A stretch of DNA of 64,000 nucleotides from contig JAPLCP010000079.1 in the NCBI GenBank assembly GCA_026392155.1, forward strand, positions 75,618 through 139,617, written 5' to 3'. The translations under genes were made by a program, and so were the position numbers. This DNA is from Armatimonadota bacterium. Its GTDB lineage: Bacteria; Armatimonadota; Armatimonadia; Armatimonadales; Armatimonadaceae. Of the stretch, positions 1-64,000 are shown piece after piece. The notes beneath the pieces were generated by a model, which ran no database searches, was not told the origin of the DNA, and saw nothing but the letters and a program-made list of their open reading frames with translations. How positions within the stretch are numbered: position 1 is the first letter of the stretch; every line of letters starts with the position of its first letter.

Positions 1-1628
1 GTGATGAGATCGGCCCCGATATGTCCACGAGAGATCGCGCCATGGTTGGCGCCCCAGGCGTTCATCACCGAGTAGACATCCACAAACGGCCCGACTCCCG
101 TCAGGTTCGGGGCAAACCAGGTGGTCGGCCAGGTCGGGTTCGTGCGGGCATCGAGAACATCGTGGACTTCGTCGGGGAGGGAGACCGTCCAGCCCTCCGC
201 GATTTGCAGCACCGGGCCGAGGCCCCGAACCAAGTTGATGCGGAACATCGTGCAGGGAATATCGCCCAGGGTCGTGAAGTCCGTGCTCCAGCCCCCTGCC
301 GGGAAGTAGCCCAAGTCCGACGTGCACCAATTCGTCGCGACGAGGGCTTGCTTGGCGTCGTTGTCCTCGATCTCGTACCAGGGCTTGAGCGCATGGCCCG
401 TCCAGTCCAGCGCCGCCGGGCCGGAGTTGATGAGGTGCAGAATCCCGCCTGTTGCTTTTCCCGTAAGCTCATGCCCCGAGACACGCTTGACCGCATCGGC
501 GGACCAGTAGGTACGCACATCGGCGAAGAGCTGTGCCTCGCCCTGGGTCAAGAGGTGGCCAAAGAGCATGGATGCGCCGTTGAGGGCATCGTTTTCAGTA
601 GCGACAATATAGGGCTGGCGAATCCCGTTCCAGTCGAAGCTCGTGTTAAGGATCGCCTCCAGAAAGTCGCCATTGGGGAAGTGATCGGTCCACTGACGCT
701 GGCCTTGGAAGCCCCCCGCCAGCGCATTATGCCCGCGCGACTCCTCCACAAAGCCCATTTCGGCCAGCTTCGGGTTGCCCACCATCAGGTCCCGTGCGAT
801 CAGCGCCATCTTCACCGATGTCGCCCAGTCGGCGTCTTTCTGCTCGCGCGTGCGCTGCTTCTCGGGTGCGTTGGTGTCGGTGCCCTCGGGGCAGTGCTCC
901 TTCACCCAGGCCAGAGCGCGCACAAACTCGTCTTTATCGTAGATGCCACGGTCCATGCGCCGCACGAACTCGGTCATGTCCAGAAACTCGGGGCGCATCC
1001 CCAGGAAGCTCTCAAAGAAGTCGCAGTCCACGATCGAGCCCGCGATTCCCATCGAGACGCCGCCCATCGCCAGATAGCTCGTCCCCTTCATGGTCGCCAC
1101 CGCAAGCCCAGACTTCACAAAGCGCAGGATCTTCTCCGCAACATCAGCGGGGATGCTGGTGTCCGTGCTGTCCTGCACCTCATGGCCGTAGATACCAAAC
1201 GCGGGAATCCCCTTCTGCGTGTGCCCCGACAGTACAGCGGCCAGATAGACCGCGCCGGGTCGCTCCGTGCCATTGAAGCCCCAGACTGCCGTCGGAATGC
1301 TCGCATCCAGGCTCATGGTCTCCGCGCCGTAGCACCAGCACGGGGTCACGGTCAGCACCACGCCAACACCCTCACGCGCAAACTTCTCCGCACACGCCGC
1401 CGCCTCCGCCGCGCCGCCAATGCACGTGTCGGCGATGACCACTTCAACGGGCAAGCCACAGGCATGCTTGATATTTTCGACAATCAGCGCCGCCGTGCGC
1501 TGCGCCATGCCCATGGTCTGATCTTCCAGACTCTCACGGACCCCGCCGTAGCGGCCATCAATCGTGGGACGAATCCCAACTTTGGGAAGGGAACCGTTCA
1601 GGCGGTTCACCGGTGCATTCTTCTTCAT
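1..1628 (-). CDS. fucI: L-fucose isomerase, 3' end outside window
   Basis: This gene is absent from the ORF track because its stop lies off the window; the 572-residue plus ORF there is its shadow. The product interconverts L-fucose and L-fuculose (also D-arabinose/D-ribulose) in the cytoplasm, using Mn2+. About 542 of the usual 590 residues are present. The N-terminus reads [20 protein letters not shown], followed by [19 protein letters not shown], very close to E. coli FucI. The residues known as metal ligands in the family are visible in VATENDAL (Glu), FADVRTYW (Asp) and WGANHG (His). The ATG start lies 6 nt after a TAAAAT hexamer, so the mRNA is probably leaderless. No other fucose gene is in view. 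Identity is near certain; the physiological sugar is inferred. Confidence 0.96.
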
Positions 1629-1634
1629 GCGGAT

Positions 1635-1640
1635 ATTTTA
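1635..1640 (-). promoter_or_regulatory. -10 hexamer TAAAAT for fucI, leaderless type
   Basis: The minus strand reads GGGTAAAAT, then 6 nt, then the fucI ATG. The spacing matches the other leaderless promoters of this window. It starts only just outside the stop of the upstream pilin-like gene (1647), so fucI may have its own transcript. Confidence 0.5.
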
Positions 1641-1646
1641 CCCGTT

Positions 1647-1991
1647 TTACGGTGCCCCATGACAGTGCTCAAGCATTGCTCCATGAACCGAGCACGAAGG
1701 CGCAACACCGGGATCACCGAGAGTATAGAATCCACCTGACGGACAGAGAAGCGGCCAGTGTTTCCATCGGATGTACTGTTGCATATCGCCCCACTTTGGT
1801 TTGTAGCCCCTCGGGGTTCGCCCATCCATGAGACGCTGCTCTTTGGCACTATCAAGCTGATGCAAAATATGCTGGCACTCGTCATACTGATACTTGTGCT
1901 CGATGCGCTCTTGCCGGGCTTGAAGGGCGACCAGTTCTACGGGCACGGTGAAACAGAGAACGAGGGCGGCGCGGTAGGCAAGACGTTTCAT
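1647..1991 (-). CDS. small pilin-like secreted protein
   Basis: A 114-residue protein. An N-terminal hydrophobic segment (about residues 5-25, RAALVLCFTVPVELVAL) is followed by a soluble domain with CQHILHQLDSAKEQ, then CPSGGFYTLGDPG and CSVHG. This arrangement (CxxNLxxIxxAKEQW ... CPxGGxYxxG ... PxCSxxGH) is what I recall for short pseudopilin-like proteins common in Verrucomicrobia, Planctomycetes and Armatimonadota. The usual GFTLIE prepilin peptidase motif is absent, so it may be anchored by an uncleaved helix. It lies 18 bp upstream of fucI on the same strand. The plus ORF at 1758-2027 is its shadow. Function is unknown beyond the pilin-like architecture. Confidence 0.7.
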   Translation of the reverse strand: MKRLAYRAALVLCFTVPVELVALQARQERIEHKYQYDECQHILHQLDSAKEQRLMDGRTPRGYKPKWGDMQQYIRWKHWPLLCPSGGFYTLGDPGVAPSCSVHGAMLEHCHGAP

Positions 1992-2081
1992 ACGATCATT
2001 CTTGGTACCGCGTCGCTTTGTTTGTAGAGCGCTACTTGCGCCTAAGGTATCCTAAAGGCTCAGGCGAAAGGAGCCGTTTCG

Positions 2082-3146
2082 GTGGGACTTTACGAACAAC
2101 TCAAAGCAACGCCGAAATGGCAAATACGACGCGAGCTAGTGCACAGTAGCACCGATGCCGTGGCGCTTTTTGCCTGGCTTCCCCATGAGACAGAGGGCTG
2201 GGTGCGAGCGGCGATGGCGAAAGCCTTCGGAGAGCTTGGAGGGCCAGAGTCGCATCAGGCTCTGGAACGACTGGGACAGGACGACTCGGGTATGGTGCGG
2301 ATTGTTGCAGTGAAAGCCCTAGAGCAGCTCGCCGACCTAGAGGCACACTTCCAGCTCCGCGAGATCTACGCCCATGACGACGACCATCTCGTGCGGCTAA
2401 GCGTGGTAGAAACCGACTTGCCCGTTGGGGAAAGTGACTCTCTTGGGGCACTCTATGCCACCCTGGCCTACCAGGCCGATCCCCAAAAGCGCATGCTCGT
2501 AATCTACAACACCATACTCGAAGTAGGTCGGGCGATAGTCCCCCACCTCCGAAATCTCTGGATAACAGAGACTGCGCCGGAGGTTCGCCTCTTGCTGGTT
2601 CAGCAGCTCATAAGGCTCGGCGACGGCTCGGAGCCTGCTCTCTGGCGCACGGCACTACTTTCTGAGAAAGCTCCCACGGTGCGGGCTGCGCTGATTAAAG
2701 CCCTCTCCCATGAAGAAGACCCGGCGACACGCGCTGTCTTTCTCAAGGCCCTTGCCCAGGAAGAGATCGAATCTCTCCGACTCCAGCTCCTACAAGCCCT
2801 CAGGCACTGGCACGATTTTGCGATTTTCCAGACATTTTCCGCACACTGGAGTGCCTTTCGTAGCCCCGGAACGTACCTACAAGTAGGGCTCCTCCTCGAA
2901 GACTTTCTGACACACATCCCCACGGATGAGCTGATCGCATGGCTCCTGGCAGAGGACAGCATCACGCACCGGAGTCAGCCCTTTCTGGCTATGGAAGTTC
3001 ACAAGCGTGGGGACAAGGCACAAGAGATCCTTGCGACGATTCTGAAAGTCAAAGCACCTTCAAATTCCAATAACTACGATGAACCGGCCCCGCTTCGTCA
3101 TCTTAGTCTCTTGCTCAACCCAACTGCAGAGAATAACAAAGACTGA
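2082..3146 (+). CDS. HEAT-repeat protein
   Basis: A 354-residue protein starting at GTG, 10 bp after a clear Shine-Dalgarno GAAAGGAG. Repeated helical units of about 30 residues are visible, e.g. VRAAMAKAFGELGGPESHQA, VRIVAVKALEQLADLEAHFQ, VRLLLVQQLIRLGDGSEPAL and VRAALIKALSHEEDPATRAV. This is the usual pattern of HEAT-like (PBS lyase-type) repeats that form a protein-binding solenoid. No signal peptide or membrane segment is seen. It precedes the DUF58 gene, whose promoter lies about 50 bp downstream of this stop, so the two need not be co-transcribed. The binding partner is unknown. Confidence 0.8.
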   Translation: MGLYEQLKATPKWQIRRELVHSSTDAVALFAWLPHETEGWVRAAMAKAFGELGGPESHQALERLGQDDSGMVRIVAVKALEQLADLEAHFQLREIYAHDDDHLVRLSVVETDLPVGESDSLGALYATLAYQADPQKRMLVIYNTILEVGRAIVPHLRNLWITETAPEVRLLLVQQLIRLGDGSEPALWRTALLSEKAPTVRAALIKALSHEEDPATRAVFLKALAQEEIESLRLQLLQALRHWHDFAIFQTFSAHWSAFRSPGTYLQVGLLLEDFLTHIPTDELIAWLLAEDSITHRSQPFLAMEVHKRGDKAQEILATILKVKAPSNSNNYDEPAPLRHLSLLLNPTAENNKD

Positions 3147-3197
3147 GAATTTGCTACGGTATTTCCAAACTCTCGGGCATTGGTGGAGCGATACAGG

Positions 3198-3203
3198 TAC
3201 AAT
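3198..3203 (+). promoter_or_regulatory. -10 hexamer TACAAT before DUF58 gene, leaderless type
   Basis: GGTACAAT followed by 7 nt and then GTG at 3211. The hexamer overlaps the alternative ATG at 3202, which would therefore lie upstream of the transcription start. No -35 match to TTGACA is evident. Confidence 0.55.
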
Positions 3204-3210
3204 GAGAACC

Positions 3211-4443
3211 GTGGGACGAAAGACCAGCACCAGTAGCATTAAAGCCTTTGTGATCACCGTCGCGTTTATTTTTCTCTTTACGGTCGCGCTTTTGCTGGAC
3301 ATTCAGTATCTCTACTTCATGGCCGTGATGGCCGCGCTGATCCAGCCCATTGCGTATGGAATTGTCGCACTGGCCCCTACCAGCTACTCGGGCCAGCGCC
3401 GACACGTTAGTAGCGCTATCGAGGGCAAGCCCCTCCGTGTTACGTTGGAGCTCTCGGCCCAGGGACGATTTCCCGCCACGACTCTCGAAGTAGACGAGGT
3501 ACTTCCGCCCTCCCTCCCGCGCACCGATGAGCCACTTCGGCGCAAGCCAGAGTCCTGGGACGGCTACACGGGCACTCTGACGTATACCGTAGAGCCCCTT
3601 CTGCGTGGGGTGCACACACTGGGACCCACGCGTGTCGAGACTACCGATCCTCTAGGGCTCTTCTCGTTCTCCGCCGACCTTGCACCGACCACGGAGGTCG
3701 TGGTGCATCCCTCGCCTCTCACGGTTCGGGTGGCACAGTCCGGCGGCGAGGGGCGCTTCGGGGTGCGGGAGCGCGAGGGCAAGGCGCAGCGCGGCGATGG
3801 CCTAGAGTTTCACGGCGTCCGCGAGTACCACCCCGGCGACTCTTTAAGGCGTGTCCACTGGCGTACGACCGCGCGCACCGGTCGGCTCGCCGTCGTGGAG
3901 TTTGAGAAAGCCTTTGAGCAAGACCTGGTGATCGCGCTGGATCTCACAAAAGAAACCCATGTCGGGAGTGGGCGCGAGTCCACCCTAGAGTACGCCGTGA
4001 AGATCGCCGCCACCCTCGCAGATCGAACAGCGACCCGTGGCGGGGGCGTGATGCTCTTTACCCAAACCGGCAAGGCCACCCTTGATGCCCGCTCCAGTGA
4101 CCCAGAGGCCGCCCGCTATCGTCTCTTTGACCAGCTTGCACGCGCACAGGCCACCGCAGACGTGTCCTTGGCGGCGACCCTGAGTGCGCAGCAGTTTCGT
4201 CCGGGCACGCGCCTCGTGGTGCTAACAGCAGCCGGGGATCCCGCCCTTGATGCGTGGCTCACCCGCCGCCTGAGCCTAGGCGATAGCCTCGAAGTCTACT
4301 ACTTCGATCCCTTGAGCTTTGGAGGACGGGCCACACGCCTGCCAGGTGTCCCTCCCACCTTCCTGAAGCGCATCGAGAAGAAACACTCCCCTTGGGAAGA
4401 AGGAGGCAAACACCTTGAGCCAATCCTCCGTGAAAGTCGCTAG
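3211..4443 (+). CDS. DUF58 domain membrane protein
   Basis: Two adjacent hydrophobic segments near the N-terminus (AFVITVAFIFLFTVALLLDI and FMAVMAALIQPIAYGIVAL) are followed by a beta-rich region and a C-terminal DUF58 domain. The family signature is seen as REYHPGDSLRRVHWRTTAR, with GRLAVVEFEK after it and a vWA-like fold to the end. DUF58 proteins usually work with a MoxR AAA+ ATPase and a TgpA-type transglutaminase at the membrane. Here the transglutaminase follows with a 29-bp overlap, but no MoxR gene is adjacent. The ORF track starts at 3079 inside the previous gene. I chose GTG 3211 because it sits 7 nt after a TACAAT hexamer; ATG 3202 is the alternative. Confidence 0.85.
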   Translation: MGRKTSTSSIKAFVITVAFIFLFTVALLLDIQYLYFMAVMAALIQPIAYGIVALAPTSYSGQRRHVSSAIEGKPLRVTLELSAQGRFPATTLEVDEVLPPSLPRTDEPLRRKPESWDGYTGTLTYTVEPLLRGVHTLGPTRVETTDPLGLFSFSADLAPTTEVVVHPSPLTVRVAQSGGEGRFGVREREGKAQRGDGLEFHGVREYHPGDSLRRVHWRTTARTGRLAVVEFEKAFEQDLVIALDLTKETHVGSGRESTLEYAVKIAATLADRTATRGGGVMLFTQTGKATLDARSSDPEAARYRLFDQLARAQATADVSLAATLSAQQFRPGTRLVVLTAAGDPALDAWLTRRLSLGDSLEVYYFDPLSFGGRATRLPGVPPTFLKRIEKKHSPWEEGGKHLEPILRESR

Positions 4444-6532
4444 TTCCGAGCTAGCCCCGAAAACTCAGGAGGGCTCGCTGCCACTCCAGCTTGCCGCCCT
4501 TCTGGGGCAGAGCCTTGCTCTTTACGCCCTTGCCTCTCCGATCATCAGTATCGGCTACACAATGTTCTTGGTATTGTTGGGGGTGGTCGGGCTCTTCACC
4601 GCCCGTGCCGTTCAGCGCAGAGAAGGAGGCAGCGCACTCTTACTTCCGGGTGCGATTGGGATGATAGCAACATTTTTCGTGGTTCAGTTCCTTGTGCTGC
4701 GCTTTCGAAATGTGCTCCCCCTAGACTTCGCTCTCACGAGTGCCGACACCAGCCTGATCATGGCTCTGACCTTTACGGCTACCCTCGCGATATTCTTCTG
4801 GCTTACCGACTCTGCGACGCTTTTTTCGTGTGTCTGGTCTATGGCCATGTCCGGACTTGCCGCCACGATCAACCTGAACGTCATCACGATTGTCTGCTTT
4901 GGGGCCTACTTGCTCTGTGCGCTCTTTCTGCTGGTGCACCACCACACGCTGGCGCAGGCAGGGGCTATCGGGCGGCGACAGGTCACCTCAGGCTCCCTGC
5001 TTCTGCTCCAAGTGCGGACGGCGGCGCTGCTGTGGCTCCTGACCTTTGTTCTGGGCTGCGTAGTCGCGATTCCGCTTCAGATGATCGGGCGCAATATGTC
5101 TCTGGAGCGGGTGCTGGAGCGCTTGAAAGTCTCTCACGAGCAGAAGCGCCTCCAGGGAGCCAAGCAGCTACGAAACTTTGAGAGTGCACGGGAGTTTGCC
5201 GTCGGACTGGGGCCGGTCACCGATGACGATACCCTGCTCTACCGGGTCAAGGTCTCACGTCCCTACTACTGGCGCATTAGCACCTTCGCAACGCTCCAAG
5301 GCAACCTCTGGGTTCCCTACGCCGCGGATCTTGATGGGGAGGCACTTGCTCCCCAGAGTAGGGCCAGTAGCCAGAGCCTCTTCACCTTCTCACCCGGTGT
5401 GGAAGGTTCACGAGCAAAAACGGAGCCGGTTCAGGTCATGGTCGAGCCACTAGTCTCCCTACGCGGCCTGTGCCATATCGCCGAGCCACGGGAGCTTCGC
5501 ACCGACCTGCCCACGATCATTCGCCGGGTAGATGGCACTCTGGGAATGATCCGTAACCAGCTTGACATGGCTCCCCCGCTCACGGCATACTCCCTGACCT
5601 GTGATGTCTCCATTGCGACATCGCAGGAGCTGAATAACTCCTCACGTCGCTATCCCAAGGAGATCCAGGATCGGTATCTCCAAGACCCAAATCCCACTCT
5701 CTTAGACGAGCTGGCACGCACGGCGATTGGAGCGACCAAAGGCCCCTTTGACCAAGCGGAGGCCATCCGACAGTTTGTGGCGAACCGGTGTATCTACTCA
5801 CTAGATGCCCCCGCGTGCCCTCTGGGACGGAACCCGGCGGAGTGGTTTCTCAATGAGTCCAAGGTCGGCTACTGTGACCTCTACGCGACATCGGTGACGA
5901 TGCTCTGCCGCGCGGCAGGCATCCCGGCACGCATTGCGACGGGCTTCAATGCTGGGGAAGTAGACCCCGATCATCCGTCTTCCTACCACCTTCGAGAGCG
6001 CAATCGCCACGCCTGGTGCGAAGTGTTTTTTACTGGCTACGGCTGGATTCCCTTTGATGCCACGGCCCTCACCGCAGAAGCGACCTCGATCCCCGTGGCA
6101 AGTCCTCCCAGCACTAAGGCCAAGACTGCGAACATCTCCCCTGGCCCCCTTGCGCTGGCAGGCATTGCCGTACTTGGGCTACTCGCGGTGGGCGGCAACG
6201 AACTCTACCAGCGGCGGCGCGGTGTTCGTCCAGGGCAAAGCCAGACCTCGCCGGAAGAGATCTTTGCGCGACGTGTTCTGGCAACCTACCGTAGCGCTCT
6301 GCACCAGCTCAAGCGCCACGGCGCCATGCGAGAGAGCACGATGACGATCGGGGAGCACACCCAGCTTGTCCAGAAACGACTTGGTAGCAGCGTGGGAAAA
6401 CACTACGAGCGGCTTGCCAAGCTCAGCGAGCGTGCCCTTTTTGCCCAGCAGGCACTCCAAGAAAAGGATGTGAGCCTTGCACAAGAGGCCCTGCGCGAGC
6501 TCAATACGAACCTGAAAGAGAGAAAACACTAG
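4415..6532 (+). CDS. TgpA-like membrane transglutaminase
   Basis: A 705-residue protein with six or so N-terminal membrane helices (residues 20-220), an extracytoplasmic transglutaminase-like domain, one further helix near residue 570 (LALAGIAVLGLLAVGGNELY) and a C-terminal DUF4129-like helical tail. The Cys-His-Asp triad is visible as VGYCDLYATSVTMLCRAAGI, RNRHAWCEVF and GWIPFDAT. Family knowledge places such proteins in cell-envelope remodelling; the substrate is unknown. It starts at TTG with a good GGAGG ahead and overlaps the DUF58 gene, so the two are translationally coupled. Its stop abuts the holA ATG. Confidence 0.88.
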   Translation: MSQSSVKVASSELAPKTQEGSLPLQLAALLGQSLALYALASPIISIGYTMFLVLLGVVGLFTARAVQRREGGSALLLPGAIGMIATFFVVQFLVLRFRNVLPLDFALTSADTSLIMALTFTATLAIFFWLTDSATLFSCVWSMAMSGLAATINLNVITIVCFGAYLLCALFLLVHHHTLAQAGAIGRRQVTSGSLLLLQVRTAALLWLLTFVLGCVVAIPLQMIGRNMSLERVLERLKVSHEQKRLQGAKQLRNFESAREFAVGLGPVTDDDTLLYRVKVSRPYYWRISTFATLQGNLWVPYAADLDGEALAPQSRASSQSLFTFSPGVEGSRAKTEPVQVMVEPLVSLRGLCHIAEPRELRTDLPTIIRRVDGTLGMIRNQLDMAPPLTAYSLTCDVSIATSQELNNSSRRYPKEIQDRYLQDPNPTLLDELARTAIGATKGPFDQAEAIRQFVANRCIYSLDAPACPLGRNPAEWFLNESKVGYCDLYATSVTMLCRAAGIPARIATGFNAGEVDPDHPSSYHLRERNRHAWCEVFFTGYGWIPFDATALTAEATSIPVASPPSTKAKTANISPGPLALAGIAVLGLLAVGGNELYQRRRGVRPGQSQTSPEEIFARRVLATYRSALHQLKRHGAMRESTMTIGEHTQLVQKRLGSSVGKHYERLAKLSERALFAQQALQEKDVSLAQEALRELNTNLKERKH

Positions 6533-7633
6533 ATGGCACGAGCTGCCGCCACTAAGCCTAAGGCCCAGGAGCGCCCTGAAGGCCCTCCAAGAGTGATCTT
6601 ACTGACCGGGATGGAGTCGGATCGGAAGCACGCCGAGGCGCTACTTTTTCTGAAGCAGGCCGACCCAGACTTCGCCGACTTCGATGCGGAGACCCTCGAT
6701 GGCTCGCACGTCAAGGCAGATCAGGTGCTGGGGGCTGTCGGAACCGTTCCCTTTGGTAGCGGCAAGAAAGTCGTGGTGCTCCGCGACACCCAGCAGCTCG
6801 ATGCCGAAGACCAGAAGCGCCTCGCCGGCGGCCTGGACCGTATTCCCCCGAGTGGGCTCTTGGTCCTGCACACGGGCTCTCCCATTGTCGAAGACGGAAA
6901 GACCAAGCGCGGCACGACGGTGAGTACGGAGCTTGCCAATGCGGTCAAAAAACTCGGGGAGGTGCGGGACTTTGCCCTGCCGAAAGTCGAGGATCTCCGT
7001 GGACACTTGCTCCAGGAGGCCCGCCGCTTGGGCAAGACACTAGATCAAGACGCCCTCACGCTTCTCTCCCAGCTCCCCGCCGACGATGTGCGCCATATTG
7101 GCACGGAGCTAGAGAAAGCGGCCCTCCACGCCGGAGACAGCCCGCGCATCTCCGCCGCCGATGTGGAGGCAACTCTCTCACGCGGCCCCGATGATGTGAT
7201 CTTCAAGCTCTGCGATGCCGTGGGGATGCGCAAGTCCAAAGAGGCGCTTGCCCATGTGAACATGCTCTTTCGCGGCAGCAACCGCCCGGAATCCGTCGCC
7301 CCACGCACTTTGGTTCTGCTGGCCCGCCAGATCCGCTTGGTCATGCAGTTTCGGTACTTAGGCGAGAAGAAGATGGCGGGCCGCAATGCCCAGCCGGTCA
7401 GTGCACAAGTCGCCGCCCTGCTTCCTGCTGATGGTGCGGCGTCTATTATCAGTAACCCGCGCACGTCGTGGATGGCCGATAAGTACGTCGGTCAGGCCCG
7501 CAACTTCACCCTCCCCGAGCTGGAAGAGCGTCTCGAAAAGCTCCTGCACGCCGACCTAACCCTCAAAGGGGTCTACCCCGGCGGCGACAGCCCCCAAGCC
7601 GTGCTCCAGCGCCTCGTGATCGAGCTTTGCTAG
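6533..7633 (+). CDS. holA: DNA polymerase III delta subunit
   Basis: A 366-residue clamp-loader subunit that opens the beta sliding clamp in the cytoplasm. It shows the family start RVILLTGMESDRKHAEALLF, a domain with KKVVVLRDTQQLDAEDQKRL, the central LRGHLLQEARRLGKTLDQDA helices, LLSQLPADDVRHIGTELEKA, and the C-terminal collar region ending KGVYPGGDSPQAVLQRLVIE. Length fits the family (330-370). The ATG directly follows the TAG of the transglutaminase gene, so translation is probably coupled. Nothing suggests a functional link to the upstream membrane genes. Confidence 0.9.
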   Translation: MARAAATKPKAQERPEGPPRVILLTGMESDRKHAEALLFLKQADPDFADFDAETLDGSHVKADQVLGAVGTVPFGSGKKVVVLRDTQQLDAEDQKRLAGGLDRIPPSGLLVLHTGSPIVEDGKTKRGTTVSTELANAVKKLGEVRDFALPKVEDLRGHLLQEARRLGKTLDQDALTLLSQLPADDVRHIGTELEKAALHAGDSPRISAADVEATLSRGPDDVIFKLCDAVGMRKSKEALAHVNMLFRGSNRPESVAPRTLVLLARQIRLVMQFRYLGEKKMAGRNAQPVSAQVAALLPADGAASIISNPRTSWMADKYVGQARNFTLPELEERLEKLLHADLTLKGVYPGGDSPQAVLQRLVIELC

Positions 7634-7638
7634 CCGGG

Positions 7639-7644
7639 TACAAT
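7639..7644 (+). promoter_or_regulatory. -10 hexamer TACAAT before NurA-like gene, leaderless type
   Basis: GGGTACAAT begins just after the holA stop, with 7 nt to the ATG at 7652. No ribosome binding site fits in the remaining space, which supports a leaderless message. Confidence 0.6.
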
Positions 7645-7651
7645 CCAGCTG

Positions 7652-8788
7652 ATGTCATTTGATAGTGGTTCCGACCTCCCCGACCAGATCATCCGCCAGA
7701 TTCTAGGCAAGGCCGCCGAGGTCGCCGATGGGGTGCGGACGCTTTTCGAGAGCGTGGACTCCCGCCGGGAGCTGCTGCGCAACCAGCTTATTCTGGAGAG
7801 CCGTATCCTCCACACCGACGATCTTCCTCTCGTGGAAGCCCCGGCCTGCTGCGCCATTGACGGTGGCGCGGCGGTGGAGAAGGGCCTTGGGATGGACACT
7901 GCGCTTGCGGTCGCCGTGGGCGTGGAAGGACTGGGCGGCACGGGGCTCTGGAGTGAGACACCGTTTGCCGCGTGGCAAAAGACACTCCAGCACGAGGGCG
8001 ATGCCACGGGGAGCACCTGCCGCGCCGTGATGACCACGCTGGAGCTCTCTCTGCTGCGCGATGCCCCCCACCCTATCGTGCTCCTAGACGGCTCGCATCT
8101 CACCCCGGTTATCTCGCTCAATGCCGCGCTGAGTATCAGCAATGACGGCTTAAGGCAAGAGCTGGCGGAGAACTTTGCGCACTACCGCACCGCCGAGGCG
8201 CTCCATGCCGCGATGTTCAACCCTGAGATCGTCGCCTTGGTCAAGTACGACGGCACGCGCGACTTAGGGGAGACCTGGCTGGGCGGACAGCTCAAGCTCG
8301 ACGACCGCACGACCATGACGCTTCTTCTCCACGCCGATGAGTACACCCAGCCCGTGCCGCTGGGGCTGACGCAAAAGAGCAAGCGCAACTGGATCGCCAA
8401 AGAAATTCAGAAGCTCACGCCCTCAGATGCCATTCGAGAAGAGGTGCGCGAGGCCGTGAATGAAGCCGTCTCGCAAGTGCGCACCGACGGCCTCTTTGCG
8501 GTCTACTACAAACCCCAGCCCTGGAGCCCCGCGTTTCGCCTAGAGCTCAAGAAAGAAGTCGCGCAGAATCCCACACGCCTCGCCGGAGTCTTTGCCACGC
8601 TCAAAGCCCAGGTCATCAGCCCCGAGATTCGCGAGCCCTACCCACAGTATGTCGCCGATCGCATGGCAAAGTCCGTCGGGGATGCCTTGGTGGCACTGCG
8701 CACCGCCGTGAACTACGACCTTGCCGACGCGGGACTTTCGGAGTATGTTGCACTAGTCGCCCACTCGTATCGAACCGAGGCACTGTGA
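7652..8788 (+). CDS. NurA-like 5'-3' nuclease domain protein
   Basis: A 378-residue cytoplasmic protein. Two acidic motifs spaced as in NurA nucleases are visible: CAIDGGAAVEKGLG near residue 70 and PIVLLDGSHLTPV near residue 145. The C-terminal YVADRMAKSV helices also fit. NurA works with the HerA helicase in DNA double-strand break end resection; no herA is adjacent here. The family call rests on motif layout from memory, so an unrelated RNase H-like nuclease remains possible. The start is set by a leaderless-type -10 element 7 nt upstream. The response regulator gene follows after 9 bp. Confidence 0.55.
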   Translation: MSFDSGSDLPDQIIRQILGKAAEVADGVRTLFESVDSRRELLRNQLILESRILHTDDLPLVEAPACCAIDGGAAVEKGLGMDTALAVAVGVEGLGGTGLWSETPFAAWQKTLQHEGDATGSTCRAVMTTLELSLLRDAPHPIVLLDGSHLTPVISLNAALSISNDGLRQELAENFAHYRTAEALHAAMFNPEIVALVKYDGTRDLGETWLGGQLKLDDRTTMTLLLHADEYTQPVPLGLTQKSKRNWIAKEIQKLTPSDAIREEVREAVNEAVSQVRTDGLFAVYYKPQPWSPAFRLELKKEVAQNPTRLAGVFATLKAQVISPEIREPYPQYVADRMAKSVGDALVALRTAVNYDLADAGLSEYVALVAHSYRTEAL

Positions 8789-8797
8789 AGGAAAACC

Positions 8798-9448
8798 ATG
8801 GAAAAAATACGGCTTGTGATTGCAGAAGACCAGGCGATGATGCGCGAGAGCCTGGCACAGATGCTGGCACTGGAGGATGACATCCAAGTTGTCGGCACCG
8901 CCTCCGATGGCGAGCGGGCGCTCTCGGTCTGCCGCGCCCAGAAACCCGATGTGCTTCTCACCGATATTGGGATGCCCAAGGTCAGCGGGATTGAGGTCAC
9001 GGACACGCTCCGCAAAGAGCTTCCCGACACCCATATCGTGATCCTGACGATCTACGGCGATGACGACAAAGTGTTCGCCGCTATCAAAGCCGGTGCGCGA
9101 GGCTATGTCCTCAAAGACTCCCCGCCGGAAGAGGCCCTCGCCGCCATCCGCGCCGTCGCACGGGGCGGCGGTCTGCTCCCCCCCGCGCTCGCCAGCCGCG
9201 TCTTCAACGAGTTTAGCCGCCTCTCCACCCAGCGTGCCGTAGACAACGCCGTCTTTGCGCACCTCACTGACCGCGAGCGCGAAGTGCTCAGCTTTATCGG
9301 CAAGGGCATGCGCAACAAAGAGATCGCCGAGTCGCTTTTCATCTCTGAGAAGACTGTCAAGAACCACATCTCCAAGATCTTCGAGAAGCTAGAAGTAAAC
9401 TCCCGCGCCGAAGCCGCCCTCCTCGCTGCCCGGCAGGGGTTGGTCTAA
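8798..9448 (+). CDS. NarL/FixJ-family response regulator
   Basis: A 216-residue two-component regulator. The receiver domain (residues 1-125) carries the acidic pair VIAEDQ, the phosphoacceptor Asp in VLLTDIGMP and the Lys in YVLKDSPP. The C-terminal LuxR-type helix-turn-helix is clear: LTDREREVLSFIGKGMRNKE, then IAESLFISEKTVKNHISKIF. It would bind DNA as a dimer when phosphorylated. The start has GAAGG about 6 nt upstream. No histidine kinase lies nearby, so this is an orphan regulator in this window. Confidence 0.93.
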   Translation: MEKIRLVIAEDQAMMRESLAQMLALEDDIQVVGTASDGERALSVCRAQKPDVLLTDIGMPKVSGIEVTDTLRKELPDTHIVILTIYGDDDKVFAAIKAGARGYVLKDSPPEEALAAIRAVARGGGLLPPALASRVFNEFSRLSTQRAVDNAVFAHLTDREREVLSFIGKGMRNKEIAESLFISEKTVKNHISKIFEKLEVNSRAEAALLAARQGLV

Positions 9449-9477
9449 AAGGCCAAGGCGCAGCCAGCAAAACCGCT

Positions 9478-10014
9478 ATGGTGCAAAAACAAGAGCAACA
9501 ACGAAAGCCCCCCAAACAGATGTATTGGCACACCGGCTGGAAGTGCCTGGCGGAGTCACTGTCGATGGCATTTTTCGCGATCTTTAGCACCACAGATATT
9601 GGAGATACGGCACTTCCCCTCTACACCCGCCTCTTTCTTGGTTTCGGGGGCGCTTGTCTGTGGCTCCTCGCCCTGAGCTGGCTCTACGACTTGGCGCAGG
9701 TTCTTCGTGATGGCCCACAGCTAAGTCGCGTGGCTGGCTTCCTCTCCAGTAGGCCCTTCGTGCATTTGATTGCAAGCCTTATACTTTTGCCCGCCTCCCT
9801 ATGGATAGGCTATGTTCTCTGCACAGTAGGCTATCTCCCTTCCGCCCTTCCCGTCCTTCTCCAACTTCTGATCTGCTGGCTGATCAATATCTTCTGCTGG
9901 CTCCATGTTGCTGCTCTGCGAAAGCTCGGGCCACCCACACTTCCACCAGAAAAAGAGCGCTGGTGGGTTGATGACGGTACTGAAAAAGGAAAACAGGCGT
10001 TCGATCACGAATAG
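9478..10014 (+). CDS. hypothetical inner-membrane protein
   Basis: A 178-residue protein with four likely membrane helices: SLSMAFFAIFSTTDIG, LFLGFGGACLWLLALSWLYD, FVHLIASLILLPASLWIGYV and LPVLLQLLICWLINIFCWLH. The N-terminus is short and basic (MVQKQEQQRKPPKQ) and the C-terminus is charged and cytoplasmic-looking. I do not recognise the family. It lies between the response regulator and the YcaQ-like gene with short gaps, so it may be co-transcribed with one of them. Confidence 0.6.
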   Translation: MVQKQEQQRKPPKQMYWHTGWKCLAESLSMAFFAIFSTTDIGDTALPLYTRLFLGFGGACLWLLALSWLYDLAQVLRDGPQLSRVAGFLSSRPFVHLIASLILLPASLWIGYVLCTVGYLPSALPVLLQLLICWLINIFCWLHVAALRKLGPPTLPPEKERWWVDDGTEKGKQAFDHE

Positions 10015-10020
10015 CTGGAC

Positions 10021-11181
10021 GTGCAGACGATTCGCATTACCAAAGACGCTGCGCGGGCGTTTCTGATCCGCGCTTTTGCTTTAGAGAGCTGGCAGAGCCT
10101 CCCCGATGTAGACACGGCGATCCAGCGACTAGAGTTTGTGCAGGAGGACTCGATCCCGATCTGTGGGCGGATGCACGAGCTGATTCTGTGGCCTCGCGTG
10201 AAAGACTACGCCCCCGAGAAGCTCGCCGAGGCGCTCTACGGGCCAGACGCCAGCGCTTTTGAGATACACTTCCCCAATCTCGCGGCCCTGCCCCGCGCTG
10301 ACTACCCGCATTTCGTGCGCCGCAAGAAAGCTAGGCAGGCAGAGCCAGGGCGCTGGCAGGGCTTGTTTCCCGAAGAGGAGCCCGTCGCGGCGGCGTTTTT
10401 AAAGGCGCTGGACACTCATGGCCCCCTCTCCACGCGCCGCCATGGCAACGACTTCGGGCACATGCGCTCGGGCTGGGGCACGCAGGCCACGGTGGTTTCG
10501 CAAGTGGCAGAAAAGCTCTGGCTACACGGGACGCTGGGAATTGCGCACCGCAAGAACTTCGAGCGCTACTTCGATAGATTAGAGCGCGTCGCGCCGGATT
10601 TGGCACAGTGGCACCAGAAAGAGTCGTCGGAGCTTCCCGACCTAGAAGAGACGAAGCGCTATCTTGCCCGCAAGCGCCTCAAGGCCAAGGCGCTCTTTCG
10701 ACCAGGGCGCGAGGACAAGGCCACGCTGGGCGAGAGTGCGTTCTGTAAGGTGGAGATCGAGGGCCTCACCAAGCCCTGGTACTGCCTTATCGAAGAGGCT
10801 TCCCTCCTCCCGTTATCGGGAGGAGGGATAGAGGGAGGAGGGCTAGGAGGGCTAAGGCTGCTAGCCCCGCTCGATCCGCTTGTCTACGACCGGCAGCGCA
10901 CTCGGGAGATCTTTGACTTTGACTACACCTGGGAGGTCTATGTCCCGGCGGCAAAGCGCAAGTGGGGCTACTACGTCCTGCCGATTCTGCACGACGGCAA
11001 GCTCATTGGGCGAGTAGATCTCAAGCGCGACACCAAGACCGATTCTCTTCAGGTACTCGCGCTTTTATGGGAGCCTGGCGTTGCGGCCGATTGGGTGATG
11101 CCCCCTACGGAGGAGCGCTTACAGGAGCTGGGGCAGTTCCTTAATGTAAGCCGCATTGACAGAAGACCTACGACCGGGTAA
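10021..11181 (+). CDS. YcaQ/AlkZ-like winged-helix DNA glycosylase family protein
   Basis: A 386-residue protein starting at GTG. The fold-defining regions of the HTH_42 (DUF1006) family are visible: an N-terminal FVQEDSIPICGRMHELILWP segment, the winged-helix middle HGPLSTRRHGNDFGHMRSGW, and the C-terminal LLAPLDPLVYDRQRTREIF followed by EVYVPAAKRKWGYYVLPILH and GRVDLKRD. Characterised members (YcaQ, AlkZ) unhook DNA interstrand crosslinks. The glutamine motif used by AlkZ appears only as VQED, so activity is uncertain. A palindromic repeat is inserted in frame at 10801-10853, adding a Gly-rich loop (LPLSGGGIEGGGLGG) just before the conserved LLAPLDPL strand. Confidence 0.78.
   Translation: MQTIRITKDAARAFLIRAFALESWQSLPDVDTAIQRLEFVQEDSIPICGRMHELILWPRVKDYAPEKLAEALYGPDASAFEIHFPNLAALPRADYPHFVRRKKARQAEPGRWQGLFPEEEPVAAAFLKALDTHGPLSTRRHGNDFGHMRSGWGTQATVVSQVAEKLWLHGTLGIAHRKNFERYFDRLERVAPDLAQWHQKESSELPDLEETKRYLARKRLKAKALFRPGREDKATLGESAFCKVEIEGLTKPWYCLIEEASLLPLSGGGIEGGGLGGLRLLAPLDPLVYDRQRTREIFDFDYTWEVYVPAAKRKWGYYVLPILHDGKLIGRVDLKRDTKTDSLQVLALLWEPGVAADWVMPPTEERLQELGQFLNVSRIDRRPTTG
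10801..10853. repeat. C/G-tract palindromic repeat inside a gene (R1)
   Basis: TCCCTCCTCCCG and CGGGAGGAGGGA form a perfect 12-bp stem around TTAT, followed by more GGAGGG runs. It lies in frame within the YcaQ-like gene and encodes a Gly-rich loop. The sequence resembles R2 and R8. Confidence 0.75.
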
Positions 11182-11357
11182 ACTTTTGCGGCCTGAGTGG
11201 GAACATTCTCGCAAGTTCATCTGTACTAATCCGGGGGCACGATTCTTGCGTTGATCCCCGATATCGTTCATAAAAAAACAACCATCCCAAACGCACGCGC
11301 GGAGCGGCGCGGCCCGACGATCTAGGACGTGGCCTCCGGCGTATAAGGAGCTTTCGT

Positions 11358-12377
11358 ATGGCGGCAGCCATAGAAATTAAAAACCTAACCAAACAGTACC
11401 CGGTTCCGATGAAGCGCGAGGTCGTCAACGCCGTTGACAACCTCTCCGTCACCATTGGAGAAGGCGAAGTCTTTGGCTTCCTGGGCGCAAACGGCGCAGG
11501 AAAGACCACCACCATCAAGATCCTGCTTGGCCTTATCTATGCCACGCAGGGCGAGGCCTATGTGCTCGGCAAGCCCGCGGGGGACATCGAGGCAAAACAC
11601 AAAGTGGCGTACTTGCCGGAGTCTCCATACTTCTACGAGCACATGACCGCCCGTGAGATCGTGACCTTTTACGCACAGCTCTTTGGCATGAAGCTCGAAG
11701 ACGCGAAGAAAAAAGCCGATGAGCTCGTGGACTTTGTGGGTCTTGGGGGAAAGAGCGATGTCAATAAGCGCGTCGCCGAGTTCTCCAAGGGAATGCGACA
11801 GCGTGTCGGGATTGCCCAGAGCCTGATCAACGACCCGGACTTGCTCTTTTACGACGAGCCGACCTCGGGCCTCGATGCCATTGCACGTCGCGATATCCGT
11901 GACCTCATGCTAGAGCTCAAGCGCCAGGGCAAGACCATGTTTCTTTCCAGCCACCAGCTCGAAGATGTCGAGATGGTCTGTGGCCGCGCCTCGATTATCC
12001 ACAAGGGCAAGCTCCAGGTGATCGGCACCATGGACGAGCTCCTTGGGGGCGAGCGCGTGGAAGTGACCGTCGTCAAGCCATCTGTGGAGCTTGCAGGCAA
12101 GCTGAGCGGCATGGAGAGTAGCGAGTTTGATGGCAAGCTCACCGTTACCGTCGCCAACACCGATGTCGGTGGACTTCTCGATGCCATCCGTGGTGCCAAG
12201 GGTGATGTCTTCTCCGTGGTTCCTAAGAAGCGCCGCCTAGAGGATATCTTCGTCGAGATCGTCGGGGAGCGCATTGACTCGGCGACGGGTAGCCTTGCCT
12301 CTACCGGCGACCGCCCGCTCGATGGGGGTGAGTCAAAGCCGACCGCCAATAAATACAAGGACTTGATGGACAAATAA
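11358..12377 (+). CDS. ABC transporter ATP-binding protein
   Basis: A 339-residue ATPase of the multidrug/Nos-type ABC-2 exporter class. Walker A is GANGAGKTTT, the signature is EFSKGMRQRVG, Walker B is LLFYDEPTSGLD and the switch His is in SSHQLEDVE. A C-terminal extension of about 110 residues follows the nucleotide-binding domain, as in many ABC-2 ATPases. The ATG has AAGGAG 7 nt upstream. The stop TAA overlaps the permease ATG region (AAATAAATG), so the pair is coupled. The 176-bp gap upstream is the likely promoter region, but I see no convincing -35/-10 pair. Substrate is unknown. Confidence 0.93.
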   Translation: MAAAIEIKNLTKQYPVPMKREVVNAVDNLSVTIGEGEVFGFLGANGAGKTTTIKILLGLIYATQGEAYVLGKPAGDIEAKHKVAYLPESPYFYEHMTAREIVTFYAQLFGMKLEDAKKKADELVDFVGLGGKSDVNKRVAEFSKGMRQRVGIAQSLINDPDLLFYDEPTSGLDAIARRDIRDLMLELKRQGKTMFLSSHQLEDVEMVCGRASIIHKGKLQVIGTMDELLGGERVEVTVVKPSVELAGKLSGMESSEFDGKLTVTVANTDVGGLLDAIRGAKGDVFSVVPKKRRLEDIFVEIVGERIDSATGSLASTGDRPLDGGESKPTANKYKDLMDK

Positions 12378-13163
12378 ATGAATACCGCAATCGTTATCGC
12401 TCGCAACACCATCAGCGAAGCTCTGCGCAAGAAAGTGCTCAATGCCTTTCTCATGGTCGGATTTGCCATGCTCGTGCTGACCTTTGCCTTCCAGCAGTTT
12501 GCTCCGCGTCAGGAGCTAACTCTGGTTAAGGGAATGGGCCTAGGAATTATCTCCATGGCCGCCCTGCTCATCACCGTGATCCTCTCCATCAACCTCGTCC
12601 CCACCGAGATTGAGCGGCGCACGATCTACACCATCCTCTCCAAGCCCGTGCGTCGCCATGAGTTTTTGCTGGGCAAGTACTTCGGTGCTGCCAGCACGAT
12701 CTTTATCAATGTCGGCCTGATGGGACTTGCCTTTGTGCTGGCGATTATCCTCAAGCAACGTGGCGTGGACATGGGAAGCTCGCTCAACATGCTGAAGGGT
12801 GTCTGGATGATCTACTGCCAGATGGCACTTCTCAGCGCCGTGGCGATCTTCTTCTCGACATTCCTCTCGCCGCTGGTAAACTTCTTCCTGACCTTCTCTC
12901 TGTTTATCGTGGGGAACCTCTCCAGCTTCACGCTGGATCTGGCCAAGAACACGCAGAATGTCCTAGCGAAGGGATTCTTTACCATTGTCCACTACCTGGT
13001 ACCGAACTTTGGCAACTTCAACTACACCAACCCCCTGGTGCAGGCCAATGTGCAAGTGAAGTCCGAAGCCGCTCTTCTCACCCAGAATACGATCTACGCC
13101 CTGGTGTATGCCACGGTGCTGCTGATCATCTCCATTCTGGTCTTTGACCGACGCGAGGTGTGA
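12378..13163 (+). CDS. ABC-2 type permease
   Basis: A 261-residue membrane protein with six hydrophobic segments, including VLNAFLMVGFAMLVLTFAFQ, IISMAALLITVILSINLVPT, TIFINVGLMGLAFVLAIILK and IYALVYATVLLIISILVF. The segment PTEIERRTIYTILSKPVRRH is typical of NosY-like ABC-2 permeases that pair with the ATPase encoded just upstream. It would form the transmembrane half of the exporter as a dimer. Its TGA overlaps the next start (GTGTGATGATG). Confidence 0.88.
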   Translation: MNTAIVIARNTISEALRKKVLNAFLMVGFAMLVLTFAFQQFAPRQELTLVKGMGLGIISMAALLITVILSINLVPTEIERRTIYTILSKPVRRHEFLLGKYFGAASTIFINVGLMGLAFVLAIILKQRGVDMGSSLNMLKGVWMIYCQMALLSAVAIFFSTFLSPLVNFFLTFSLFIVGNLSSFTLDLAKNTQNVLAKGFFTIVHYLVPNFGNFNYTNPLVQANVQVKSEAALLTQNTIYALVYATVLLIISILVFDRREV

Positions 13164-14899
13164 TGATGAAAAATTTTCTCGATGCCGTCCGGGGCAACCC
13201 CAAGCTGACCGCAGGGGCTCTCGCGCTGATCGCGGTTCAGGGGCTTCTCCAAGCACGAATTGACCCGCTACGCCGACAGCCCGCCGTCGAGCCGCCTTCG
13301 ATGTTTAAGACCACAGGAGGACTGCCTTTTGAGTATGCCCTCGCTGCGGTCTCGGGCTTCCGGCAGGTGATTGCGGGGCTCCTCTGGGTGCGTGCCGACT
13401 CGTTCTTCCACTCGGGGAACTACGACGCGATTCTGCCGCTCCTGCGCCTGATTACCTGGCTTGATCCCAACTGGCTGGATGTTTATTCCACAGGTGCCTG
13501 GCACCTGATGTATAACTTCACCGATACCGACCAGCGCTCGGATCGCCGCTACCTGCCCGTTGGTATCGCGCTTCTCAATGAGGGAATCGAGGCCAACAGT
13601 ACGGTCTTCGACCTCTACAAAGAGAAGGGCTGGAATCTCTTCGATAAAGTCAAGGACTACGACGAGTCGGTGAAGGCGTATCAGCAAGCGCGCGACAACG
13701 ATCCCGCCCATGACATCAACATGGTAGAGCACTTGCTGGCCCATGCCACAGAGCGCTCTGGGAACCCAGAAGCGGCGATCAAGGCGTGGGAAGACGCGAT
13801 GGCGGCCCATAAGCAACGCATCGATGCTGCCAAGGGTACCCCGACAGAGGCCGATGCCCTCTCCCGCAATACCTCGGGTTTGAACAACGCCACCAAGAAC
13901 CGCCGCATGGTCAGTGTGCGTAGCTACTGCCGCCCACGGGACATTGCGCGCCTTGGCCAAGTGGATACCAACATGTCCTTCAAAGTCACCCGCGTTCGCC
14001 CCCGCGTGATTCGTGTGGAAGGGACATGGAACCTGATCGGCTGTCTGAAGGATCAGTACGATGATCTGAGCTTCGATGATCAGGGCAACCCCAAAGCAGC
14101 CAATATCTCCAGCGGAATCGTGATGGATGGCCCGGTAGATGGAGCACGCATTGACGTGCGACTCCATGATGCAGGCTACACCATGCCCTCTCCAAAGGAG
14201 TTTAGCTTTGAGGTTCCCGACACGCTGACGATCATGCAAGACGCGATCAACTCTCGTGGAGGAAAAAAGACGCTCAAGGGTAGCCTCTACGCGATCAATC
14301 CAACGGCGGCTACGGATCCTAATCAGGAGCGAGCGGGAGTCTATTCCTACAAAGACGATGGAAGCGCCCCGAAAGGCGTGCCCATTGTACAGGCACTGGC
14401 CGCCGGACAGCTCTCACCACTCGGGCAGCTCCAGCTAGCGACTCTGGTCGTTCCGCCCATGATGCGCAAGAAGAAGTTCTACACGCAGGAAGATGTCCCC
14501 GGGATCATCCGTGAGATCAAGGCCGATGCGTCTAAACTGAAGGGGCTCACGGATCGCAAGTTCTACGTGGCTCTGGAAGACAAGATGATGCCTAGTGAGT
14601 TTGGGCAAAAGCGCGAGATAGACATGAGCAAAGACCCGAAGATGTACAGCTTCAAGGCCGATGCCTATGACCTGACTCTCGGGTTCAACCCGCGCATCGC
14701 TCCGGACTTTGTTCAGGATCGCCTCGGCTGGAACGGTGAAGGCATGACAGACAAGCGCTACTTAAGAACGGACATCAAGCCCGGACTTCAGATGCTCTGG
14801 CTTAAGCTTAAGCTCACCCGTGACGATCTCGTTGGCGCGGATAGCAAGGTTCTTTTTGATGATAGCAAGGGGATTGGACTGGATAAGATCCAGAAATAA
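13163..14899 (+). CDS. large TPR-containing envelope protein of the ABC operon
   Basis: A protein of about 578 residues. One N-terminal hydrophobic stretch (LTAGALALIAVQGLLQARI) suggests a membrane anchor or signal. Residues 70-250 have TPR-like helices, e.g. VFDLYKEKGWNLFDKVKDYD and NPEAAIKAWEDAMAAH. The C-terminal half is beta-rich and I do not recognise it. It overlaps the permease stop by one base (TGATG), so it probably acts with the exporter. The ORF track starts one codon earlier at GTG 13160. A strong terminator follows the stop. Confidence 0.65.
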   Translation: MMKNFLDAVRGNPKLTAGALALIAVQGLLQARIDPLRRQPAVEPPSMFKTTGGLPFEYALAAVSGFRQVIAGLLWVRADSFFHSGNYDAILPLLRLITWLDPNWLDVYSTGAWHLMYNFTDTDQRSDRRYLPVGIALLNEGIEANSTVFDLYKEKGWNLFDKVKDYDESVKAYQQARDNDPAHDINMVEHLLAHATERSGNPEAAIKAWEDAMAAHKQRIDAAKGTPTEADALSRNTSGLNNATKNRRMVSVRSYCRPRDIARLGQVDTNMSFKVTRVRPRVIRVEGTWNLIGCLKDQYDDLSFDDQGNPKAANISSGIVMDGPVDGARIDVRLHDAGYTMPSPKEFSFEVPDTLTIMQDAINSRGGKKTLKGSLYAINPTAATDPNQERAGVYSYKDDGSAPKGVPIVQALAAGQLSPLGQLQLATLVVPPMMRKKKFYTQEDVPGIIREIKADASKLKGLTDRKFYVALEDKMMPSEFGQKREIDMSKDPKMYSFKADAYDLTLGFNPRIAPDFVQDRLGWNGEGMTDKRYLRTDIKPGLQMLWLKLKLTRDDLVGADSKVLFDDSKGIGLDKIQK

Positions 14900-14908
14900 T
14901 CCCACTCT

Positions 14909-17611
14909 CTATGCCCCGGAAGACTGGCTTGCCTGTCTTCCGGGGCTTTTTGTTTTTGGTGAGACTTCCGGGCTGTCCCAAGCAACCGTACCATCGTCGT
15001 ACCAAGTGGTTGCCAGAAGCGTCGGAACCGTCCCCTCCGTGGCAAGTGTCAAGCCACAGCGCACCGCGAAGCGCTCCACAAACGCACGAACGCGCTTGAC
15101 GATCGCCAAACGAATATTGGGGTCATCCACGGTACTGTAGAGGTGAAAGCCTACCAGGCCATCCTCTATCGTCAGCGCCAGGAGCTGACGTGCGACGATC
15201 CTCCCTTTTCCATCACGCCCGTAGAGCACCCGTTTATTGGCATCGGATGCATTGGCAACAGTCGAGTAGGAGTTGCAGCCTCCGAAGCTCAGGCAGGTGT
15301 CGAAGTAGTTTCCCATCTGGAGTACAGCCAGCGGATCGGTCTCTAGCTGTAGCTGAAGCCAGCCATCGGCTAGCTCGTCGCAGCACAGGCGCTCCTGCCA
15401 GTCACTTTGCCATGCCACACTGTCTACTCCACGCTCTTCTAGGGCTTGCAGAAACTCCCGATTTGCTTTCTGGCGGAGAGCCCAGCGGGTATCGCCATCA
15501 CAGTAAGCCCGTAGCAGTCGAATCAAGAGCCGACGGTTTGGCTCAATATCCAGACTCAGGAGTACCGCGTTCATGATGTCGGGTGTCATCTCTACGGAGA
15601 GGGCACGGCTTCCAATGAGCCCCTGGAGACGGGCACGATAGACCTCCTGAATGGCAGCTTCCAGCGCCGCAAACCGCAGCTTTTGTGCTTGCTCGGCGAC
15701 GCAGGCCTGAAGCTCCGCCACTACCTGAGTCCGCAGATGCTCAGGCTGAGCCAGGCGCGCCTGTAGGTTTGCTAACCGTGCTCGGGCGCGGTCAGGATGG
15801 CGAGCCAGAAACGCCGCCTCACGCTGCAGACGCTCGGGGAGCGACAGGGCACGCTTCATCCCTGGTGTGACGGGTTGCAAGGCGCACCAGAGCACGTCCG
15901 AATTTTCCGGGAGGAGCGCCTCAATCTCGGTCCATTCCTCGGAATAGGGCACGGAAAGGGGCTGTAGCGTCTGGAGAGGCTGGAGGGCATCCAAACCAAG
16001 CCGTAGCGCCTCCCCAAGCTGTGCCATTTGCTCCATCGTCCGGCGGGGATGTTTGAGAAGCTGCTCCGAGAGTATGGGACGAAGCTCGGGAAACCGGGGA
16101 AGCTCCTTACAGAACCGCTCGGCGGAGTGAAAGGGAAGCCAGTCGAGTTCCAGCGGAAGCACCTCCTCATAGAGCTTGTGGAAGAGAGCTTCATCGTCCC
16201 CCGCAAGTGCGATAGCGACAGGCAGCCGTGACATTCTTGAGGAGGCCGTGAGTCGTGCCACGAGTCCTGGAAGCCAGCCTAGAGGAACCGTCGGTAAGAT
16301 CGAGAACAGCTCACGCCAATCCCAAGAGTCCCAGTCTTCCTGAGACGTGAGTGGGACGAGCAGTGCAAGCTTGGGGGCTAGCCGTACAAGCTGACGGCGA
16401 TCCTCACGCGAGCCGCTGTGTGCCGAGCTAGCAATCGCATCAAAAAACGCTTCCCTTGCCACGATCGGCAAGGTTCGTAGGACACGCAGAAGCTCGCCAA
16501 AGTCACTCCGGAACTCACGGACAGAGCGATAGTTTTGGAAGACTCCTGCAAGAGTGGTGTCGGTGCGGCGAAACTCTTTCTGGAGAGCCCAGAGGAGCGG
16601 ATAGAGCGCTGGGTCGGGCACGGAAACAGACACCGCAGCTAGGCTATTGGCCCGCAAGACGTCCTCCGCGAGCGCAAAGCTCTGCGAGTGCATCACGAGA
16701 TTGTGGAGGCGCTCCACAGTCAGGTGTTTATGGGCACGCCACTTCTGTGCCTTCTCCAGAAGCGCCGTCTCGCGTCGGGCTCCTGTCAGACGCTTCTTGA
16801 CCATCAGCTCTGGCACAGGCCAGAGCAAGGCGATGTTGCGCTCCAGAAGCTCTAGCCACCCGGCGCGGCTGTCGAGCGCGAGGATCGGAGCAAGAGCCTC
16901 GTCCATGCCGGGAGTCTCTAACATTCGAAAGGCGCGTACCAAACGTAGTGCTGGAGGCAGGCTCTCCAGGGGGAGTGCGCTCCAGTCCACTCCACCACAG
17001 GCGAAAGCCTTCAAGGCCACCACGGAGTCCAGTAGTTGAAGGAGCCTTTCGGGCGGCATCCCTTGACGAACGGCACGGCGCAGAGACTGCGGTGTGAGAG
17101 TAAAGAGTGGGAGTGCTTGCAGGGAGGGAGCGTCGTGCCCCAAGCGTGCCACCAGATCGGGGTGGCGGGGAAGTGGCATGCCTTGTTGACAGACCTGTTT
17201 CACCAGTGCCAGCAAAGGACGAGCCTCCTCCGGGAGAAGCGAGTCTTGTTCCTGTGCCTGAAGCTGAGGCAGCGCTGCCTTCCCCTGTTGCGCCAACAGC
17301 GCACTCGGGGAGAACGGAAGCTCATTTTCGCAGAGCGCCTCGATCACTAGCCAGTCCGCAAGGTCTGTGGGGGTGAGGCTGAGCCAGCGCTTTGCCCGCT
17401 CTAGCTGCTGCTGTAAAAGATCAACGCCGCGTAGCTCATAGAGCCGCTTTTGAGTCTTCCAAAGGAGCTCCGCATCGGGAATCGTCCCCCCCCACGTCAA
17501 GCAGCCCTCTGTCTCAGACCAAGACAGCGGCGCGTCCAGCCACGCTACCTGTGCCAGCAGGACTTTCTCGCCTAGGTGAGCCCGTTTTTGTTCTCTTCGT
17601 CGAATAGCCAC
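14909..17611 (-). CDS. 900-residue protein of unknown function with conserved C-terminal domain
   Basis: Starts at GTG (MAIRRREQKRAHLG) and is mostly alpha-helical and Leu-rich, without signal peptide or membrane helices. The C-terminal 130 residues look like a folded conserved domain: DPLAVLQMGNYFDTCLSFGG, CNSYSTVANASDANKRVLYG, RDGKGRIVARQLLALTIEDG and TWYDDGTVAWD. I recall similar C-termini in large uncharacterised bacterial proteins, sometimes loosely like PcfJ, but cannot name a function. The last residues (KTKSPGRQASQSSGA) are encoded by the inverted repeat that terminates the opposing ABC operon. It stands alone between two plus-strand genes. Confidence 0.7.
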   Translation of the reverse strand: MAIRRREQKRAHLGEKVLLAQVAWLDAPLSWSETEGCLTWGGTIPDAELLWKTQKRLYELRGVDLLQQQLERAKRWLSLTPTDLADWLVIEALCENELPFSPSALLAQQGKAALPQLQAQEQDSLLPEEARPLLALVKQVCQQGMPLPRHPDLVARLGHDAPSLQALPLFTLTPQSLRRAVRQGMPPERLLQLLDSVVALKAFACGGVDWSALPLESLPPALRLVRAFRMLETPGMDEALAPILALDSRAGWLELLERNIALLWPVPELMVKKRLTGARRETALLEKAQKWRAHKHLTVERLHNLVMHSQSFALAEDVLRANSLAAVSVSVPDPALYPLLWALQKEFRRTDTTLAGVFQNYRSVREFRSDFGELLRVLRTLPIVAREAFFDAIASSAHSGSREDRRQLVRLAPKLALLVPLTSQEDWDSWDWRELFSILPTVPLGWLPGLVARLTASSRMSRLPVAIALAGDDEALFHKLYEEVLPLELDWLPFHSAERFCKELPRFPELRPILSEQLLKHPRRTMEQMAQLGEALRLGLDALQPLQTLQPLSVPYSEEWTEIEALLPENSDVLWCALQPVTPGMKRALSLPERLQREAAFLARHPDRARARLANLQARLAQPEHLRTQVVAELQACVAEQAQKLRFAALEAAIQEVYRARLQGLIGSRALSVEMTPDIMNAVLLSLDIEPNRRLLIRLLRAYCDGDTRWALRQKANREFLQALEERGVDSVAWQSDWQERLCCDELADGWLQLQLETDPLAVLQMGNYFDTCLSFGGCNSYSTVANASDANKRVLYGRDGKGRIVARQLLALTIEDGLVGFHLYSTVDDPNIRLAIVKRVRAFVERFAVRCGLTLATEGTVPTLLATTWYDDGTVAWDSPEVSPKTKSPGRQASQSSGA
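14913..14957 (+). terminator. rho-independent terminator of the ABC/TPR operon
   Basis: GCCCCGGAAGAC and GTCTTCCGGGGC make a perfect 12-bp stem with a 10-nt loop, followed by TTTTTGTTTTT. It lies 13 bp after the TPR gene stop and within the 3' end of the convergent 900-residue gene. Confidence 0.93.
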
Positions 17612-17702
17612 TTCAGTTCTGTATCGTCAGAGATTTCAAAAAAGCAAAATAGGATTTAGGATTCTTGGGAACTGTTCGGCAATAACGTCTGTTGGGCATG
17701 CT

Positions 17703-18902
17703 ATGATACAGAAAAGTTCTTCGCTTGACTGGCCGCAGTGGCGCGGTCCTCTCCGTGACTCCCATGTTAGTGGTTTTAAGGCTCCGTCACGCTGGCCTGC
17801 TCAGCTCGGCAAAAAATGGTCTATCAATGTGGGAGAGGGACACTCTTCCCCCATTATCGTAGGAAATCGTGCCTTTGTGATCGTGCGGCAAGGCAACGAC
17901 GAGCACGTGCTCTGTCTGGACATGGCAACGGGAAAGACGCTCTGGAAAGATGTCGTGGCCGCGCCGTTCGATAGCGTTATTTTCCCGGCACAGCGCCTCG
18001 GAAAGTCCCCACGCTCCACACCTCTCTGGCACCAGGGAAAGCTCTACACCATCGGGGTCAATGGCCTGATGACGTGCTTTGATGCTACGAAAGGCAGCAT
18101 TCTCTGGCGCAAGGACTTCGCCAAGCAGTACCCGATCCCCATGCCGGTCTGCGGGGCCTCGCTCTCACCGCTGGTTGATGGCAAGAAGATCTATGTCCAC
18201 TCCGGCCACGAAGCCACGGGCTCGTTCTTGGCGCTGGATAAAGACACGGGAAAAGAGCTCTGGGCCTGGAAGGGCGAAGGGCCAGGCTACACGTCTCCGC
18301 AGCTCGCCACGATTGGTGGAGTCCGGCAGCTCATTACCGCCTCACACAACCTCTGGCTGGGACTTAGCCCCGAGAACGGGTCGGAGCTCTGGCGCTTGGC
18401 CAACCGCCAGAACATGTTCAACCACAACTCCATCACCCCCGTGATCGCGGGCGACACGGTGCTCTGTGGAGCGAATCAGCGGGCGACTTTCGCGCTCAAG
18501 CTCAGCCAGAGTGGGGGCAAGTGGGCAACGTCGAAGGTCTGGGAGTCGCGCGACGTGACCATGTCTTCTTCTAGTCCCGTGCTGGATGGCAAGCATGTCT
18601 ATGTGGTCAATGAGAAGCGGCGCGGGCAAGTGGCCGTGATGGACTTCGCCACCGGGAAAGTAACCTGGGAGTGCCCCGGCAACAAAGGCGAGCAAGTGAC
18701 GATCTTTGACATTGGCCCCTCCCTTCTCGTCTCGTCGCAGGGCGGCGAGCTGTTTGTCTACCAAAAAATGGGCGATACCCTTAAGGAAACTGCCAAGTAC
18801 GAAGTGGCGGATTCGGCCATGTGGTCAAGCCCGGCAATCTCGGGGAACCGCCTGCTCGTCAAAGGCGCGTCCACCCTGGCTCTTTGGGATATTCCCGCCT
18901 GA
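17703..18902 (+). CDS. PQQ-like beta-propeller repeat protein
   Basis: A 399-residue protein built of WD40-like PQQ/pyrrolo-quinoline repeats. The start DWPQWRGPLRDSHVSGF is the usual opening of this family. Blades show the pattern ATGKTLWKDVV, ATKGSILWRKDF, DTGKELWAWKG, NGSELWRLANR and ATGKVTWECPG. No signal peptide is visible, so it may be cytoplasmic or use a non-classical route. Such proteins scaffold assemblies (BamB-like) or bind quinone cofactor; the Trp/acid residues of true quinoprotein dehydrogenases are not evident, so I infer a scaffold. The ATG overlaps a TATGAT hexamer, so the real promoter is unclear. It ends before a terminator. Confidence 0.88.
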   Translation: MIQKSSSLDWPQWRGPLRDSHVSGFKAPSRWPAQLGKKWSINVGEGHSSPIIVGNRAFVIVRQGNDEHVLCLDMATGKTLWKDVVAAPFDSVIFPAQRLGKSPRSTPLWHQGKLYTIGVNGLMTCFDATKGSILWRKDFAKQYPIPMPVCGASLSPLVDGKKIYVHSGHEATGSFLALDKDTGKELWAWKGEGPGYTSPQLATIGGVRQLITASHNLWLGLSPENGSELWRLANRQNMFNHNSITPVIAGDTVLCGANQRATFALKLSQSGGKWATSKVWESRDVTMSSSSPVLDGKHVYVVNEKRRGQVAVMDFATGKVTWECPGNKGEQVTIFDIGPSLLVSSQGGELFVYQKMGDTLKETAKYEVADSAMWSSPAISGNRLLVKGASTLALWDIPA

Positions 18903-18931
18903 GCGAGCGTCACTTTAATCTCCTCTTCATA

Positions 18932-18961
18932 GGTAGCGTGATACAATCACGCTACCTTTAT
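18932..18961 (+). terminator. hairpin terminator after the PQQ-propeller gene
   Basis: GGTAGCGTGA and TCACGCTACC form a perfect 10-bp stem with loop TACAA, followed by TTTAT. The loop plus the next base read TACAAT, the -10 consensus of this genome, so the same site may also start the prepilin message. Confidence 0.8.
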
Positions 18962-18983
18962 CTATTTGGTTGGAGTATTTCCC

Positions 18984-19844
18984 ATGAAAAAGCGCAGTGG
19001 TTTCACCCTAATTGAGCTTCTCGTTGTCATCGCCATTATCGCGATTCTCGCCGCCATTCTTTTCCCTGTTTTTGCACAAGCACGAGAAAAAGCCCGGCAG
19101 ACAAGCTGTCTCTCCAACATGAAGCAGGTCGGTCTTGGGATCATGATGTACTCTCAGGACTACGATGAGACATTTCCGCTGGGATCTTATATTCTGGGGA
19201 CGATGACAGCTGCCGTTACGTGGCAAGACCTCGTCGAACCCTATGTTAAGTCGGGAGCGGGCGCGACGAACGTCAATATCGTGGGCCGTGTGGACGCGCC
19301 GTTCTGGATCTGCCCTAGCATCACTCCCAATGGCAAAGATCTTCCTATGGCTGCCGGAGATACCGTGCCCTTTGCGACTTCGGGTGTCTCGCCGATTGCT
19401 AACTTCTACTCCAAAGCATTCAGCTACATGAACAATAGTAATCTCATGCCGACAAGCCACCGCTCTGCTCCTACAGCCGGTATAAACGGCTGGTTTCCGC
19501 TGGGAATTCAGTCCTTACCTGTAGTCGAGTCCCCCGCACAGCGCGTTCTCGCCTGCGAGGGCATGGGCTATGTGGGCAACACCGGCGGCGACGACTGGAC
19601 GACCAACTGCACGGTTGGGGTGGAGACAGGCTTTCCGAGTCTGCCGGGACGCTTATTGGGCCGTGCGGATAACTACTGTGGGGCGCGCTATCGCCACAGC
19701 GGTGGCGCGAACTACACCCTCGCGGATGGTCATGCCAAGTGGTTCAAGGCTCCGAACAACTCGTGGCGTGCCCGTAGTACCCAGGGTGCCGCCTGGCGCA
19801 AGTCTCTGGCTCCCAATGCCAGTGTCTGGTTCCGCGAGGACTAA
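18984..19844 (+). CDS. DUF1559-type prepilin with N-terminal cleavage/methylation motif
   Basis: A 286-residue type IV pilin-like protein. The class III-type leader MKKRSG is followed by [20 protein letters not shown], so prepilin peptidase would cut between G and F. The stretch [20 protein letters not shown] is the Armatimonadota form. The C-terminal H-X9-DG motif is present as [17 protein letters not shown]. Such proteins are very abundant in Armatimonadota and Planctomycetes and are thought to be exported through a type IV pilus or type II secretion-like machine; the role is unknown. ATG 18984 has TTGGAG upstream and opens directly on the leader, so I prefer it to the ORF-track start at 18966. 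Confidence 0.93.
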
Positions 19845-19860
19845 ATTGCCTCTTACCGGG

Positions 19861-19866
19861 TAGAAT
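19861..19866 (+). promoter_or_regulatory. -10 hexamer TAGAAT before GT4 gene, leaderless type
   Basis: GGGTAGAAT, 6 nt, then the ATG at 19873. It lies only 17 bp after the prepilin stop. Confidence 0.6.
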
Positions 19867-19872
19867 CTCCCT

Positions 19873-21141
19873 ATGCGACTGGTGTATCTGACCACAGGAA
19901 CGGGGAGCTTCTACTGCGGGAGCTGCATGCGCGATAATGCGCTCGTGCTGGCGCTTCGCAAGCGTGGCCACGATGCGCTCCTCGTGCCGATGTATCTCCC
20001 CCTCACCCTAGATGAGGTCTCGGCAGCAGAGAACATTCCCGTGTTCTATGGCGGGATCAACTCCTACTTGCAGCAAGTCTCGCCGCTGTTTCGGCACACA
20101 CCCCGCTGGCTGGACAAGCTCTTGGACTCCCCCAAGGCGCTGGCTAGTGCGGGTAAGCGTGCTGGAATGACCAAGGCAAGTGAGCTAGGCCCCATGACTC
20201 TCTCGATGCTAAAGGGCGAAGAGGGCAACCAGAAGAAAGAGCTGGAGCGCCTGGTGGAGTGGCTGGCAAGCGAGAAACCCGACTGGGTGGTTCTCTCCAA
20301 CGCACTCCTGCTGGGCATGGGACGGCGAATTCGCGAGGCAACGGGTGCCAAGATCGCCTGTACCCTCCAGGGAGAAGACGGCTTTCTCGATGCTCTAGGC
20401 GCTCCGTTTAACACAAAATGCTGGGAGCTTGTCGGGGAGCGTGGTGCGGAGTTTGACGCACTGATTCCCGTGAGCCACTATCACAGCGAGCTGATGCAAC
20501 GGCGTGCAAAGCTTCCCCCCGAGAAACTTCACGTGGTCTACAACGGCATTGATCTCACGGGCTATGTCCCCCGCGCCGAGCCGCCCGAAACACTCACGCT
20601 CGGCTATCTTGCCCGGATGTACGAACCCAAGGGCCTGGGGACACTGATCGAAGCGTTTCTTCTACTTGCTCCCCGATTGCCGCAGCTCAAGCTTGCCGTG
20701 GCGGGAGCGCAAGTTGGGTACGATCATTTCTACGTGGGAAAGCTCGTGGCCAAACTCGCCGCCGCTGGCCTGGCAGATCGGGTCAGCTGGCATCCCAATG
20801 TCAGTCGCGATGAGAAAATTGCGTTTCTCAAAAACCTCACGGTGCTCTCCGTTCCCGCGACGTATGGCGAGTCGTTTGGGCTCTATGTCATCGAAGCACT
20901 GGCCGCAGGTGTCCCTGTTGTGCAGCCTAAACACGGCGGCTTCCCCGAGATTCTGGCCCAGACCGGCGGCGGCGCTCTCTACGAGCCTCTCACTCCCGAA
21001 GCCCTCGCCCATGCCCTAGAAACGCTGCTCTCTGATCCCAAAGCCGCCTTTGAGCTTGGTGCCGTGGGCCAGAAAGCGGTCTTCGAGAAGTTCAGCGTAG
21101 ACGCAATGGCAGAAGGCGTCGAGAAGGTGCTGACATCATAA
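19873..21141 (+). CDS. glycosyltransferase family 4 (GT-B fold)
   Basis: A 422-residue cytoplasmic glycosyltransferase. The N-terminal MRLVYLTTGTGSFYCGSCMR with RDNALVLALRKRGHD is a subgroup I associate with Planctomycetes and related phyla. The C-terminal GT-B half has LTLGYLARMYEPKGLGTLIE and the sugar-nucleotide site SFGLYVIEALAAGVPVVQPK with HGGFPEIL. Donor and acceptor are unknown. The start is set by the leaderless promoter 6 nt upstream. Downstream genes are an aspartyl protease and kdsB, so an envelope role is plausible. Confidence 0.9.
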   Translation: MRLVYLTTGTGSFYCGSCMRDNALVLALRKRGHDALLVPMYLPLTLDEVSAAENIPVFYGGINSYLQQVSPLFRHTPRWLDKLLDSPKALASAGKRAGMTKASELGPMTLSMLKGEEGNQKKELERLVEWLASEKPDWVVLSNALLLGMGRRIREATGAKIACTLQGEDGFLDALGAPFNTKCWELVGERGAEFDALIPVSHYHSELMQRRAKLPPEKLHVVYNGIDLTGYVPRAEPPETLTLGYLARMYEPKGLGTLIEAFLLLAPRLPQLKLAVAGAQVGYDHFYVGKLVAKLAAAGLADRVSWHPNVSRDEKIAFLKNLTVLSVPATYGESFGLYVIEALAAGVPVVQPKHGGFPEILAQTGGGALYEPLTPEALAHALETLLSDPKAAFELGAVGQKAVFEKFSVDAMAEGVEKVLTS

Positions 21142-21164
21142 AGCAGACAAGCAATGAGATTCCG

Positions 21165-22235
21165 GTGGCTCGTCAGGGAAACTATCTCTTTGTGAAGGCG
21201 CGTGTTGGTGTCCGCGAGGTGGTGCTCTGTGTGGACTCCGGGGCGGGGATCCATGTTCTAACTCCGCAGGCCGCTATGCGCTTGGGACTTTTACCGCCCG
21301 ATAGTGCCACCCGCAACGTGACGGGCACGGCGGCGACCGTAGCGGCGCGGCAGATTCGGCTGACGCAGCTCTCCATTGGAGGACTCTCGCTGGCGGACAC
21401 GGAGGCGGTCGCGGTGCCTCTGCCGTCATCGCTGGGCTGTGACGGTCTGCTGGGCTACCCGCTCTTTGCGCAGTGGGTTGTCACCCTAGACTATACCGCC
21501 AGCACTCTCACGCTGAGCCTCCCAGAGACATTTACACCGCCGACGGGAGCGGCTTCACTGCCTCTCAAGATCGAGGGGAATATTCCCCAAGCGCAAGTGG
21601 AGCTGGATGGAATCGCGTGCTGGATGGAGCTAGACACAGGCTCCAGCGGCGAGGTGGATCTGAATGCACCGTTTGTGGAGAAGAACAAGCTCCGGGAGCG
21701 CTACTCCAAGCGCATTGCCATGCCGACCGGAATTGGGGTGGGCGGCGTGAGCTACGGCGAGGCAGCCCGCGCGACTCAGCTCAAGCTGGGGCCATTTGCG
21801 CTGGAAAAGCCGCTGATCAAGCTCTCGCAGCAGAAAAGTGGGGCGGATGCCTCGGAGCGAGCGGCGGGACGGCTCGGGGCGGAGGTTCTGCGGCGCTTCA
21901 CGGTGACGTTTGACTACGGACGAAAGCGGCTCTACCTAACACCCAATGCCCAGCTCCGCGATCCCTTCTCCTTCACCACATCGGGCCTTCTGCCCCTCTA
22001 TGAAAACTTTGAGTGGCGTGTCTTTGCCGTCTTGCCCGACTCCCCTGCCAGCGAAGCCGGAGTCACCACGGACGATCAGATTCTGGCGGTGGATGGGCGC
22101 TCGGCCAATAAGCTCAACCTCTACACCCTCAGCGAGCTTCTGCGCCGTCCCATGGGCACAAGAGTCCCCCTTCAGCTCCGCGCCTCCACGGGGCGTATCC
22201 GCCGCGTCAACCTCATCTTGCGCGAGCTTCTGTAG
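21165..22235 (+). CDS. retropepsin-like aspartyl protease with C-terminal PDZ domain
   Basis: A 356-residue protein with two pepsin-like half-sites, LCVDSGAGIHVLTPQAA near residue 25 and WMELDTGSSGEVDL near residue 150, so a single chain could form the active site. The last 90 residues form a PDZ domain: FAVLPDSPASEAGVTTDDQI followed by LAVDGRSANKLNLYTLSELL. No signal peptide is visible from the GTG start at 21165, 23 bp after the previous stop; an upstream non-ATG start cannot be excluded. The family is periplasmic or cytoplasmic in bacteria, with unknown substrates. Confidence 0.82.
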   Translation: MARQGNYLFVKARVGVREVVLCVDSGAGIHVLTPQAAMRLGLLPPDSATRNVTGTAATVAARQIRLTQLSIGGLSLADTEAVAVPLPSSLGCDGLLGYPLFAQWVVTLDYTASTLTLSLPETFTPPTGAASLPLKIEGNIPQAQVELDGIACWMELDTGSSGEVDLNAPFVEKNKLRERYSKRIAMPTGIGVGGVSYGEAARATQLKLGPFALEKPLIKLSQQKSGADASERAAGRLGAEVLRRFTVTFDYGRKRLYLTPNAQLRDPFSFTTSGLLPLYENFEWRVFAVLPDSPASEAGVTTDDQILAVDGRSANKLNLYTLSELLRRPMGTRVPLQLRASTGRIRRVNLILRELL

Positions 22236-22237
22236 GG

Positions 22238-22243
22238 TACACT
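22238..22243 (+). promoter_or_regulatory. -10 hexamer TACACT before kdsB, leaderless type
   Basis: GGGTACACT starts right after the protease TAG, with 7 nt to GTG 22251. It resets the kdsB start from the TTG in the ORF track. Confidence 0.6.
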
Positions 22244-22250
22244 CTTGGGC

Positions 22251-22976
22251 GTGAAAGCTGTAGCCTTGATTCCGGCGCGCCTTGCGGCGACGCGTCTTCC
22301 TGATAAGCCCCTTGCTCTGATTGCGGGCAAGCCGATGATCCAGCATGTCTGGGAGCGGGCTCGGCAGGCATCTCGGATTGACGATGTCTTTATCGCCACG
22401 CCCGACCAGGCCATCGCCGATGCCGTGCGTGCGTTTGGCGGCAGTGTGCTCATGACGCGGGGGGATCATCAGACGGGTACAGATCGCCTCGCCGAGGCCG
22501 CCCAGCAGCTTGCCTCAGAGGTGACCGTGATTGTCAATGTCCAAGGCGATGAGCCTCTGATCGAGCCTGCGACAATAGACGCCGCTGCGGAGCCGCTTCT
22601 GGCAGATGCAAATCTCGCCATGTCGAGCCTCTGCTGCCCGCTCCCCGAGGGGCGTGAGGGCGACCCTAATGTCGTAAAAGTCGTGCTGACCCAGACCGGC
22701 TACGCGCTTTATTTTTCTCGCTCGCCGCTTCCCTACCGTCGCAACGCCGATGCACCGGGCTACCAGCCGCTCCAGCACATCGGGCTCTACGCGTACCGTC
22801 GAGACTTTCTGGAGACCTTCCCCACCCTGCCACGAACGCCCCTAGAGCAGATTGAGTCGCTGGAACAGCTTCGCGCTCTTGAGCACGGCTATCGGATCAA
22901 GATGATCTTCACAAACCGCGCCCCCGAGTCCGTGGACACGCCCGAGGACCTAGAGCGCGTCCGAGCGCTTTTCTAA
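22251..22976 (+). CDS. kdsB: 3-deoxy-manno-octulosonate cytidylyltransferase
   Basis: A 241-residue cytoplasmic enzyme that makes CMP-Kdo from CTP and Kdo for LPS inner core synthesis. Diagnostic stretches are ALIPARLAATRLPDKPL, GKPMIQHVWERA, MTRGDHQTGTDRLAEA, VNVQGDEPLI and HIGLYAYRRDFL. Length fits the family (245-250). The GTG start is 7 nt after a TACACT hexamer; the ORF track uses TTG 22245. The 3' end overlaps the convergent HMG-CoA lyase gene by 27 bp. It pairs functionally with kdsA at 32622 and the lpx operon at 43.5 kb. Confidence 0.95.
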   Translation: MKAVALIPARLAATRLPDKPLALIAGKPMIQHVWERARQASRIDDVFIATPDQAIADAVRAFGGSVLMTRGDHQTGTDRLAEAAQQLASEVTVIVNVQGDEPLIEPATIDAAAEPLLADANLAMSSLCCPLPEGREGDPNVVKVVLTQTGYALYFSRSPLPYRRNADAPGYQPLQHIGLYAYRRDFLETFPTLPRTPLEQIESLEQLRALEHGYRIKMIFTNRAPESVDTPEDLERVRALF

Positions 22977-23813
22977 GCGAGAGCGTAGCCAACGGCCTAC
23001 TGCGCTCAGAGCGAGAGTATCTAGCCCCGTCTCGTAGCCCAGTGTTGCAAGGTGCAAGGCGAGCTTCTCCGTGGCCAGGTTCCCTGCCGCACCGGGAGCA
23101 AATGGGCAGCCGCCGAGTCCTCCCACCGCACCATCAAAGCAAGTCAAGCCAAAACCCAGTGCGACATCAACATGCTCTAGTGCGCGTCCATTGGTGTCAT
23201 GAAAGTGCCCCGCCAGCCGCGATGCAGGCACGCGGGGCAAGATATGCTCTAGCAGCGAGGCGATCTCTTCGGGTACTGCTCTGCCAAGAGTCTCCCCCAG
23301 CGCGACTTCATCGCAGCCCAGCGCCGCGACTTGCTCAATGACTTGTGCGGCTTGCTCGGGTGAAACCTTGCCTTCGTAGGGGCACTGTGTCACTGTGGAG
23401 ACATAGCCCCGCACCCAGCAGCCGTGCTGCCGTGCGGTTTTCACCACGTCGGCATACTCGGTAAGTGAGCTTGCAATGGAGCGCCCGATGTTTTTTTCAC
23501 AGAAGCTCTCGGAGGCCGCCGTGAAGATCGCAATGGCCGTGGCACCAGCCGCGAGTGCTCGCTCCAGCCCTTTCAGATTCGGCACCAGCACCGAGAAACG
23601 GGCCACGGAACGATCCAGCCCCGCCATGACTTCGGTGGCATCGGCGAGCTGAGGGACGAGCTTGGGGTGGACAAAGGCCGTCGCCTCGATCTCCGTACAG
23701 CCTGCCGCGATCAGCTTCTGGATCAGCATCAGCTTCTCTGCTGTCGCCAGTGTAACCGCTTCGTTTTGCAGGCCATCGCGCGGCCCTACCTCGACGATTC
23801 GAATCGCGGTCAT
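22950..23813 (-). CDS. mvaB: hydroxymethylglutaryl-CoA lyase
   Basis: A 287-residue TIM-barrel enzyme that splits HMG-CoA to acetyl-CoA and acetoacetate, the last step of leucine breakdown. It shows the start IRIVEVGPRDGLQNE (DRE-TIM metal motif), SESFCEKNIGRS, HFHDTNGRALEHV and the active-site Cys loop AVGGLGGCPFAPGAAGN. I chose ATG 23813, which overlaps the biotin-carrier stop as ATGA; the longer ORF-track start lies out of frame inside that gene. It is the last gene of the operon and overlaps kdsB tail to tail. Confidence 0.94.
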   Translation of the reverse strand: MTAIRIVEVGPRDGLQNEAVTLATAEKLMLIQKLIAAGCTEIEATAFVHPKLVPQLADATEVMAGLDRSVARFSVLVPNLKGLERALAAGATAIAIFTAASESFCEKNIGRSIASSLTEYADVVKTARQHGCWVRGYVSTVTQCPYEGKVSPEQAAQVIEQVAALGCDEVALGETLGRAVPEEIASLLEHILPRVPASRLAGHFHDTNGRALEHVDVALGFGLTCFDGAVGGLGGCPFAPGAAGNLATEKLALHLATLGYETGLDTLALSAVGRWLRSRLEKRSDAL

Positions 23814-24253
23814 GCCTTCTCTAGCTCCACCAGAGTCGCGCCGTGCTCCACCCGATCGCCCGGAGCAGCGTGAACTGCGCTCACCGTGCCGGCAAACGGA
23901 GCCTCCAAGGTCGCCATCACCTTCATCGCCTCCATGACCGCCAGTGGCTGGTAGGCTTTGACACTCTGACCAACGACGACATGCACGGCGCGGACGATCC
24001 CCGCCATCGGGGCGGAGAGGCTCCCAGCTTTTTGCCGAGCAGCAGCACGCCGACCCTGCGCGGGTTGAAAGCGCCACGTGTGTCCATCAAGCCCCAGAAA
24101 GACCTCGCCGCGCTCGCCGTGTGCGACGGTCACCACGGTCACAGAGTCCCCGTCTTGCACCTCAATATCACCGCCTGGCAGTGTCCGAGTGGTAACCGCG
24201 CTGTCGCGCTCAACCTCCCACTCTTGCTGCCCACAGAGCCACTTGGTACTCAT
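23810..24253 (-). CDS. biotin carboxyl carrier protein of the acyl-CoA carboxylase
   Basis: A 147-residue protein whose C-terminal 70 residues form a biotinyl domain. The biotinylated Lys is in VMEAMKVM, with the preceding GIVRAVHVVVGQSVKAYQ and following APGDRVEHGATLVELEKA. In most methylcrotonyl-CoA carboxylases this domain is fused to the biotin carboxylase; here it is a separate gene whose ATG overlaps the carboxylase stop (ATGA). The N-terminal half (WEVERDSAVTTRTLPGGDIE) matches the linker found in alpha subunits, so this looks like a split alpha subunit. The split point coincides with repeat R2. Confidence 0.92.
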   Translation of the reverse strand: MSTKWLCGQQEWEVERDSAVTTRTLPGGDIEVQDGDSVTVVTVAHGERGEVFLGLDGHTWRFQPAQGRRAAARQKAGSLSAPMAGIVRAVHVVVGQSVKAYQPLAVMEAMKVMATLEAPFAGTVSAVHAAPGDRVEHGATLVELEKA

Positions 24254-25806
24254 ACGCCGATCCTCCAGCCATCGGTAGCGTGCCAGCCAATACCCTCCTC
24301 CCCCCGCCTCTCCTCCCAATCCTGGGAGGAGGGTGAGAGAGGGGAGTCCGAATCCACCCCTCTGGCTCCCCTCCTTCCTCCCTGCCTCCGCAGGGTTGGG
24401 AGGAGGGGCTGGGGGAGGAGGGCGGCGAGGGCTTGGAGAACCACCTCGGGAATCTCTTGGGCGGGCTTCCAGCCGTTGAAGCGCTCGGTGAGGAAGCCGG
24501 TGTGGAGCTGACCAGCCACAAAGGCTTCGTCGGCGAGGAGAGCACGCAGGTACTCAATATTGGTCTGAACTCCTAGCACCGTAAATCCCGCGAGGGCCTG
24601 ATCGAGCCGGGTAAGAGCAGCCAAGCGATCCGAGCCGGCGCCGATGACTTTGGCGAGCATGGGGTCGTAGTAGGGCGGGACTTCCATCCCCTGCGTGTAG
24701 CCCGAGTCCACCCGCACACCGGGGCCGCTCGGCTCCTGCCAGCGCCGCAAGACCCCAAGCGACGGTAGAAAACCCGTGGCGGGATCTTCGGCGTAGACAC
24801 GTGCCTCAATGGCGTGCCCGCGGGAAAAGATCTCGGATTGCGTGAGAGGAAGCGTCCCGCCCTCGGCGACAGTGAGCTGCCAGCCGACTAAGTCCGTTCC
24901 TGTAATGGTCTCGGTCACCGGGTGCTCCACCTGCAGGCGCGTGTTGACCTCCAGAAAATAAAATGCATCTCCCTCGACAAGAAACTCCACGGTTCCCGCC
25001 CCGACATAGCCGACCGTCTTTCCCGCCAGCACCGCCGCATCCGCCATCTTCTGGCGCAGCTCCGGTGTCAGACCAGGCGCAGGCGACTCCTCGATAATTT
25101 TCTGGTGGCGGCGCTGGATCGAGCACTCACGTTCAAAGAGATGCACGACATTGCCGTGGGTGTCACCAAAGAGCTGGAACTCGACATGGCGTGGCTTTTG
25201 AACATAGCGCTCCAGCAAGACCCGGCCATCGCCAAAGGCGGCAAGGGCTTCGCGGCGCGCCTCGGAGAGCTGGGGTAAAAAGTCACTGAGGTCGTCCACA
25301 CGCCGCATCCCACGCCCACCACCGCCCGCACTGGCCTTGATGAGCAGCGGCGTGCCGATCTTTTCTGCCTCATCGCGTAGCACCGCATCATCCTGGTTGT
25401 CGCCATTGTAGCCCGGCACCACCGGAACCCCGGCGGCGGCCATCGTGCGTTTTGCCCCGATTTTATCCCCGAGTGCCCGAATCACCGCGCCGGGTGGCCC
25501 CACAAAGACAATCCCCGCTGCGGCGCAGGCATCCGCAAAGCCTGCGTTCTCGGACAGAAATCCGTAGCCAGGGTGAACGGCATCTGCATCGTGTGCTCGG
25601 GCGAGCTCCAGAATCTTGTCCGTGCGCAGATAGCTCTCGGTGGCAGGGCCGGGGCCAAGGCAGAAAGCCAGATCGGCAAGCGCGACATGGGGCGCGTCTC
25701 GATCGGCATCGGAGTACACTGCAACCGTCGAGATTCCCCGCTCCCGGCAGGCACGGATGATCCGAACCGCGATCTCCCCTCGGTTGGCAATGAGTAAACG
25801 CTTCAT
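24250..25806 (-). CDS. biotin carboxylase subunit of methylcrotonyl-CoA carboxylase
   Basis: A 518-residue ATP-grasp enzyme that carboxylates biotin. The start MKRLLIANRGEIAVRIIRAC, the ATP loop KASAGGGGRGMR, ECSIQRRHQKIIEESPAP and FLEVNTRLQVEHPVTE are all present. The core ends near GFLTERFNGWKPAQEIPEVV. The last 55 or so residues (from PQPLLPTLRRQGG) are encoded by the inverted palindromic repeat R2 and are not homologous to anything I know. ATG overlaps the hydratase stop. The context of hydratase, CT subunit and HMG-CoA lyase points to 3-methylcrotonyl-CoA as the final substrate. Confidence 0.93.
   Translation of the reverse strand: MKRLLIANRGEIAVRIIRACRERGISTVAVYSDADRDAPHVALADLAFCLGPGPATESYLRTDKILELARAHDADAVHPGYGFLSENAGFADACAAAGIVFVGPPGAVIRALGDKIGAKRTMAAAGVPVVPGYNGDNQDDAVLRDEAEKIGTPLLIKASAGGGGRGMRRVDDLSDFLPQLSEARREALAAFGDGRVLLERYVQKPRHVEFQLFGDTHGNVVHLFERECSIQRRHQKIIEESPAPGLTPELRQKMADAAVLAGKTVGYVGAGTVEFLVEGDAFYFLEVNTRLQVEHPVTETITGTDLVGWQLTVAEGGTLPLTQSEIFSRGHAIEARVYAEDPATGFLPSLGVLRRWQEPSGPGVRVDSGYTQGMEVPPYYDPMLAKVIGAGSDRLAALTRLDQALAGFTVLGVQTNIEYLRALLADEAFVAGQLHTGFLTERFNGWKPAQEIPEVVLQALAALLPQPLLPTLRRQGGRRGARGVDSDSPLSPSSQDWEERRGEEGIGWHATDGWRIGV
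24291..24426. repeat. inverted pair of C/G-tract palindromic repeats (R2)
   Basis: Two copies of a unit of about 55 bp (ACCCTCCTCCCCC... CTCCTCCCAATCCTGGGAGG) face each other around a 20-bp spacer. Each copy is itself palindromic. The left copy resembles R8 closely, including the flanking ATACCCTCC. The pair supplies the C-terminal tail codons of the biotin carboxylase gene. Confidence 0.8.
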
Positions 25807-26564
25807 GAGTTGCTCACCCAGCTCGGCTTCCGTTTCTCCAGAAACGCCCGAATCCCCTCTTGACCTTCAGACGATGCTCTGGCCTGCGCGATCGCTCTCA
25901 CCGTGTCTGCGGTGCCTTCGTCTAGCTCCCGGAGAAGTTTCTTCGTCGCGGCGACTGCCTCGGGGCTAAGCCGTAAAAAACTCTCTAGAAGCAGGGGAAG
26001 CTCTTTGCCATAGTCCAGCGCCGCACAGTCAATCAGCCCGATTCGTAAGGCGTGCTCTGGGTTGAAAAGCGTCGCTGTGGTAGCCAAGGCTCGAAGCGCT
26101 CCGGAGCCGATTTTCCGGCGCAGATACGGTGAGATCACGGCAGGAATCAGCCCCAGGCGAACCTCGGTCAGGCCAAAGCGTGCCTCGGGGGCAGCGATAA
26201 CAAAATCACAGGTAGCGATCAGCCCGAGTGCCCCCGCAAAGGCACTGCCATGCACGGCGGCAACCGTGAGCTTGGGACACGCATCTATTGTCTGAAAGAG
26301 CATTTGGAGTTTGCCTGCATCGGCGAGGTTTTCCTCAAAAGAGTAGCCCGCCATCTTTGCCATCCACTCCAGGTCCGCCCCGGCGCAGAAGCTCTTTCCG
26401 GCGCCTTGCAACACAATCACCGCAACCGTGGGGTTTGCCCCCAGTCTCAGAAATGTCTCGGTTAGTTCTGCGATAAGCGGCTCATTAAACGCATTGTGCA
26501 CCTCAGGACGGTTGAGGGTGACATGGGCCACGGGGCCCGAGATAACAGTGAGAATATCGTCCAT
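25803..26564 (-). CDS. enoyl-CoA hydratase, probable methylglutaconyl-CoA hydratase
   Basis: A 253-residue crotonase-fold enzyme. The CoA/oxyanion segments are KSFCAGADLEWMAKMAGYSF and VHGSAFAGALGLIATCDFVI, then ARFGLTEVRLGLIPAVISPY. The ADLEWM sequence and operon position fit the hydratase that turns 3-methylglutaconyl-CoA into HMG-CoA. It overlaps the biotin carboxylase start by ATGA and follows the carboxyltransferase gene by 3 bp. General enoyl-CoA hydratase activity is the alternative. Confidence 0.9.
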   Translation of the reverse strand: MDDILTVISGPVAHVTLNRPEVHNAFNEPLIAELTETFLRLGANPTVAVIVLQGAGKSFCAGADLEWMAKMAGYSFEENLADAGKLQMLFQTIDACPKLTVAAVHGSAFAGALGLIATCDFVIAAPEARFGLTEVRLGLIPAVISPYLRRKIGSGALRALATTATLFNPEHALRIGLIDCAALDYGKELPLLLESFLRLSPEAVAATKKLLRELDEGTADTVRAIAQARASSEGQEGIRAFLEKRKPSWVSNS

Positions 26565-26567
26565 TGG

Positions 26568-28172
26568 TTACATCCTGAAGACGCCGAAGCGGGTGGGAGC
26601 TTGCGGCGCGTACTGCGCGGCGGCAAGCCCTAAACCGATGGCGCGGCGGGTATGGATCGGGTCGAGAATGCCATCGTCCCAGAGGCGTGCTGTGGCGTAG
26701 TACGGGCTTCCCTCGCGCTCGTACATCGCAATGGTCTCCGCTTCTTCCTCCTGGCTCATCGCATCGCCCTTCACGGTCTTGAGCACCGCCGCCGCCTGCG
26801 GGCCACCCATCACGGAGATTCGGGCGTTCGGCCACATCCAGAGCTGGCGCGGGCCAAAGGCGCGGCCACACATCCCGTAGTTGCCTGCTCCAAACGAGCC
26901 GCCCACAATCACGGTAAACTTCGGAACTTCTGCGCAGCTCACGGCCATCACCAGTTTTGCCCCGTGCTTGGCGATTCCCTCGTGCTCGTAGCGGCTACCG
27001 ACCATAAAGCCGGTGATATTTTGCAAGAAAACCAGCGGAATATTGCGCTGACAGCAAAGCTCGATAAACTGTGCGCCTTTGAGCGCGGACTCTGAGAACA
27101 GCACGCCATTATTGGCGATAATACCGACCGGCCAGCCTTCCCAGTGCGCAAAGCCACAGACGAGGCTCTGGCCGTAGAGTGGCTTGAACTCATGGAACCT
27201 GGAGCCATCCACGAGCCGAGCGATGACTTCGCGGATCTCAAAGGGCTGGCGCAGGTCTTTGGGAAGCAGGCTGTAGAGCTCGTCTGCAGGATAGAGCGGC
27301 TCTTCGGACACTTGTGGCGGCGCGACCCGCGTCTGCGGCAGGTGCGCGACTGCATCCCGCAAGATCGCCAGGGCATCGTCCTCGGTCTCGGCGAGATAGT
27401 CTGCAACCCCCGAGAGCCGTGTGTGGACATCGCCGCCGCCCAGTGCCTCCGCGGTCACTTCCTCGCCCGTCGCGGCCTTCACCAGCGGAGGGCCTGCAAG
27501 AAAGATCGTCCCATTCCCCTTCACAATCACGGTCTGATCGCTCATCGCAGGCACATAGGCTCCTCCCGCCGTGCAGCTTCCCAGCACGGCGGCAAGCTGG
27601 GGAATTCCCAGAGCGCTCATCCGGGCCTGGTTGTAGAAAATCCGCCCGAAGTGCTCTTTATCCGGGAAGACCTCTGCCTGGAGTGGGAGATACGCGCCCC
27701 CCGAGTCCACCAAGTATAGGCACGGAAGGCGGTTCTCTTGTGCAATCTCTTGCAAGCGCAGGTGCTTCTTTACCGTCAGCGGAAAGTACGTCCCACCTTT
27801 TACCGTGGCATCGTTGGCGACAATCGCACAAGGTCGCCCGTGGATTGTCCCGATTCCCGTGACCAGCCCCGCCCCCGGAGCCTGGTCACCGTAGATTCCA
27901 TTGGCAGCCAGGGTAGAGAACTCCAGAAACGGCGCACCAGGGTCGAGTAAGGCGTCTATGCGCTCGCGCGGGAGCTTCTTCTTTCGGGCACGGTGCTTTG
28001 CCACCGACTCCGCACCACCGCCTAGACGCGCTACCGAAAGTCGCGATCTCAGCTCCGCGGCAAGCGCTCGGTTGTGCTCGGCGTTCGCCCGGCACGATGG
28101 TGCATCAGGATCCAGATTGGTATCTAATGTGTCCATGAATACATACCTCTCCTTGGTATCTAATGTGTCCAT
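26568..28172 (-). CDS. methylcrotonyl-CoA carboxylase carboxyltransferase (beta) subunit
   Basis: A 534-residue carboxyltransferase. It transfers CO2 from biotin to 3-methylcrotonyl-CoA. Landmarks are [76 protein letters not shown] and [10 protein letters not shown]. Length and these sequences match MCC beta rather than propionyl-CoA carboxylase beta. The first 24 codons contain an exact 36-bp tandem duplication, giving two in-frame ATGs (28172 and 28136), each with its own GGAGAGG. Which start is used cannot be told; the second gives the more usual N-terminus. Confidence 0.94.
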
Positions 28173-28188
28173 GAATACATACCTCTCC
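28117..28188. repeat. exact 36-bp tandem duplication over the carboxyltransferase start
   Basis: Two identical adjacent 36-bp units (28117-28152, 28153-28188). Each unit holds, on the minus strand, GGAGAGG, 8 nt, and ATGGACACATTAGATACC, so both ribosome binding site and start codon are doubled while the frame is kept. Confidence 0.97.
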
Positions 28189-28304
28189 TCCCCAACCCTC
28201 CTCTCCCGGGCACTCGTTCCTCATTGGGAAAGGAGGGGGTAAGGGGGTGGATAAGCCCCTTTCCCAGCGAAGACTGAGCGACCGGGAGAGGGGTTGGGGA
28301 GAGG
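28183..28304. repeat. inverted pair of C/G-tract repeats filling an operon gap (R3)
   Basis: The outer arms CTCTCCTCCCCAACCCTCC and GGGAGAGGGGTTGGGGAGAG are inverted, with inner C-tract/G-tract hairpins (TGGGAAAGGAGG and CCCCTTTCCCAG). It fills nearly the whole gap between the acyl-CoA dehydrogenase stop and the carboxyltransferase start. The fold could modulate readthrough or mRNA processing in the operon. Confidence 0.78.
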
Positions 28305-28305
28305 T

Positions 28306-29991
28306 TCAAAATGGGTATCTCTCCCCCGCCAGAACCGTCGCTGCGAGCTGGCGGCGCAGGGCAATCGCATCGGTAGCGCAGCTTGGAGAAAGCTCGGCGA
28401 GAAGGCTCGTGGTGCTTGCTTGATCGGCGTGGCAGCGGGTGAGAACTTGCTGCGCCAAAGCAACTCCCGCTGTCTGAGACTCGTGCAGATAGAGAGCGGT
28501 GCAGAGCCTTGCGGTTTCCTGCACCACGCCTTTGAGCTTCCGGATTCGGAGCGCCATGCTCTCGTGGCAGTAGGCGGAAGAAATAATATCCGAGACGGCT
28601 CCTAGTGCTTCTTGTTCCTCAGCCAAGCTCGCTCCAAAGTGCTCGGTCAGCAGGTGGAGCAAGCGCAGGCCAGAGCGTTTCAGAGTGCAGTTCGTGGCTT
28701 GGGCTTCGAGGCTCAGGCGGCCTTGTTTGGCACGGCGCAGGAGCGTGTTGATGATAATGGGCCGGACGATCTCATTGGCACCTTCCCCAATTCGCAAGAG
28801 GCGCTGGTCGCGCCAGGCACGCGCCACGGGGAACTCCTCAGTGTAGCCGTAGCCGCCGTGGATCTGAATGGCCTCATCGGTGGCCCAGGAATAGAGCTCG
28901 CTGCCGATCACTTTGACAATGCTACACTCAATGGCATACTCCTCGGCGGCGTGGTGGTAGTGCTTGGCGGCATCGTCGGCGGTGGCATCAATTCCCTCAA
29001 ACACCGAGTCCAGCTCCCCTGCCAGCCGATAGACCGCCGATTCGAGGGCGAAGAGGCGAGCACATATTGAGCCGAGCTTGGCCTGGATCATCCCGAAGCT
29101 ACCGATGCTACGGTTGAACTGCTTGCGCTGGTTGGCATAGGCCGCGCAGACCGCCAGGGTCTCTTTGATTCCTCCGACGGCCCCGGCCTCTAGCTTGAAA
29201 CGTCCCATATTGAGCGCACAGAACGCGGCATAGTGGCCTTTTCCGACGTCGCCGACGAGGTTTTCGTAGGGAACTTGGACGTTCTCCAGGATCACCTGGC
29301 GCGTGGATGTCCCCTTCATGCCCAGCTTGTGCTCTTCTTTCCCAAAGCTCACTCCGGGCGTGTCGCGCTCGACCATAAAGCACGAAAACTTGTCGCCGTC
29401 CACCTTGGCAAAGACCGAGAAGAGCTGCGCAAATGCCGTGTTGGTGATCCACATCTTGGTGCCGTTCAGTGTCCAGTGCTTTCCATCCTCGGAGAGCTGG
29501 GCGCGCGTCTGAGCGCCAAGTGCATCGGAGCCGGAGCCTGTCTCGGAGAGGGCAAAGGAGCCGATCCACTCCCCACTGGCGAGCTTGGGGAGATACTTAC
29601 TCTTGAGTGCATGGCTCCCAAAGAACATCAGCGGTAGCGTGGCGATCACCGTGTGCGCCTCATGGGAGAGCGCAAACGACTGCTGCCAGTTGAGCTTCTC
29701 GGCGATCAAGGCTCCCGTGCGGTTGTCCAAGCCAAAGCCGCCGTAGGCTTCGGGCACTTCCGCACCGAGAAGCCCGGCTTCTCCGGCCTTGTGCATCAGA
29801 GTCGCCATGAGGTCTAGATCATGGGCTTCGATTCGCTCGACATGCGGCAGGACTTCTTTCTTCAGAAAATCCTCAGCGGAGCGGCCCATCAGCCGGGCCT
29901 CTGCGGTAAAGTCTTCGGGGCTAAAAACACTCTCAGGGGGAGCATCGTTTACGAGAAACGCGCCGCCCGGCAGCGGTGCCAGGTTACTCAT
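28306..29991 (-). CDS. acyl-CoA dehydrogenase, long VLCAD-like type
   Basis: A 561-residue flavoenzyme that oxidises acyl-CoA to enoyl-CoA and passes electrons to ETF. The FAD/substrate motifs GSFALSETGSGSDALGAQTR, WITNTAFAQLFSVFAKVDGD, QIHGGYGYTEEFPVARAWRD and RIGEGANEIVRPII are present; the Glu of GEGANE is the likely catalytic base. About 170 extra C-terminal residues follow the usual 380-residue core, as in VLCAD/ACAD9-type enzymes. The operon context suggests isovaleryl-CoA as a substrate, yet isovaleryl-CoA dehydrogenases are normally short, so this is an inference. It overlaps the Fe-S oxidoreductase gene by 8 bp. Confidence 0.92.
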   Translation of the reverse strand: MSNLAPLPGGAFLVNDAPPESVFSPEDFTAEARLMGRSAEDFLKKEVLPHVERIEAHDLDLMATLMHKAGEAGLLGAEVPEAYGGFGLDNRTGALIAEKLNWQQSFALSHEAHTVIATLPLMFFGSHALKSKYLPKLASGEWIGSFALSETGSGSDALGAQTRAQLSEDGKHWTLNGTKMWITNTAFAQLFSVFAKVDGDKFSCFMVERDTPGVSFGKEEHKLGMKGTSTRQVILENVQVPYENLVGDVGKGHYAAFCALNMGRFKLEAGAVGGIKETLAVCAAYANQRKQFNRSIGSFGMIQAKLGSICARLFALESAVYRLAGELDSVFEGIDATADDAAKHYHHAAEEYAIECSIVKVIGSELYSWATDEAIQIHGGYGYTEEFPVARAWRDQRLLRIGEGANEIVRPIIINTLLRRAKQGRLSLEAQATNCTLKRSGLRLLHLLTEHFGASLAEEQEALGAVSDIISSAYCHESMALRIRKLKGVVQETARLCTALYLHESQTAGVALAQQVLTRCHADQASTTSLLAELSPSCATDAIALRRQLAATVLAGERYPF

Positions 29992-31966
29992 TTTTCACTT
30001 CCTTTTTCTTCTGGGCGCGGACGAGAAGCTCCGCAATATCCACGATCTCAGGCGTACTTTCTTGCGAGGCGGCGACAGCAGCCACGGAGTCACCGACCAT
30101 GACTTTACAGAACGGGCAGCCCACGGCAATCGTCTCCGCACCCGTTGCGATCAGCTCATCGGCACGGTTTCGTCCGGGACGCTGACTCGGTGGCTCTTCC
30201 ATCCACATCCTGCCGCCGCCGGCACCGCAGCAGAACGTCTTGTCTTTGTTGCGCTCCGGCTCTAGCATCGGCAACTTCAGTGCCGCACGGAGGGTCTTAC
30301 GCGGCGCTTCGGTCTCACCGTTCACCCGCGCCAGAAAACACGGGTCGTGGTAGGTGACAGAAGTGTCTAAGGGACTGTCTAGTTTCAGGCGACCACTCTC
30401 TAAGAGCTCCGCGAGAAGCTGCGTGTGGTGCAGGACATCGTAGTGGCCGCCGAGCTGCCCGTACTCGTTCTTGAGCGTGTGTAGGCAGTGGGGACACTGG
30501 GTGACGATGCGCTTGGCCTTGACTGCCTCCAGCGTCGCGATATTGGTTTCCGCGAGCTGCTGGAAGAGAAACTCATCCCCGATACGCCGGGCGGCATCCC
30601 CCGTGCAGCGCTCTTTGGGGCCAAGAACCGTGAACTTTACGCCTGCCGACGAAAGAAGCTCGGCGATGGCCTGGACGGTTTTCTGGGCGCGTGGCTCAAA
30701 TGCCCCAGAGCAACCCACCCAGAAAAGCACCTCGCGCTCGTCATCGAGGGTTGCTTTGGTCACTGGCGGCTCTATATTTTTCGCCCAGTCCAAGCGCTGA
30801 GAGTTGGGAAGTCCCCACGGGTTCTCTTTGCTCCCCAGCTGGCGCAGCATGGTCGCTCCCGAGCCACTGAGCCGTCCCTCAGCAACCCGGTGGCGACGAA
30901 CCCCGTCAATCAGATCAACGTGGCGAATCAGCGACGGGCACTCATTCACGCAGGCATGGCAGTTCGTGCAGGCCCAGAGCGTCTCATCGGTCAGAAAGTC
31001 TAGCGGCACGGACTCTTTGCCATCTAAGTGGCGGCGAATGTCCAGCACAATGGCTTTTGGGTTTAGCTCCTTGCCAACCGCATGCGCGGGGCAGACATCG
31101 GTGCAGCGCCCGCACTCCATGCAGCCGTCTAGGCTAAGCCGCTGCCAGAAGTCTAGGTCCGCCAGCTCCGTGAGCCCAATCTTGCCCGTTTCCTCAACAT
31201 CATCGAGGGCAATCGGCTCCAGCACTCCCATCGGGCGCTCGGGCTGAAGCGCGACACTTGCGGGAATGGTAAAGAGATGGAAGCGCCGACCATAGGGTAG
31301 CAGCGCGATCACGGCCAGCACCAGCAGCACGTGCACCCACCAGATCAGCATGTAGCTCATTGGGACTGTCTTTGCCACCGCAAGGCCCACGGGCGTAAAG
31401 CCCGCAAATGCCAGCCGCGCAGGGTCGGCGGCAATTCCCGCGCCTTCCAGCAAGAACCCCGTAACCGTCGCCACCAGACAGAGCGCCAGAAACCCCGAGT
31501 CGTAGGGTGAGTTCCCCAGACTCTCAGGCTTGGTGACTAAGCGCCGCCAGAGTGCCACACACAGCGCGATCAGCAGACCGAGGCCAAAGATATCCAGTGC
31601 GGCCTTGACGATGAGATAAAACTTCCCTTTGTAGAACCAGTGCTCCCCAAAGATCAGCGCCCCGTAGTGCTCAATGGCGACGATCACCGTGCCGATAAAG
31701 AGCGCGAGAAAGCCGTAGAAAATCCCCGCGTGCATCCCGCCCGCCAGCTTTCGGCGGCGAACACGCCGCTGCGCCAGGGATTGGTCGAGGACACTGCGTA
31801 GCCGACCGGGCCAGTTCTTGACCGGCGGCAGAGGTTTTCCCCCGCGCCATACGGGCAAGCGCCGCCAGATGCCGTAGAAGCAAATAGCCATCGCGAGCAC
31901 TGCCAGCAGGTAGAACACCACCTGCTGTGGCCCAGAGATATGAAAGAGAATTGTTCGTGTCGGCAT
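29984..31966 (-). CDS. membrane Fe-S oxidoreductase, FadF/EMO-like ETF:quinone oxidoreductase
   Basis: A 660-residue protein with an N-terminal integral-membrane cytochrome-b-like domain (about six helices, residues 10-250), then two 4Fe-4S ferredoxin motifs (CMECGRCTDVCPAH, CTNCHACVNECPS) and two CCG heterodisulfide-reductase domains (YHDPCFLARVN, CCGAGGGRMW). Such proteins sit next to acyl-CoA dehydrogenases and are thought to take electrons from reduced ETF to menaquinone. No etfAB is in the window. It is the first gene of the operon; an extended -10 lies about 95 bp upstream, with a possible 17-codon leader ORF in between. Confidence 0.88.
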   Translation of the reverse strand: MPTRTILFHISGPQQVVFYLLAVLAMAICFYGIWRRLPVWRGGKPLPPVKNWPGRLRSVLDQSLAQRRVRRRKLAGGMHAGIFYGFLALFIGTVIVAIEHYGALIFGEHWFYKGKFYLIVKAALDIFGLGLLIALCVALWRRLVTKPESLGNSPYDSGFLALCLVATVTGFLLEGAGIAADPARLAFAGFTPVGLAVAKTVPMSYMLIWWVHVLLVLAVIALLPYGRRFHLFTIPASVALQPERPMGVLEPIALDDVEETGKIGLTELADLDFWQRLSLDGCMECGRCTDVCPAHAVGKELNPKAIVLDIRRHLDGKESVPLDFLTDETLWACTNCHACVNECPSLIRHVDLIDGVRRHRVAEGRLSGSGATMLRQLGSKENPWGLPNSQRLDWAKNIEPPVTKATLDDEREVLFWVGCSGAFEPRAQKTVQAIAELLSSAGVKFTVLGPKERCTGDAARRIGDEFLFQQLAETNIATLEAVKAKRIVTQCPHCLHTLKNEYGQLGGHYDVLHHTQLLAELLESGRLKLDSPLDTSVTYHDPCFLARVNGETEAPRKTLRAALKLPMLEPERNKDKTFCCGAGGGRMWMEEPPSQRPGRNRADELIATGAETIAVGCPFCKVMVGDSVAAVAASQESTPEIVDIAELLVRAQKKKEVKNE

Positions 31967-31987
31967 CCTTGCTGACTTTCCAGGCCC

Positions 31988-32041
31988 CTAAAGTTTCGCG
32001 ATCAGCTCGGGGACGCGCTTTATGGGCGCAAGGGCATTCAT
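31988..32041 (-). other. possible 17-codon leader ORF upstream of the leucine operon
   Basis: Between the extended -10 and the first operon gene the minus strand holds ATG AAT GCC CTT ... AAA CTT TAG (MNALAPIKRVPELIAKL). Three of 17 codons are Leu. It ends 21 nt before the oxidoreductase ATG. There is no strong ribosome binding site, so this may be chance. Confidence 0.25.
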
Positions 32042-32059
32042 CTATGATTTTTCCATTAG

Positions 32060-32068
32060 ATTATAGCA
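32060..32068 (-). promoter_or_regulatory. extended -10 promoter TGCTATAAT for the leucine operon
   Basis: TGCTATAAT on the minus strand matches the extended -10 consensus exactly. It lies in the 174-bp gap ahead of the first operon gene and would give a leader of about 85 nt, unlike the leaderless genes. Confidence 0.6.
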
Positions 32069-32140
32069 TATCGTGCTCCATACCATGTTTCAGCGGGGCC
32101 GAGTTTGTGGCCTACCAGACCAAAAAATAGCCATCGCCCG

Positions 32141-32602
32141 TTAGTGCAACTCGATACGTCGCTGAACTTCCTGGAGGATTTCTTCGGCCTGTTCGGGGGG
32201 AACAACGAGAGTCAGGCGGAGGAACGCTTTTTTGCGCGTCACCCGGAGCCAGGTGTAGGTGTAGTTACGCTCAAGACGAACCCGCTTGATCTCGTCCCAA
32301 GCGAGCTTGACAGTGCCTGTCCCCCGGAAGTTTTGGTACGTTAAACCTTGCTCACTGAGGGTCAGGTACTGGGTGCCCTTTCGGTAGAGCCCGACACAAA
32401 CAATCACCAGGCAGCTACTGAAGACACTCATCAAAGAGGCGATGGGTTTCCCCGTCTCCAGCTTCCAAATCACAATCGCAAGAGTCGCATTGAGGAGTAG
32501 AGCAATGAAGTTTGCCCAGAGCGCAAAGCGAGGTTGTTTACGTTGCTGAGGATTCAGGCGCACCACGTAGACCTTCTCAGGAGACTGTTGTGTTTGTTGC
32601 AT
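32141..32602 (-). CDS. small membrane protein with PH-like C-terminal domain
   Basis: A 153-residue protein. Two hydrophobic segments (ALWANFIALLLNATLAIVIW and LMSVFSSCLVIVCVGLYR) form a hairpin, followed by a beta-rich domain (YLTLSEQGLTYQNFRGTGTV, KLAWDEIKRVRLERNYT) that resembles bacterial PH-like domains. ATG 32602 (MQQTQQSPEKVYVVRL) is the sensible start; the ORF-track start is inside kdsA on the other strand. It is divergent from kdsA with only 19 bp between starts. Function unknown. Confidence 0.68.
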   Translation of the reverse strand: MQQTQQSPEKVYVVRLNPQQRKQPRFALWANFIALLLNATLAIVIWKLETGKPIASLMSVFSSCLVIVCVGLYRKGTQYLTLSEQGLTYQNFRGTGTVKLAWDEIKRVRLERNYTYTWLRVTRKKAFLRLTLVVPPEQAEEILQEVQRRIELH

Positions 32603-32606
32603 CGGG

Positions 32607-32612
32607 TAGACT
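32607..32612 (+). promoter_or_regulatory. -10 hexamer TAGACT before kdsA
   Basis: GGGTAGACT followed by 9 nt and the kdsA ATG. The spacing allows at most a 2-3 nt leader. Confidence 0.5.
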
Positions 32613-32621
32613 GACACCACG

Positions 32622-33455
32622 ATGACCCGAAAAGTTGCGATTTCTGAGTCTGTTTCTTCCGTCATGATTGGCGGCGGACTTCCCTTTGCCCTGATTGCGG
32701 GGCCGTGTGTGATCGAGAGTGAGAGCCTCTGCCGCGAGATTGCGCAGAGCGTGAAGGCGACTTGCGAGGCGCTGGGGATTGCTTTTGTGTTTAAGGCAAG
32801 CTTCGACAAGGCAAACCGGACATCGGGGGCGGCGTTTCGTGGCCAAGGCCCCGTGCGTGGCCTGGAGATTCTGGCGGGGATTCGCCAGGACTTTGGAATG
32901 CCAGTGCTCACCGATGTCCACGAGCCCGCCCACTGCACGCTCGCCGCCGAGTACGTGGATATTCTCCAGATTCCCGCATTTCTCTCCCGCCAGACGGATT
33001 TATTGGTTGCTGCTGGGGAAACGGGCAAGGCGATCAATGTGAAAAAAGGCCAGTTTATGGCCCCACTAGACATTGTCAATGCCGTGAAAAAGATCGAGGC
33101 GACGGGCAACGAGCGGATTTTAGTCTGTGAGCGTGGGGTCAGCTTTGGCTACAACAACCTCATCGTGGACTTTCGGAGTCTGCCGCAGATGGCGGCAGCG
33201 ACCCACTGCCCGGTTGTCTTTGATGCCACACACTCGGTGCAGCAGCCCGGCGGCCTCGGGACAGCGTCGGGGGGGACGCGGGAGTTCGTGCCACACCTCG
33301 CCCGCGCGGCCGCTGCGGTTGGGGTGGATGCGTTCTTTCTGGAAGTCCACCCGGAGCCCGAAAAAGCCCTCTCCGACGCCGCAACCATGCTCCCCCTCGC
33401 CGACCTGCCTGCCCTCCTTAAAACGCTTCAGGCAATTGCTCAAGCGGCGCAGTAA
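32622..33455 (+). CDS. kdsA: 3-deoxy-8-phosphooctulonate synthase
   Basis: A 277-residue TIM-barrel enzyme that condenses PEP and arabinose-5-phosphate to Kdo-8-phosphate. Motifs: LIAGPCVIESESL, FKASFDKANRTSGAAFRGQG, LTDVHEPAHC, QIPAFLSRQTDLLVAAGETG, FDATHSVQQPGG and HPEPEKALSDAATML. The Cys of AGPCVIES (Asn in E. coli) marks it as a metal-dependent KDO8P synthase by family knowledge. Its 3' end overlaps the convergent Nudix gene by 38 bp. It supplies the precursor used by KdsB. Confidence 0.96.
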   Translation: MTRKVAISESVSSVMIGGGLPFALIAGPCVIESESLCREIAQSVKATCEALGIAFVFKASFDKANRTSGAAFRGQGPVRGLEILAGIRQDFGMPVLTDVHEPAHCTLAAEYVDILQIPAFLSRQTDLLVAAGETGKAINVKKGQFMAPLDIVNAVKKIEATGNERILVCERGVSFGYNNLIVDFRSLPQMAAATHCPVVFDATHSVQQPGGLGTASGGTREFVPHLARAAAAVGVDAFFLEVHPEPEKALSDAATMLPLADLPALLKTLQAIAQAAQ

Positions 33456-33945
33456 ACGAAGAGAGCGCCATACCGGAGGGGAGTAGGTTCTCCCGTGCGG
33501 TGACGGCCTCCTCGAACACGGCAGCGAGGAGGTCGTCCCAGTGATAGTAGAGCCCGTCAATGTCTTCTAGGTTGGCCAGGAGCCGACCGTGCGACTCACT
33601 GCCTTCGGGAAGTTCTGAGAGCCCCTGCACATCCGCGATAAAAGTCGGGGCGTGGCGGATCGCGCCGGTCTGAGTGTCGGTGAGGACAAAGTAGCCCAGG
33701 CAGACCACACGTCCCAGAGTCACGCCCGCTTCTTCAAACGCCTCCCGACGAGCCGCCGCCTCGGGTGTCTCGCCGGGCTCTAGGTGCCCACTGGGAATGC
33801 ACCAGCCGCGCCCGGGAATCTCCGCCAGCACGACCTTGTCGCCATAGAAGGGAAACACCAGCGCCGCCGGAGTCGGAAAGCCCACGGACTCGCCGCGCAC
33901 AAAAGTCGCCTGATCGTTGCGCCACTGCGTCTTGGGAAAGCTCAC
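33418..33945 (-). CDS. Nudix hydrolase
   Basis: A 175-residue protein with a complete Nudix box, GHLEPGETPEAAARREAFEE followed by AGV. It hydrolyses a nucleoside diphosphate linked to another moiety; the substrate is unknown. It starts at GTG, which overlaps the stop of the PhyH gene (GTGA), so translation is coupled. The C-terminus overlaps kdsA tail to tail. Confidence 0.9.
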   Translation of the reverse strand: MSFPKTQWRNDQATFVRGESVGFPTPAALVFPFYGDKVVLAEIPGRGWCIPSGHLEPGETPEAAARREAFEEAGVTLGRVVCLGYFVLTDTQTGAIRHAPTFIADVQGLSELPEGSESHGRLLANLEDIDGLYYHWDDLLAAVFEEAVTARENLLPSGMALSSFTAPLEQLPEAF

Positions 33946-34700
33946 TCTACCCCACCCGCACGGCCACGGTAGCGGGCGTTGGGGCCTTCGAGCATTCGTC
34001 TTGCTTCGTCGGTGAGGTCGGGGTGGGCGTGGGGGTCATAGCTGTGGACTCCCCAGGCGCTCTGGTGGGTGTGGTACTTCATAAAGAGCGTCCGGCGCTG
34101 GTTTTCACTGTTCCAAGGAAGCGTTCCGTGGGTCAGTGCCTCGGTGAAGATCACGGCATCGCCTGCCTCGCACGGCACGGGCCGCACGACCTCGGCGAGG
34201 CCATCGGCCATATTGGCCCACTCTCTGGGCAGCCTGTAGTTGGCTTTATGGCTCCCCGGGACGCACGCAAAGCCGCCATCGCCGGGGTTGCAGTCTTTGA
34301 GGGCGTAGGCCACGACCGTGAGGCCATTGTGCATCCGTCCCTCGGAGAAGCGATAGAACTGCCCGGCGTCAAACGGGGTTCCCCCACCGTGCAACGTCGC
34401 GCCAATGGGGCCGAGGCCCGGTTTGAGGATCACATCGAGGTAGTCGTGGTCGAGGCGCGGGTGTGGGCCGATGAGCTCGGAAAGATAGGGCAGCAGTGCG
34501 GGGTTGGCGATCACGGCGCGGGTCTGGGTTCCCCACTCCAGGCAGGCCCCGAACCGGTGGCTGGTCTTCTCGGTTGCCTCTTCGGCGATTAGCTTCTCGT
34601 CCACTAGGGCATTGAGTGCCGCTACTTGCTCAGGGTTTAGAGCTTGCTTGACCACAAGATAGCCCCAGAGATCAAAAAAGTATTTTTCTTGCTCCGTCAT
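33942..34700 (-). CDS. phytanoyl-CoA dioxygenase (PhyH) family protein
   Basis: A 252-residue Fe(II)/2-oxoglutarate-dependent oxygenase-like protein. Family features: YFFDLWGYLVVKQALNPEQV at the start, DGGFACVPGSHKANYRLP, and GDAVIFTEALTHGTLPWNSE with the distal His and RRTLFMKYHT with the 2-oxoglutarate Arg. The proximal ligands may be in MHNGLTVVAYALKD, but this is less clear. Substrate unknown. The ATG is 6 nt after a TACAAT hexamer. It is co-transcribed with the Nudix gene. Confidence 0.87.
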   Translation of the reverse strand: MTEQEKYFFDLWGYLVVKQALNPEQVAALNALVDEKLIAEEATEKTSHRFGACLEWGTQTRAVIANPALLPYLSELIGPHPRLDHDYLDVILKPGLGPIGATLHGGGTPFDAGQFYRFSEGRMHNGLTVVAYALKDCNPGDGGFACVPGSHKANYRLPREWANMADGLAEVVRPVPCEAGDAVIFTEALTHGTLPWNSENQRRTLFMKYHTHQSAWGVHSYDPHAHPDLTDEARRMLEGPNARYRGRAGGVE

Positions 34701-34706
34701 AGCCCT

Positions 34707-34712
34707 ATTGTA
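34707..34712 (-). promoter_or_regulatory. -10 hexamer TACAAT before PhyH gene, leaderless type
   Basis: On the minus strand AGGTACAAT is followed by 6 nt and the ATG at 34700. Confidence 0.6.
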
Positions 34713-34737
34713 CCTGCGTCGAGTTCATCACATTAGG

Positions 34738-34743
34738 TATCAT
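34738..34743 (+). promoter_or_regulatory. -10 hexamer TATCAT before outer-membrane-like gene, leaderless type
   Basis: AGGTATCAT, 6 nt, ATG at 34750. The divergent PhyH -10 lies 25 bp to the left. Confidence 0.6.
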
Positions 34744-34749
34744 GGGGTT

Positions 34750-35301
34750 ATGCAACGCTTTCTTCTGACTGTCTTTCTTTCTGCCATCGTGCTTCCGGCC
34801 TATGCCCAGAGCACACCGGTTCCTCGCTTCAGTGCCAGCGCAGGCTCGTACTTGCCTAAAGGCTCGACCGATGACCGTCACTCCCAGACTCTCTTTACCT
34901 ACCAGCCCCGCTTAAAGTCTGGCCCCCTCCCGATCAATACCGCTGTCTACTTAGAGACAAACCGGCACAAAACTGTCGTGGGGACGACGACCCGAGTCTC
35001 CGTGATGGAGGGAGTCGGCCTGATGCAGCGCTTTAATGTCCTGTCCACCGCCCCCAAGGCTCTCTACCAGTTTGGCGGCGTGGGCCTTTACCAACGACGT
35101 ATCTCCACAACAACTGTCACAGGCACGGGCTCCACGGCGGTCACCACGGCGACCCATATTCGGGGAGTCTCTCCGGGAGCCAAGCTGGGTGTGGGCTACC
35201 AAAAAGACGAAATGTTCGTCGAGGTAGACTACACGCTTGTGGGGCGTATCAAGGGCAGCTCTCCCAGCGGTCTTGGCCTGCGGATCGGCCTTCGCCTCTA
35301 G
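34750..35301 (+). CDS. secreted beta-barrel-like protein
   Basis: A 183-residue protein with a clear signal peptide MQRFLLTVFLSAIVLPAYAQ, probably cut after AQS. The mature part has alternating strands and ends in aromatic/hydrophobic residues: FVEVDYTLVGRIKGSSPSGL then GLRIGLRL, as in small outer-membrane barrels. I do not recognise the family. ATG 34750 was chosen because it begins the signal peptide and lies 6 nt after a leaderless-type -10; the ORF track starts 42 bp earlier. Confidence 0.75.
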   Translation: MQRFLLTVFLSAIVLPAYAQSTPVPRFSASAGSYLPKGSTDDRHSQTLFTYQPRLKSGPLPINTAVYLETNRHKTVVGTTTRVSVMEGVGLMQRFNVLSTAPKALYQFGGVGLYQRRISTTTVTGTGSTAVTTATHIRGVSPGAKLGVGYQKDEMFVEVDYTLVGRIKGSSPSGLGLRIGLRL

Positions 35302-35328
35302 CATCCGACGGTTCTTGGCACAACGGGC

Positions 35329-35334
35329 TATAAT
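35329..35334 (+). promoter_or_regulatory. -10 hexamer TATAAT before membrane protein gene
   Basis: GGCTATAAT followed by 9 nt and ATG 35344. At most 2-3 nt of leader. Confidence 0.5.
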
Positions 35335-35343
35335 GAAGGCCAC

Positions 35344-36033
35344 ATGTCTCAAACTGACAGTATTCGAGTTCGTGTGGCCCCTGAAGAGGGCCGACGGCTC
35401 GGCAAGCTCCGTGCGGCAGTTCAGCTACTGCATTTCCTAGCGCTTCTCGGGGGTGTCTTTGCCCTCGTCTACCTCGCGTTCGCCTTCTGGAATATCACGG
35501 AAGCCATCGCCATTGCTTCGGGGAAGCGCGAGGGTTTTGGGGCAGTGCTTCCCCTCGTTCTGGCGACTCTGGGAAGCTGGAGCATCATGTACCTGCTCCA
35601 CGACAAGCTCGGGATTCTGGGCTCGGCTAAGGCGAGAGCGACCCTGCTTCCTGCGGCGGAGGCGCTCTACACCGACACCGGTCCCGCTCCCCTCGCACGC
35701 CACTTTGTCGAGCTGCGAACCCAAGCGAAGAAAGGCCCCTTCAAAACGGACTGGGGCTGGCTGGTGGTCTTCCCCGATCGTCTGGAGTTTGTCGGGGAGC
35801 AGCAGACCATCACTCTTGAGAAGCGCCTTGTCGCGGGCCCGCCTCTGAGAGAGCCCAATGCCGCCGGGCTCCTTCCCACCTGGCTCGATCTCCCCGTCCG
35901 TGCAGACTGGCGAGGTGTAGCGCTGCTCTGCCGCGACAGCGCCCGCTCCCTCTCCGACACCGCCCGCGATGCCGCCGCGCTAGAAACAAGCCTCCAAGAC
36001 TGGCTCATGCCGACACTCCCCCCAAGCGCCTAA
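35344..36033 (+). CDS. hypothetical membrane protein
   Basis: A 229-residue protein with two membrane helices (LLHFLALLGGVFALVYLAFAFW and AVLPLVLATLGSWSIMYLLH) and a C-terminal soluble domain of about 130 residues (FKTDWGWLVVFPDRLEFVGE) reminiscent of PH-like domains. I do not recognise it. It ends 14 bp before the convergent cyclase gene. Confidence 0.62.
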   Translation: MSQTDSIRVRVAPEEGRRLGKLRAAVQLLHFLALLGGVFALVYLAFAFWNITEAIAIASGKREGFGAVLPLVLATLGSWSIMYLLHDKLGILGSAKARATLLPAAEALYTDTGPAPLARHFVELRTQAKKGPFKTDWGWLVVFPDRLEFVGEQQTITLEKRLVAGPPLREPNAAGLLPTWLDLPVRADWRGVALLCRDSARSLSDTARDAAALETSLQDWLMPTLPPSA

Positions 36034-36047
36034 TGTCCGAGAAAACA

Positions 36048-37691
36048 CTAGAGCCGCCAGAGGGTGAGAGGTGCCTCGGTGCCTTTGAGCTGGGCGGTGA
36101 AGCTTTGGCGGGGAATGGCGTCAGGGACATAGGCGAGGAGCTCGTCGGAGAGGACGATGTCGCCTCCGTGGCTCTGGCCTTGGATGCGGCTGGCGAGGTT
36201 GACGGTCTGGCCGAAGTAGTCGAGCTGGCCGTTGGCGGTGACAGCAAGTGCAGGGCCGTTGTGAAGCCCGAGCTTCACGATCAGTGGATCACAAGCACTC
36301 TGGATCGTGAGGGCGGCTTGCACCGCTTTTTGGGGATCGTGGAACGCCGCCATCACCGAGTCGCCGATGGTCTTGACAATCGCACCGTCGTGTTTTTCTA
36401 GTATCTGAGTGAGCTGCTCGAAGTGCGCCCGAACCGTGGCATAGGACGGCGCATCCCCTTGTGTGGCGTACATCTGGGTGGAGCCCTTCAGGTCGGTGAA
36501 GAGAATCGTCACCTGACGCACGACCAGCTCTTGGCCGGGCGCAAGAACCTCGGAGCCAAAGTGCTTGCGAAACTCCGAAAGCGCCGTCACCTGCGCCGCT
36601 GTCGCTGCATCTTCCCGCCAAGCGCGTGTCTCTAGCCGAAAGAGCATCGGGTAAGGCTTTGGATTTTCTAGCACGAGAGGTGAGCGGTCCGTCAGCAGAA
36701 TCTCCCGTGGCTCGGGCAGCTGCGGCGAGCGCAGGCGATACGTGCCGGGTGGCAGATCTACGGTGACTTTCTCCGTTGTCTCAGGGGGGACTTGCCACTG
36801 CATCACGACGTGGCGTAGGCGGTGCGGGCCGCCGATGCAAAACGTGGCGACGCCATCTTCGGCTTTCCGCAGGCTCGGCGCGACGGAGAAACAGACCTCG
36901 ACATCTTGGTCAAAGGTCGGGCCGAAGGCGATATTGCACGAGGCGCAGTGGGCTTTGTCCGGAGTGAGGGCATCGAGCGTCTCGACCGATGGCCCGGCAC
37001 CACGGCACGCCGGACAGAGCAAGCGCCAGTGCAGCTCCAACTCGCCGCCACGCACGGCGCGCAGACAAGCTTTCAGAACCTCGATCCGATCCGCCTGCCA
37101 GCGATCTGCCAGACCAAACGGACGGAAATCTATCACCTCCTCGGGTGGCGCGGTGAGCAAGAATGCACGAAGACGTGCCGCGAGATCGTCACTGGGAGGG
37201 CTTTCGTAGAGACTCGGGCGATGATCGTGGTGCGGGTAGGGCGTCGGGGCCCTGCCTGCCAAATATCCGACAAAGCCCTCGCAGGCGCGGAGCAAGCCGC
37301 CCACACTGCTCTTGGTGATGCGTCTTGCCAAGAGCTTCTCGGCCACTCCACGCGGCTCGGCCTCGGACCAGACCGTGAGAGTGGTCCCGTCACCGTCGGT
37401 TTCTAGGTTCACGCCCACGCGGTAGACCGAGACAGGGCCGTTGTCGGGGAAGCGCTGCACCCACCAGCGGCTGGGCTTCACCCAGTGATAGGGCTCCTCG
37501 GCGTAGCGAAGTGTTAGCGGGCCAAAGCGGGCTTTTCCGCGTAGCGCTGAGCCGCCTTCACTTCTTGGCGTGAAGGAAAACGCGACGGGGGGCAGCTTGA
37601 GCTCTCGGTTCAGCCGCTCCGTGTCCGAGAGAAGCTCCCAGAGCGCGTCGCGGGTCACAGAAAGCCGCACTGTCTTCGCCGTTCGAATCAC
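36048..37691 (-). CDS. class III adenylate/guanylate cyclase with START-like and DUF5939-type domains
   Basis: A 547-residue cytoplasmic protein. Residues 1-150 form an SRPBCC/START-like domain (VTRDALWELLSDTERLNREL). The middle part has a zinc-ribbon-like CPACRG ... CASCN pair and a beta domain of DUF5939 type. The C-terminal 170 residues are a class III cyclase: TILFTDLKGSTQMYATQGDA, then IVKTIGDSVMAAFHDP with the second metal Asp, and TVNLASRIQGQSHGGDIVLS with the transition-state Asn/Arg. It makes a cyclic nucleotide; ATP is likelier. GTG 37691 was chosen since TATAAT lies 6 nt upstream and the START domain begins there; the ORF track start (38060) lies inside the divergent MFS gene. Confidence 0.9.
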   Translation of the reverse strand: MIRTAKTVRLSVTRDALWELLSDTERLNRELKLPPVAFSFTPRSEGGSALRGKARFGPLTLRYAEEPYHWVKPSRWWVQRFPDNGPVSVYRVGVNLETDGDGTTLTVWSEAEPRGVAEKLLARRITKSSVGGLLRACEGFVGYLAGRAPTPYPHHDHRPSLYESPPSDDLAARLRAFLLTAPPEEVIDFRPFGLADRWQADRIEVLKACLRAVRGGELELHWRLLCPACRGAGPSVETLDALTPDKAHCASCNIAFGPTFDQDVEVCFSVAPSLRKAEDGVATFCIGGPHRLRHVVMQWQVPPETTEKVTVDLPPGTYRLRSPQLPEPREILLTDRSPLVLENPKPYPMLFRLETRAWREDAATAAQVTALSEFRKHFGSEVLAPGQELVVRQVTILFTDLKGSTQMYATQGDAPSYATVRAHFEQLTQILEKHDGAIVKTIGDSVMAAFHDPQKAVQAALTIQSACDPLIVKLGLHNGPALAVTANGQLDYFGQTVNLASRIQGQSHGGDIVLSDELLAYVPDAIPRQSFTAQLKGTEAPLTLWRL

Positions 37692-37697
37692 AGCGGC

Positions 37698-37703
37698 ATT
37701 ATA
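37698..37703 (-). promoter_or_regulatory. -10 hexamer TATAAT before cyclase gene, leaderless type
   Basis: Minus-strand TATAAT, 6 nt, GTG. Its left-right neighbour, the MFS -10, is only 3 bp away. Confidence 0.65.
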
Positions 37704-37706
37704 CGG

Positions 37707-37712
37707 TAGACT
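37707..37712 (+). promoter_or_regulatory. -10 hexamer TAGACT before MFS gene, leaderless type
   Basis: CGGTAGACT, 7 nt, GTG 37720. It faces away from the cyclase -10; the two polymerases could not bind at once. Confidence 0.65.
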
Positions 37713-37719
37713 GAGCATC

Positions 37720-38973
37720 GTGACGGAGAGAGACGACTGGCGCTTACGACTACGCTCTTGGGCGCGCTGGAAGCTAGGCGTTCCCAAAGAGGCGCTGCAC
37801 TCGCTCGGCTGGGATGTTCTGGCGGGAGGCTGTGCCGGGATCTTTCTGGGGATCACGATGCCCTTTCTCATCCGAATCGCCCGCGCCGAGCTGCACGCCT
37901 CAGACGTTGCGATTGGCGTGATGAACGCCGCGCCGTTTGTGGGGAACTTACTGGCACCGGTCTGGGCACGGCAGATGGAGGGCAAGGCGAAGATGCCATT
38001 CTGCCAGGTGAGCTGGATCACGGGACGCTCGCTCTTGCTGCTCATGCCACTTGCCGCCACCGCCTGGGGCTTTGTAGGGATTATTGCTCTTCTGCTCTTT
38101 ATTGGGACGATCAGCTCGCCCGCCTACACGTCGCTGATGAAGGACATCTACCCCGATAGAGCCCGCGGCCAGCTGATGAGCTACGTCCGCATTGTCGTCC
38201 AGAGCACCACGTTTTTGTCCACGTTTGTCGCAGGTCGCCTGATGGACCAAGGGGTTGGCTTTGGCCCTCTCTACGCAGTTGCGGGAGTGGCCGGTGTGCT
38301 TGCCGCGCTCTTTTTCCGCCAGGTGCGCCCTCTTGCCAGCACGCCCGCTCCCTCCGCAGAGCCGCCGCAGCCGCTCCTGCACTTTTTCCGCGACACGCTG
38401 GGCATCTTACGCGAGAACGAGAGCTACCGCTGGTTCGCGCTCTCGGTGATGCTCTATGGCTTTGGTAACCTCATGGCCTGGCCGCTCTACGCGCTCTACC
38501 AGGTGGATCAGCTCCACATCCGCCCGACCGAGATCGCGAACCTGACCAATGTTAGCTCGCTCTGTGCGATTGGCGGCTCGCTGTTCTGGGGGCGCTTTAT
38601 CGACCGGCACGGCCCGGCCAAGACTGTCTTTCGGGGAATCTTGCTCATCGCCTCGATCTCCGTGATCTACTTCTTTGCCCGCTCAGTGAGCCTGCTGTAT
38701 GTGGCGTCTTTTCTCGCGGGCTTCGGCATGGCAGGCATTGAGCTAAGCTACACGGCCAGTATCTTAAACTACGCAGAGGTCGGGAAGGCGGCTCGCTACC
38801 AGGCGCTCCACTCGCTTCTTCTGGGCATCCGTGGTGTCCTCGCACCCCTTGTCGCCCTGCCACTGCGCAATCTCATCGGCTACCAGGGAGTCTTCACTCT
38901 GACCTTTGTGCTCATGCTAATCGGAGCCTACCTCCAGTGGCGTGCGGCAAAGACACCAACCCCATCCCGATAG
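37720..38973 (+). CDS. MFS transporter
   Basis: A 417-residue, about 12-helix inner-membrane carrier. Segments include GWDVLAGGCAGIFLGITMPF, FVGIIALLLFIGTISSPAYT, SLLYVASFLAGFGMAGIELS and GVFTLTFVLMLIGAYLQW. The loop MKDIYPDRARGQLMSYVRIV between helices 4 and 5 fits the family. Substrate unknown. GTG 37720 gives a short basic cytoplasmic N-terminus (TERDDWRLRLRSWAR) and lies 7 nt after TAGACT; the ORF track extends 150 bp upstream into the cyclase gene. Confidence 0.88.
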   Translation: MTERDDWRLRLRSWARWKLGVPKEALHSLGWDVLAGGCAGIFLGITMPFLIRIARAELHASDVAIGVMNAAPFVGNLLAPVWARQMEGKAKMPFCQVSWITGRSLLLLMPLAATAWGFVGIIALLLFIGTISSPAYTSLMKDIYPDRARGQLMSYVRIVVQSTTFLSTFVAGRLMDQGVGFGPLYAVAGVAGVLAALFFRQVRPLASTPAPSAEPPQPLLHFFRDTLGILRENESYRWFALSVMLYGFGNLMAWPLYALYQVDQLHIRPTEIANLTNVSSLCAIGGSLFWGRFIDRHGPAKTVFRGILLIASISVIYFFARSVSLLYVASFLAGFGMAGIELSYTASILNYAEVGKAARYQALHSLLLGIRGVLAPLVALPLRNLIGYQGVFTLTFVLMLIGAYLQWRAAKTPTPSR

Positions 38974-39011
38974 CCACTGGCATCGTCATACAGGCCACGA
39001 CTGCGGGAGTA

Positions 39012-39611
39012 CTACCGACGCAAATCCCGCACTCCATGCCTGGCTACTTTCGCACAGACGGTGCAGTCTTTAGCGTGGCAAAACTGGCGCAGCTCCTGGT
39101 GTAGCCGCTCACGGGCGCGATGAATCCGCGAGCGCACTGTCCCAATAGGCACCTGAAGACGGCTGGCGATGCAGGCATAGTCCAGCCCCTCAAGCTCACA
39201 GAGCAGCAAAGGCGCACGAAAATTCTCGGGGAGCTTCTGGAGTGCCTGCTGGAGCTCTTCAGACAGAAGTGGGCTCAGCAACAGATCTTGCGGGTTCAAG
39301 CCCCCTGCAATCGGCTCGATGGACTCGGAAAGCGGGACAGCAGGACGGCGCTTAGCGTACCGAGTCTGATCGATGCGGTTCGTGGTGAGAATGCGAAACA
39401 TCCAGCGGTCAAAGCCATGGCCTTGGTAGGCACTAAAGGACTGAAACGCTTCCAAGAGAGACTCAGAGAGTAGGTCTTCGGCATCCGCAGTGTTGCCGCA
39501 GTGGTGGTACGCAAAAGCGTAGAACCGATCCCAGTGCTGAACGGCCAGCGCATCAAACTCCGCCCTCGGATCGCCCTTGTCCAAGAGTAAAGGGGGTACC
39601 AGGAATCCCAT
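39012..39611 (-). CDS. ECF-type RNA polymerase sigma factor
   Basis: A 199-residue sigma-70 family factor. Region 2 is AFAYHHCGNTADAEDLLSES with LLEAFQSFSAYQGHGFDRWM and FRILTTNRIDQTRYAKRR. Region 4 is LQKLPENFRAPLLLCELEGL, then ASRLQVPIGTVRSRIHRARE. A Cys-rich tail (CHAKDCTVCAK) could bind metal. No anti-sigma gene is adjacent, so regulation is not evident. ATG lies 6 nt after TAGAAT. It converges with the MFS gene. Confidence 0.93.
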   Translation of the reverse strand: MGFLVPPLLLDKGDPRAEFDALAVQHWDRFYAFAYHHCGNTADAEDLLSESLLEAFQSFSAYQGHGFDRWMFRILTTNRIDQTRYAKRRPAVPLSESIEPIAGGLNPQDLLLSPLLSEELQQALQKLPENFRAPLLLCELEGLDYACIASRLQVPIGTVRSRIHRARERLHQELRQFCHAKDCTVCAKVARHGVRDLRR

Positions 39612-39617
39612 GCGCTT

Positions 39618-39623
39618 ATTCTA
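39618..39623 (-). promoter_or_regulatory. -10 hexamer TAGAAT before ECF sigma gene, leaderless type
   Basis: Minus-strand TTTTAGAAT, 6 nt, ATG. The GG normally found before the hexamer is missing here. Confidence 0.5.
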
Positions 39624-39666
39624 AAAGTGTAGAATGAAGATAGTATTAAATTCCTGGTTTAAACCA

Positions 39667-39692
39667 TTGCCGGGGGCACAAGCCCCCGGCAA
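39667..39692 (-). terminator. hairpin after secA
   Basis: TTGCCGGGGGC and GCCCCCGGCAA form an 11-bp stem with a 4-nt loop, 7 bp after the secA stop. There is no long U-tract on either strand, so it may be a transcript-end stabiliser rather than a classical terminator. Confidence 0.6.
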
Positions 39693-39698
39693 AACAGA

Positions 39699-42600
39699 CT
39701 ACAAAACCTCGGAAGGCAGGGGTTTGCCACGGTGGCACTGCTTGTATTTCTTCCCACTACCACACGGACACGGGTCGTTGGGATCAATCTTCCGAGGCGC
39801 GGTAGACTGAGCCGCCTCTGCCGCAGCGGCAAGAAGCGCGTTGACCTCAGGGGCGATCTGATCCACAGGACTCTCGCCCTCCTCCTCGCCGAGCTGCATA
39901 GGCATCGCCTCACCGCCGAACTGCTGGAGAAGATTGAAGATGTCTTGTTCTTGGTCGAACTCCGGCATCTCCTGCTGGAGCTGTGCCACAAAGACATTGC
40001 GCACCGTATCGCCCACCAGGCCCGCCTGCATCTGAGAGAAGACCTCCATCGCCTCTTTTTTGTAGGCAACCAGCGGGTCCACTTGCGCGTAGCCGCGTAG
40101 CCCGATTCCCTCACGCAGATAGTCCATGTTCTGGAGGTGCTGGATCCAGGTCTGATCGATGGTCTGGCGCAGGAGGTGGCGCTCGATCTCGCGCATCAGC
40201 TCAGCGCCGACTTCTTCCTCTTTGGCATCATACGACTCATCGGCAAGAGCATGGAGCTTCTCGGAGAGCTCGGCCTTAGTGAGCTCCTTGAGCTCGTCGT
40301 AGCTGGCGAAGTTGGCCAGCGGGAACTGCTCGTTGAGCTCGTGGTAGAGCTTCTCTTTATCCCACTCTTCTTGGGAGACTCCCTCAGGACAGTGTAGCTC
40401 AACGGCTGTGTCCACGGTCTCATGGAGGTAGCTGACCAGCGTATCGCGCAGCTCGGCCCCCTGTAGGAGCTTGCGGCGCTCGCCGTAGATCACCTCGCGC
40501 TGGACATTCATCACATCGTCGTACTCCAGAACATGCTTTCGGGAGTCGAAGTTGTGCTGCTCGACTTTTTTCTGCGCTTTCTCAATCATCTTGGAGAGGA
40601 TCGGCATGTCTACGGCCTGATCCTCTTCCCATGCCCGTAGCGCCGCAAGCTGGAGGCTGTTGCGCTCTCCAAACGCGCGCCACAAGTAGTCTTCAAGGGA
40701 CACATGGAACTTGCTGGTTCCCGGATCGCCCTGACGGCCCGAGCGGCCTCGGAGCTGATTGTCAATGCGCCGCGACTCATGGCGCTCGGTTCCGAGGATA
40801 AAGAGTCCGCCCCGTGCCCGAACTTCCTCGCGCTCTTTGACCAGATCCAGGTTCTGCTCCTCCGTGAGAGACTGCGTTCCCTCCACTCCACTGGCTGCCT
40901 GATCCCTGCCCGTGACCACGTGCGCGATTCCGGCACGTCGCCCGCCACGTCGGTAGGAGTAGTCGCGCTCTGCCTCAGACTTGTTCTCCAGCTCTTTGTA
41001 GTGCGAGCCACCCAGCAAGATATCCACCCCACGCCCGGCCATGTTCGTGGCGATTGTCACCGCGCCACGCCGTCCGGCCTCGGCGATAATCAGCGCCTCT
41101 TGCTCGTGGTACTTGGCATTGAGAACGTTGTGGGGAATGCCGTACTCCAGCGCCTCACGCAGGGCTTTTAGCTCGTCCTCGCTCTTGAGTGCAAGAATAT
41201 TGGCAAATGCTGTCACCTGGGCTTCATCGGTCATCTTGATGCCCATTCCCAGCTCTTTGGCCAGGGGCGCCAGCAGCGGCAGGTTGAGATCGTCAATGCG
41301 GCGGTTGAGCACGGCGGTAAACTGGGCGTATTTTTCCTCGCCAAGCTCCTTGCGTTTCTCTAGCAACCGTGCCCGCAGAATCGTGATGGCTGAGAGCAGC
41401 TCCAGCGCCTGAAACGTCAGGCGCGACGAGACACGCTCGCTCATCTCAATCGAGCGTGTTCCCACCAGAAGCGGCTGCTGGCGACAGTGAATCTGGAGGA
41501 TCTCGCTGGCAATCCCACGGAGCTTAGCCTCTAGGCTCTTGTAGATCATGTCGGGCAGATCTTTGCGGAGCATGGGCTTATTGGTAGGCACTTGCACCAC
41601 ATCGAGGGCATAGATCTTACGGAACTCGTCCTCTTCGGTCTTAGCCGTCCCCGTCATTCCGGCGAGCTTTGCGTAGAGGCGGAAGTAGTTCTGGATCGTG
41701 ATGGTCGCGAGGGTCTGCTGCTCGTTCTCGATCTTGATCCCCTCTTTGGCCTCGACGGCTTGGTGAAGCCCATCGGACCAGCGGCGACCAAACATCAAGC
41801 GCCCCGTGCTTTCGTCGACGATCACGATCTCGGGCTTGCCTTCTTGGTTGGGCTTTACGACGTAGTCAATGTCTAGCTCAAAGACACCATGCGCTTTGAG
41901 AGCTGCGACTGCGTGCTGCATGTACTCTAGGTTTTCCATCGAGGAAATATCCTGGATGTCATGGCCCATCTTGCGCAGAATCTCTTCGACTTTCTCCATA
42001 CCCCGCTCCGAGAAAGTGGCGTTTTTGGCTTTTTCGTCTACGGTGTAGTCTTTTTCATCCGTGGTCGTGTCGTACTTGTCTTTCTTGGCCTCGCCTTTTT
42101 CGAGCTGGGGCATGATACTGGCAAAGACATAGTAGAGGTCGCTGGAGCGCTGGGCAGTCCCCGAGATAATCAGTGGTGTGCGGGCCTCGTCAATTAAGTT
42201 GGAGTCGCACTCGTCAATGATGGCAAACCAGTGCCCACGGTGCTGGACGACATGCTCCAGGGTCGGGGCCATGTTGTCGCGGAGATAGTCAAAACCCAGC
42301 TCAGCGCTGGTGGCGTAGAGAATGTCGCAAGCATAAGCATCGCGCCTATCGTAGGTCTGGCGGGAGTACTTGAAGCGCTCATCGAGCCCATCCACCGACG
42401 GGTCTTCGTAGGTAGGGTCGTAGATAAACGTCCCGCCCCCCTCGCCCGTCTCCGGGGAGTGTCCCTGAAGAATCCCGATCGTCATTCCCAGAGCGGCATA
42501 GACCGGCCCCATCCAGACGGCATCACGCTTGACAAGATAGTCGTTGGCGGTGACCAGATGAACCCCTTTGCCCGTGATGGCATTGAGATAGGTCGCCAGT

Positions 42601-42983
42601 GTCGAGGTGAGAGTCTTGCCCTCGCCGGTACGCAGCTCCGAGATACGGCCATCGTGCTGCACCATCCCCCCGATGAGCTGGACATCAAAGTGTCGCATCC
42701 CGAGAGTGCGCCAAGCGGCTTCGCGGCACGCGGCAAATGCCTCGACCAGAATCGAATCCAGTGCTTTATCGTAGGCGGCCCGGAGGACTTTATTATCTGC
42801 ATACTGGCTCTCATCGCCGACGGAGTCTTTGACGCGCTGGCGGAACTCGTCGGTCTTGGCCTTCAGCTGCTCATCGGTCAGTGCCTTAAACTGCGGCTCG
42901 ATTGCGTTGATCTTCTCCACGACCTTGCGGTACTTGCGGACATCGCGCTCGTTGTTATCGAAAAATTTTCGTAGAAAATCCAT
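39699..42983 (-). CDS. secA: preprotein translocase ATPase SecA, enlarged
   Basis: A 1094-residue motor protein that drives secreted proteins through SecYEG. Walker A is RTGEGKT, the DEAD-like motif IDECDSNLIDEARTPLIISG, and the C-terminal ATPase motif RGRSGRQGDPGTSKFHVSLE. The SEC-C zinc tail DPNDPCPCGSGKKYKQCH is intact. It is 200 or so residues longer than E. coli SecA. Extra segments lie after the TRSIEMSE motif (about 100 residues, ELLSAITILRARLLEKRKEL onward) and after ILLGGSHYKELENK (about 60 residues). ATG 42983 (MDFLRKFFDNNERDVRKYRK) is the natural start; the ORF track extends 90 bp further. Confidence 0.97.
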   Translation of the reverse strand: MDFLRKFFDNNERDVRKYRKVVEKINAIEPQFKALTDEQLKAKTDEFRQRVKDSVGDESQYADNKVLRAAYDKALDSILVEAFAACREAAWRTLGMRHFDVQLIGGMVQHDGRISELRTGEGKTLTSTLATYLNAITGKGVHLVTANDYLVKRDAVWMGPVYAALGMTIGILQGHSPETGEGGGTFIYDPTYEDPSVDGLDERFKYSRQTYDRRDAYACDILYATSAELGFDYLRDNMAPTLEHVVQHRGHWFAIIDECDSNLIDEARTPLIISGTAQRSSDLYYVFASIMPQLEKGEAKKDKYDTTTDEKDYTVDEKAKNATFSERGMEKVEEILRKMGHDIQDISSMENLEYMQHAVAALKAHGVFELDIDYVVKPNQEGKPEIVIVDESTGRLMFGRRWSDGLHQAVEAKEGIKIENEQQTLATITIQNYFRLYAKLAGMTGTAKTEEDEFRKIYALDVVQVPTNKPMLRKDLPDMIYKSLEAKLRGIASEILQIHCRQQPLLVGTRSIEMSERVSSRLTFQALELLSAITILRARLLEKRKELGEEKYAQFTAVLNRRIDDLNLPLLAPLAKELGMGIKMTDEAQVTAFANILALKSEDELKALREALEYGIPHNVLNAKYHEQEALIIAEAGRRGAVTIATNMAGRGVDILLGGSHYKELENKSEAERDYSYRRGGRRAGIAHVVTGRDQAASGVEGTQSLTEEQNLDLVKEREEVRARGGLFILGTERHESRRIDNQLRGRSGRQGDPGTSKFHVSLEDYLWRAFGERNSLQLAALRAWEEDQAVDMPILSKMIEKAQKKVEQHNFDSRKHVLEYDDVMNVQREVIYGERRKLLQGAELRDTLVSYLHETVDTAVELHCPEGVSQEEWDKEKLYHELNEQFPLANFASYDELKELTKAELSEKLHALADESYDAKEEEVGAELMREIERHLLRQTIDQTWIQHLQNMDYLREGIGLRGYAQVDPLVAYKKEAMEVFSQMQAGLVGDTVRNVFVAQLQQEMPEFDQEQDIFNLLQQFGGEAMPMQLGEEEGESPVDQIAPEVNALLAAAAEAAQSTAPRKIDPNDPCPCGSGKKYKQCHRGKPLPSEVL

Positions 42984-43092
42984 AGTTGTTTTTGTGTTGT
43001 CCCAAACAAACCCAGCCTCCCATCCCCTGTATGCCAGGAGATAGAAGGAAAAAATGACATATTGTTCCCCCATCTAAGGGGGGCAGGGGGCA

Positions 43093-43491
43093 TTACCCGC
43101 GCGGCGGTGCGCGGGAGCCACCCGACGGGAGCGCGGGAGCGAGGAAGTGCGTTTGTCCCCGTGCCCACACTTGCGGCGCAACCTGAAGCTCGGGCAGGCT
43201 CACCGTAACGCGTGTGGGCGTGAGTATCGCAAGGGTGCTCTGCTCCGCTGCCGGTTCGAGGCGCACCACTTTGAGGCGACCACTCTGAGCGGCCGCCTTG
43301 ATCGCCTGCTCTTCCTCAGTGGTCGCACGACGTGGCGAGACGGAAGCGGGCGCAGGAGCCGTCGCGGTGGACAGATTTGCCTGACGAAGCGCCGCTAGCA
43401 CCACCGCCGCCGTGCTCGGGGTGAGCAGGAGGGTGGAGAGAACAAACAGGCTCCAAGTCCAGCTAGGCTGACGGTGTACAATGCGGCTCAT
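43093..43491 (-). CDS. hypothetical membrane-anchored protein
   Basis: A 132-residue protein starting MSRIVHRQPSWTWSLF, with one hydrophobic helix (LFVLSTLLLTPSTAAVVLAA) and a periplasmic region rich in Ala and Pro (STATAPAPASVSPRRATTEE). The C-terminal PSGGSRAPPRG is encoded by a GC-rich palindrome (CCCGCGC/GCGCGGG). No family recognised. It is divergent from lpxC, whose promoter overlaps its own. Confidence 0.5.
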   Translation of the reverse strand: MSRIVHRQPSWTWSLFVLSTLLLTPSTAAVVLAALRQANLSTATAPAPASVSPRRATTEEEQAIKAAAQSGRLKVVRLEPAAEQSTLAILTPTRVTVSLPELQVAPQVWARGQTHFLAPALPSGGSRAPPRG

Positions 43492-43511
43492 GAATAATTT
43501 CGCTAGCGAAT

Positions 43512-43517
43512 ATTGTA
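43512..43517 (-). promoter_or_regulatory. -10 hexamer TACAAT for the small membrane protein
   Basis: Minus-strand TACAAT lies 20 nt before the ATG, so a leader of roughly 13 nt is predicted. It overlaps the lpxC -10 by two bases (ATTGTATCAT). Confidence 0.45.
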
Positions 43518-43521
43518 TCAT
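43516..43521 (+). promoter_or_regulatory. -10 hexamer TATCAT before lpxC, leaderless type
   Basis: TTGTATCAT, 7 nt, ATG 43529, the first gene of the lipid A operon. Confidence 0.55.
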
Positions 43522-43528
43522 CTAGGGC

Positions 43529-44323
43529 ATGATCTATGCGACACGCACTGGAGTGGGCATCCATACCGGCCAACCTTGTACTGCGACTCTTGAGGCGCTG
43601 CCCCCTGGCTCTGGGATAGTCTTTGATACCCCACAAGGGATCATTCAGGCTCAGGCAGACCGTGTCATCGAAACGCTGCGCTGCACGGTGCTAGGGAGCG
43701 GCGAGGCAAGGCTCTCGACCGTGGAGCACTTGCTCTCCGCCTGCGCGGGACGAGGCATACGGGACTTGAAAGTGACCGTAGACGGCCCCGAGCTTCCCAT
43801 TCTTGATGGAAGCGCAGCAGGCTGGGCTGAAGTATTGCCGCAGAGCCCCCTGCACCTACGAGAGATTCCCGAGCCGCTGATTGTCACTGGCAAGGGTGGC
43901 GCGTTTATCGCCTGCTTCCCCGCCGAAAAACTCACGGTGACCTGCGCCATCGCCTTCGAGCACCCCCTTGTCGGTACCCAAGTCGCACGGTGGGAGCCCC
44001 CCCCCGCCCCCGCAAGCGGTGGAGCTTATTTGGAGGAGATCGCGCCCGCTCGCACGTTTGGCTTTATCGAGGAAGTCCAGAAGCTCCTGGATGCGGGACT
44101 GGCGAAAGGCGGCTCGCTGGACAATGCCGTGATTGTCCACCAAGATCGCTATGAGCCGCCTCTGAGATTTGCGAACGAGCTGGCCCGCCACAAGCTTTTA
44201 GACTTACTGGGCGATTTATGGCTCGCCGGTTTTCTGCCAAAAGCGGATATAATCGCCATGAAACCCAGCCACGGGCTAAACTGTCGGCTGGCTTCTCTTC
44301 TATCGAGGATTGATTTTGAGTAA
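43529..44323 (+). CDS. lpxC: UDP-3-O-acyl-N-acetylglucosamine deacetylase
   Basis: A 264-residue zinc enzyme for the committed step of lipid A synthesis. Motifs are TRTGVGIHTGQPC, STVEHLLSACAGRGI with a zinc His, GPELPILDGSA, ARTFGF and ELARHKLLDLLGDLWLAG with the catalytic His and zinc Asp. It heads the operon lpxC-fabZ-lpxA-lpxB, the order I recall from cyanobacteria rather than the lpxD-fabZ-lpxA-lpxB order of Proteobacteria. No lpxD is in the window. Confidence 0.96.
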   Translation: MIYATRTGVGIHTGQPCTATLEALPPGSGIVFDTPQGIIQAQADRVIETLRCTVLGSGEARLSTVEHLLSACAGRGIRDLKVTVDGPELPILDGSAAGWAEVLPQSPLHLREIPEPLIVTGKGGAFIACFPAEKLTVTCAIAFEHPLVGTQVARWEPPPAPASGGAYLEEIAPARTFGFIEEVQKLLDAGLAKGGSLDNAVIVHQDRYEPPLRFANELARHKLLDLLGDLWLAGFLPKADIIAMKPSHGLNCRLASLLSRIDFE

Positions 44324-44780
44324 CGAAATATCTTTGCCCATTGAAGCGGCAATGCTACAGCGCATCTTGCCACACCGCTACCCGTTTTTACTGGTAGATC
44401 GGGTGCTGGAGATTGAGCTAGGCAAGCGTATCCTAGCCCGAAAAAACGTCACGGTCAATGAGCCGTACTTTGTCGGGCACTTCCCCGGAATCCCGATTAT
44501 GCCGGGGGTCTTACAGATCGAGTGCATGGCGCAGGCAGGGGGCGTTTTACTTCTGTTAGAGCCGGGCAACGAGGGCAAGATCGCTCTCTTAACGGGAATT
44601 GAGAAGGCACGTTTCCGGAGGAAAGTGGTGCCCGGCGATGTCCTCGAGATTGAAATTGTGGTCATCAAGACGCGTGGCCCGATGGGCTGGATCCACTGTG
44701 AAGCCAAAGTGGACGGTAAGATCGCTTCGGAGGCGGATATCTCCTTTGCACTGGCGGAAGGGAACCTTCACGAACTATGA
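44316..44780 (+). CDS. fabZ: 3-hydroxyacyl-ACP dehydratase
   Basis: A 154-residue hot-dog-fold dehydratase of fatty acid synthesis. The catalytic His and Glu lie in VGHFPGIPIMPGVLQIECMA, preceded by LPHRYPFLLVDRVLEIE. It starts at TTG; of TTG 44310 and TTG 44316 I prefer the latter, which follows GAGGA at good spacing and overlaps the end of lpxC. Its stop overlaps the lpxA ATG (ATGA). Co-expression with lpxC and lpxA balances hydroxyacyl chains between lipid A and phospholipid. Confidence 0.95.
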   Translation: MSNEISLPIEAAMLQRILPHRYPFLLVDRVLEIELGKRILARKNVTVNEPYFVGHFPGIPIMPGVLQIECMAQAGGVLLLLEPGNEGKIALLTGIEKARFRRKVVPGDVLEIEIVVIKTRGPMGWIHCEAKVDGKIASEADISFALAEGNLHEL

Positions 44781-45580
44781 GTACAAGTAAAATTCATGCG
44801 ACAGCGGTCATTGACCCGAGCGCACAGATCGGCGCGGATGTCGAGATTGGGGCCTACGCGGTCATTGGGCCGGATTGTATTGTCGGGGAGGGCACGATTC
44901 TTGGGCCGCACGTGATCCTGGAGCAGTACACCGAGCTCGGTAAGCTTTGTCAGGTGCGCGCCGGAGCGGTGCTGGGTGGCCCGCCCCAGGACAATAAATT
45001 TAAGGGTGAGCGCTCTTTTGTCCGGGTGGGAGACCGAACCCAGATCCGCGAGTTTGTGACCATTCATCGCTCCACCGGCGAGGGCGAAGCCACGACGGTC
45101 GGGGAGGATGGGCTGATCATGGCCTATGTTCATATCGGGCACAACTGCTCGGTAGGAAATAAAGTGATGCTGTCGTCGTATGCGGGTCTGTCGGGGCATA
45201 TCTATGTCGAGGATAATGTCGTCATCGGCGGCATTGTGGGAATGCACCAGTTTGTCCGTGTAGGGCGCTACGCGATGGTGGGAGGGTACTCGAAAGTCGT
45301 TCAGGATGTCCCGCCGTTTATGCTGGCTGATGGCCGCCCTGCTGATATTCTGGATCTTAATATCCGGGGCCTGCGCCGTGCGGGAATTGATGCCAACACG
45401 CGCAACTCTCTGAAGCAGGCGTATAAGCTCCTCTACCGCTCGAATCTAAACCGAACTCAGGCCCTGGAAGCCATTGCCGAGGAACTAGATTCCAATCCGG
45501 AGCTAGACTTTCTTGTGCAGTTCATTGAGCGCATGAAAGACGGTACCGCGGGCCGTCAAGAGGACCGTCCCCGAAAGTAG
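44777..45580 (+). CDS. lpxA: UDP-N-acetylglucosamine acyltransferase
   Basis: A 267-residue left-handed beta-helix acyltransferase, first enzyme of lipid A synthesis. Hexapeptide repeats run from ATAVIDPSAQIGADVEIGAY to VVIGGIVGMHQFVRVGRYAM; the catalytic His is in MAYVHIGHNCSVGNKV. The C-terminal helices (RRAGIDANTRNSLKQAYKLL) are typical. Length matches the family. The gene overlaps fabZ by 4 bp and lpxB follows after 11 bp. Confidence 0.96.
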   Translation: MSTSKIHATAVIDPSAQIGADVEIGAYAVIGPDCIVGEGTILGPHVILEQYTELGKLCQVRAGAVLGGPPQDNKFKGERSFVRVGDRTQIREFVTIHRSTGEGEATTVGEDGLIMAYVHIGHNCSVGNKVMLSSYAGLSGHIYVEDNVVIGGIVGMHQFVRVGRYAMVGGYSKVVQDVPPFMLADGRPADILDLNIRGLRRAGIDANTRNSLKQAYKLLYRSNLNRTQALEAIAEELDSNPELDFLVQFIERMKDGTAGRQEDRPRK

Positions 45581-45591
45581 GCGAAAAGCCC

Positions 45592-46902
45592 ATGCGTATC
45601 GCCATCACGGCAGCGGAAGCCTCGGGGGATCGGGTCGCGGGTCAGCTTGCCACGGAGCTCAAGCGCCTCTCCCCAGAGTGCGAGATCTATGGCAGTGGCG
45701 GGAGCTGGCTGCGTGAGGCGGGCGGTGAGGTTATCGTGGATGCGAGCGCCTTTGGGGTAATCGGGCTTGCAGCGGGTTTAAAGCTCCTCCCCAAGATGCT
45801 CGCCGCCCGCCAGCGCCTGCTTGCAGAGCTGAAGAGCCGCCCCCCCGATGTGCTGATCCCCATAGATGCGGGCGCGTTTCACCTGGGAATTGGCCCGATT
45901 CAGGGGCTGGTTCCCTGGGCACGCAAGAACCTCCCGAAAACCAAGATCCTCTACTACTTCCCCCCCGGCTCGTGGCACAAGACCCTGCGCTACACGCCCC
46001 TAAAAGACCTCGTAGATGCAGTCGCCTCGCCGTTTCCCTGGAACGCTAGCGAGCTCAACCGGCTCGGGGTTCGTGCGGAGCTTGTGGGCCATCCTCTGCT
46101 GGATCTCGTGCACCCAAGCCAGTCACTGGAGACTTTTGCGAAGCACTATGGCCTCGACATGGACAAACCACTTGTCGGGCTGGTTCCGGGAAGCCGCACA
46201 CAGGAGATTGAGACGATCCTGCCGCTCCAGCTCGCGGCGGCGGCGCAGATTGCCCAGCGCATTCCGGGAGTTCAGTTTCTCATTGCCCTCGCGCCGAGCG
46301 TCGACCGTGGAAAAGTGGAGGCCGCAATCCAGCACGCGCGGCAGCTCTTGCATGTCGTGAAAGTGGCCGAGAAGCCACCGCGCCAGAACACTCCCCGCGC
46401 CATTCTCGCGGAGGGAAACCCAGAGGAGCTTGCACGGCGACAGCGGCAGTGGATCGAGCACTCCCAGACCCCGCGCACAGCCGCCCCACAGTTCCCGCCC
46501 ATCGCCATTGTCGAGAACGGAACCTACGATGTGCTCGCCGCCTCCGATGCGCTGATCTGTAAGTCTGGCACAACCACGCTTGAGGCCGCGATTCTCGGAA
46601 AGCCCATGGTGATTGTCTACAAGCTGAGTCAGGCCAACCTGCTCCAGCTCGCCGTTATTCGCAAGAGCTTGCCCAAGTTTATCGGCATGCCCAACCTCAT
46701 CGCCGACAAAGAGATCTGCCGTGAGCTCCTCCAAGAAAACGCCACCCCCGAGAAGATCGCCGCAGAGATCGTCGGGCTTTTGCTCGATCCCGATCGCATC
46801 GCGCGGATGCGGGGCGACCTTGCGGAGGTACGCGCACAGCTTGGCGAGCCGGGCGGCGCAGAGCGCACGGCCCGGCTCGCCCTCTCCCTAGTGAGCCCGT
46901 GA
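45592..46902 (+). CDS. lpxB: lipid-A-disaccharide synthase
   Basis: A 436-residue GT19 glycosyltransferase joining UDP-diacylglucosamine and lipid X at the inner membrane. Motifs: TAAEASGDRVAGQLATEL, YYFPPGSWHKTLR, ELVGHPLLD, LVPGSRTQEIE and the acceptor/UDP loop LICKSGTTTLEAAILGKPMV. It carries about 50 extra residues (EKPPRQNTPRAILAEGNPEE onward) before IAIVENGTYDVLAASDALI, where E. coli LpxB has a short loop. The region is not obviously repeat-derived. The 3' end overlaps the convergent protease gene by 15 bp. Confidence 0.92.
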   Translation: MRIAITAAEASGDRVAGQLATELKRLSPECEIYGSGGSWLREAGGEVIVDASAFGVIGLAAGLKLLPKMLAARQRLLAELKSRPPDVLIPIDAGAFHLGIGPIQGLVPWARKNLPKTKILYYFPPGSWHKTLRYTPLKDLVDAVASPFPWNASELNRLGVRAELVGHPLLDLVHPSQSLETFAKHYGLDMDKPLVGLVPGSRTQEIETILPLQLAAAAQIAQRIPGVQFLIALAPSVDRGKVEAAIQHARQLLHVVKVAEKPPRQNTPRAILAEGNPEELARRQRQWIEHSQTPRTAAPQFPPIAIVENGTYDVLAASDALICKSGTTTLEAAILGKPMVIVYKLSQANLLQLAVIRKSLPKFIGMPNLIADKEICRELLQENATPEKIAAEIVGLLLDPDRIARMRGDLAEVRAQLGEPGGAERTARLALSLVSP

Positions 46903-47508
46903 GAGACCGTAGAGCCGGGCTAGGGTGGCGATATCTCGGGAGCTCAGCTGAGAGCTGGGCTTCACCTCAGGAAACATAATGTCTCCGTTGAAGCTACTAT
47001 GGCTCGGAGCACCCTCATTTCGCCCCACGATCCCCAAAGCATGGCCGAACTCATGCACCGTCGCAGGGGTAATCAAGGATCCTGCAATCCCACCCTTCAG
47101 GACGATCCTGGCACTGGCGATAGTGCCATCCACGGCTGCATTGCCCGGTGCCTGGTTAAACGTGACATTGGTAAACCCCAACCCCGTGTCCACAGTACTG
47201 ACCGTGCTCGAAAAAGTGACCTGAATATCCGCATCGGCTGTACTGCTAGTTTGCTCGAAACGCACCAAGTTGCCGGTTCCGCTTGCCCAGAGGTTTGCGG
47301 CGGTTAGTACTTGTGCAGAGCGATCTGTGGCACCATCATTGCCGATAAAGACCTTGAGGGGATTGGTCGTCTTTGTCAGAGGCCAGCGCAAGCTAAGCCC
47401 TAGGTCGCTGAAGTAGTCCGGGCTATCTGGCGGAGGATTGCCCCCGCTGGCCCCACAGCCTGTGAGAACCAAAACTGCGATAACACTTAACAAAATAGGG
47501 TTTCTCAT
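46888..47508 (-). CDS. lipoprotein metalloprotease, matrixin-like
   Basis: A 206-residue lipoprotein: MRNPILLSVIAVLVLTGCGA has a lipobox LTGC. The zinc site is ATVHEFGHALGIVG and the Met-turn DIMFPE. In matrixins the third zinc His follows as HExxHxxGxxH; here that position is Gly, and a His appears seven residues later in SHSSFNGDIM, as if a short insertion had displaced it. ATG 47508 fits the signal peptide and lies 6 nt after TATAAT; the ORF track starts 21 bp upstream. Envelope-associated protease is the likely role. Confidence 0.82.
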   Translation of the reverse strand: MRNPILLSVIAVLVLTGCGASGGNPPPDSPDYFSDLGLSLRWPLTKTTNPLKVFIGNDGATDRSAQVLTAANLWASGTGNLVRFEQTSSTADADIQVTFSSTVSTVDTGLGFTNVTFNQAPGNAAVDGTIASARIVLKGGIAGSLITPATVHEFGHALGIVGRNEGAPSHSSFNGDIMFPEVKPSSQLSSRDIATLARLYGLSRAH

Positions 47509-47514
47509 GCTTGC

Positions 47515-47520
47515 ATTATA
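47515..47520 (-). promoter_or_regulatory. -10 hexamer TATAAT before matrixin-like gene, leaderless type
   Basis: Minus-strand TGTATAAT, 6 nt, ATG. The divergent GT4 -10 is 4 bp away. Confidence 0.65.
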
Positions 47521-47524
47521 CAGG

Positions 47525-47530
47525 TACAAT
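47525..47530 (+). promoter_or_regulatory. -10 hexamer TACAAT before glycogen-synthase-like gene, leaderless type
   Basis: AGGTACAAT, 5 nt, ATG 47536. Confidence 0.65.
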
Positions 47531-47535
47531 CGGCT

Positions 47536-48762
47536 ATGCGTGCAATTTTACTTTCCTGGGAGTATCCCCCTATGCGGGTGGGTGGTATTGCGGCGGCGCT
47601 AGAGGGACTAGCTCCAGCACTGGCGCGGGCGGGCATTGAAACCCATGTTGTGACCTGCGGCGACTCAGGAGGAGCGCCTGAAGAGAACCCACTTCCCAAT
47701 CTGTTTATCCATCGCGTGACTGTCAGTGAGCCATCGGATAACTTTATCCACTGGGTGCACCTCCTCAACGATAGATTAGATGAGCGGGCAGACTCACTCC
47801 TTCGAGAGTGGCAGAAAAAAGAAGCTCGGAAGAAAAATAAGACGCCGATCCTGATCCATGTCCACGACTGGCTGGGGCAGTTTGCGGGGATCGCGCTCAA
47901 GCACCGCTACAAGCTCCCGATGCTCTCCACAATTCACGCTACCGAGTTCGGGCGCAACGGTGGGATTCGCACCGAGGGGCAGCGCTATATCAATCGCTGT
48001 GAGTGGGAGCTCGCCGATGAGTCGTGGCGAGTGATTGTGTGCTCGGACTTCATGCGCGGCGAGGTCGAGTACGCCCTGAATACCCCCTGGGACAAGATGG
48101 ATGTGCTTCCCAATGGAGTGGAAACACGGGTCTTTGAGGGGCTCGAAGGTGAGGCATGGTGGAGCTTCCGCCGCCGCTTTGCCGCCGACAACGAAAAAAT
48201 CATCTTCTTTATCGGTCGTCCCGTTCATGAAAAAGGCGCACACGTGCTCGTGCAGTCTCTGCCCCGGGTGCGAGCGCGGGGTGTCAATGCCAAGTTAATC
48301 ATCTCCGGTGGCGGTGTCCGAGGGCACTTAGAAGCACTCGCGGAGCAGCTTGGGATGTGGCCGCATGTCTACTTCACGGGGCGCGTGAGCGACGAAGACC
48401 GTGATAATCTCTACCAAATCGCTGATGTGGCCGTCTTTCCAAGCCTTTATGAGCCGTTTGGGATCGTGGCGCTGGAGGCGATGGCAGCTCACACCCCGGT
48501 TGTCGTGAGTGATGCCGGGGGGCTTGCAGAAGTCGTGGAGCACAATGTCACCGGCACCACAACCTACAAGGGTGACCCGGACTCTCTGGCTTGGGGAATC
48601 GCCCGTGCGGTACGTGATCCCAGCCACTCTCGCTGGATGGCACAGAACGCCTATGAGCGCGTCGAGAGCATCTTCAACTGGGACGTGATCGCCGCCGATA
48701 CCCGAGCGGTCTACGAGCGGGTCTGGGCAGAGTACAAAGCAAGTAGCTGGGGAGAAAGCTAG
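47536..48762 (+). CDS. glycosyltransferase family 4, glycogen-synthase-like
   Basis: A 408-residue GT-B enzyme. The start RAILLSWEYPPMRVGGIAAA and the HVHDWLGQFAGIALKHRY segment resemble archaeal and thermophile GT4/GT5 glycogen synthases. The C-terminal half has FFIGRPVHEKGAHVLVQSLP and VFPSLYEPFGIVALEAMAAH with the conserved Glu pair. Synthesis of an alpha-glucan is plausible but a different polysaccharide cannot be ruled out. The CE1-type esterase gene follows after 3 bp. Confidence 0.88.
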   Translation: MRAILLSWEYPPMRVGGIAAALEGLAPALARAGIETHVVTCGDSGGAPEENPLPNLFIHRVTVSEPSDNFIHWVHLLNDRLDERADSLLREWQKKEARKKNKTPILIHVHDWLGQFAGIALKHRYKLPMLSTIHATEFGRNGGIRTEGQRYINRCEWELADESWRVIVCSDFMRGEVEYALNTPWDKMDVLPNGVETRVFEGLEGEAWWSFRRRFAADNEKIIFFIGRPVHEKGAHVLVQSLPRVRARGVNAKLIISGGGVRGHLEALAEQLGMWPHVYFTGRVSDEDRDNLYQIADVAVFPSLYEPFGIVALEAMAAHTPVVVSDAGGLAEVVEHNVTGTTTYKGDPDSLAWGIARAVRDPSHSRWMAQNAYERVESIFNWDVIAADTRAVYERVWAEYKASSWGES

Positions 48763-48765
48763 AAG

Positions 48766-49974
48766 ATGCTACTCATTCCCCTAGCCACGCTCCTCGCAAC
48801 CGTACAGTCTCCCATGAACATTACCACTCTCCAGACCGCCTTGAAAGCGGTCAAGCCTAGTGCCAGCCTAGCCGAGCCGCTCCGTAAGTGGCTCGGAGCC
48901 GAGAACCTCAAGCGCGGTGTCCTCAAGACAGATGAGCTTAAGGTCGCGTTTGCTATCGAGCTCGCCGACGGCGAGCCAGAGCCCAAGCTACTCTCAGACG
49001 ACGGCTCGTGGTCACTTCCTCTTAAGCGCATTGAGGCATCGAACCTCTGGGCCGCGTCCACAACACTGCCTGAGGGCTTTGGGACGCGCTGGAAGTTTGA
49101 AGTCGGGGGCAGGCCACGGGGCGGCGGTGAGCTTGAAGTCTACACCAACCCACCCGAGAGCAAGCGCCAGCCAGGCATCCCTGAGGGCAAGCTCACTCAA
49201 ATGCCAATCTGGAAGAGCAAGATCTACGAGGGAACGGTGCGCAACTGGTGGGTCTATGTCCCCGCCCAGTACGATGCCAGAAAGCCCGCAGCCGTGATGA
49301 TCTTCCAGGATGGCCACTCCTACAAAGACTTCGTGCCGGTTGTCTTGGACAACATGATCGCCAAAGGCGAGCTGCCAGTCTCCATCGCCATCTTTCTCGC
49401 TCCGGGCCACAAGGGCGAGACGCCTCCCGAGAGTGGCTGGAATGGCAATAACCGCTCGGTCGAGTACGACACGGTCTCGAATCGCTACTCTCAGTTCATC
49501 GTGGACGAGATCCTGCCGGAAGTGGGCAAGAGCTACTCGCTTCGGCAAGATGCGGCAGGGCGGATGGTAGCGGGCATCTCCAGCGGCGGTATCTGCGCCT
49601 TCTCCCTGGCCTGGTTCCGCCCCGACCAGTTCCATAAAGTGCTCTCGTGGGTGGGGAGCTTCACGAATCTCCAAGGCGGCCCGACGGGCGTGGCGGGAGG
49701 AAATACCTACCCCGCGATTATCCGAGACCGGCGCGGCTGGGACCAGAGAGGCGAGCCCAAGCCGATTCGCGTCTATCTGCAAGATGGAGCCAACGACCTA
49801 GACAACAAGGCGGGAAGCTGGCCGCTTGCCAACCAAGACATGGCAAAAGCGCTCGCCTTCGGCCAGTATGACTTTAAGTTCATCTTTGGCAACGGCTTCC
49901 ACGGCGACCGCCACGGACGCGCCACCCTCCCCGATGCACTCCGCTGGCTCTGGCGCGATCTTAAAAAACCGTAA
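48766..49974 (+). CDS. alpha/beta-hydrolase esterase, esterase-D/enterochelin-esterase-like
   Basis: A 402-residue protein. Residues 15-130 form an Ig-like CBM48-type N-terminal domain (VAFAIELADGEPEPKLLSDD). The catalytic domain begins near RNWWVYVPAQYDARKPAAVM and has the nucleophile Ser in VAGISSGGICAFSLAW and the His in GNGFHGDRHG. The first residues (MLLIPLATLLATVQS) could be a short signal peptide. Such enzymes remove acyl groups from sugars or siderophores. It is probably co-transcribed with the GT4 gene. Confidence 0.83.
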   Translation: MLLIPLATLLATVQSPMNITTLQTALKAVKPSASLAEPLRKWLGAENLKRGVLKTDELKVAFAIELADGEPEPKLLSDDGSWSLPLKRIEASNLWAASTTLPEGFGTRWKFEVGGRPRGGGELEVYTNPPESKRQPGIPEGKLTQMPIWKSKIYEGTVRNWWVYVPAQYDARKPAAVMIFQDGHSYKDFVPVVLDNMIAKGELPVSIAIFLAPGHKGETPPESGWNGNNRSVEYDTVSNRYSQFIVDEILPEVGKSYSLRQDAAGRMVAGISSGGICAFSLAWFRPDQFHKVLSWVGSFTNLQGGPTGVAGGNTYPAIIRDRRGWDQRGEPKPIRVYLQDGANDLDNKAGSWPLANQDMAKALAFGQYDFKFIFGNGFHGDRHGRATLPDALRWLWRDLKKP

Positions 49975-49977
49975 AGC

Positions 49978-50814
49978 TCAGAGCGTCCAGACGCGAATAT
50001 AGTCAATCTCCATCTGTGCGGGAAACGGGGTGCTGGCATCCGGGAATCCGGGCCAGTTGCCCCCTACCGCAAGGTTTGCCAGAACATACATCGGCTCCTG
50101 CGGGACATGCTCGCGGGTGCGATAGCGCTCAACTCCGTCCACGCTCCAAACCAGCACATCGGGCTTCCAGTCTAAGGTAAACGTGTGGAATCCCGCGGAG
50201 AAATCGATCCCACGTAGCTGCCCTTGCACATTGATCGTTCCCGCCGTAGTCGCGCGCCAGTGGTTCGTAAAGTAGACACAAGTGAGATCGTGGCCCAGAA
50301 TCTCGAGAACATCAATCTCGGGAGGCCAAGCCTTACTCGCAGGAAGTAGCCAGAACGCAGGCCAGAGCCCCTTGCCCTTGGGGAACCTCGCGCAAATCTC
50401 GAAACGCCCATACTTTTGAGCAAACTTACCGTAGGAGCTCACCATCCCAGACGTGTAGGGCATCTTCCCCCGCATCCGGCGCTGCGCGATAAAAACCAGC
50501 TTGCCCCCCTGCAGCTTGTAGCCGTCAGTGGCATAGTACTGCTGCTCATTATTGGAATGTGTCCGTACGCCATCCGGGTACGAATCCAGCCATTTCGATT
50601 GATCGAGGCTGATTCCGTCAAACTCATCAGAGAAGCTCAGCTTCTCCGGGACTGCGGGCGGCATCGCCGGTGATGGACTTGCCGTCGGAGCGCTCTGGAG
50701 TGGGGGCGGAGAGGGCTTTTCGGGCTTCAGTGTTAGGGCAAGAGCCACCATGCCTGCAAGAACCCCTAGTGCTGTCGCGACCGCCCCGGTGGTCGTTTCG
50801 AGCTGGAGCTTCAC
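49978..50814 (-). CDS. glycoside hydrolase family 16 (beta-glucanase/laminarinase-like)
   Basis: A 278-residue protein with an N-terminal membrane anchor (TALGVLAGMVALALTL), a Pro/Ser linker (KPSPPPLQSAPTASPSPAMP) and a GH16 domain. The retaining active site is PEIDVLEILG, where the two Glu act as nucleophile and acid/base. Flanking strands SDEFDGISLDQSKWLD, KYGRFEICARFPKGKGLWPA and AQMEIDYIRVWTL match the family. It likely cuts beta-1,3(4)-glucans at the cell surface. Its ATG overlaps the stop of the upstream binding protein (ATGA). Confidence 0.93.
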   Translation of the reverse strand: MKLQLETTTGAVATALGVLAGMVALALTLKPEKPSPPPLQSAPTASPSPAMPPAVPEKLSFSDEFDGISLDQSKWLDSYPDGVRTHSNNEQQYYATDGYKLQGGKLVFIAQRRMRGKMPYTSGMVSSYGKFAQKYGRFEICARFPKGKGLWPAFWLLPASKAWPPEIDVLEILGHDLTCVYFTNHWRATTAGTINVQGQLRGIDFSAGFHTFTLDWKPDVLVWSVDGVERYRTREHVPQEPMYVLANLAVGGNWPGFPDASTPFPAQMEIDYIRVWTL

Positions 50815-51368
50815 GCGGGAACCAGCTCAGTTCCGACCAGCTCAATGGTCCCTTTTGAGTGCCCACAGTGAACGGCGACCATAGACTCCCACTGCGCCAT
50901 CGTCGCCATGGTCACATCATATTGATAAGGCCGCCACTCAGGAGTCAGGTTAACGTCTTGCTTGAAACAATCGGGGAAACCAGGGACATTGCGCTGCAAA
51001 ATAATCGTGAGCCGCGAGCTAGAAACGGAGCGCCCCCAGAACCGTAGCTGGAGCTTCTCCCCTTTTTTAAAGGCTCTACCCAGCGGGTTGGAAACTCCCA
51101 CATTCCAAGGCTGCATGCCTGGCTGATCCGTGACGATTTTCACTCCCGTGCGAGAAACTCCCCCCAGAGTCTCTTGGACTATCGTGAGATTACCCAGAGC
51201 ACCTTTTTCGGTATAAAACTTCCACTTCTCGCTAGAGACAAGGTTTACCATATCTCTCGAAGTCCCCAAAGCAGTCATCTTTGTGTTCCGAAAGGTAACT
51301 GCAGCAAATGCCCCACCAATAACCAGCGCAATCGCAACCATTCCTAGCGGTTTGATGATGATTCTCAT
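50811..51368 (-). CDS. membrane-anchored carbohydrate-binding-like protein
   Basis: A 185-residue protein with an N-terminal helix (LGMVAIALVIGGAFAAVTF) and a beta-sandwich of CBM4/9 type: WKFYTEKGALGNLTIVQETL, GEKLQLRFWGRSVSSSRLTI, and TPEWRPYQYDVTMATMAQWE. It overlaps the GH16 gene by 4 bp, so the two are made together; it may bind the glucan that the GH16 enzyme cuts. The assignment to a CBM family is by pattern only. Confidence 0.65.
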   Translation of the reverse strand: MRIIIKPLGMVAIALVIGGAFAAVTFRNTKMTALGTSRDMVNLVSSEKWKFYTEKGALGNLTIVQETLGGVSRTGVKIVTDQPGMQPWNVGVSNPLGRAFKKGEKLQLRFWGRSVSSSRLTIILQRNVPGFPDCFKQDVNLTPEWRPYQYDVTMATMAQWESMVAVHCGHSKGTIELVGTELVPA

Positions 51369-51567
51369 ATAATTCCCCTAGGCAATCCTTGGTAGAAATA
51401 CCAGAAATCTTTAGAGGTGTGAGCCCTCACTGCGGGACTACTCGAATCTCAGTCATAGCAACCTCTCCACTGTCTCTGCCGATGAGGTTCATCGGGAGAC
51501 AAAACTCTTGCCACTTATGCAAGAATCCTTAGGAACGAATTGCCTGTAAATTTCGTTAGGGACAGAG

Positions 51568-52032
51568 ATGCCTACCCTAACATTTACCACGGAGATCGCT
51601 GCCTCGCAGGAGGCGCTCTTTGCTTTTCACGATGGCACTGAGGCACTCACCAAGATCACGCCGCCCGGCACTCGTGTCCGTCTGATAGATGCGCCTGCAA
51701 AGCTCACGCAAGGCGTGGTCTTTACCCTGGTGGTCTCGCAGCCGCCTGTCTTTGTGCCGCTACGCTGGCGCTGTGAGTTTCTGATCTGGGAGCCGCCTCT
51801 GCGCTTTGTGGACCGCCAGGTGCCCGGCAGTGGCCCGTTTGCCTTCTGGGAGCATGAGCATCGCTTTGAAGCTCTGGATGCCAAGCGGAGTCAGTTAACC
51901 GACACGATCACCTACACACCGCCGTTTGGGCCACTGGGGAAGCTGGCAGATGCGCTCTTTATCCGCAAGCAACTCACGGAGATGTTTGCCTACCGGCACC
52001 GTGTCACAAAGGCGGCTCTGGAGGGCGTTTAG
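51568..52032 (+). CDS. SRPBCC-family protein
   Basis: A 154-residue START/Bet v1-like single domain. It has TFTTEIAASQEALFAFHDGT, RCEFLIWEPPLRFVDRQVPG, FAFWEHEHRFEALDAKRSQL, and DTITYTPPFGPLGKLADALF, the standard layout of this family, often annotated as cell-division-inhibitor-like. A hydrophobic ligand is likely but unknown. The 199-bp region upstream separates it from the divergent CBM gene; I see no confident promoter in it. Confidence 0.82.
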   Translation: MPTLTFTTEIAASQEALFAFHDGTEALTKITPPGTRVRLIDAPAKLTQGVVFTLVVSQPPVFVPLRWRCEFLIWEPPLRFVDRQVPGSGPFAFWEHEHRFEALDAKRSQLTDTITYTPPFGPLGKLADALFIRKQLTEMFAYRHRVTKAALEGV

Positions 52033-52158
52033 CAGAGTAGGCGCATCCCGCGATAGAGCTCGCGGATTTCAGCGGCTGGGTCGTTTGATAATTTGACTGT
52101 GAAAAGTTGCGCACCCCTGTGACTTTTCCGGGTGGACAGCACTCTTAGGGAGTGTAAG

Positions 52159-52164
52159 TAAGAT
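52159..52164 (+). promoter_or_regulatory. possible -10 hexamer TAAGAT upstream of the RNA ligase
   Basis: TAAGAT, 7 nt, then GTG 52172, which opens an ORF that overlaps the ligase out of frame. The spacing fits the leaderless pattern, but the preceding GG is absent. Confidence 0.3.
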
Positions 52165-52171
52165 AGATGAA

Positions 52172-52277
52172 GTGCTGGAGAGAAGGGGAGGAGATAAAAA
52201 AATGTTAGGAATGCTAGAGCTGCTGATCCGATACCATTATGTGGAGGATGTCCCGGGGCTGACAAGTTTGCGGGAGA
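52172..52277 (+). other. leader region with possible upstream ORF ahead of RNA ligase
   Basis: From GTG 52172 or ATG 52202 (the latter after a strong GGGGAGGAG) a frame MLGMLELLIRYHYVEDVPGL runs into the ligase gene in a different frame. After 52300 it is clearly only a shadow of the ligase. It may be a short upstream ORF coupling translation, or a remnant of a frameshifted N-terminus. Confidence 0.3.
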
Positions 52278-53426
52278 GTGAAGGAGATCTTAAAGGCGAT
52301 GAGTCGGGCAGCATTATTGGCGAAGTTGAACAAGAGCGGCTTTCTGACACACGAGGTGCAGAACGGGCGGGTTCTGGTGCATCCAGCACGCAACAAGTTC
52401 GAGTGGGCACCGGACGAGCTGAGCTACCGCTCCGCCGTGCTCGACGCCGACGGGCGCATCGCCTCAGTGGGCTGGCCGAAGTTCTTCAATCAGGGAGAGT
52501 TCCCCGCGCACGACTCGGTGATCGCACAGGAGCTGGCGAGTGGTCAGGCCATCATCACACACAAGCACGACGGCTCCCTCATTATCCGCTCCGTCCTCTC
52601 GGACGGGCAGGTCTTGCTACGAACACGCGGCTCGTATGACGGCGGCGAGTACGGCGTGGCGGCACAGGCGGTCGCACAGGCAAAGTACCCTTCCCTGCTC
52701 GACCCTTCGGTCTTCCCCGAGGGGTCGCTGCTTTTTGAGTATGTCGGGCAGGCCAACCAGATCGTGGTGCGCTACGAAGGCGACGACGATCTGATTTTTC
52801 TGGGTGCCGTGATCCATGACGAGCCCCTTCGTTACCTGCCCTTTGCCGAGCTAAAGCCGCTTGCGGAGCAGCATGGCCTGCGCCTGGTCGAGACCTACGA
52901 CTGGGCCAAGACGGGCGGGATTGGAGAAGTCCTAGGGCTAGTCCAAGACTGGAACCACGCAGAAGGTGTGGTCGTGCGCTCCGGTGATGGCCAGACGCTG
53001 CTGAAAATAAAATCCGCATGGTACTTCGCTCAGCACGCGCTCCGCTGGCACATGACGTATGACAGCATCGTGCGTTTTGTGCTGGATGGCGGCATCACGA
53101 ACGAAGCTGGCTTGGAGGCCGGGCTCGCCAAAGCGGGCTGGGACTTCGAGATCATTGTCAAGGCAAAAGAGCACTTCGCAACCTATCAAACCCGACGGGC
53201 AGAAGCCGAAGCGCTCAAAGCAGAAGTCCAGGCAATTCTGGAGGGCTTCAACGCCACCGAAATTGAGTTTGAAGACGAGCGAGCACGGCGCAAAGCCTTC
53301 GCTTCGCTGATTTTCGGCCAGCACGCCCCGCTTGCCAAGTACGCCTTCACGCTCTACGACGGCAAACTTGAGCTGCTAGAATCGGTCTTGCTGAAGAACA
53401 TCATCTACCAGCGCTCTGGGCGCTAG
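52278..53426 (+). CDS. T4 Rnl1-type RNA ligase
   Basis: A 382-residue ATP-dependent nucleotidyltransferase. Motif I with the AMP-linked Lys is IITHKHDGSLII; motif III LFEYVGQANQIVV, motif IV HAEGVVVRSGDG and motif V LLKIKSAWYFAQHAL follow in order. The preceding WPKFFNQGEFP matches FFNLNE in T4 RnlA. The enzyme seals RNA 5'-phosphate and 3'-OH ends. The start is GTG 52278 or ATG 52299; an in-frame TGA at 52260 excludes anything earlier. No kinase or nuclease partner gene is adjacent. A terminator overlaps its stop. Confidence 0.88.
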   Translation: MKEILKAMSRAALLAKLNKSGFLTHEVQNGRVLVHPARNKFEWAPDELSYRSAVLDADGRIASVGWPKFFNQGEFPAHDSVIAQELASGQAIITHKHDGSLIIRSVLSDGQVLLRTRGSYDGGEYGVAAQAVAQAKYPSLLDPSVFPEGSLLFEYVGQANQIVVRYEGDDDLIFLGAVIHDEPLRYLPFAELKPLAEQHGLRLVETYDWAKTGGIGEVLGLVQDWNHAEGVVVRSGDGQTLLKIKSAWYFAQHALRWHMTYDSIVRFVLDGGITNEAGLEAGLAKAGWDFEIIVKAKEHFATYQTRRAEAEALKAEVQAILEGFNATEIEFEDERARRKAFASLIFGQHAPLAKYAFTLYDGKLELLESVLLKNIIYQRSGR

Positions 53427-53444
53427 CCCCCAGAGCGCTTATTT
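53410..53444 (+). terminator. terminator between RNA ligase and M28 peptidase genes
   Basis: AGCGCTCTGGG and CCCAGAGCGCT make a perfect 11-bp stem with an 8-nt loop, followed by TATTT. It spans the ligase stop codon and touches the convergent peptidase stop. Confidence 0.85.
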
Positions 53445-54269
53445 AGCATAGTCCAGCAAGAAGGCAAGCGTGAGGCGGGCCATGTTGCTGACGTAGCCGA
53501 AGTCTACTTTGTCGGGGGTGTCGGTGGACTTGTGGTAGTGCGGATACCGATACTCGCCTTCGTAGAGCCCCGTGACGACGTAGCCGTGCTGCTCAAAGGG
53601 AACATAATCTGACGCTTCGACGGGGTCTATTTTTGTCGGGACTTTGACGACGGTTCGGGCGAGCACTTCCAGCCGCGCAACGAGCTTTGCCGACGCGGCA
53701 TTATTGCTAGAAACGCCGCCTTCGTCGCGGTCTAGAAACAGCGTCTTCGCCTTATCCGGGTAGCCGACCTGATCCAGATTAAATACCAGCGTGAGCTTCT
53801 CACCACGCGCCTTACACTCCGAGGCGTAGGCCGTCGAGCCCCACAGCCCTTGCTCCTCGCCGGAGAAGAGCGCAAAGCGCACGGGATGGCGCATCGGGGT
53901 ATTTTTCAGGAGCCGGGCGACTTCAAAGAGCACCGCAACCCCCGTGGCATTGTCGTTGGCTCCCGGTGCGGGAGCTTCCGGTGCTCCCAAGTTCTCCTGA
54001 CGGCTGTCGAAGTGTGCACAGACCAGGATCGCTCCCCCACTGCCACCCGATTTCTCAGCGAGGACATTGTTGAGGGGCCTCCCTTGCTGCGAGTAGGCGT
54101 GGCGCTTGGAGGTATAGCCCAGAGCCTTAAAGCGGCCTTCGAGGTGTCCGACAATTGCCAGGTGGTGCTTGGAGAGGGTGTGCCGCGTGGGCCAGCGGGT
54201 GGCCAGCTCTTTGACCTCGCGCTCTAAGTTCACCGGAGAGATTTCCTTCAGCAGTGCGTATTTATCCAT
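53439..54269 (-). CDS. M28-family zinc aminopeptidase
   Basis: A 276-residue peptidase. The two-zinc site is visible as AILVCAHFDSRQ, APGANDNATGVAVLFEVARL, FALFSGEEQGLWGS, VFNLDQVGYPD and YPHYHKSTDTPDKVDF. No signal peptide is seen from ATG 54269 (MDKYALLKEISPVNLEREVK), so it may be cytoplasmic; the ORF track starts 57 bp upstream. TACAAT lies 5 nt before the ATG. Confidence 0.9.
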   Translation of the reverse strand: MDKYALLKEISPVNLEREVKELATRWPTRHTLSKHHLAIVGHLEGRFKALGYTSKRHAYSQQGRPLNNVLAEKSGGSGGAILVCAHFDSRQENLGAPEAPAPGANDNATGVAVLFEVARLLKNTPMRHPVRFALFSGEEQGLWGSTAYASECKARGEKLTLVFNLDQVGYPDKAKTLFLDRDEGGVSSNNAASAKLVARLEVLARTVVKVPTKIDPVEASDYVPFEQHGYVVTGLYEGEYRYPHYHKSTDTPDKVDFGYVSNMARLTLAFLLDYAK

Positions 54270-54274
54270 GCAGG

Positions 54275-54280
54275 ATTGTA
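54275..54280 (-). promoter_or_regulatory. -10 hexamer TACAAT before M28 peptidase gene, leaderless type
   Basis: Minus-strand CCGGTACAAT, 5 nt, ATG 54269. Confidence 0.65.
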
Positions 54281-54299
54281 CCGGAGTTCGCATATCGGG

Positions 54300-54305
54300 T
54301 ACAAC
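54300..54305 (+). promoter_or_regulatory. -10 hexamer TACAAC before GNAT gene, leaderless type
   Basis: GGGTACAAC, 7 nt, GTG 54313. The last base departs from the TANNNT pattern, yet the GG prefix and spacing fit. Confidence 0.5.
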
Positions 54306-54312
54306 GACGCAT

Positions 54313-54813
54313 GTGAGTTTTGTCATACGCCTTGTTCGCCCCGAGGATGCTGAGTCTATCCGGGCGATTTATAATGAAGCTGTCCGCACCACAACGGCCA
54401 CGTTAGATACCCAAGAGCGCGATCTGCCGACGCAGCTTGCCTGGATCGAAAAGCACCAGGGTGATCCGTATCCTGGCTTTGTCGCCGAGGATAGGGAGGG
54501 CATTATCCTAGGCTGTGCCTCGCTCTCCCCCTACAACCCGAAACCAGGCTACCGGGGAACCGCAGAGAACTCAGTCTATGTGGATCCCCATGCACAAGGT
54601 CATGGGATCGGGGAGGCGCTGCTGCAAGCCCTGCTCGACGATGCTCCTCATCGGGAGATTCGCACCATTGTTGCCCTGATCTCCGCCGATAACCTCGCCT
54701 CACTCCAGCTCCATAGAAAGCTCGGGTTCCGCACTCTGGGAACTCTGGAGCGTGTCGGACGCAAGTTTGGCCGGGACGTGGATGTCACGATTCTCCAGCG
54801 CCACACTTCCTAA
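54313..54813 (+). CDS. GNAT acetyltransferase, phosphinothricin-acetyltransferase-like
   Basis: A 166-residue acetyl-CoA-dependent N-acetyltransferase. It opens VSFVIRLVRPEDAESIRAIY as family members do, has VYVDPHAQGHGIGEALLQAL (CoA pyrophosphate loop) and ends LQLHRKLGFRTLGTLERVGR. It resembles the PAT/Bar/L-methionine sulfoximine acetyltransferases; the natural substrate is unknown. GTG 54313 is chosen on the -10 spacing and the domain start; the ORF track begins 144 bp upstream inside the divergent peptidase gene. Confidence 0.9.
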   Translation: MSFVIRLVRPEDAESIRAIYNEAVRTTTATLDTQERDLPTQLAWIEKHQGDPYPGFVAEDREGIILGCASLSPYNPKPGYRGTAENSVYVDPHAQGHGIGEALLQALLDDAPHREIRTIVALISADNLASLQLHRKLGFRTLGTLERVGRKFGRDVDVTILQRHTS

Positions 54814-54945
54814 AGGAAGCAAATCCTCCTCCTTCGCTTGCCAGAGGGGGTGCCGGAGTGGTGCGAAGGCAGGGAAGGTAAAAAGCGCGGGAAGGATTGT
54901 ACCGTGAAGCAGGAATCGCCCCGTAACCGTCGAACTGTCTTTCCT

Positions 54946-55605
54946 ATGAGCAACAGCAACTTAGAGATTCGTGATATTTCCTATCCCCTACGCGAGGGTT
55001 TTCCGGTCTGGCCGGGACATGAGGCGGTGAGGCTGACGGTGGTAAAGAGCCACGAGGCGGGCGATGGGGTGCAGGTTTCAGACATGGCGATTGGGTGCCA
55101 CACGGGGACGCATCTCGACGCGCCACGGCACTTTATCGCAGGCGGCGGACTGGTAGACAAGCTGGACCTCCACGTGCTGATCGGCGCGTGCACCGTGGTC
55201 GTCTATGACGGCGAGGGGCCGCTGGACAAGGCGTGGTTTGAGGCGCAGAGCTTGCCCACCCCCATCACGCGGCTGCTGCTCCACTGCGCCATTCACGACG
55301 GCAAGCTGGAAGAGTCACGCTTTTTCTCCAACTATGTCGGGATCACCGAGGATGCGGCGCAGTACTTGGTGGAGCGTGGATTGAAGCTGATCGGCACCGA
55401 CTACCTCTCGATTGGGCCATTCTATGGGGGAAACCCAGAGACCCACCGAGCGCTTCTGGGGCCGGCGGTGATTATCGTCGAAGGGCTGGATCTGCGGGGC
55501 GTGGCGGCGGGAGCGTACACCCTGGTGTGCCTGCCCCTGAGCCTCCCCACCGATGGTGCCCCCTGCCGCGCCGTCTTGCTTCCCGCGGGAATGCTAGAAA
55601 GCTAA
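54946..55605 (+). CDS. metal-dependent cyclase/kynurenine-formamidase family hydrolase
   Basis: A 219-residue enzyme with the metal motif HTGTHLDAPRHF and the family elements RDISYPLREGFPVWPGHEAV, LIGTDYLSIGPF and TLVCLPLSLPTDGAPCRAVL. The family includes arylformamidase (KynB) and isatin hydrolase; the exact substrate cannot be told. ATG 54946 (MSNSNLEIRD) fits the domain start; the ORF track extends 108 bp upstream. Its 3' end overlaps the convergent coiled-coil gene by 4 bp. Confidence 0.87.
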   Translation: MSNSNLEIRDISYPLREGFPVWPGHEAVRLTVVKSHEAGDGVQVSDMAIGCHTGTHLDAPRHFIAGGGLVDKLDLHVLIGACTVVVYDGEGPLDKAWFEAQSLPTPITRLLLHCAIHDGKLEESRFFSNYVGITEDAAQYLVERGLKLIGTDYLSIGPFYGGNPETHRALLGPAVIIVEGLDLRGVAAGAYTLVCLPLSLPTDGAPCRAVLLPAGMLES

Positions 55606-56306
55606 GCCTTTGCGTAGAGGCGGCGGCGGTTCGGAGTGGAAGCGCCCTTGCCGTCTTCGGAGGCGAGCTTGATCTCTTTCGACTGCTTTGGGAGGCTGGG
55701 GCTGCTTAGTACCACGGGGCCTTCTTCCACGAGTGGCACCACGTTGACATCCAGCGCGGCCACGTCCTCCAGGGGAGTCAGCTCAAAGACGGGCACCTCA
55801 GGCAGGGAAAGACACTGGATCAGGGAGTCAAGCCCCTCAATTCGCTCGTTGGCATGAAGGGTCAGGCGCTGGTGGTGCTCGGTGAGCTTATCGCGCCTTT
55901 CCCAGAGCGCATCCACCGCCTCCGAAATCTTGACAACTTGTGCCTCGAAGCTCTGCTCCTGGCTCTGGAGCGCTAGGGCGATGCGGGCTTTTTCTTGAAG
56001 GACCTCAGCCAGAAGCTGCTGTAGGGTCTTTTTCTTCTCATCCGCCATGGTCGCCAGTGCGGAGCGAAGGGCCTGAAGCTGCTTGGCATCGTCCGTGTCT
56101 TTGGGGAAGGCCTGGAGCATGGCGTAGGCTGCCTCGACACTCAGGTTGATGGCAGGAGCGGCAGGTGCTGGTGGAGCGGGCTGAGGAGGAGGCGGGGTAG
56201 GTCGGGGCGGAGGTGCAGCAGGCGTGGGAGCCTCCACTGCCACCGAAATTTCCTCGGGCGCTGTCCCCCTACCCACTAGTCCACGTAGCCGTTCAGTCAG
56301 TCTCAT
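55602..56306 (-). CDS. hypothetical coiled-coil protein with Pro-rich linker
   Basis: A 234-residue protein. Residues 25-55 form a Pro/Ala-rich linker (PPPRPTPPPPQPAPPAPAAP), residues 60-155 a likely coiled coil (ADEKKKTLQQLLAEVLQEKA), and the tail is basic (SKEIKLASEDGKGASTPNRR). No membrane segment. AAGGG lies just before the ATG. I do not recognise it; the architecture suggests a structural or scaffolding role. It is divergent from the oxidoreductase gene. Confidence 0.6.
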   Translation of the reverse strand: MRLTERLRGLVGRGTAPEEISVAVEAPTPAAPPPRPTPPPPQPAPPAPAAPAINLSVEAAYAMLQAFPKDTDDAKQLQALRSALATMADEKKKTLQQLLAEVLQEKARIALALQSQEQSFEAQVVKISEAVDALWERRDKLTEHHQRLTLHANERIEGLDSLIQCLSLPEVPVFELTPLEDVAALDVNVVPLVEEGPVVLSSPSLPKQSKEIKLASEDGKGASTPNRRRLYAKA

Positions 56307-56418
56307 ATTTCCCTTACATGGTCGGAATACGGGGATCGGAAATTTAGGCAGGAATCAGGGCACGACACGGCCAATTTTTTAGGGGCGGTCACTTTCCCGC
56401 CACAGGAGATGGGTAGTC

Positions 56419-57561
56419 ATGAGCAATCGTGTAGGAATCGGCGTCGTCGGGTGCGGCAGTATTGGCATTCGCGGCGCACTGGATCATTTAATTTTAGAAG
56501 ACGTGCAAGATCAGGTTCATCTGGCCGCCTGCTGCGACCCTGCGCCAGGCCGTGCACAAGCCGCTGCGGAGAAGTATGGCGTGGCGAAAGCCTACGAGAC
56601 GGAGGACGAGCTTTTCGCCGACCCGAACGTGGACATGGTGATTATCTGCTCTCCCATTGGGCTGCACTACCAGCAAGGCATCAAAGCGATTGAGGCGGGC
56701 AAGCACATCCACTTCAACAAGACCATGACGGTCACCAGCGGCGAGGCTTTAGATCTCATTGCGCGAGCCCAAGCCAAGGGCGTGCACTTAGTGGCGTCGC
56801 CCGGCCAGATGCTGCGCCCCACCAACCACAAGATCCGCGAGATCATCCAGAGCGGTGGTCTAGGCAAGCTCTCGTGGGCCGTGGCCGGAGCCGCGTTTGG
56901 CTCGTACCATGAGCAAGAGGGTGTCCGCACCGGCGACACGCCGCTCAGCAACATCAACCCCAGCTGGTACTGGCGCAAGCCCGGTGGCGGCCCGCTCTAC
57001 GACATGACGGTCTACGCCCTGCACTCGCTCACGGGTGTGCTCGGGCCCGCCACGCGCGTCACGGCGATGTCGGGTATCGGGATCAAGACCCGCCACTTCA
57101 AGGGCGAGGCCTACGAGTGCGACGCCGACGACAACACGGTGATCTTGGCAGACTTTGGCGACAATGTCTTTGCATTTATCCACGGGACGTTCGCCGGAAT
57201 GGTGAGCGAGTTCGGGCAGCCCAGCTACTTTGGCGAGAAGGGCAGCATTGTCGGCACCAAGCTCAACGGCGAGGCGATTGACTACCCCGGCAAGTCCGAG
57301 GGCCTCTCGCCGCTCCAAGTAACGCCTCACGTCGCGGGCAAGTACGCCGCGCACGGAAAGCTCGGCGAGCACCATGTCTACGAAGACACCATGCAGCTCG
57401 TCCGCTGGATTCGCGAAGGCAAGCCCAGCATCGTCACGGCGGATCATGCCGCACACGTCATCGAGATCATCGAGGCAGGCTACGCGGCGGCAGAGACCGG
57501 CGTCACGCAGGTTCTCAAGACCACGTTCACCCTCCCCGAGGATCTGACAGCGGCTTCGTAG
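56419..57561 (+). CDS. Gfo/Idh/MocA-family oxidoreductase
   Basis: A 380-residue NAD(P)-dependent sugar or inositol dehydrogenase-like enzyme. The Rossmann motif is IGVVGCGSIGIRG, the family Lys-Pro position appears as AGKHIHFNKTMTVTSGEA (Lys kept, Pro replaced by Thr), and the C-terminal domain has GGGPLYDMTVYALHSLTGVL. The ATG has AGGAG upstream. The substrate is unknown. It is followed by the 150-bp inverted-repeat element R5. Confidence 0.9.
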   Translation: MSNRVGIGVVGCGSIGIRGALDHLILEDVQDQVHLAACCDPAPGRAQAAAEKYGVAKAYETEDELFADPNVDMVIICSPIGLHYQQGIKAIEAGKHIHFNKTMTVTSGEALDLIARAQAKGVHLVASPGQMLRPTNHKIREIIQSGGLGKLSWAVAGAAFGSYHEQEGVRTGDTPLSNINPSWYWRKPGGGPLYDMTVYALHSLTGVLGPATRVTAMSGIGIKTRHFKGEAYECDADDNTVILADFGDNVFAFIHGTFAGMVSEFGQPSYFGEKGSIVGTKLNGEAIDYPGKSEGLSPLQVTPHVAGKYAAHGKLGEHHVYEDTMQLVRWIREGKPSIVTADHAAHVIEIIEAGYAAAETGVTQVLKTTFTLPEDLTAAS

Positions 57562-57708
57562 GTTCTCCCGCCCGTTAGAGGGGCGTGACTGGAGAGCTAA
57601 AGCTGCGAAGGACGTTCCGCCCATACCGAGTACCCTCGGAATGGCCCGAAGCGGCCTTTGTAGCCACAGGCTCTCCAGTCACGCCCCTCTAACGGGCGGG
57701 AGAGCCTA
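57559..57708. repeat. 150-bp element with 40-bp inverted arms (R5)
   Basis: Arms 57559-57598 and 57669-57708 are inverted copies, 38 of 40 bases matching (core CCCGCCCGTTAGAGGGGCGT). The 70-bp centre holds smaller hairpins such as CCGAGTACCCTCGG. It fills the space between two convergent genes, so it could terminate both, or be a MITE/REP-like mobile unit. It differs in sequence from the C/G-tract family. Confidence 0.9.
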
Positions 57709-57721
57709 GGAGCACCCCAAC

Positions 57722-59701
57722 TTATCCTACCCGAAATCGCTTCAGGCGCAAGGCATTGGTCACCACCGACACCGACGACAGCGCCATGGCAAGCGCCGCC
57801 AGCATCGGGTTTAGGTTTCCACTGACCGCAATCGGAATCCCAATGAGGTTGTAGCCAAAGGCAAAGGCATAGTTCTGGCGAATATTGGCAACCGTCGCCC
57901 GTGCCAGCAGGATCGCCCGAACCACACCCCGTAGATCGCCGCCTGTGAGCGTGATCCCGGCGGTCTCCATCGCCACATCGGCTCCCCCGCCCATGGCAAT
58001 TCCCACCTCGGCGGCAGCCAGCGCGGGCGCATCGTTGATCCCATCTCCCACCATCGCGGGTTTGACCAGCTTGGCGATCTCCGCCGCCTTCCCTTCGGGC
58101 CGGACTTGGGCGATAACCTGGGTGATTCCCACTTGCGCGGCGATTGCCTTGGCAGCCGTCTCTCGATCCCCCGTGAGCAAGGTCACCTCCAGCCCCAGCG
58201 CCTGAAGCTGTTTTACGGCCTCCGCACTGGTCGGGCGAAGCGTGTCGGCCACAGCAACATAGCCCCGGTAGGTTCCGTCAATCTCGCAGTGCAGCAGCGT
58301 GGCCTCGGCGGGGGCATCGGTGGGCTCGGAAGCTCCAATAAAGCCCGCATTGCCTGCCCTGAGAGCGTGCCCTCCCACACGTGCCGTGATTCCCTGGCCA
58401 GGAACGGCAATGAATGCCTCAACCTCTCCACCGCCGCCCGGCGAGGGAGCATCGGCAAATGCTCGTGCCAGGGGATGCTCACTTGCCACTTCGGCGGTGG
58501 CGAGGAGGGCGAGGTCTTGCTCCGAGAGGCTTGAGGCGACAACTTGGGGCTTGCCTTCGGTGAGTGTCCCGGTCTTGTCCAATGCGATACTCTGCACGCC
58601 CGCGAGGCGCTCCAGCGACTCGGCATCGCGGATGAGCACCCCTAGCTCCGCACCTCGACCCACTCCCACCATGATCGCGGTCGGGGTTGCGAGCCCCAGT
58701 GCGCAAGGACAGGCGATCACCAGCGTGGTCACGGCGCAGGAGAATGCAAAGGCAAACCCACGTCCTACCAGAAGCCAGCCGACAAGTGCGCCAAGCGCAA
58801 TCAAGAGCACTGCGGGGACGAAGATCGCGGTGATCTGATCCGCAAGGCGCTGGATCGGGGCCTTGCTCGCCTGTGCTTTTCGTACCAGGCGGACAATTTT
58901 CGCCAGAGTTGTCCCCTCGCCCACGCGCTCCGCCACAAAGACAAAGCTGCCCGTCTGGTTGATCGTCCCGCCCGTCACCATGTCTCCTACGTGCTTCTCT
59001 ACCGCCAGCGGCTCCCCGGTGAGCAAGCTCTCGTCGAGGGTAGAGTGTCCCTCCACAATCTTGCCGTCCACAGGCACCGTCTCACCGGGTCGGACACGGA
59101 GGTTTTCCCCACGTCGGATCGCCTCAATCGCCACGTCTTCGTCGCCGTTTTCCGTCACACGGTGCGCAATCGTCGCCTGGAGCGCGAGAAGTTTCTCAAT
59201 CGCCTCTCCCGTGCGACGCTTCGCCCGTGCTTCCAGCCAGCGCCCAAAGAGGATCAGCGTGACGATCACCGCCGCGGACTCGTAGTAGGCATGGTGGGTA
59301 TGGAGCACCATCGGCGCAACCGTCGCCAGCACGGAGTAGAGGTAGGCGCTACCCGTTCCCAGTACCACCAGCGTGTTCATGTCCGCCGTCCGCTGCTTGA
59401 GTGCCCCCCACGCCCCGCGCCAGAACTCCGCGCCACAGTAGAACAGTACGGGAGTGGTGAGAACGAGCTGGAGCCAGAGATTATCGAAGGGGGGCCGCAT
59501 GGTCATGCCTCCGATAAAGACCGGAAGCGTGAGAGCGGCGGCGAGAATCCAGCCAAGACCCACCCGGCCCCCGGCCTCGTTCCTCGGCCACCCTCCCTGT
59601 ACTAGGGAGGGTTTGGGAGGGTTCAAAACCAATGTTCTCAATCGCTTCGGCGATGGCTTGTGGATCCGTTTGTGCAGGATCGTAGGCAAAGCTCCCCTCA
59701 C
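57722..59701 (-). CDS. copper-type P1B-ATPase, N-terminus disrupted
   Basis: The core is a complete heavy-metal ATPase: transmembrane [13 protein letters not shown] (Cys-Pro-Cys metal site), phosphorylated Asp in [19 protein letters not shown] and [20 protein letters not shown]. The last helices [20 protein letters not shown] fit Cu+ exporters. The metal-binding HMA domain that should precede it is encoded in another frame (next entry). The first 40 or so residues of this ORF are a shadow of that domain plus repeat R6; family-like sequence starts at [20 protein letters not shown]. The true start is unknown: an internal ATG, frameshifting or a broken gene are all possible. Confidence 0.87.
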
Positions 59702-59822
59702 CCGCGAGAAGATTCACCTCCGCTTTCTCGACACCCGGAACCCGTGCAAGTGCTTTCTCAATGCGTCGCACACAAGCCGCGCACTCCATTCCCCCAATTT
59801 TCAGCTCACAGGTCTCTGTCAT
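59481..59822 (-). CDS. HMA metal-binding domain, displaced from the ATPase frame
   Basis: The first 67 residues are a heavy-metal-associated domain: [20 protein letters not shown] with the CxxC metal site, [20 protein letters not shown], and [13 protein letters not shown]. After repeat R6 (about residue 70) the frame is a shadow of the ATPase and ends 47 codons later. It could act as a free CopZ-like chaperone or be the N-terminus of the ATPase separated by an insertion that shifted the frame. Confidence 0.8.
59574..59633. repeat. C/G-tract palindrome at the HMA/ATPase junction (R6)
   Basis: CCCTCCCT and AGGGAGGG flank GTACT, with a further GGTTTGGGAGGG arm. The element sits exactly where the reading frame changes. 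Confidence 0.75.
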
Positions 59823-59848
59823 CTCTGTCTCAGGTACACCCTACAGTC

Positions 59849-60409
59849 TTACTTGTTCCCATGTGCGGAAAATACCGCCAAGACAGTCCGAAGCACGATC
59901 AGGGCATCCAAAACGAGCGACTGTCGCTGTAGGTACTCGGCATCCCGCGCCACTTTATCCGCGTCACTGAGCTCGTCGCGGCCATTGACCTGCGCCCAGC
60001 CCGTGATTCCTGGGCATAGCGCATGCACGCCAAGCGCCTCACGCTGTGCATTCAGCTCGATCTGACTAGGCAACGCAGGACGCGGCCCGACTAAGCTCAT
60101 CTCGCCCACCAGCACGTTCCAGAGCTGGGGAAGCTCGTCCAGCGACGTTTTGCGCAGCCACTTCCCGACGCGTGTGTACGGCTCCAACGCAGAGGCGATT
60201 AGCTCCGCCGTGGAGAGATTGGGGGTATCCGTGCGCATCGAGCGGAACTTCAGCAAGACAAACTCTTTGCCGTGTCTTCCAATACGGCGCTGGCGAAAGA
60301 GCACAGGGCCAGGCGAGTCAAGTCGAATGAGAGCCGCTAGAACCAGCAAAAGCGGGGCCGTCAGCCCCAACCCCACCAGCGCCGCCAGAACATCCAACAG
60401 GCGCTTCAT
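59849..60409 (-). CDS. undecaprenyl-phosphate sugar phosphotransferase
   Basis: A 186-residue short polyprenyl-phosphate phosphoglycosyltransferase (WbaP/PglC type). It has the re-entrant N-terminal helix KRLLDVLAALVGLGLTAPLL, PVLFRQRRIGRHGKEFVLLK with FRSMRT, KTSLDELPQLWNVLVGEMSL and VGPRPALPSQIE, then GITGWAQVNGRDELS. It starts glycan assembly on the lipid carrier at the inner membrane. The ATG overlaps the stop of the epimerase gene. Last gene of the minus-strand glycan cluster. Confidence 0.94.
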   Translation of the reverse strand: MKRLLDVLAALVGLGLTAPLLLVLAALIRLDSPGPVLFRQRRIGRHGKEFVLLKFRSMRTDTPNLSTAELIASALEPYTRVGKWLRKTSLDELPQLWNVLVGEMSLVGPRPALPSQIELNAQREALGVHALCPGITGWAQVNGRDELSDADKVARDAEYLQRQSLVLDALIVLRTVLAVFSAHGNK

Positions 60410-61326
60410 TTCCGAGCCCCCCTAGCCCCCGCCCAGCGGGGGGAAAACAACGTTTTTTCCTTATTGTCCCCTCGCGAAGCGGGGGTTAGGGGGGAGGGGC
60501 TTGTTTTGTACACATTGTCCGCCGCGAGCTTGCGCACTTGGGCCACCCCGTCGCGGCCCTTGAGCACCCGCGCCACCAGCAACGCAAGCGGCAACGGCAA
60601 GGCCAGCGACTTTCCCCCCAGCGCACTCACGATCTCTCGGAGTGTATAGGGCGCGGCATCCGCGATCACGAAGCGCTTCCCTGCCACTGCCATCGAGCCC
60701 AGACGCGCCACGGTAATCGCTGCAGCCGCCGCGTTCTCGACAGCGCAGAGCGTTTTCTTATTCTTCCCATCGCCGGGAATAAAGAACCGCCCCGCCTTTA
60801 TCGCTGCCTCCAGCTTGGCGATATTTCCTCGGTCGCGCGGCCCGTAGACCGTCGCCAGGCGCAAGTGTACGGCAATCGCGCCGACATCATCGGCCCAGCG
60901 GTCAATCAGCTTCTCCGCTGCGAGCTTCGAGGCCGCGTAAGGAGTCGCAGGTGCAGGCGGCGTGTCTTCGGCGATCCCCGTTCGCGGCGTGCTCTCGCCG
61001 TAGACTGCGACTGTCGAGAAGAACACAAAGCGCGGCGGGCGCTCGGGGTTGCAGGCATCGAGGAGCTGGCCCGTGAAGCCGACATTGACCTTCTGGTACT
61101 CCTCTTTCGTCGCCGTGGGCTGGTGCACCAGTGCGACGCAGTGGAAGATCACATCGGCATCTACGCAGCAAGAGAGGTCGTTAACAAAGCGCACGACGCC
61201 CTCGGGTAGCTCGGCGTCGGCTCGGCGCACTAGGCCACGGACTTCGCGAAAGCCCCCGTCGGCCAGCAGCGCCTCACAGAGCGCGTAGCCGACACAGCCG
61301 TTGGCTCCGGTGACGAGGGCGATCAT
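60406..61326 (-). CDS. NAD-dependent epimerase/dehydratase with repeat-encoded tail
   Basis: An extended short-chain dehydrogenase of 306 residues. NAD site VTGANGCVGYALCEALL; active site YAASKLAAEKLIDRW with Tyr and Lys; Ser in FFSTVAVYGEST. It would modify a nucleotide sugar or lipid-linked sugar. The tail after ARVLKGRDGVAQVRKLAADN (SPSPLTPASRGDNKEKTLFS onward) is encoded by repeat R7, so the normal C-terminus has been replaced. ATG 61326 is the natural start and overlaps the GT4 stop. Confidence 0.9.
   Translation of the reverse strand: MIALVTGANGCVGYALCEALLADGGFREVRGLVRRADAELPEGVVRFVNDLSCCVDADVIFHCVALVHQPTATKEEYQKVNVGFTGQLLDACNPERPPRFVFFSTVAVYGESTPRTGIAEDTPPAPATPYAASKLAAEKLIDRWADDVGAIAVHLRLATVYGPRDRGNIAKLEAAIKAGRFFIPGDGKNKKTLCAVENAAAAAITVARLGSMAVAGKRFVIADAAPYTLREIVSALGGKSLALPLPLALLVARVLKGRDGVAQVRKLAADNVYKTSPSPLTPASRGDNKEKTLFSPRWAGARGARK
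60415..60500. repeat. inverted pair of C/G-tract repeats in the epimerase 3' end (R7)
   Basis: CCCCCCTAGCCCCCGC and GCGGGGGTTAGGGGGG are inverted arms, each followed by its own short G-tract or C-tract partner, around a T-rich centre (GTTTTTTCCTTATTG). It encodes the end of the epimerase and lies just before the sugar transferase start. Confidence 0.8.
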
Positions 61327-62573
61327 ACCCTCCTCCCCCGGCCCCTCCTCCCAACCCTGGGAGGAGGTTGGGAGTGAGGGGAGATTTTGTTGTAGATTTC
61401 CAGCCACTCGGCGACGCAGACGGGGCGGGAGTAGTGCTCAATCATTTTCTGTCGGCCTGCTCGGCCTAATTTTTGTCTTTCCGGTTCCGTATGAGCCAGG
61501 AGCTGCAAAATTGCCTGCGCAATATCTGTCCCGTTTCCTCCGAACAACACTTGCCACCAAGGCACGCTAGAAGCTCGCCTCCAGCGGGGATTCCACCACA
61601 TCAAGCCATTAAGCAAGTCGGCACACCCTCGAATATTCAGCGCTACCACCGGAATTTCCATAGAAAGAGCTTCCTGCACAGCACAAGGCAAACCTTCCTG
61701 CAAAGAAGAAAAGACAAAAATGTTACTAGCAGCCAGAATCTGTTTAGTATCTCGGCGAAAACCGACTAGGCGAACCACTCCTTCCAGTCCATATTTTGAA
61801 ATGGTTTGTTGCAACTCCGGTTCAAGAATTCCGTCTCCAACAATCACACAACAAAAATCATGGTGGTGCATCGTCACCTGTTTAAGCGCCTCAAGAAGCA
61901 TCCTGTGCCCCTTTCGCGGAATCAGCTCCCCGATGGTAGAAATCAAAATTCCATCTTCAGGTACTCCCAACTCATCGCGGATTTTCTGACGTTCTTCGGT
62001 CGTAACTGTCGCGGGATCGAACTCATCGGTGGAGACGCCGACGCCGTGGGTGAAGTAGACGCGCTCGGGGGGCATGAGCTTCTTGGCTTCTTCAAAGTCC
62101 CACTGGTTGATCGTGAGCACCGCATCGGAGAGGAAGCGCCCGGCAAAGCTCTCGATGGCGCGATAGAGCGCATTGCTGAGCCTGCCACCGAGTGGGTGAA
62201 AATGAAAACCGTGCGCGGTGTAGACGCGCTTCAGCCCCCCCCGCCCCCGAGTTTGGGGGAGCCAGTGTTTCGCCAAAGTGGCGGCGAGCCGCCCATAAAA
62301 CCCGCCGCTGGGGTTGTGGCAGTGGACGATATCGGGCCGGAGCTTGCGGATAAGCTTGACAAGCTGGACGAGCGCCAGCATGTTCCTCGGATCGAGTGGG
62401 TTGCGCTGGATCGGGACGTGGTGCAGACCGTCCGCATGGGCCGCGACATCGTCCTTGAAGCGTGTGAACTGGCAGGCGACATGGGTCTCGTAGCCCGCCG
62501 CCTTTGCGCCGTCGAGGTGCGGCAGCATGACGCGGACGATGTGATCCAGGGTCGAGACGTAGAGGAGTTTCAT
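61323..62573 (-). CDS. glycosyltransferase family 4 with inserted segments
   Basis: A 416-residue GT-B enzyme, about 40 longer than usual. It has MKLLYVSTLDHIVRVMLPHL, IVHCHNPSGGFYGRLAA, VYTAHGFHFHPLGG, STIGELIPRKGHRMLLEALK and the donor site SSLQEGLPCAVQEALSMEIP. Three segments look foreign: LPQTRGRGG (a small C/G palindrome, R10), GLMWWNPRWRRASSVPWWQV (R11) in place of the usual ENG loop, and the tail PPPRVGRRGRGRRV (R8). The middle part, 61640-62000, is distinctly AT-richer than both ends. Donor sugar unknown. Confidence 0.88.
   Translation of the reverse strand: MKLLYVSTLDHIVRVMLPHLDGAKAAGYETHVACQFTRFKDDVAAHADGLHHVPIQRNPLDPRNMLALVQLVKLIRKLRPDIVHCHNPSGGFYGRLAATLAKHWLPQTRGRGGLKRVYTAHGFHFHPLGGRLSNALYRAIESFAGRFLSDAVLTINQWDFEEAKKLMPPERVYFTHGVGVSTDEFDPATVTTEERQKIRDELGVPEDGILISTIGELIPRKGHRMLLEALKQVTMHHHDFCCVIVGDGILEPELQQTISKYGLEGVVRLVGFRRDTKQILAASNIFVFSSLQEGLPCAVQEALSMEIPVVALNIRGCADLLNGLMWWNPRWRRASSVPWWQVLFGGNGTDIAQAILQLLAHTEPERQKLGRAGRQKMIEHYSRPVCVAEWLEIYNKISPHSQPPPRVGRRGRGRRV
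61326..61384. repeat. C/G-tract palindromic repeat at GT4 3' end (R8)
   Basis: ACCCTCCTCCCCCGG then CCTCCTCCCAACCCTGGGAG form a palindrome; the copy is close to the left arm of R2. It encodes the GT4 tail and ends at the epimerase start codon. Confidence 0.8.
61550..61605. repeat. short imperfect palindrome inside GT4 (R11)
   Basis: CTTGCCACCAAGG ... CGCTAGAAGC, GCCTCCAGCG ... CATCAAG: an inner stem with G-U pairs inside CTTG/CAAG ends. It codes for a Trp/Arg-rich stretch atypical of GT4 proteins. Repeat status is inferred from the protein oddity and symmetry, since no second copy is in the window. Confidence 0.35.
62234..62262. repeat. small C/G palindrome inside GT4 (R10)
   Basis: CCCCCCGCCCCCGAGTTTGG with GGGG after it; encodes LPQTRGRGG in a loop before VYTAHGFHFH. 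Looks like a shortened member of the C/G-tract family. Confidence 0.45.
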
Positions 62574-62577
62574 GGAA

Positions 62578-62752
62578 CCATCTCCCCGCCCTCGTCCCTC
62601 GGGCGACCCTCTTCCTGATTCCGCTCATTCTTCGCGAGGAAGAGGGTGATGCCATCTCCCACTCGTTCATCATACCCTCTTCCCAGTGAGGAACGAACGG
62701 CTGGGGAAGAGGGTCGCCTGGAGTGAGGGACGAACGCAGGGCGGGGAGATGG
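62578..62752. repeat. 175-bp inverted C/G-tract repeat between glycosyltransferase genes (R9)
   Basis: Outer arms CCATCTCCCCGCCCT and AGGGCGGGGAGATGG are perfect inverted copies. Inside are GCGACCCTCTTCC / GGAAGAGGGTCGC and two hairpins with CCCTCTTCC/GGAAGAGGG. It fills the gap between the GT2 stop and the GT4 start, so the GT4 leader RNA would be highly structured. Confidence 0.88.
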
Positions 62753-62766
62753 CAAGAAGCTTAGCT

Positions 62767-63618
62767 TCACCGCAGGGCCTCTTGGGCGGCGGCGATCATG
62801 GCTTGCTTACTGGCATCCCCACGCGTCGCGAGCTTCTTCAGCGCCAGCGCGAGCCGAAAGACGAACTTCACGCCGCGCTCGGAGCCGGGCCAGTACTTCT
62901 GGATGTACTGCAGCGACGAGAGATGCGTGTTGGCGTAGGTGCGCGGCTTCTCCGTCTTCCACGACTGCCCGCCGGTGTGGACAATCCGCGCCTCCGGCCA
63001 GTAGCGAAGAAACCAGCCTCGCTCAGAGAGGCGGCGGCACAGATCAACGTCCTCGTACATCAGGAAGAAGCGCTCATCGAAGCCGCTGATGAGCTCCCAG
63101 TTGGCGCGACGTAAGAGAATAAACGCCCCTAGTACGCAGGGGACGACTTGCTCTTTGGTTTCATTGAAGTTCTTGATCGCGTCCCAGCGCTTGTAGGGGA
63201 AGAAGGCTTTGGCGCACTCAGACTCCACGGTCGGGAATTTGCGAGCACACTCCCACTGGAGCGAGCCATCCGGCGATTCGACGCGGCAGGTCATTCCGCA
63301 AACTTCGCTAGGCTGTGCCGAAAGATACGCCACGCAACGCTCCAGAATGCCGGGCTCAGAGATGATCGTGTCTGGGTTGAGGAGGAGTAAAAACTCTCCC
63401 GTCGCGTGCTTAGCGGCGAGATTATTGGCCCGCGCAAACCCAACGTTTTCGTCAAGCGCCAGCACGCAGACGGTGGGGAACTGTTGGCGAACTGCCTCCA
63501 CAGTTCCATCGCCGCTGGCATTATCCGCGACGATAACCTGGGCTTCAGTGGGGAGCGTGTCGAGGCACTTGAGCACGTCGTCCTTGCAGCGATAAGTGAC
63601 AATCACAATGGAGAGCAT
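62767..63618 (-). CDS. glycosyltransferase family 2 (rhamnosyltransferase-like)
   Basis: A 283-residue GT-A enzyme. Motifs: MLSIVIVTYRCKDDVLKCLD, VIVADNASGDGTVEAV, NVGFARANNLAAKHATGEFL, LNPDTII (the DxD-like metal site), GAFILLRRANWELISGFDER and FFLMYEDVDLCRRLSERGW. It resembles WbbL-type rhamnosyltransferases; the sugar is not certain. ATG 63618 overlaps the stop of the next gene upstream (TAATG). The ORF track starts two codons earlier at TTG. Confidence 0.92.
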   Translation of the reverse strand: MLSIVIVTYRCKDDVLKCLDTLPTEAQVIVADNASGDGTVEAVRQQFPTVCVLALDENVGFARANNLAAKHATGEFLLLLNPDTIISEPGILERCVAYLSAQPSEVCGMTCRVESPDGSLQWECARKFPTVESECAKAFFPYKRWDAIKNFNETKEQVVPCVLGAFILLRRANWELISGFDERFFLMYEDVDLCRRLSERGWFLRYWPEARIVHTGGQSWKTEKPRTYANTHLSSLQYIQKYWPGSERGVKFVFRLALALKKLATRGDASKQAMIAAAQEALR

Positions 63619-64000
63619 TACCAAATCAGCCTCCGTAGGATTTTCTTAAGCTTTCCTTTTCGATAGCCTTTGACATTATTAACAACTTCCATGCCTACAC
63701 TCTGGTTTGAAATCCACTTGAAAAATACAACCACGCACTTGGCCGCTTCACTTTCTGCCTGATCATGAACACGTTTATCGGCAAGTTTCCCTATGTATTG
63801 GCGAAGGTCAATATCATCGATGAGTCGACTTAATTTCTCCTCCCATTCCTCCATGCTATCGGCAAGAAATCCATCTTCTCCATCACGAACAACCTCAGCA
63901 AATCCTCCCCAATGACTTGCAAGACAGGGATTAAGATGACAACCAGCCTCCAACCACTTCAACTCACTTTTACAACTATTAAAACGAGTCTTCTCTAAAG
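63618..64000 (-). CDS. C-terminal part of a glycosyltransferase (GT4-like), 5' end outside window
   Basis: The reading frame is open to the window edge; TTG 63962 in the ORF track is internal. Visible sequence RFNSCKSELKWLEAGCHLNP, CLASHWGGFAEVVRDGEDGF and LADSMEEWEEKLSRLIDDID matches the last third of GT4-type proteins acting on polysaccharide precursors. Base composition is clearly AT-richer than the neighbouring genes (runs such as TTTTCTTAAGCTTTCCTTTT), suggesting recent transfer. Confidence 0.75.
   Translation of the reverse strand, partial: LEKTRFNSCKSELKWLEAGCHLNPCLASHWGGFAEVVRDGEDGFLADSMEEWEEKLSRLIDDIDLRQYIGKLADKRVHDQAESEAAKCVVVFFKWISNQSVGMEVVNNVKGYRKGKLKKILRRLIW

Follow-up and report, generated by a model that had tools for sequence, protein, structure and literature searches.

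How does a long gene that matches no recognised family, and that lies apart from its neighbours, come to encode a protein with a conserved-looking end? This question was raised by one locus in a DNA stretch of 64,000 nucleotides from an Armatimonadota bacterium, hereafter called the window. A preliminary description of the locus, made from the letters alone, had reported a helical protein of 900 residues with a C-terminal region that reads like a catalytic or binding fold, and had regarded it as a candidate for an undescribed function. Our analysis supports an orphan family that is worth naming, and the part of that proposal which concerns a new function is unproven.

The gene and its surroundings in the window

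A 900-codon open reading frame, with a GTG start and the stop codon included, was found exactly at 14,909–17,611. It is encoded on the minus strand, which the preliminary description had not given, and both peptides quoted there are present in it at about residues 770–789 and 793–812. That this frame is coding was shown by the full-size homologues present in other genomes and by the codon differences from the same-genus homologue, which peak at the third position (0.41/0.37/0.64). The gene does stand alone on its own strand as had been noticed, between two plus-strand genes. These are a TPR-like gene (13,160–14,899), which is convergent with it and has weak TPR matches, and a PQQ/beta-propeller gene (17,703–18,902), which is divergent from it and is followed by a gene for a DUF1559 pilin-like protein. 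The intrinsic terminator of the TPR-like gene (14,913–14,958, plus strand; −28.6 kcal/mol, z −6.1) consists of a hairpin at 14,913–14,946 and then a U-run, and it lies within the final codons of the orphan frame, which encode a low-confidence, disordered tail. The region spanning 11,358–14,899 on the plus strand carries an ABC transporter ATPase, an ABC-2-like permease (both assigned by eye) and the TPR-containing protein in succession, and looks like an ordinary operon. A recent foreign origin of the orphan gene was unsupported, its GC content by codon position being close to that of the neighbours.

Distribution and genomic context of the family

The searches of Pfam, NCBIfam, PHROGs, PADLOC and PDB sequences returned no credible match for the protein, as the preliminary description had supposed, and weak matches to Helicase_C_3 and T7 Gp5.9 were rejected as short and far below cut-off. 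The C-terminal domain was found in 49 proteins, the window's included, from five lineages, namely Armatimonadota, Planctomycetota, Myxococcota, Chloroflexota and Vampirovibrionia, where it is rare and scattered (about 1–10% of sampled genomes). A same-genus genome (G001) encodes a full-length homologue of 43–45% identity, and full-size relatives are present in five more genomes of the phylum. When 291 genomes of the phylum were searched with a profile, the domain was detected in 10, in three of them as short proteins of ~390–407 amino acids. Candidatus Obscuribacterales, Chloroflexaceae/Oscillochloris, a Myxococcales MAG and Planctomycetes CA13 came in through a scan of 84,980 species genomes, and the class-level searches around these additions found the domain in 3/158 (including one short fragment), 9/298, 9/194 and 24/241 genomes. 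A superfamily-widening profile seeded with the divergent ~390-residue forms recovered known members only, and the phage and plasmid records and viral contigs searched contained no relative and no match better than chance. The literature search on PcfJ and on the orphan protein returned nothing useful in the library searched. The preliminary description had named a match to a characterised family or a complete lack of homologues as findings that would count against it; homologues exist and no characterised family was reached by sequence, so neither came true. By sequence comparison, residues ~578–881 define an undescribed family.

In a maximum-likelihood tree of the 49 domain sequences, which has several long branches of unsure placement, the lineages mix within well-supported clades, such as one of seven Myxococcota and three Planctomycetota sequences (support 100/100) and another of Armatimonadota, Vampirovibrionia and one Myxococcota sequence (98/91). 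This mixing calls for gene transfer across phyla or else for an old duplication followed by loss. The domain is not always terminal, and in some proteins of Myxococcota and Planctomycetota it lies mid-protein with several hundred residues after it. A 2,322-residue frame in a small (1.8 Mb) Vampirovibrionia genome (locus L135, 6502–13467, minus strand), truncated by the contig end and without a Pfam match, has the domain at residues 775–1059. In genome G018, the N-terminal half (L011/L030) and the C-terminal half (L017) of a homologue were found at the ends of the short contigs C123 and C646, and are probably one gene split by the assembly.

The neighbourhood survey that had been suggested was run on 635 ORFs at the loci holding 51 homologue genes. 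It found no conserved operon around the homologues and no recurrent neighbour family beyond close relatives, generic kinases, response regulators and TPR-like proteins, and because ORF calls in GC-rich genomes are partly in the wrong frame, a weak association could have escaped this survey. When 109 neighbours were scanned with PADLOC and Pfam, they proved to be ordinary chromosomal genes. Among the 25 commonest of the 44 PADLOC models that matched, only kinase-type models were seen, consistent with ordinary Ser/Thr kinases; neither this set nor the PADLOC search with the family itself pointed to a defence context. A few associations were confined to single loci or pairs of loci. A gene for a KptA/Tpt1 RNA 2′-phosphotransferase was observed close downstream of the homologue in two Chloroflexota loci only (L033, 3507–4169; L036, 7609–8217). 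A ThiF gene lies near only one Armatimonadota copy, where two proteins of 534 and 313 amino acids without a credible Pfam family and the ThiF-family protein are encoded on the same strand (L035, 9858–13095) in a row that is operon-like.

Domain organisation, conserved residues and predicted fold

The protein was confirmed to be mainly helical outside its C-terminal domain, and could be divided into four segments, all encoded on the minus strand. The N-terminal module (residues 1–160; 17,132–17,611) is conserved at the subfamily level in Armatimonadota, Chloroflexota and Vampirovibrionia. It matches held-out Vampirovibrionia homologues (L107–L109) with E values of 1e-27 to 1e-35, and its residues 20–150 were modelled by AlphaFold2 with pLDDT mostly of 79–93. 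The middle (residues 161–577; 15,881–17,131) is helical and fast-evolving, and its model is mostly of low confidence. The conserved domain follows, with a helical first half (residues 578–738; 15,398–15,880) recognised from the AlphaFold2 model and the alignment, and an alpha/beta second half (residues 739–881; 14,969–15,397) with a predicted GNAT-like topology. The identity to the same-genus orthologue was found to be 57% for residues 1–160, 35% for 161–577, 52% for 578–740 and 58% for 741–881. When the window was compared with G001, two genes on one flank were 88.5% and 88.8% identical, and the apparently syntenic genes compared spanned 43–98%, the orphan protein being the lowest and another one having 46%.

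The conserved look of the C-terminus proved to reflect a true alpha/beta domain, in which some polar residues are invariant across the 49 proteins of five lineages. G767 and C773 (G767-x5-C773; C773 codon at 15,293–15,295) and R808 (15,188–15,190) are present in all 49 sequences, Y825 (15,137–15,139) in 48, L774, N792 and V795 in 46 each, and K793 in 44 (N792-K793 codons at 15,233–15,238). The WYDD motif of residues 870–873 (14,990–15,001) ends in D873, which is found in 46/46 rows reaching that position. To judge from the alignment, the retention of G767, C773 and R808 without exception, and of Y825 in 48/49 sequences, exceeds what structure by itself usually calls for.

The domain was modelled by AlphaFold2 together with 10 homologues, with a pLDDT of 92.1 and a pTM of 0.79. 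The model has helices, then b, b1, a1, a2, b2, b3, b4, a3 and a short b5. The GNAT fold runs b1-a1-a2-b2-b3-b4-a3-b5, and the order of strands and helices in the model is the same. Judged by its strand pairing, this model should place R808 on b3 next to Y825 on b4 on one face of the sheet. The structural search proposed in the preliminary description was done with this model using Foldseek, and GNAT-fold proteins were found throughout the 50 PDB matches listed, including NatD, GCN5/PCAF, GNA1, FemX and an aminoglycoside acetyltransferase; the full-length model, poor in its middle, matched the same GNATs. The best E value was 0.02 and the probability reached 0.99, and since the TM-scores did not exceed ~0.6, the resemblance to GNATs is a similarity and not a proof. 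When viral models were searched, PcfJ-like proteins took ranks 3, 6, 7, 8, 12, 16 and 36, and the other matches included acetyltransferases. The CoA pyrophosphate motif [Q/R]xxGx[G/A] expected between b4 and a3 was present in 0/49 family sequences. These findings suggested that the domain probably sits on a known kind of fold. The catalytic or binding fold read from the letters thus gained a confidently predicted GNAT-like topology, while catalysis itself remains at the level of inference.

Possible roles of the protein and comparison with known systems

We tentatively favour a solitary scaffold protein, in which the helical body would bind a partner for the head, the head having a GNAT/PcfJ-like fold and a putative Cys-Arg-Tyr site for group transfer. 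The conserved N-terminal module, the variable helical middle, the conserved C-terminal head and the solitary gene are the observed parts of this reading. The head is predicted to be a divergent GNAT-like (PcfJ-like) fold with near-invariant C773, N792/K793, R808, Y825 and D873. The helical body would capture a macromolecule that varies from host to host, and the head would act on this captured partner or else on some small bound ligand. The Cys-Arg-Tyr set is its putative active site, and its chemistry would most plausibly be group transfer without the classical acetyl-CoA pyrophosphate loop. This scaffold reading is supported by the full retention of G767, C773 and R808 and that of Y825 in 48/49 sequences, by the GNAT order of the confident domain model, the predicted adjacency of R808 and Y825 and the GNAT and PcfJ-like fold matches, and by the identity of 57–58% at the ends of the protein against 35% in its middle, the genes on one side of it being 88–89% identical. 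The Foldseek E value of only ~0.02, the low TM-scores and the missing GNAT cofactor motif speak against it. As no conserved partner gene was found, the protein would work alone or with host housekeeping factors, and because the helical middle is modelled poorly, the partner-binding surface is a guess.

The readings that compete with this scaffold-and-transferase proposal are not all mutually exclusive with it. The domain could be a non-catalytic binding module on the GNAT/PcfJ-like fold, its invariant residues keeping the structure or binding a ligand or nucleic acid, and the whole protein a scaffold or sensor. GNAT-like folds can lose catalysis, and the lack of the CoA motif, of conserved enzyme partners and of an operon agrees with this possibility, which we consider somewhat doubtful since the invariant Cys, Arg, Tyr and Asp over five lineages resemble an active site. 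If the protein were a classical GNAT acetyltransferase that uses acetyl-CoA and is joined to a helical scaffold, the GNATs among the PDB matches listed would be explained, but the pyrophosphate loop is missing from every sequence, the b4-a3 loop varies in length and no Pfam GNAT model matches, which leaves this reading very improbable. The patchy presence of the family, the mixed phyla in its tree and its fast-evolving middle would also suit a protein of anti-phage defence or of another conflict system, in which the variable body serves recognition and the conserved head is the effector. The PADLOC results for the family and its neighbours, the lack of conserved partner genes and the want of phage, plasmid or viral-contig relatives in the records searched argue against such a role, and we regard it as improbable.

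A place for the protein within the PcfJ family, as a divergent member on the chromosome that does whatever PcfJ does on mobile elements, appears unlikely on balance. PcfJ (PF14284) is carried on plasmids, integrative elements and phages, and we know of no function for it. This lead arose from a sequence pattern before the viral fold search was made, and was then followed by gathering proteins with PF14284 from the same phylum and aligning them. It is favoured by the seven PcfJ-like entries in the top 36 of the viral fold search, by the shared pattern and architecture compared below, and by the G and C of both families falling in register under a forced global alignment. The local hhalign comparison was not significant with either the first alignment or the enlarged one, which set 48 sequences against 12 (probability 1.1% or less, P about 0.05). 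PF14284 detects true PcfJ proteins in 9/151 genomes of the phylum, and it gave no match in the window's genome or in any of 17 family members. Two true PcfJ-family proteins were observed in the same-genus genome G001 (L042, 1399–2922, minus strand; L049, 403–1872, plus strand) and none in the window's genome. The orphan domain may thus fold or work like PcfJ, but with a non-significant profile comparison and none of the remaining PcfJ motifs its membership is unproven.

The family, which has no entry in Pfam, NCBIfam, PHROGs or PADLOC, can now be described by its predicted fold, its domain map and a set of invariant residues. The results also suggest a structural link to PcfJ that can be tested, PcfJ being a name given on many mobile elements, and if this link is real, one structure or activity would inform both families. 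It is conceivable, though unlikely, that the domain and PcfJ together found a superfamily whose members are cysteine-dependent transferases with a GNAT-like fold, working as solitary scaffold-effectors in several phyla with an undescribed chemistry.

Among the known systems, the GNAT-fold acyltransferases and their relatives (GCN5/PCAF, NatD, FemX) resemble the orphan domain in the order and type of secondary structure and provided its best PDB fold matches. The orphan family differs from them in having no CoA pyrophosphate loop (49 sequences) and no sequence similarity, and in possessing an invariant Cys and a large helical scaffold. In the comparison with PcfJ, the I-x-S, T-x-E-V and Q-x-x-G-x-x-N motifs were absent from the orphan alignment, in which TCL-x2-GG, N-K, R and Y stand in place of the HCV..Y, T-x-E-V and Q-x-x-G-x-x-N of PcfJ. 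A pattern common to the two families is L-x2/3-G-x5-C-[LV], followed by three strands and a helix (b-b-b-a), and in both a large helical N-terminus precedes the C-terminal alpha/beta domain.
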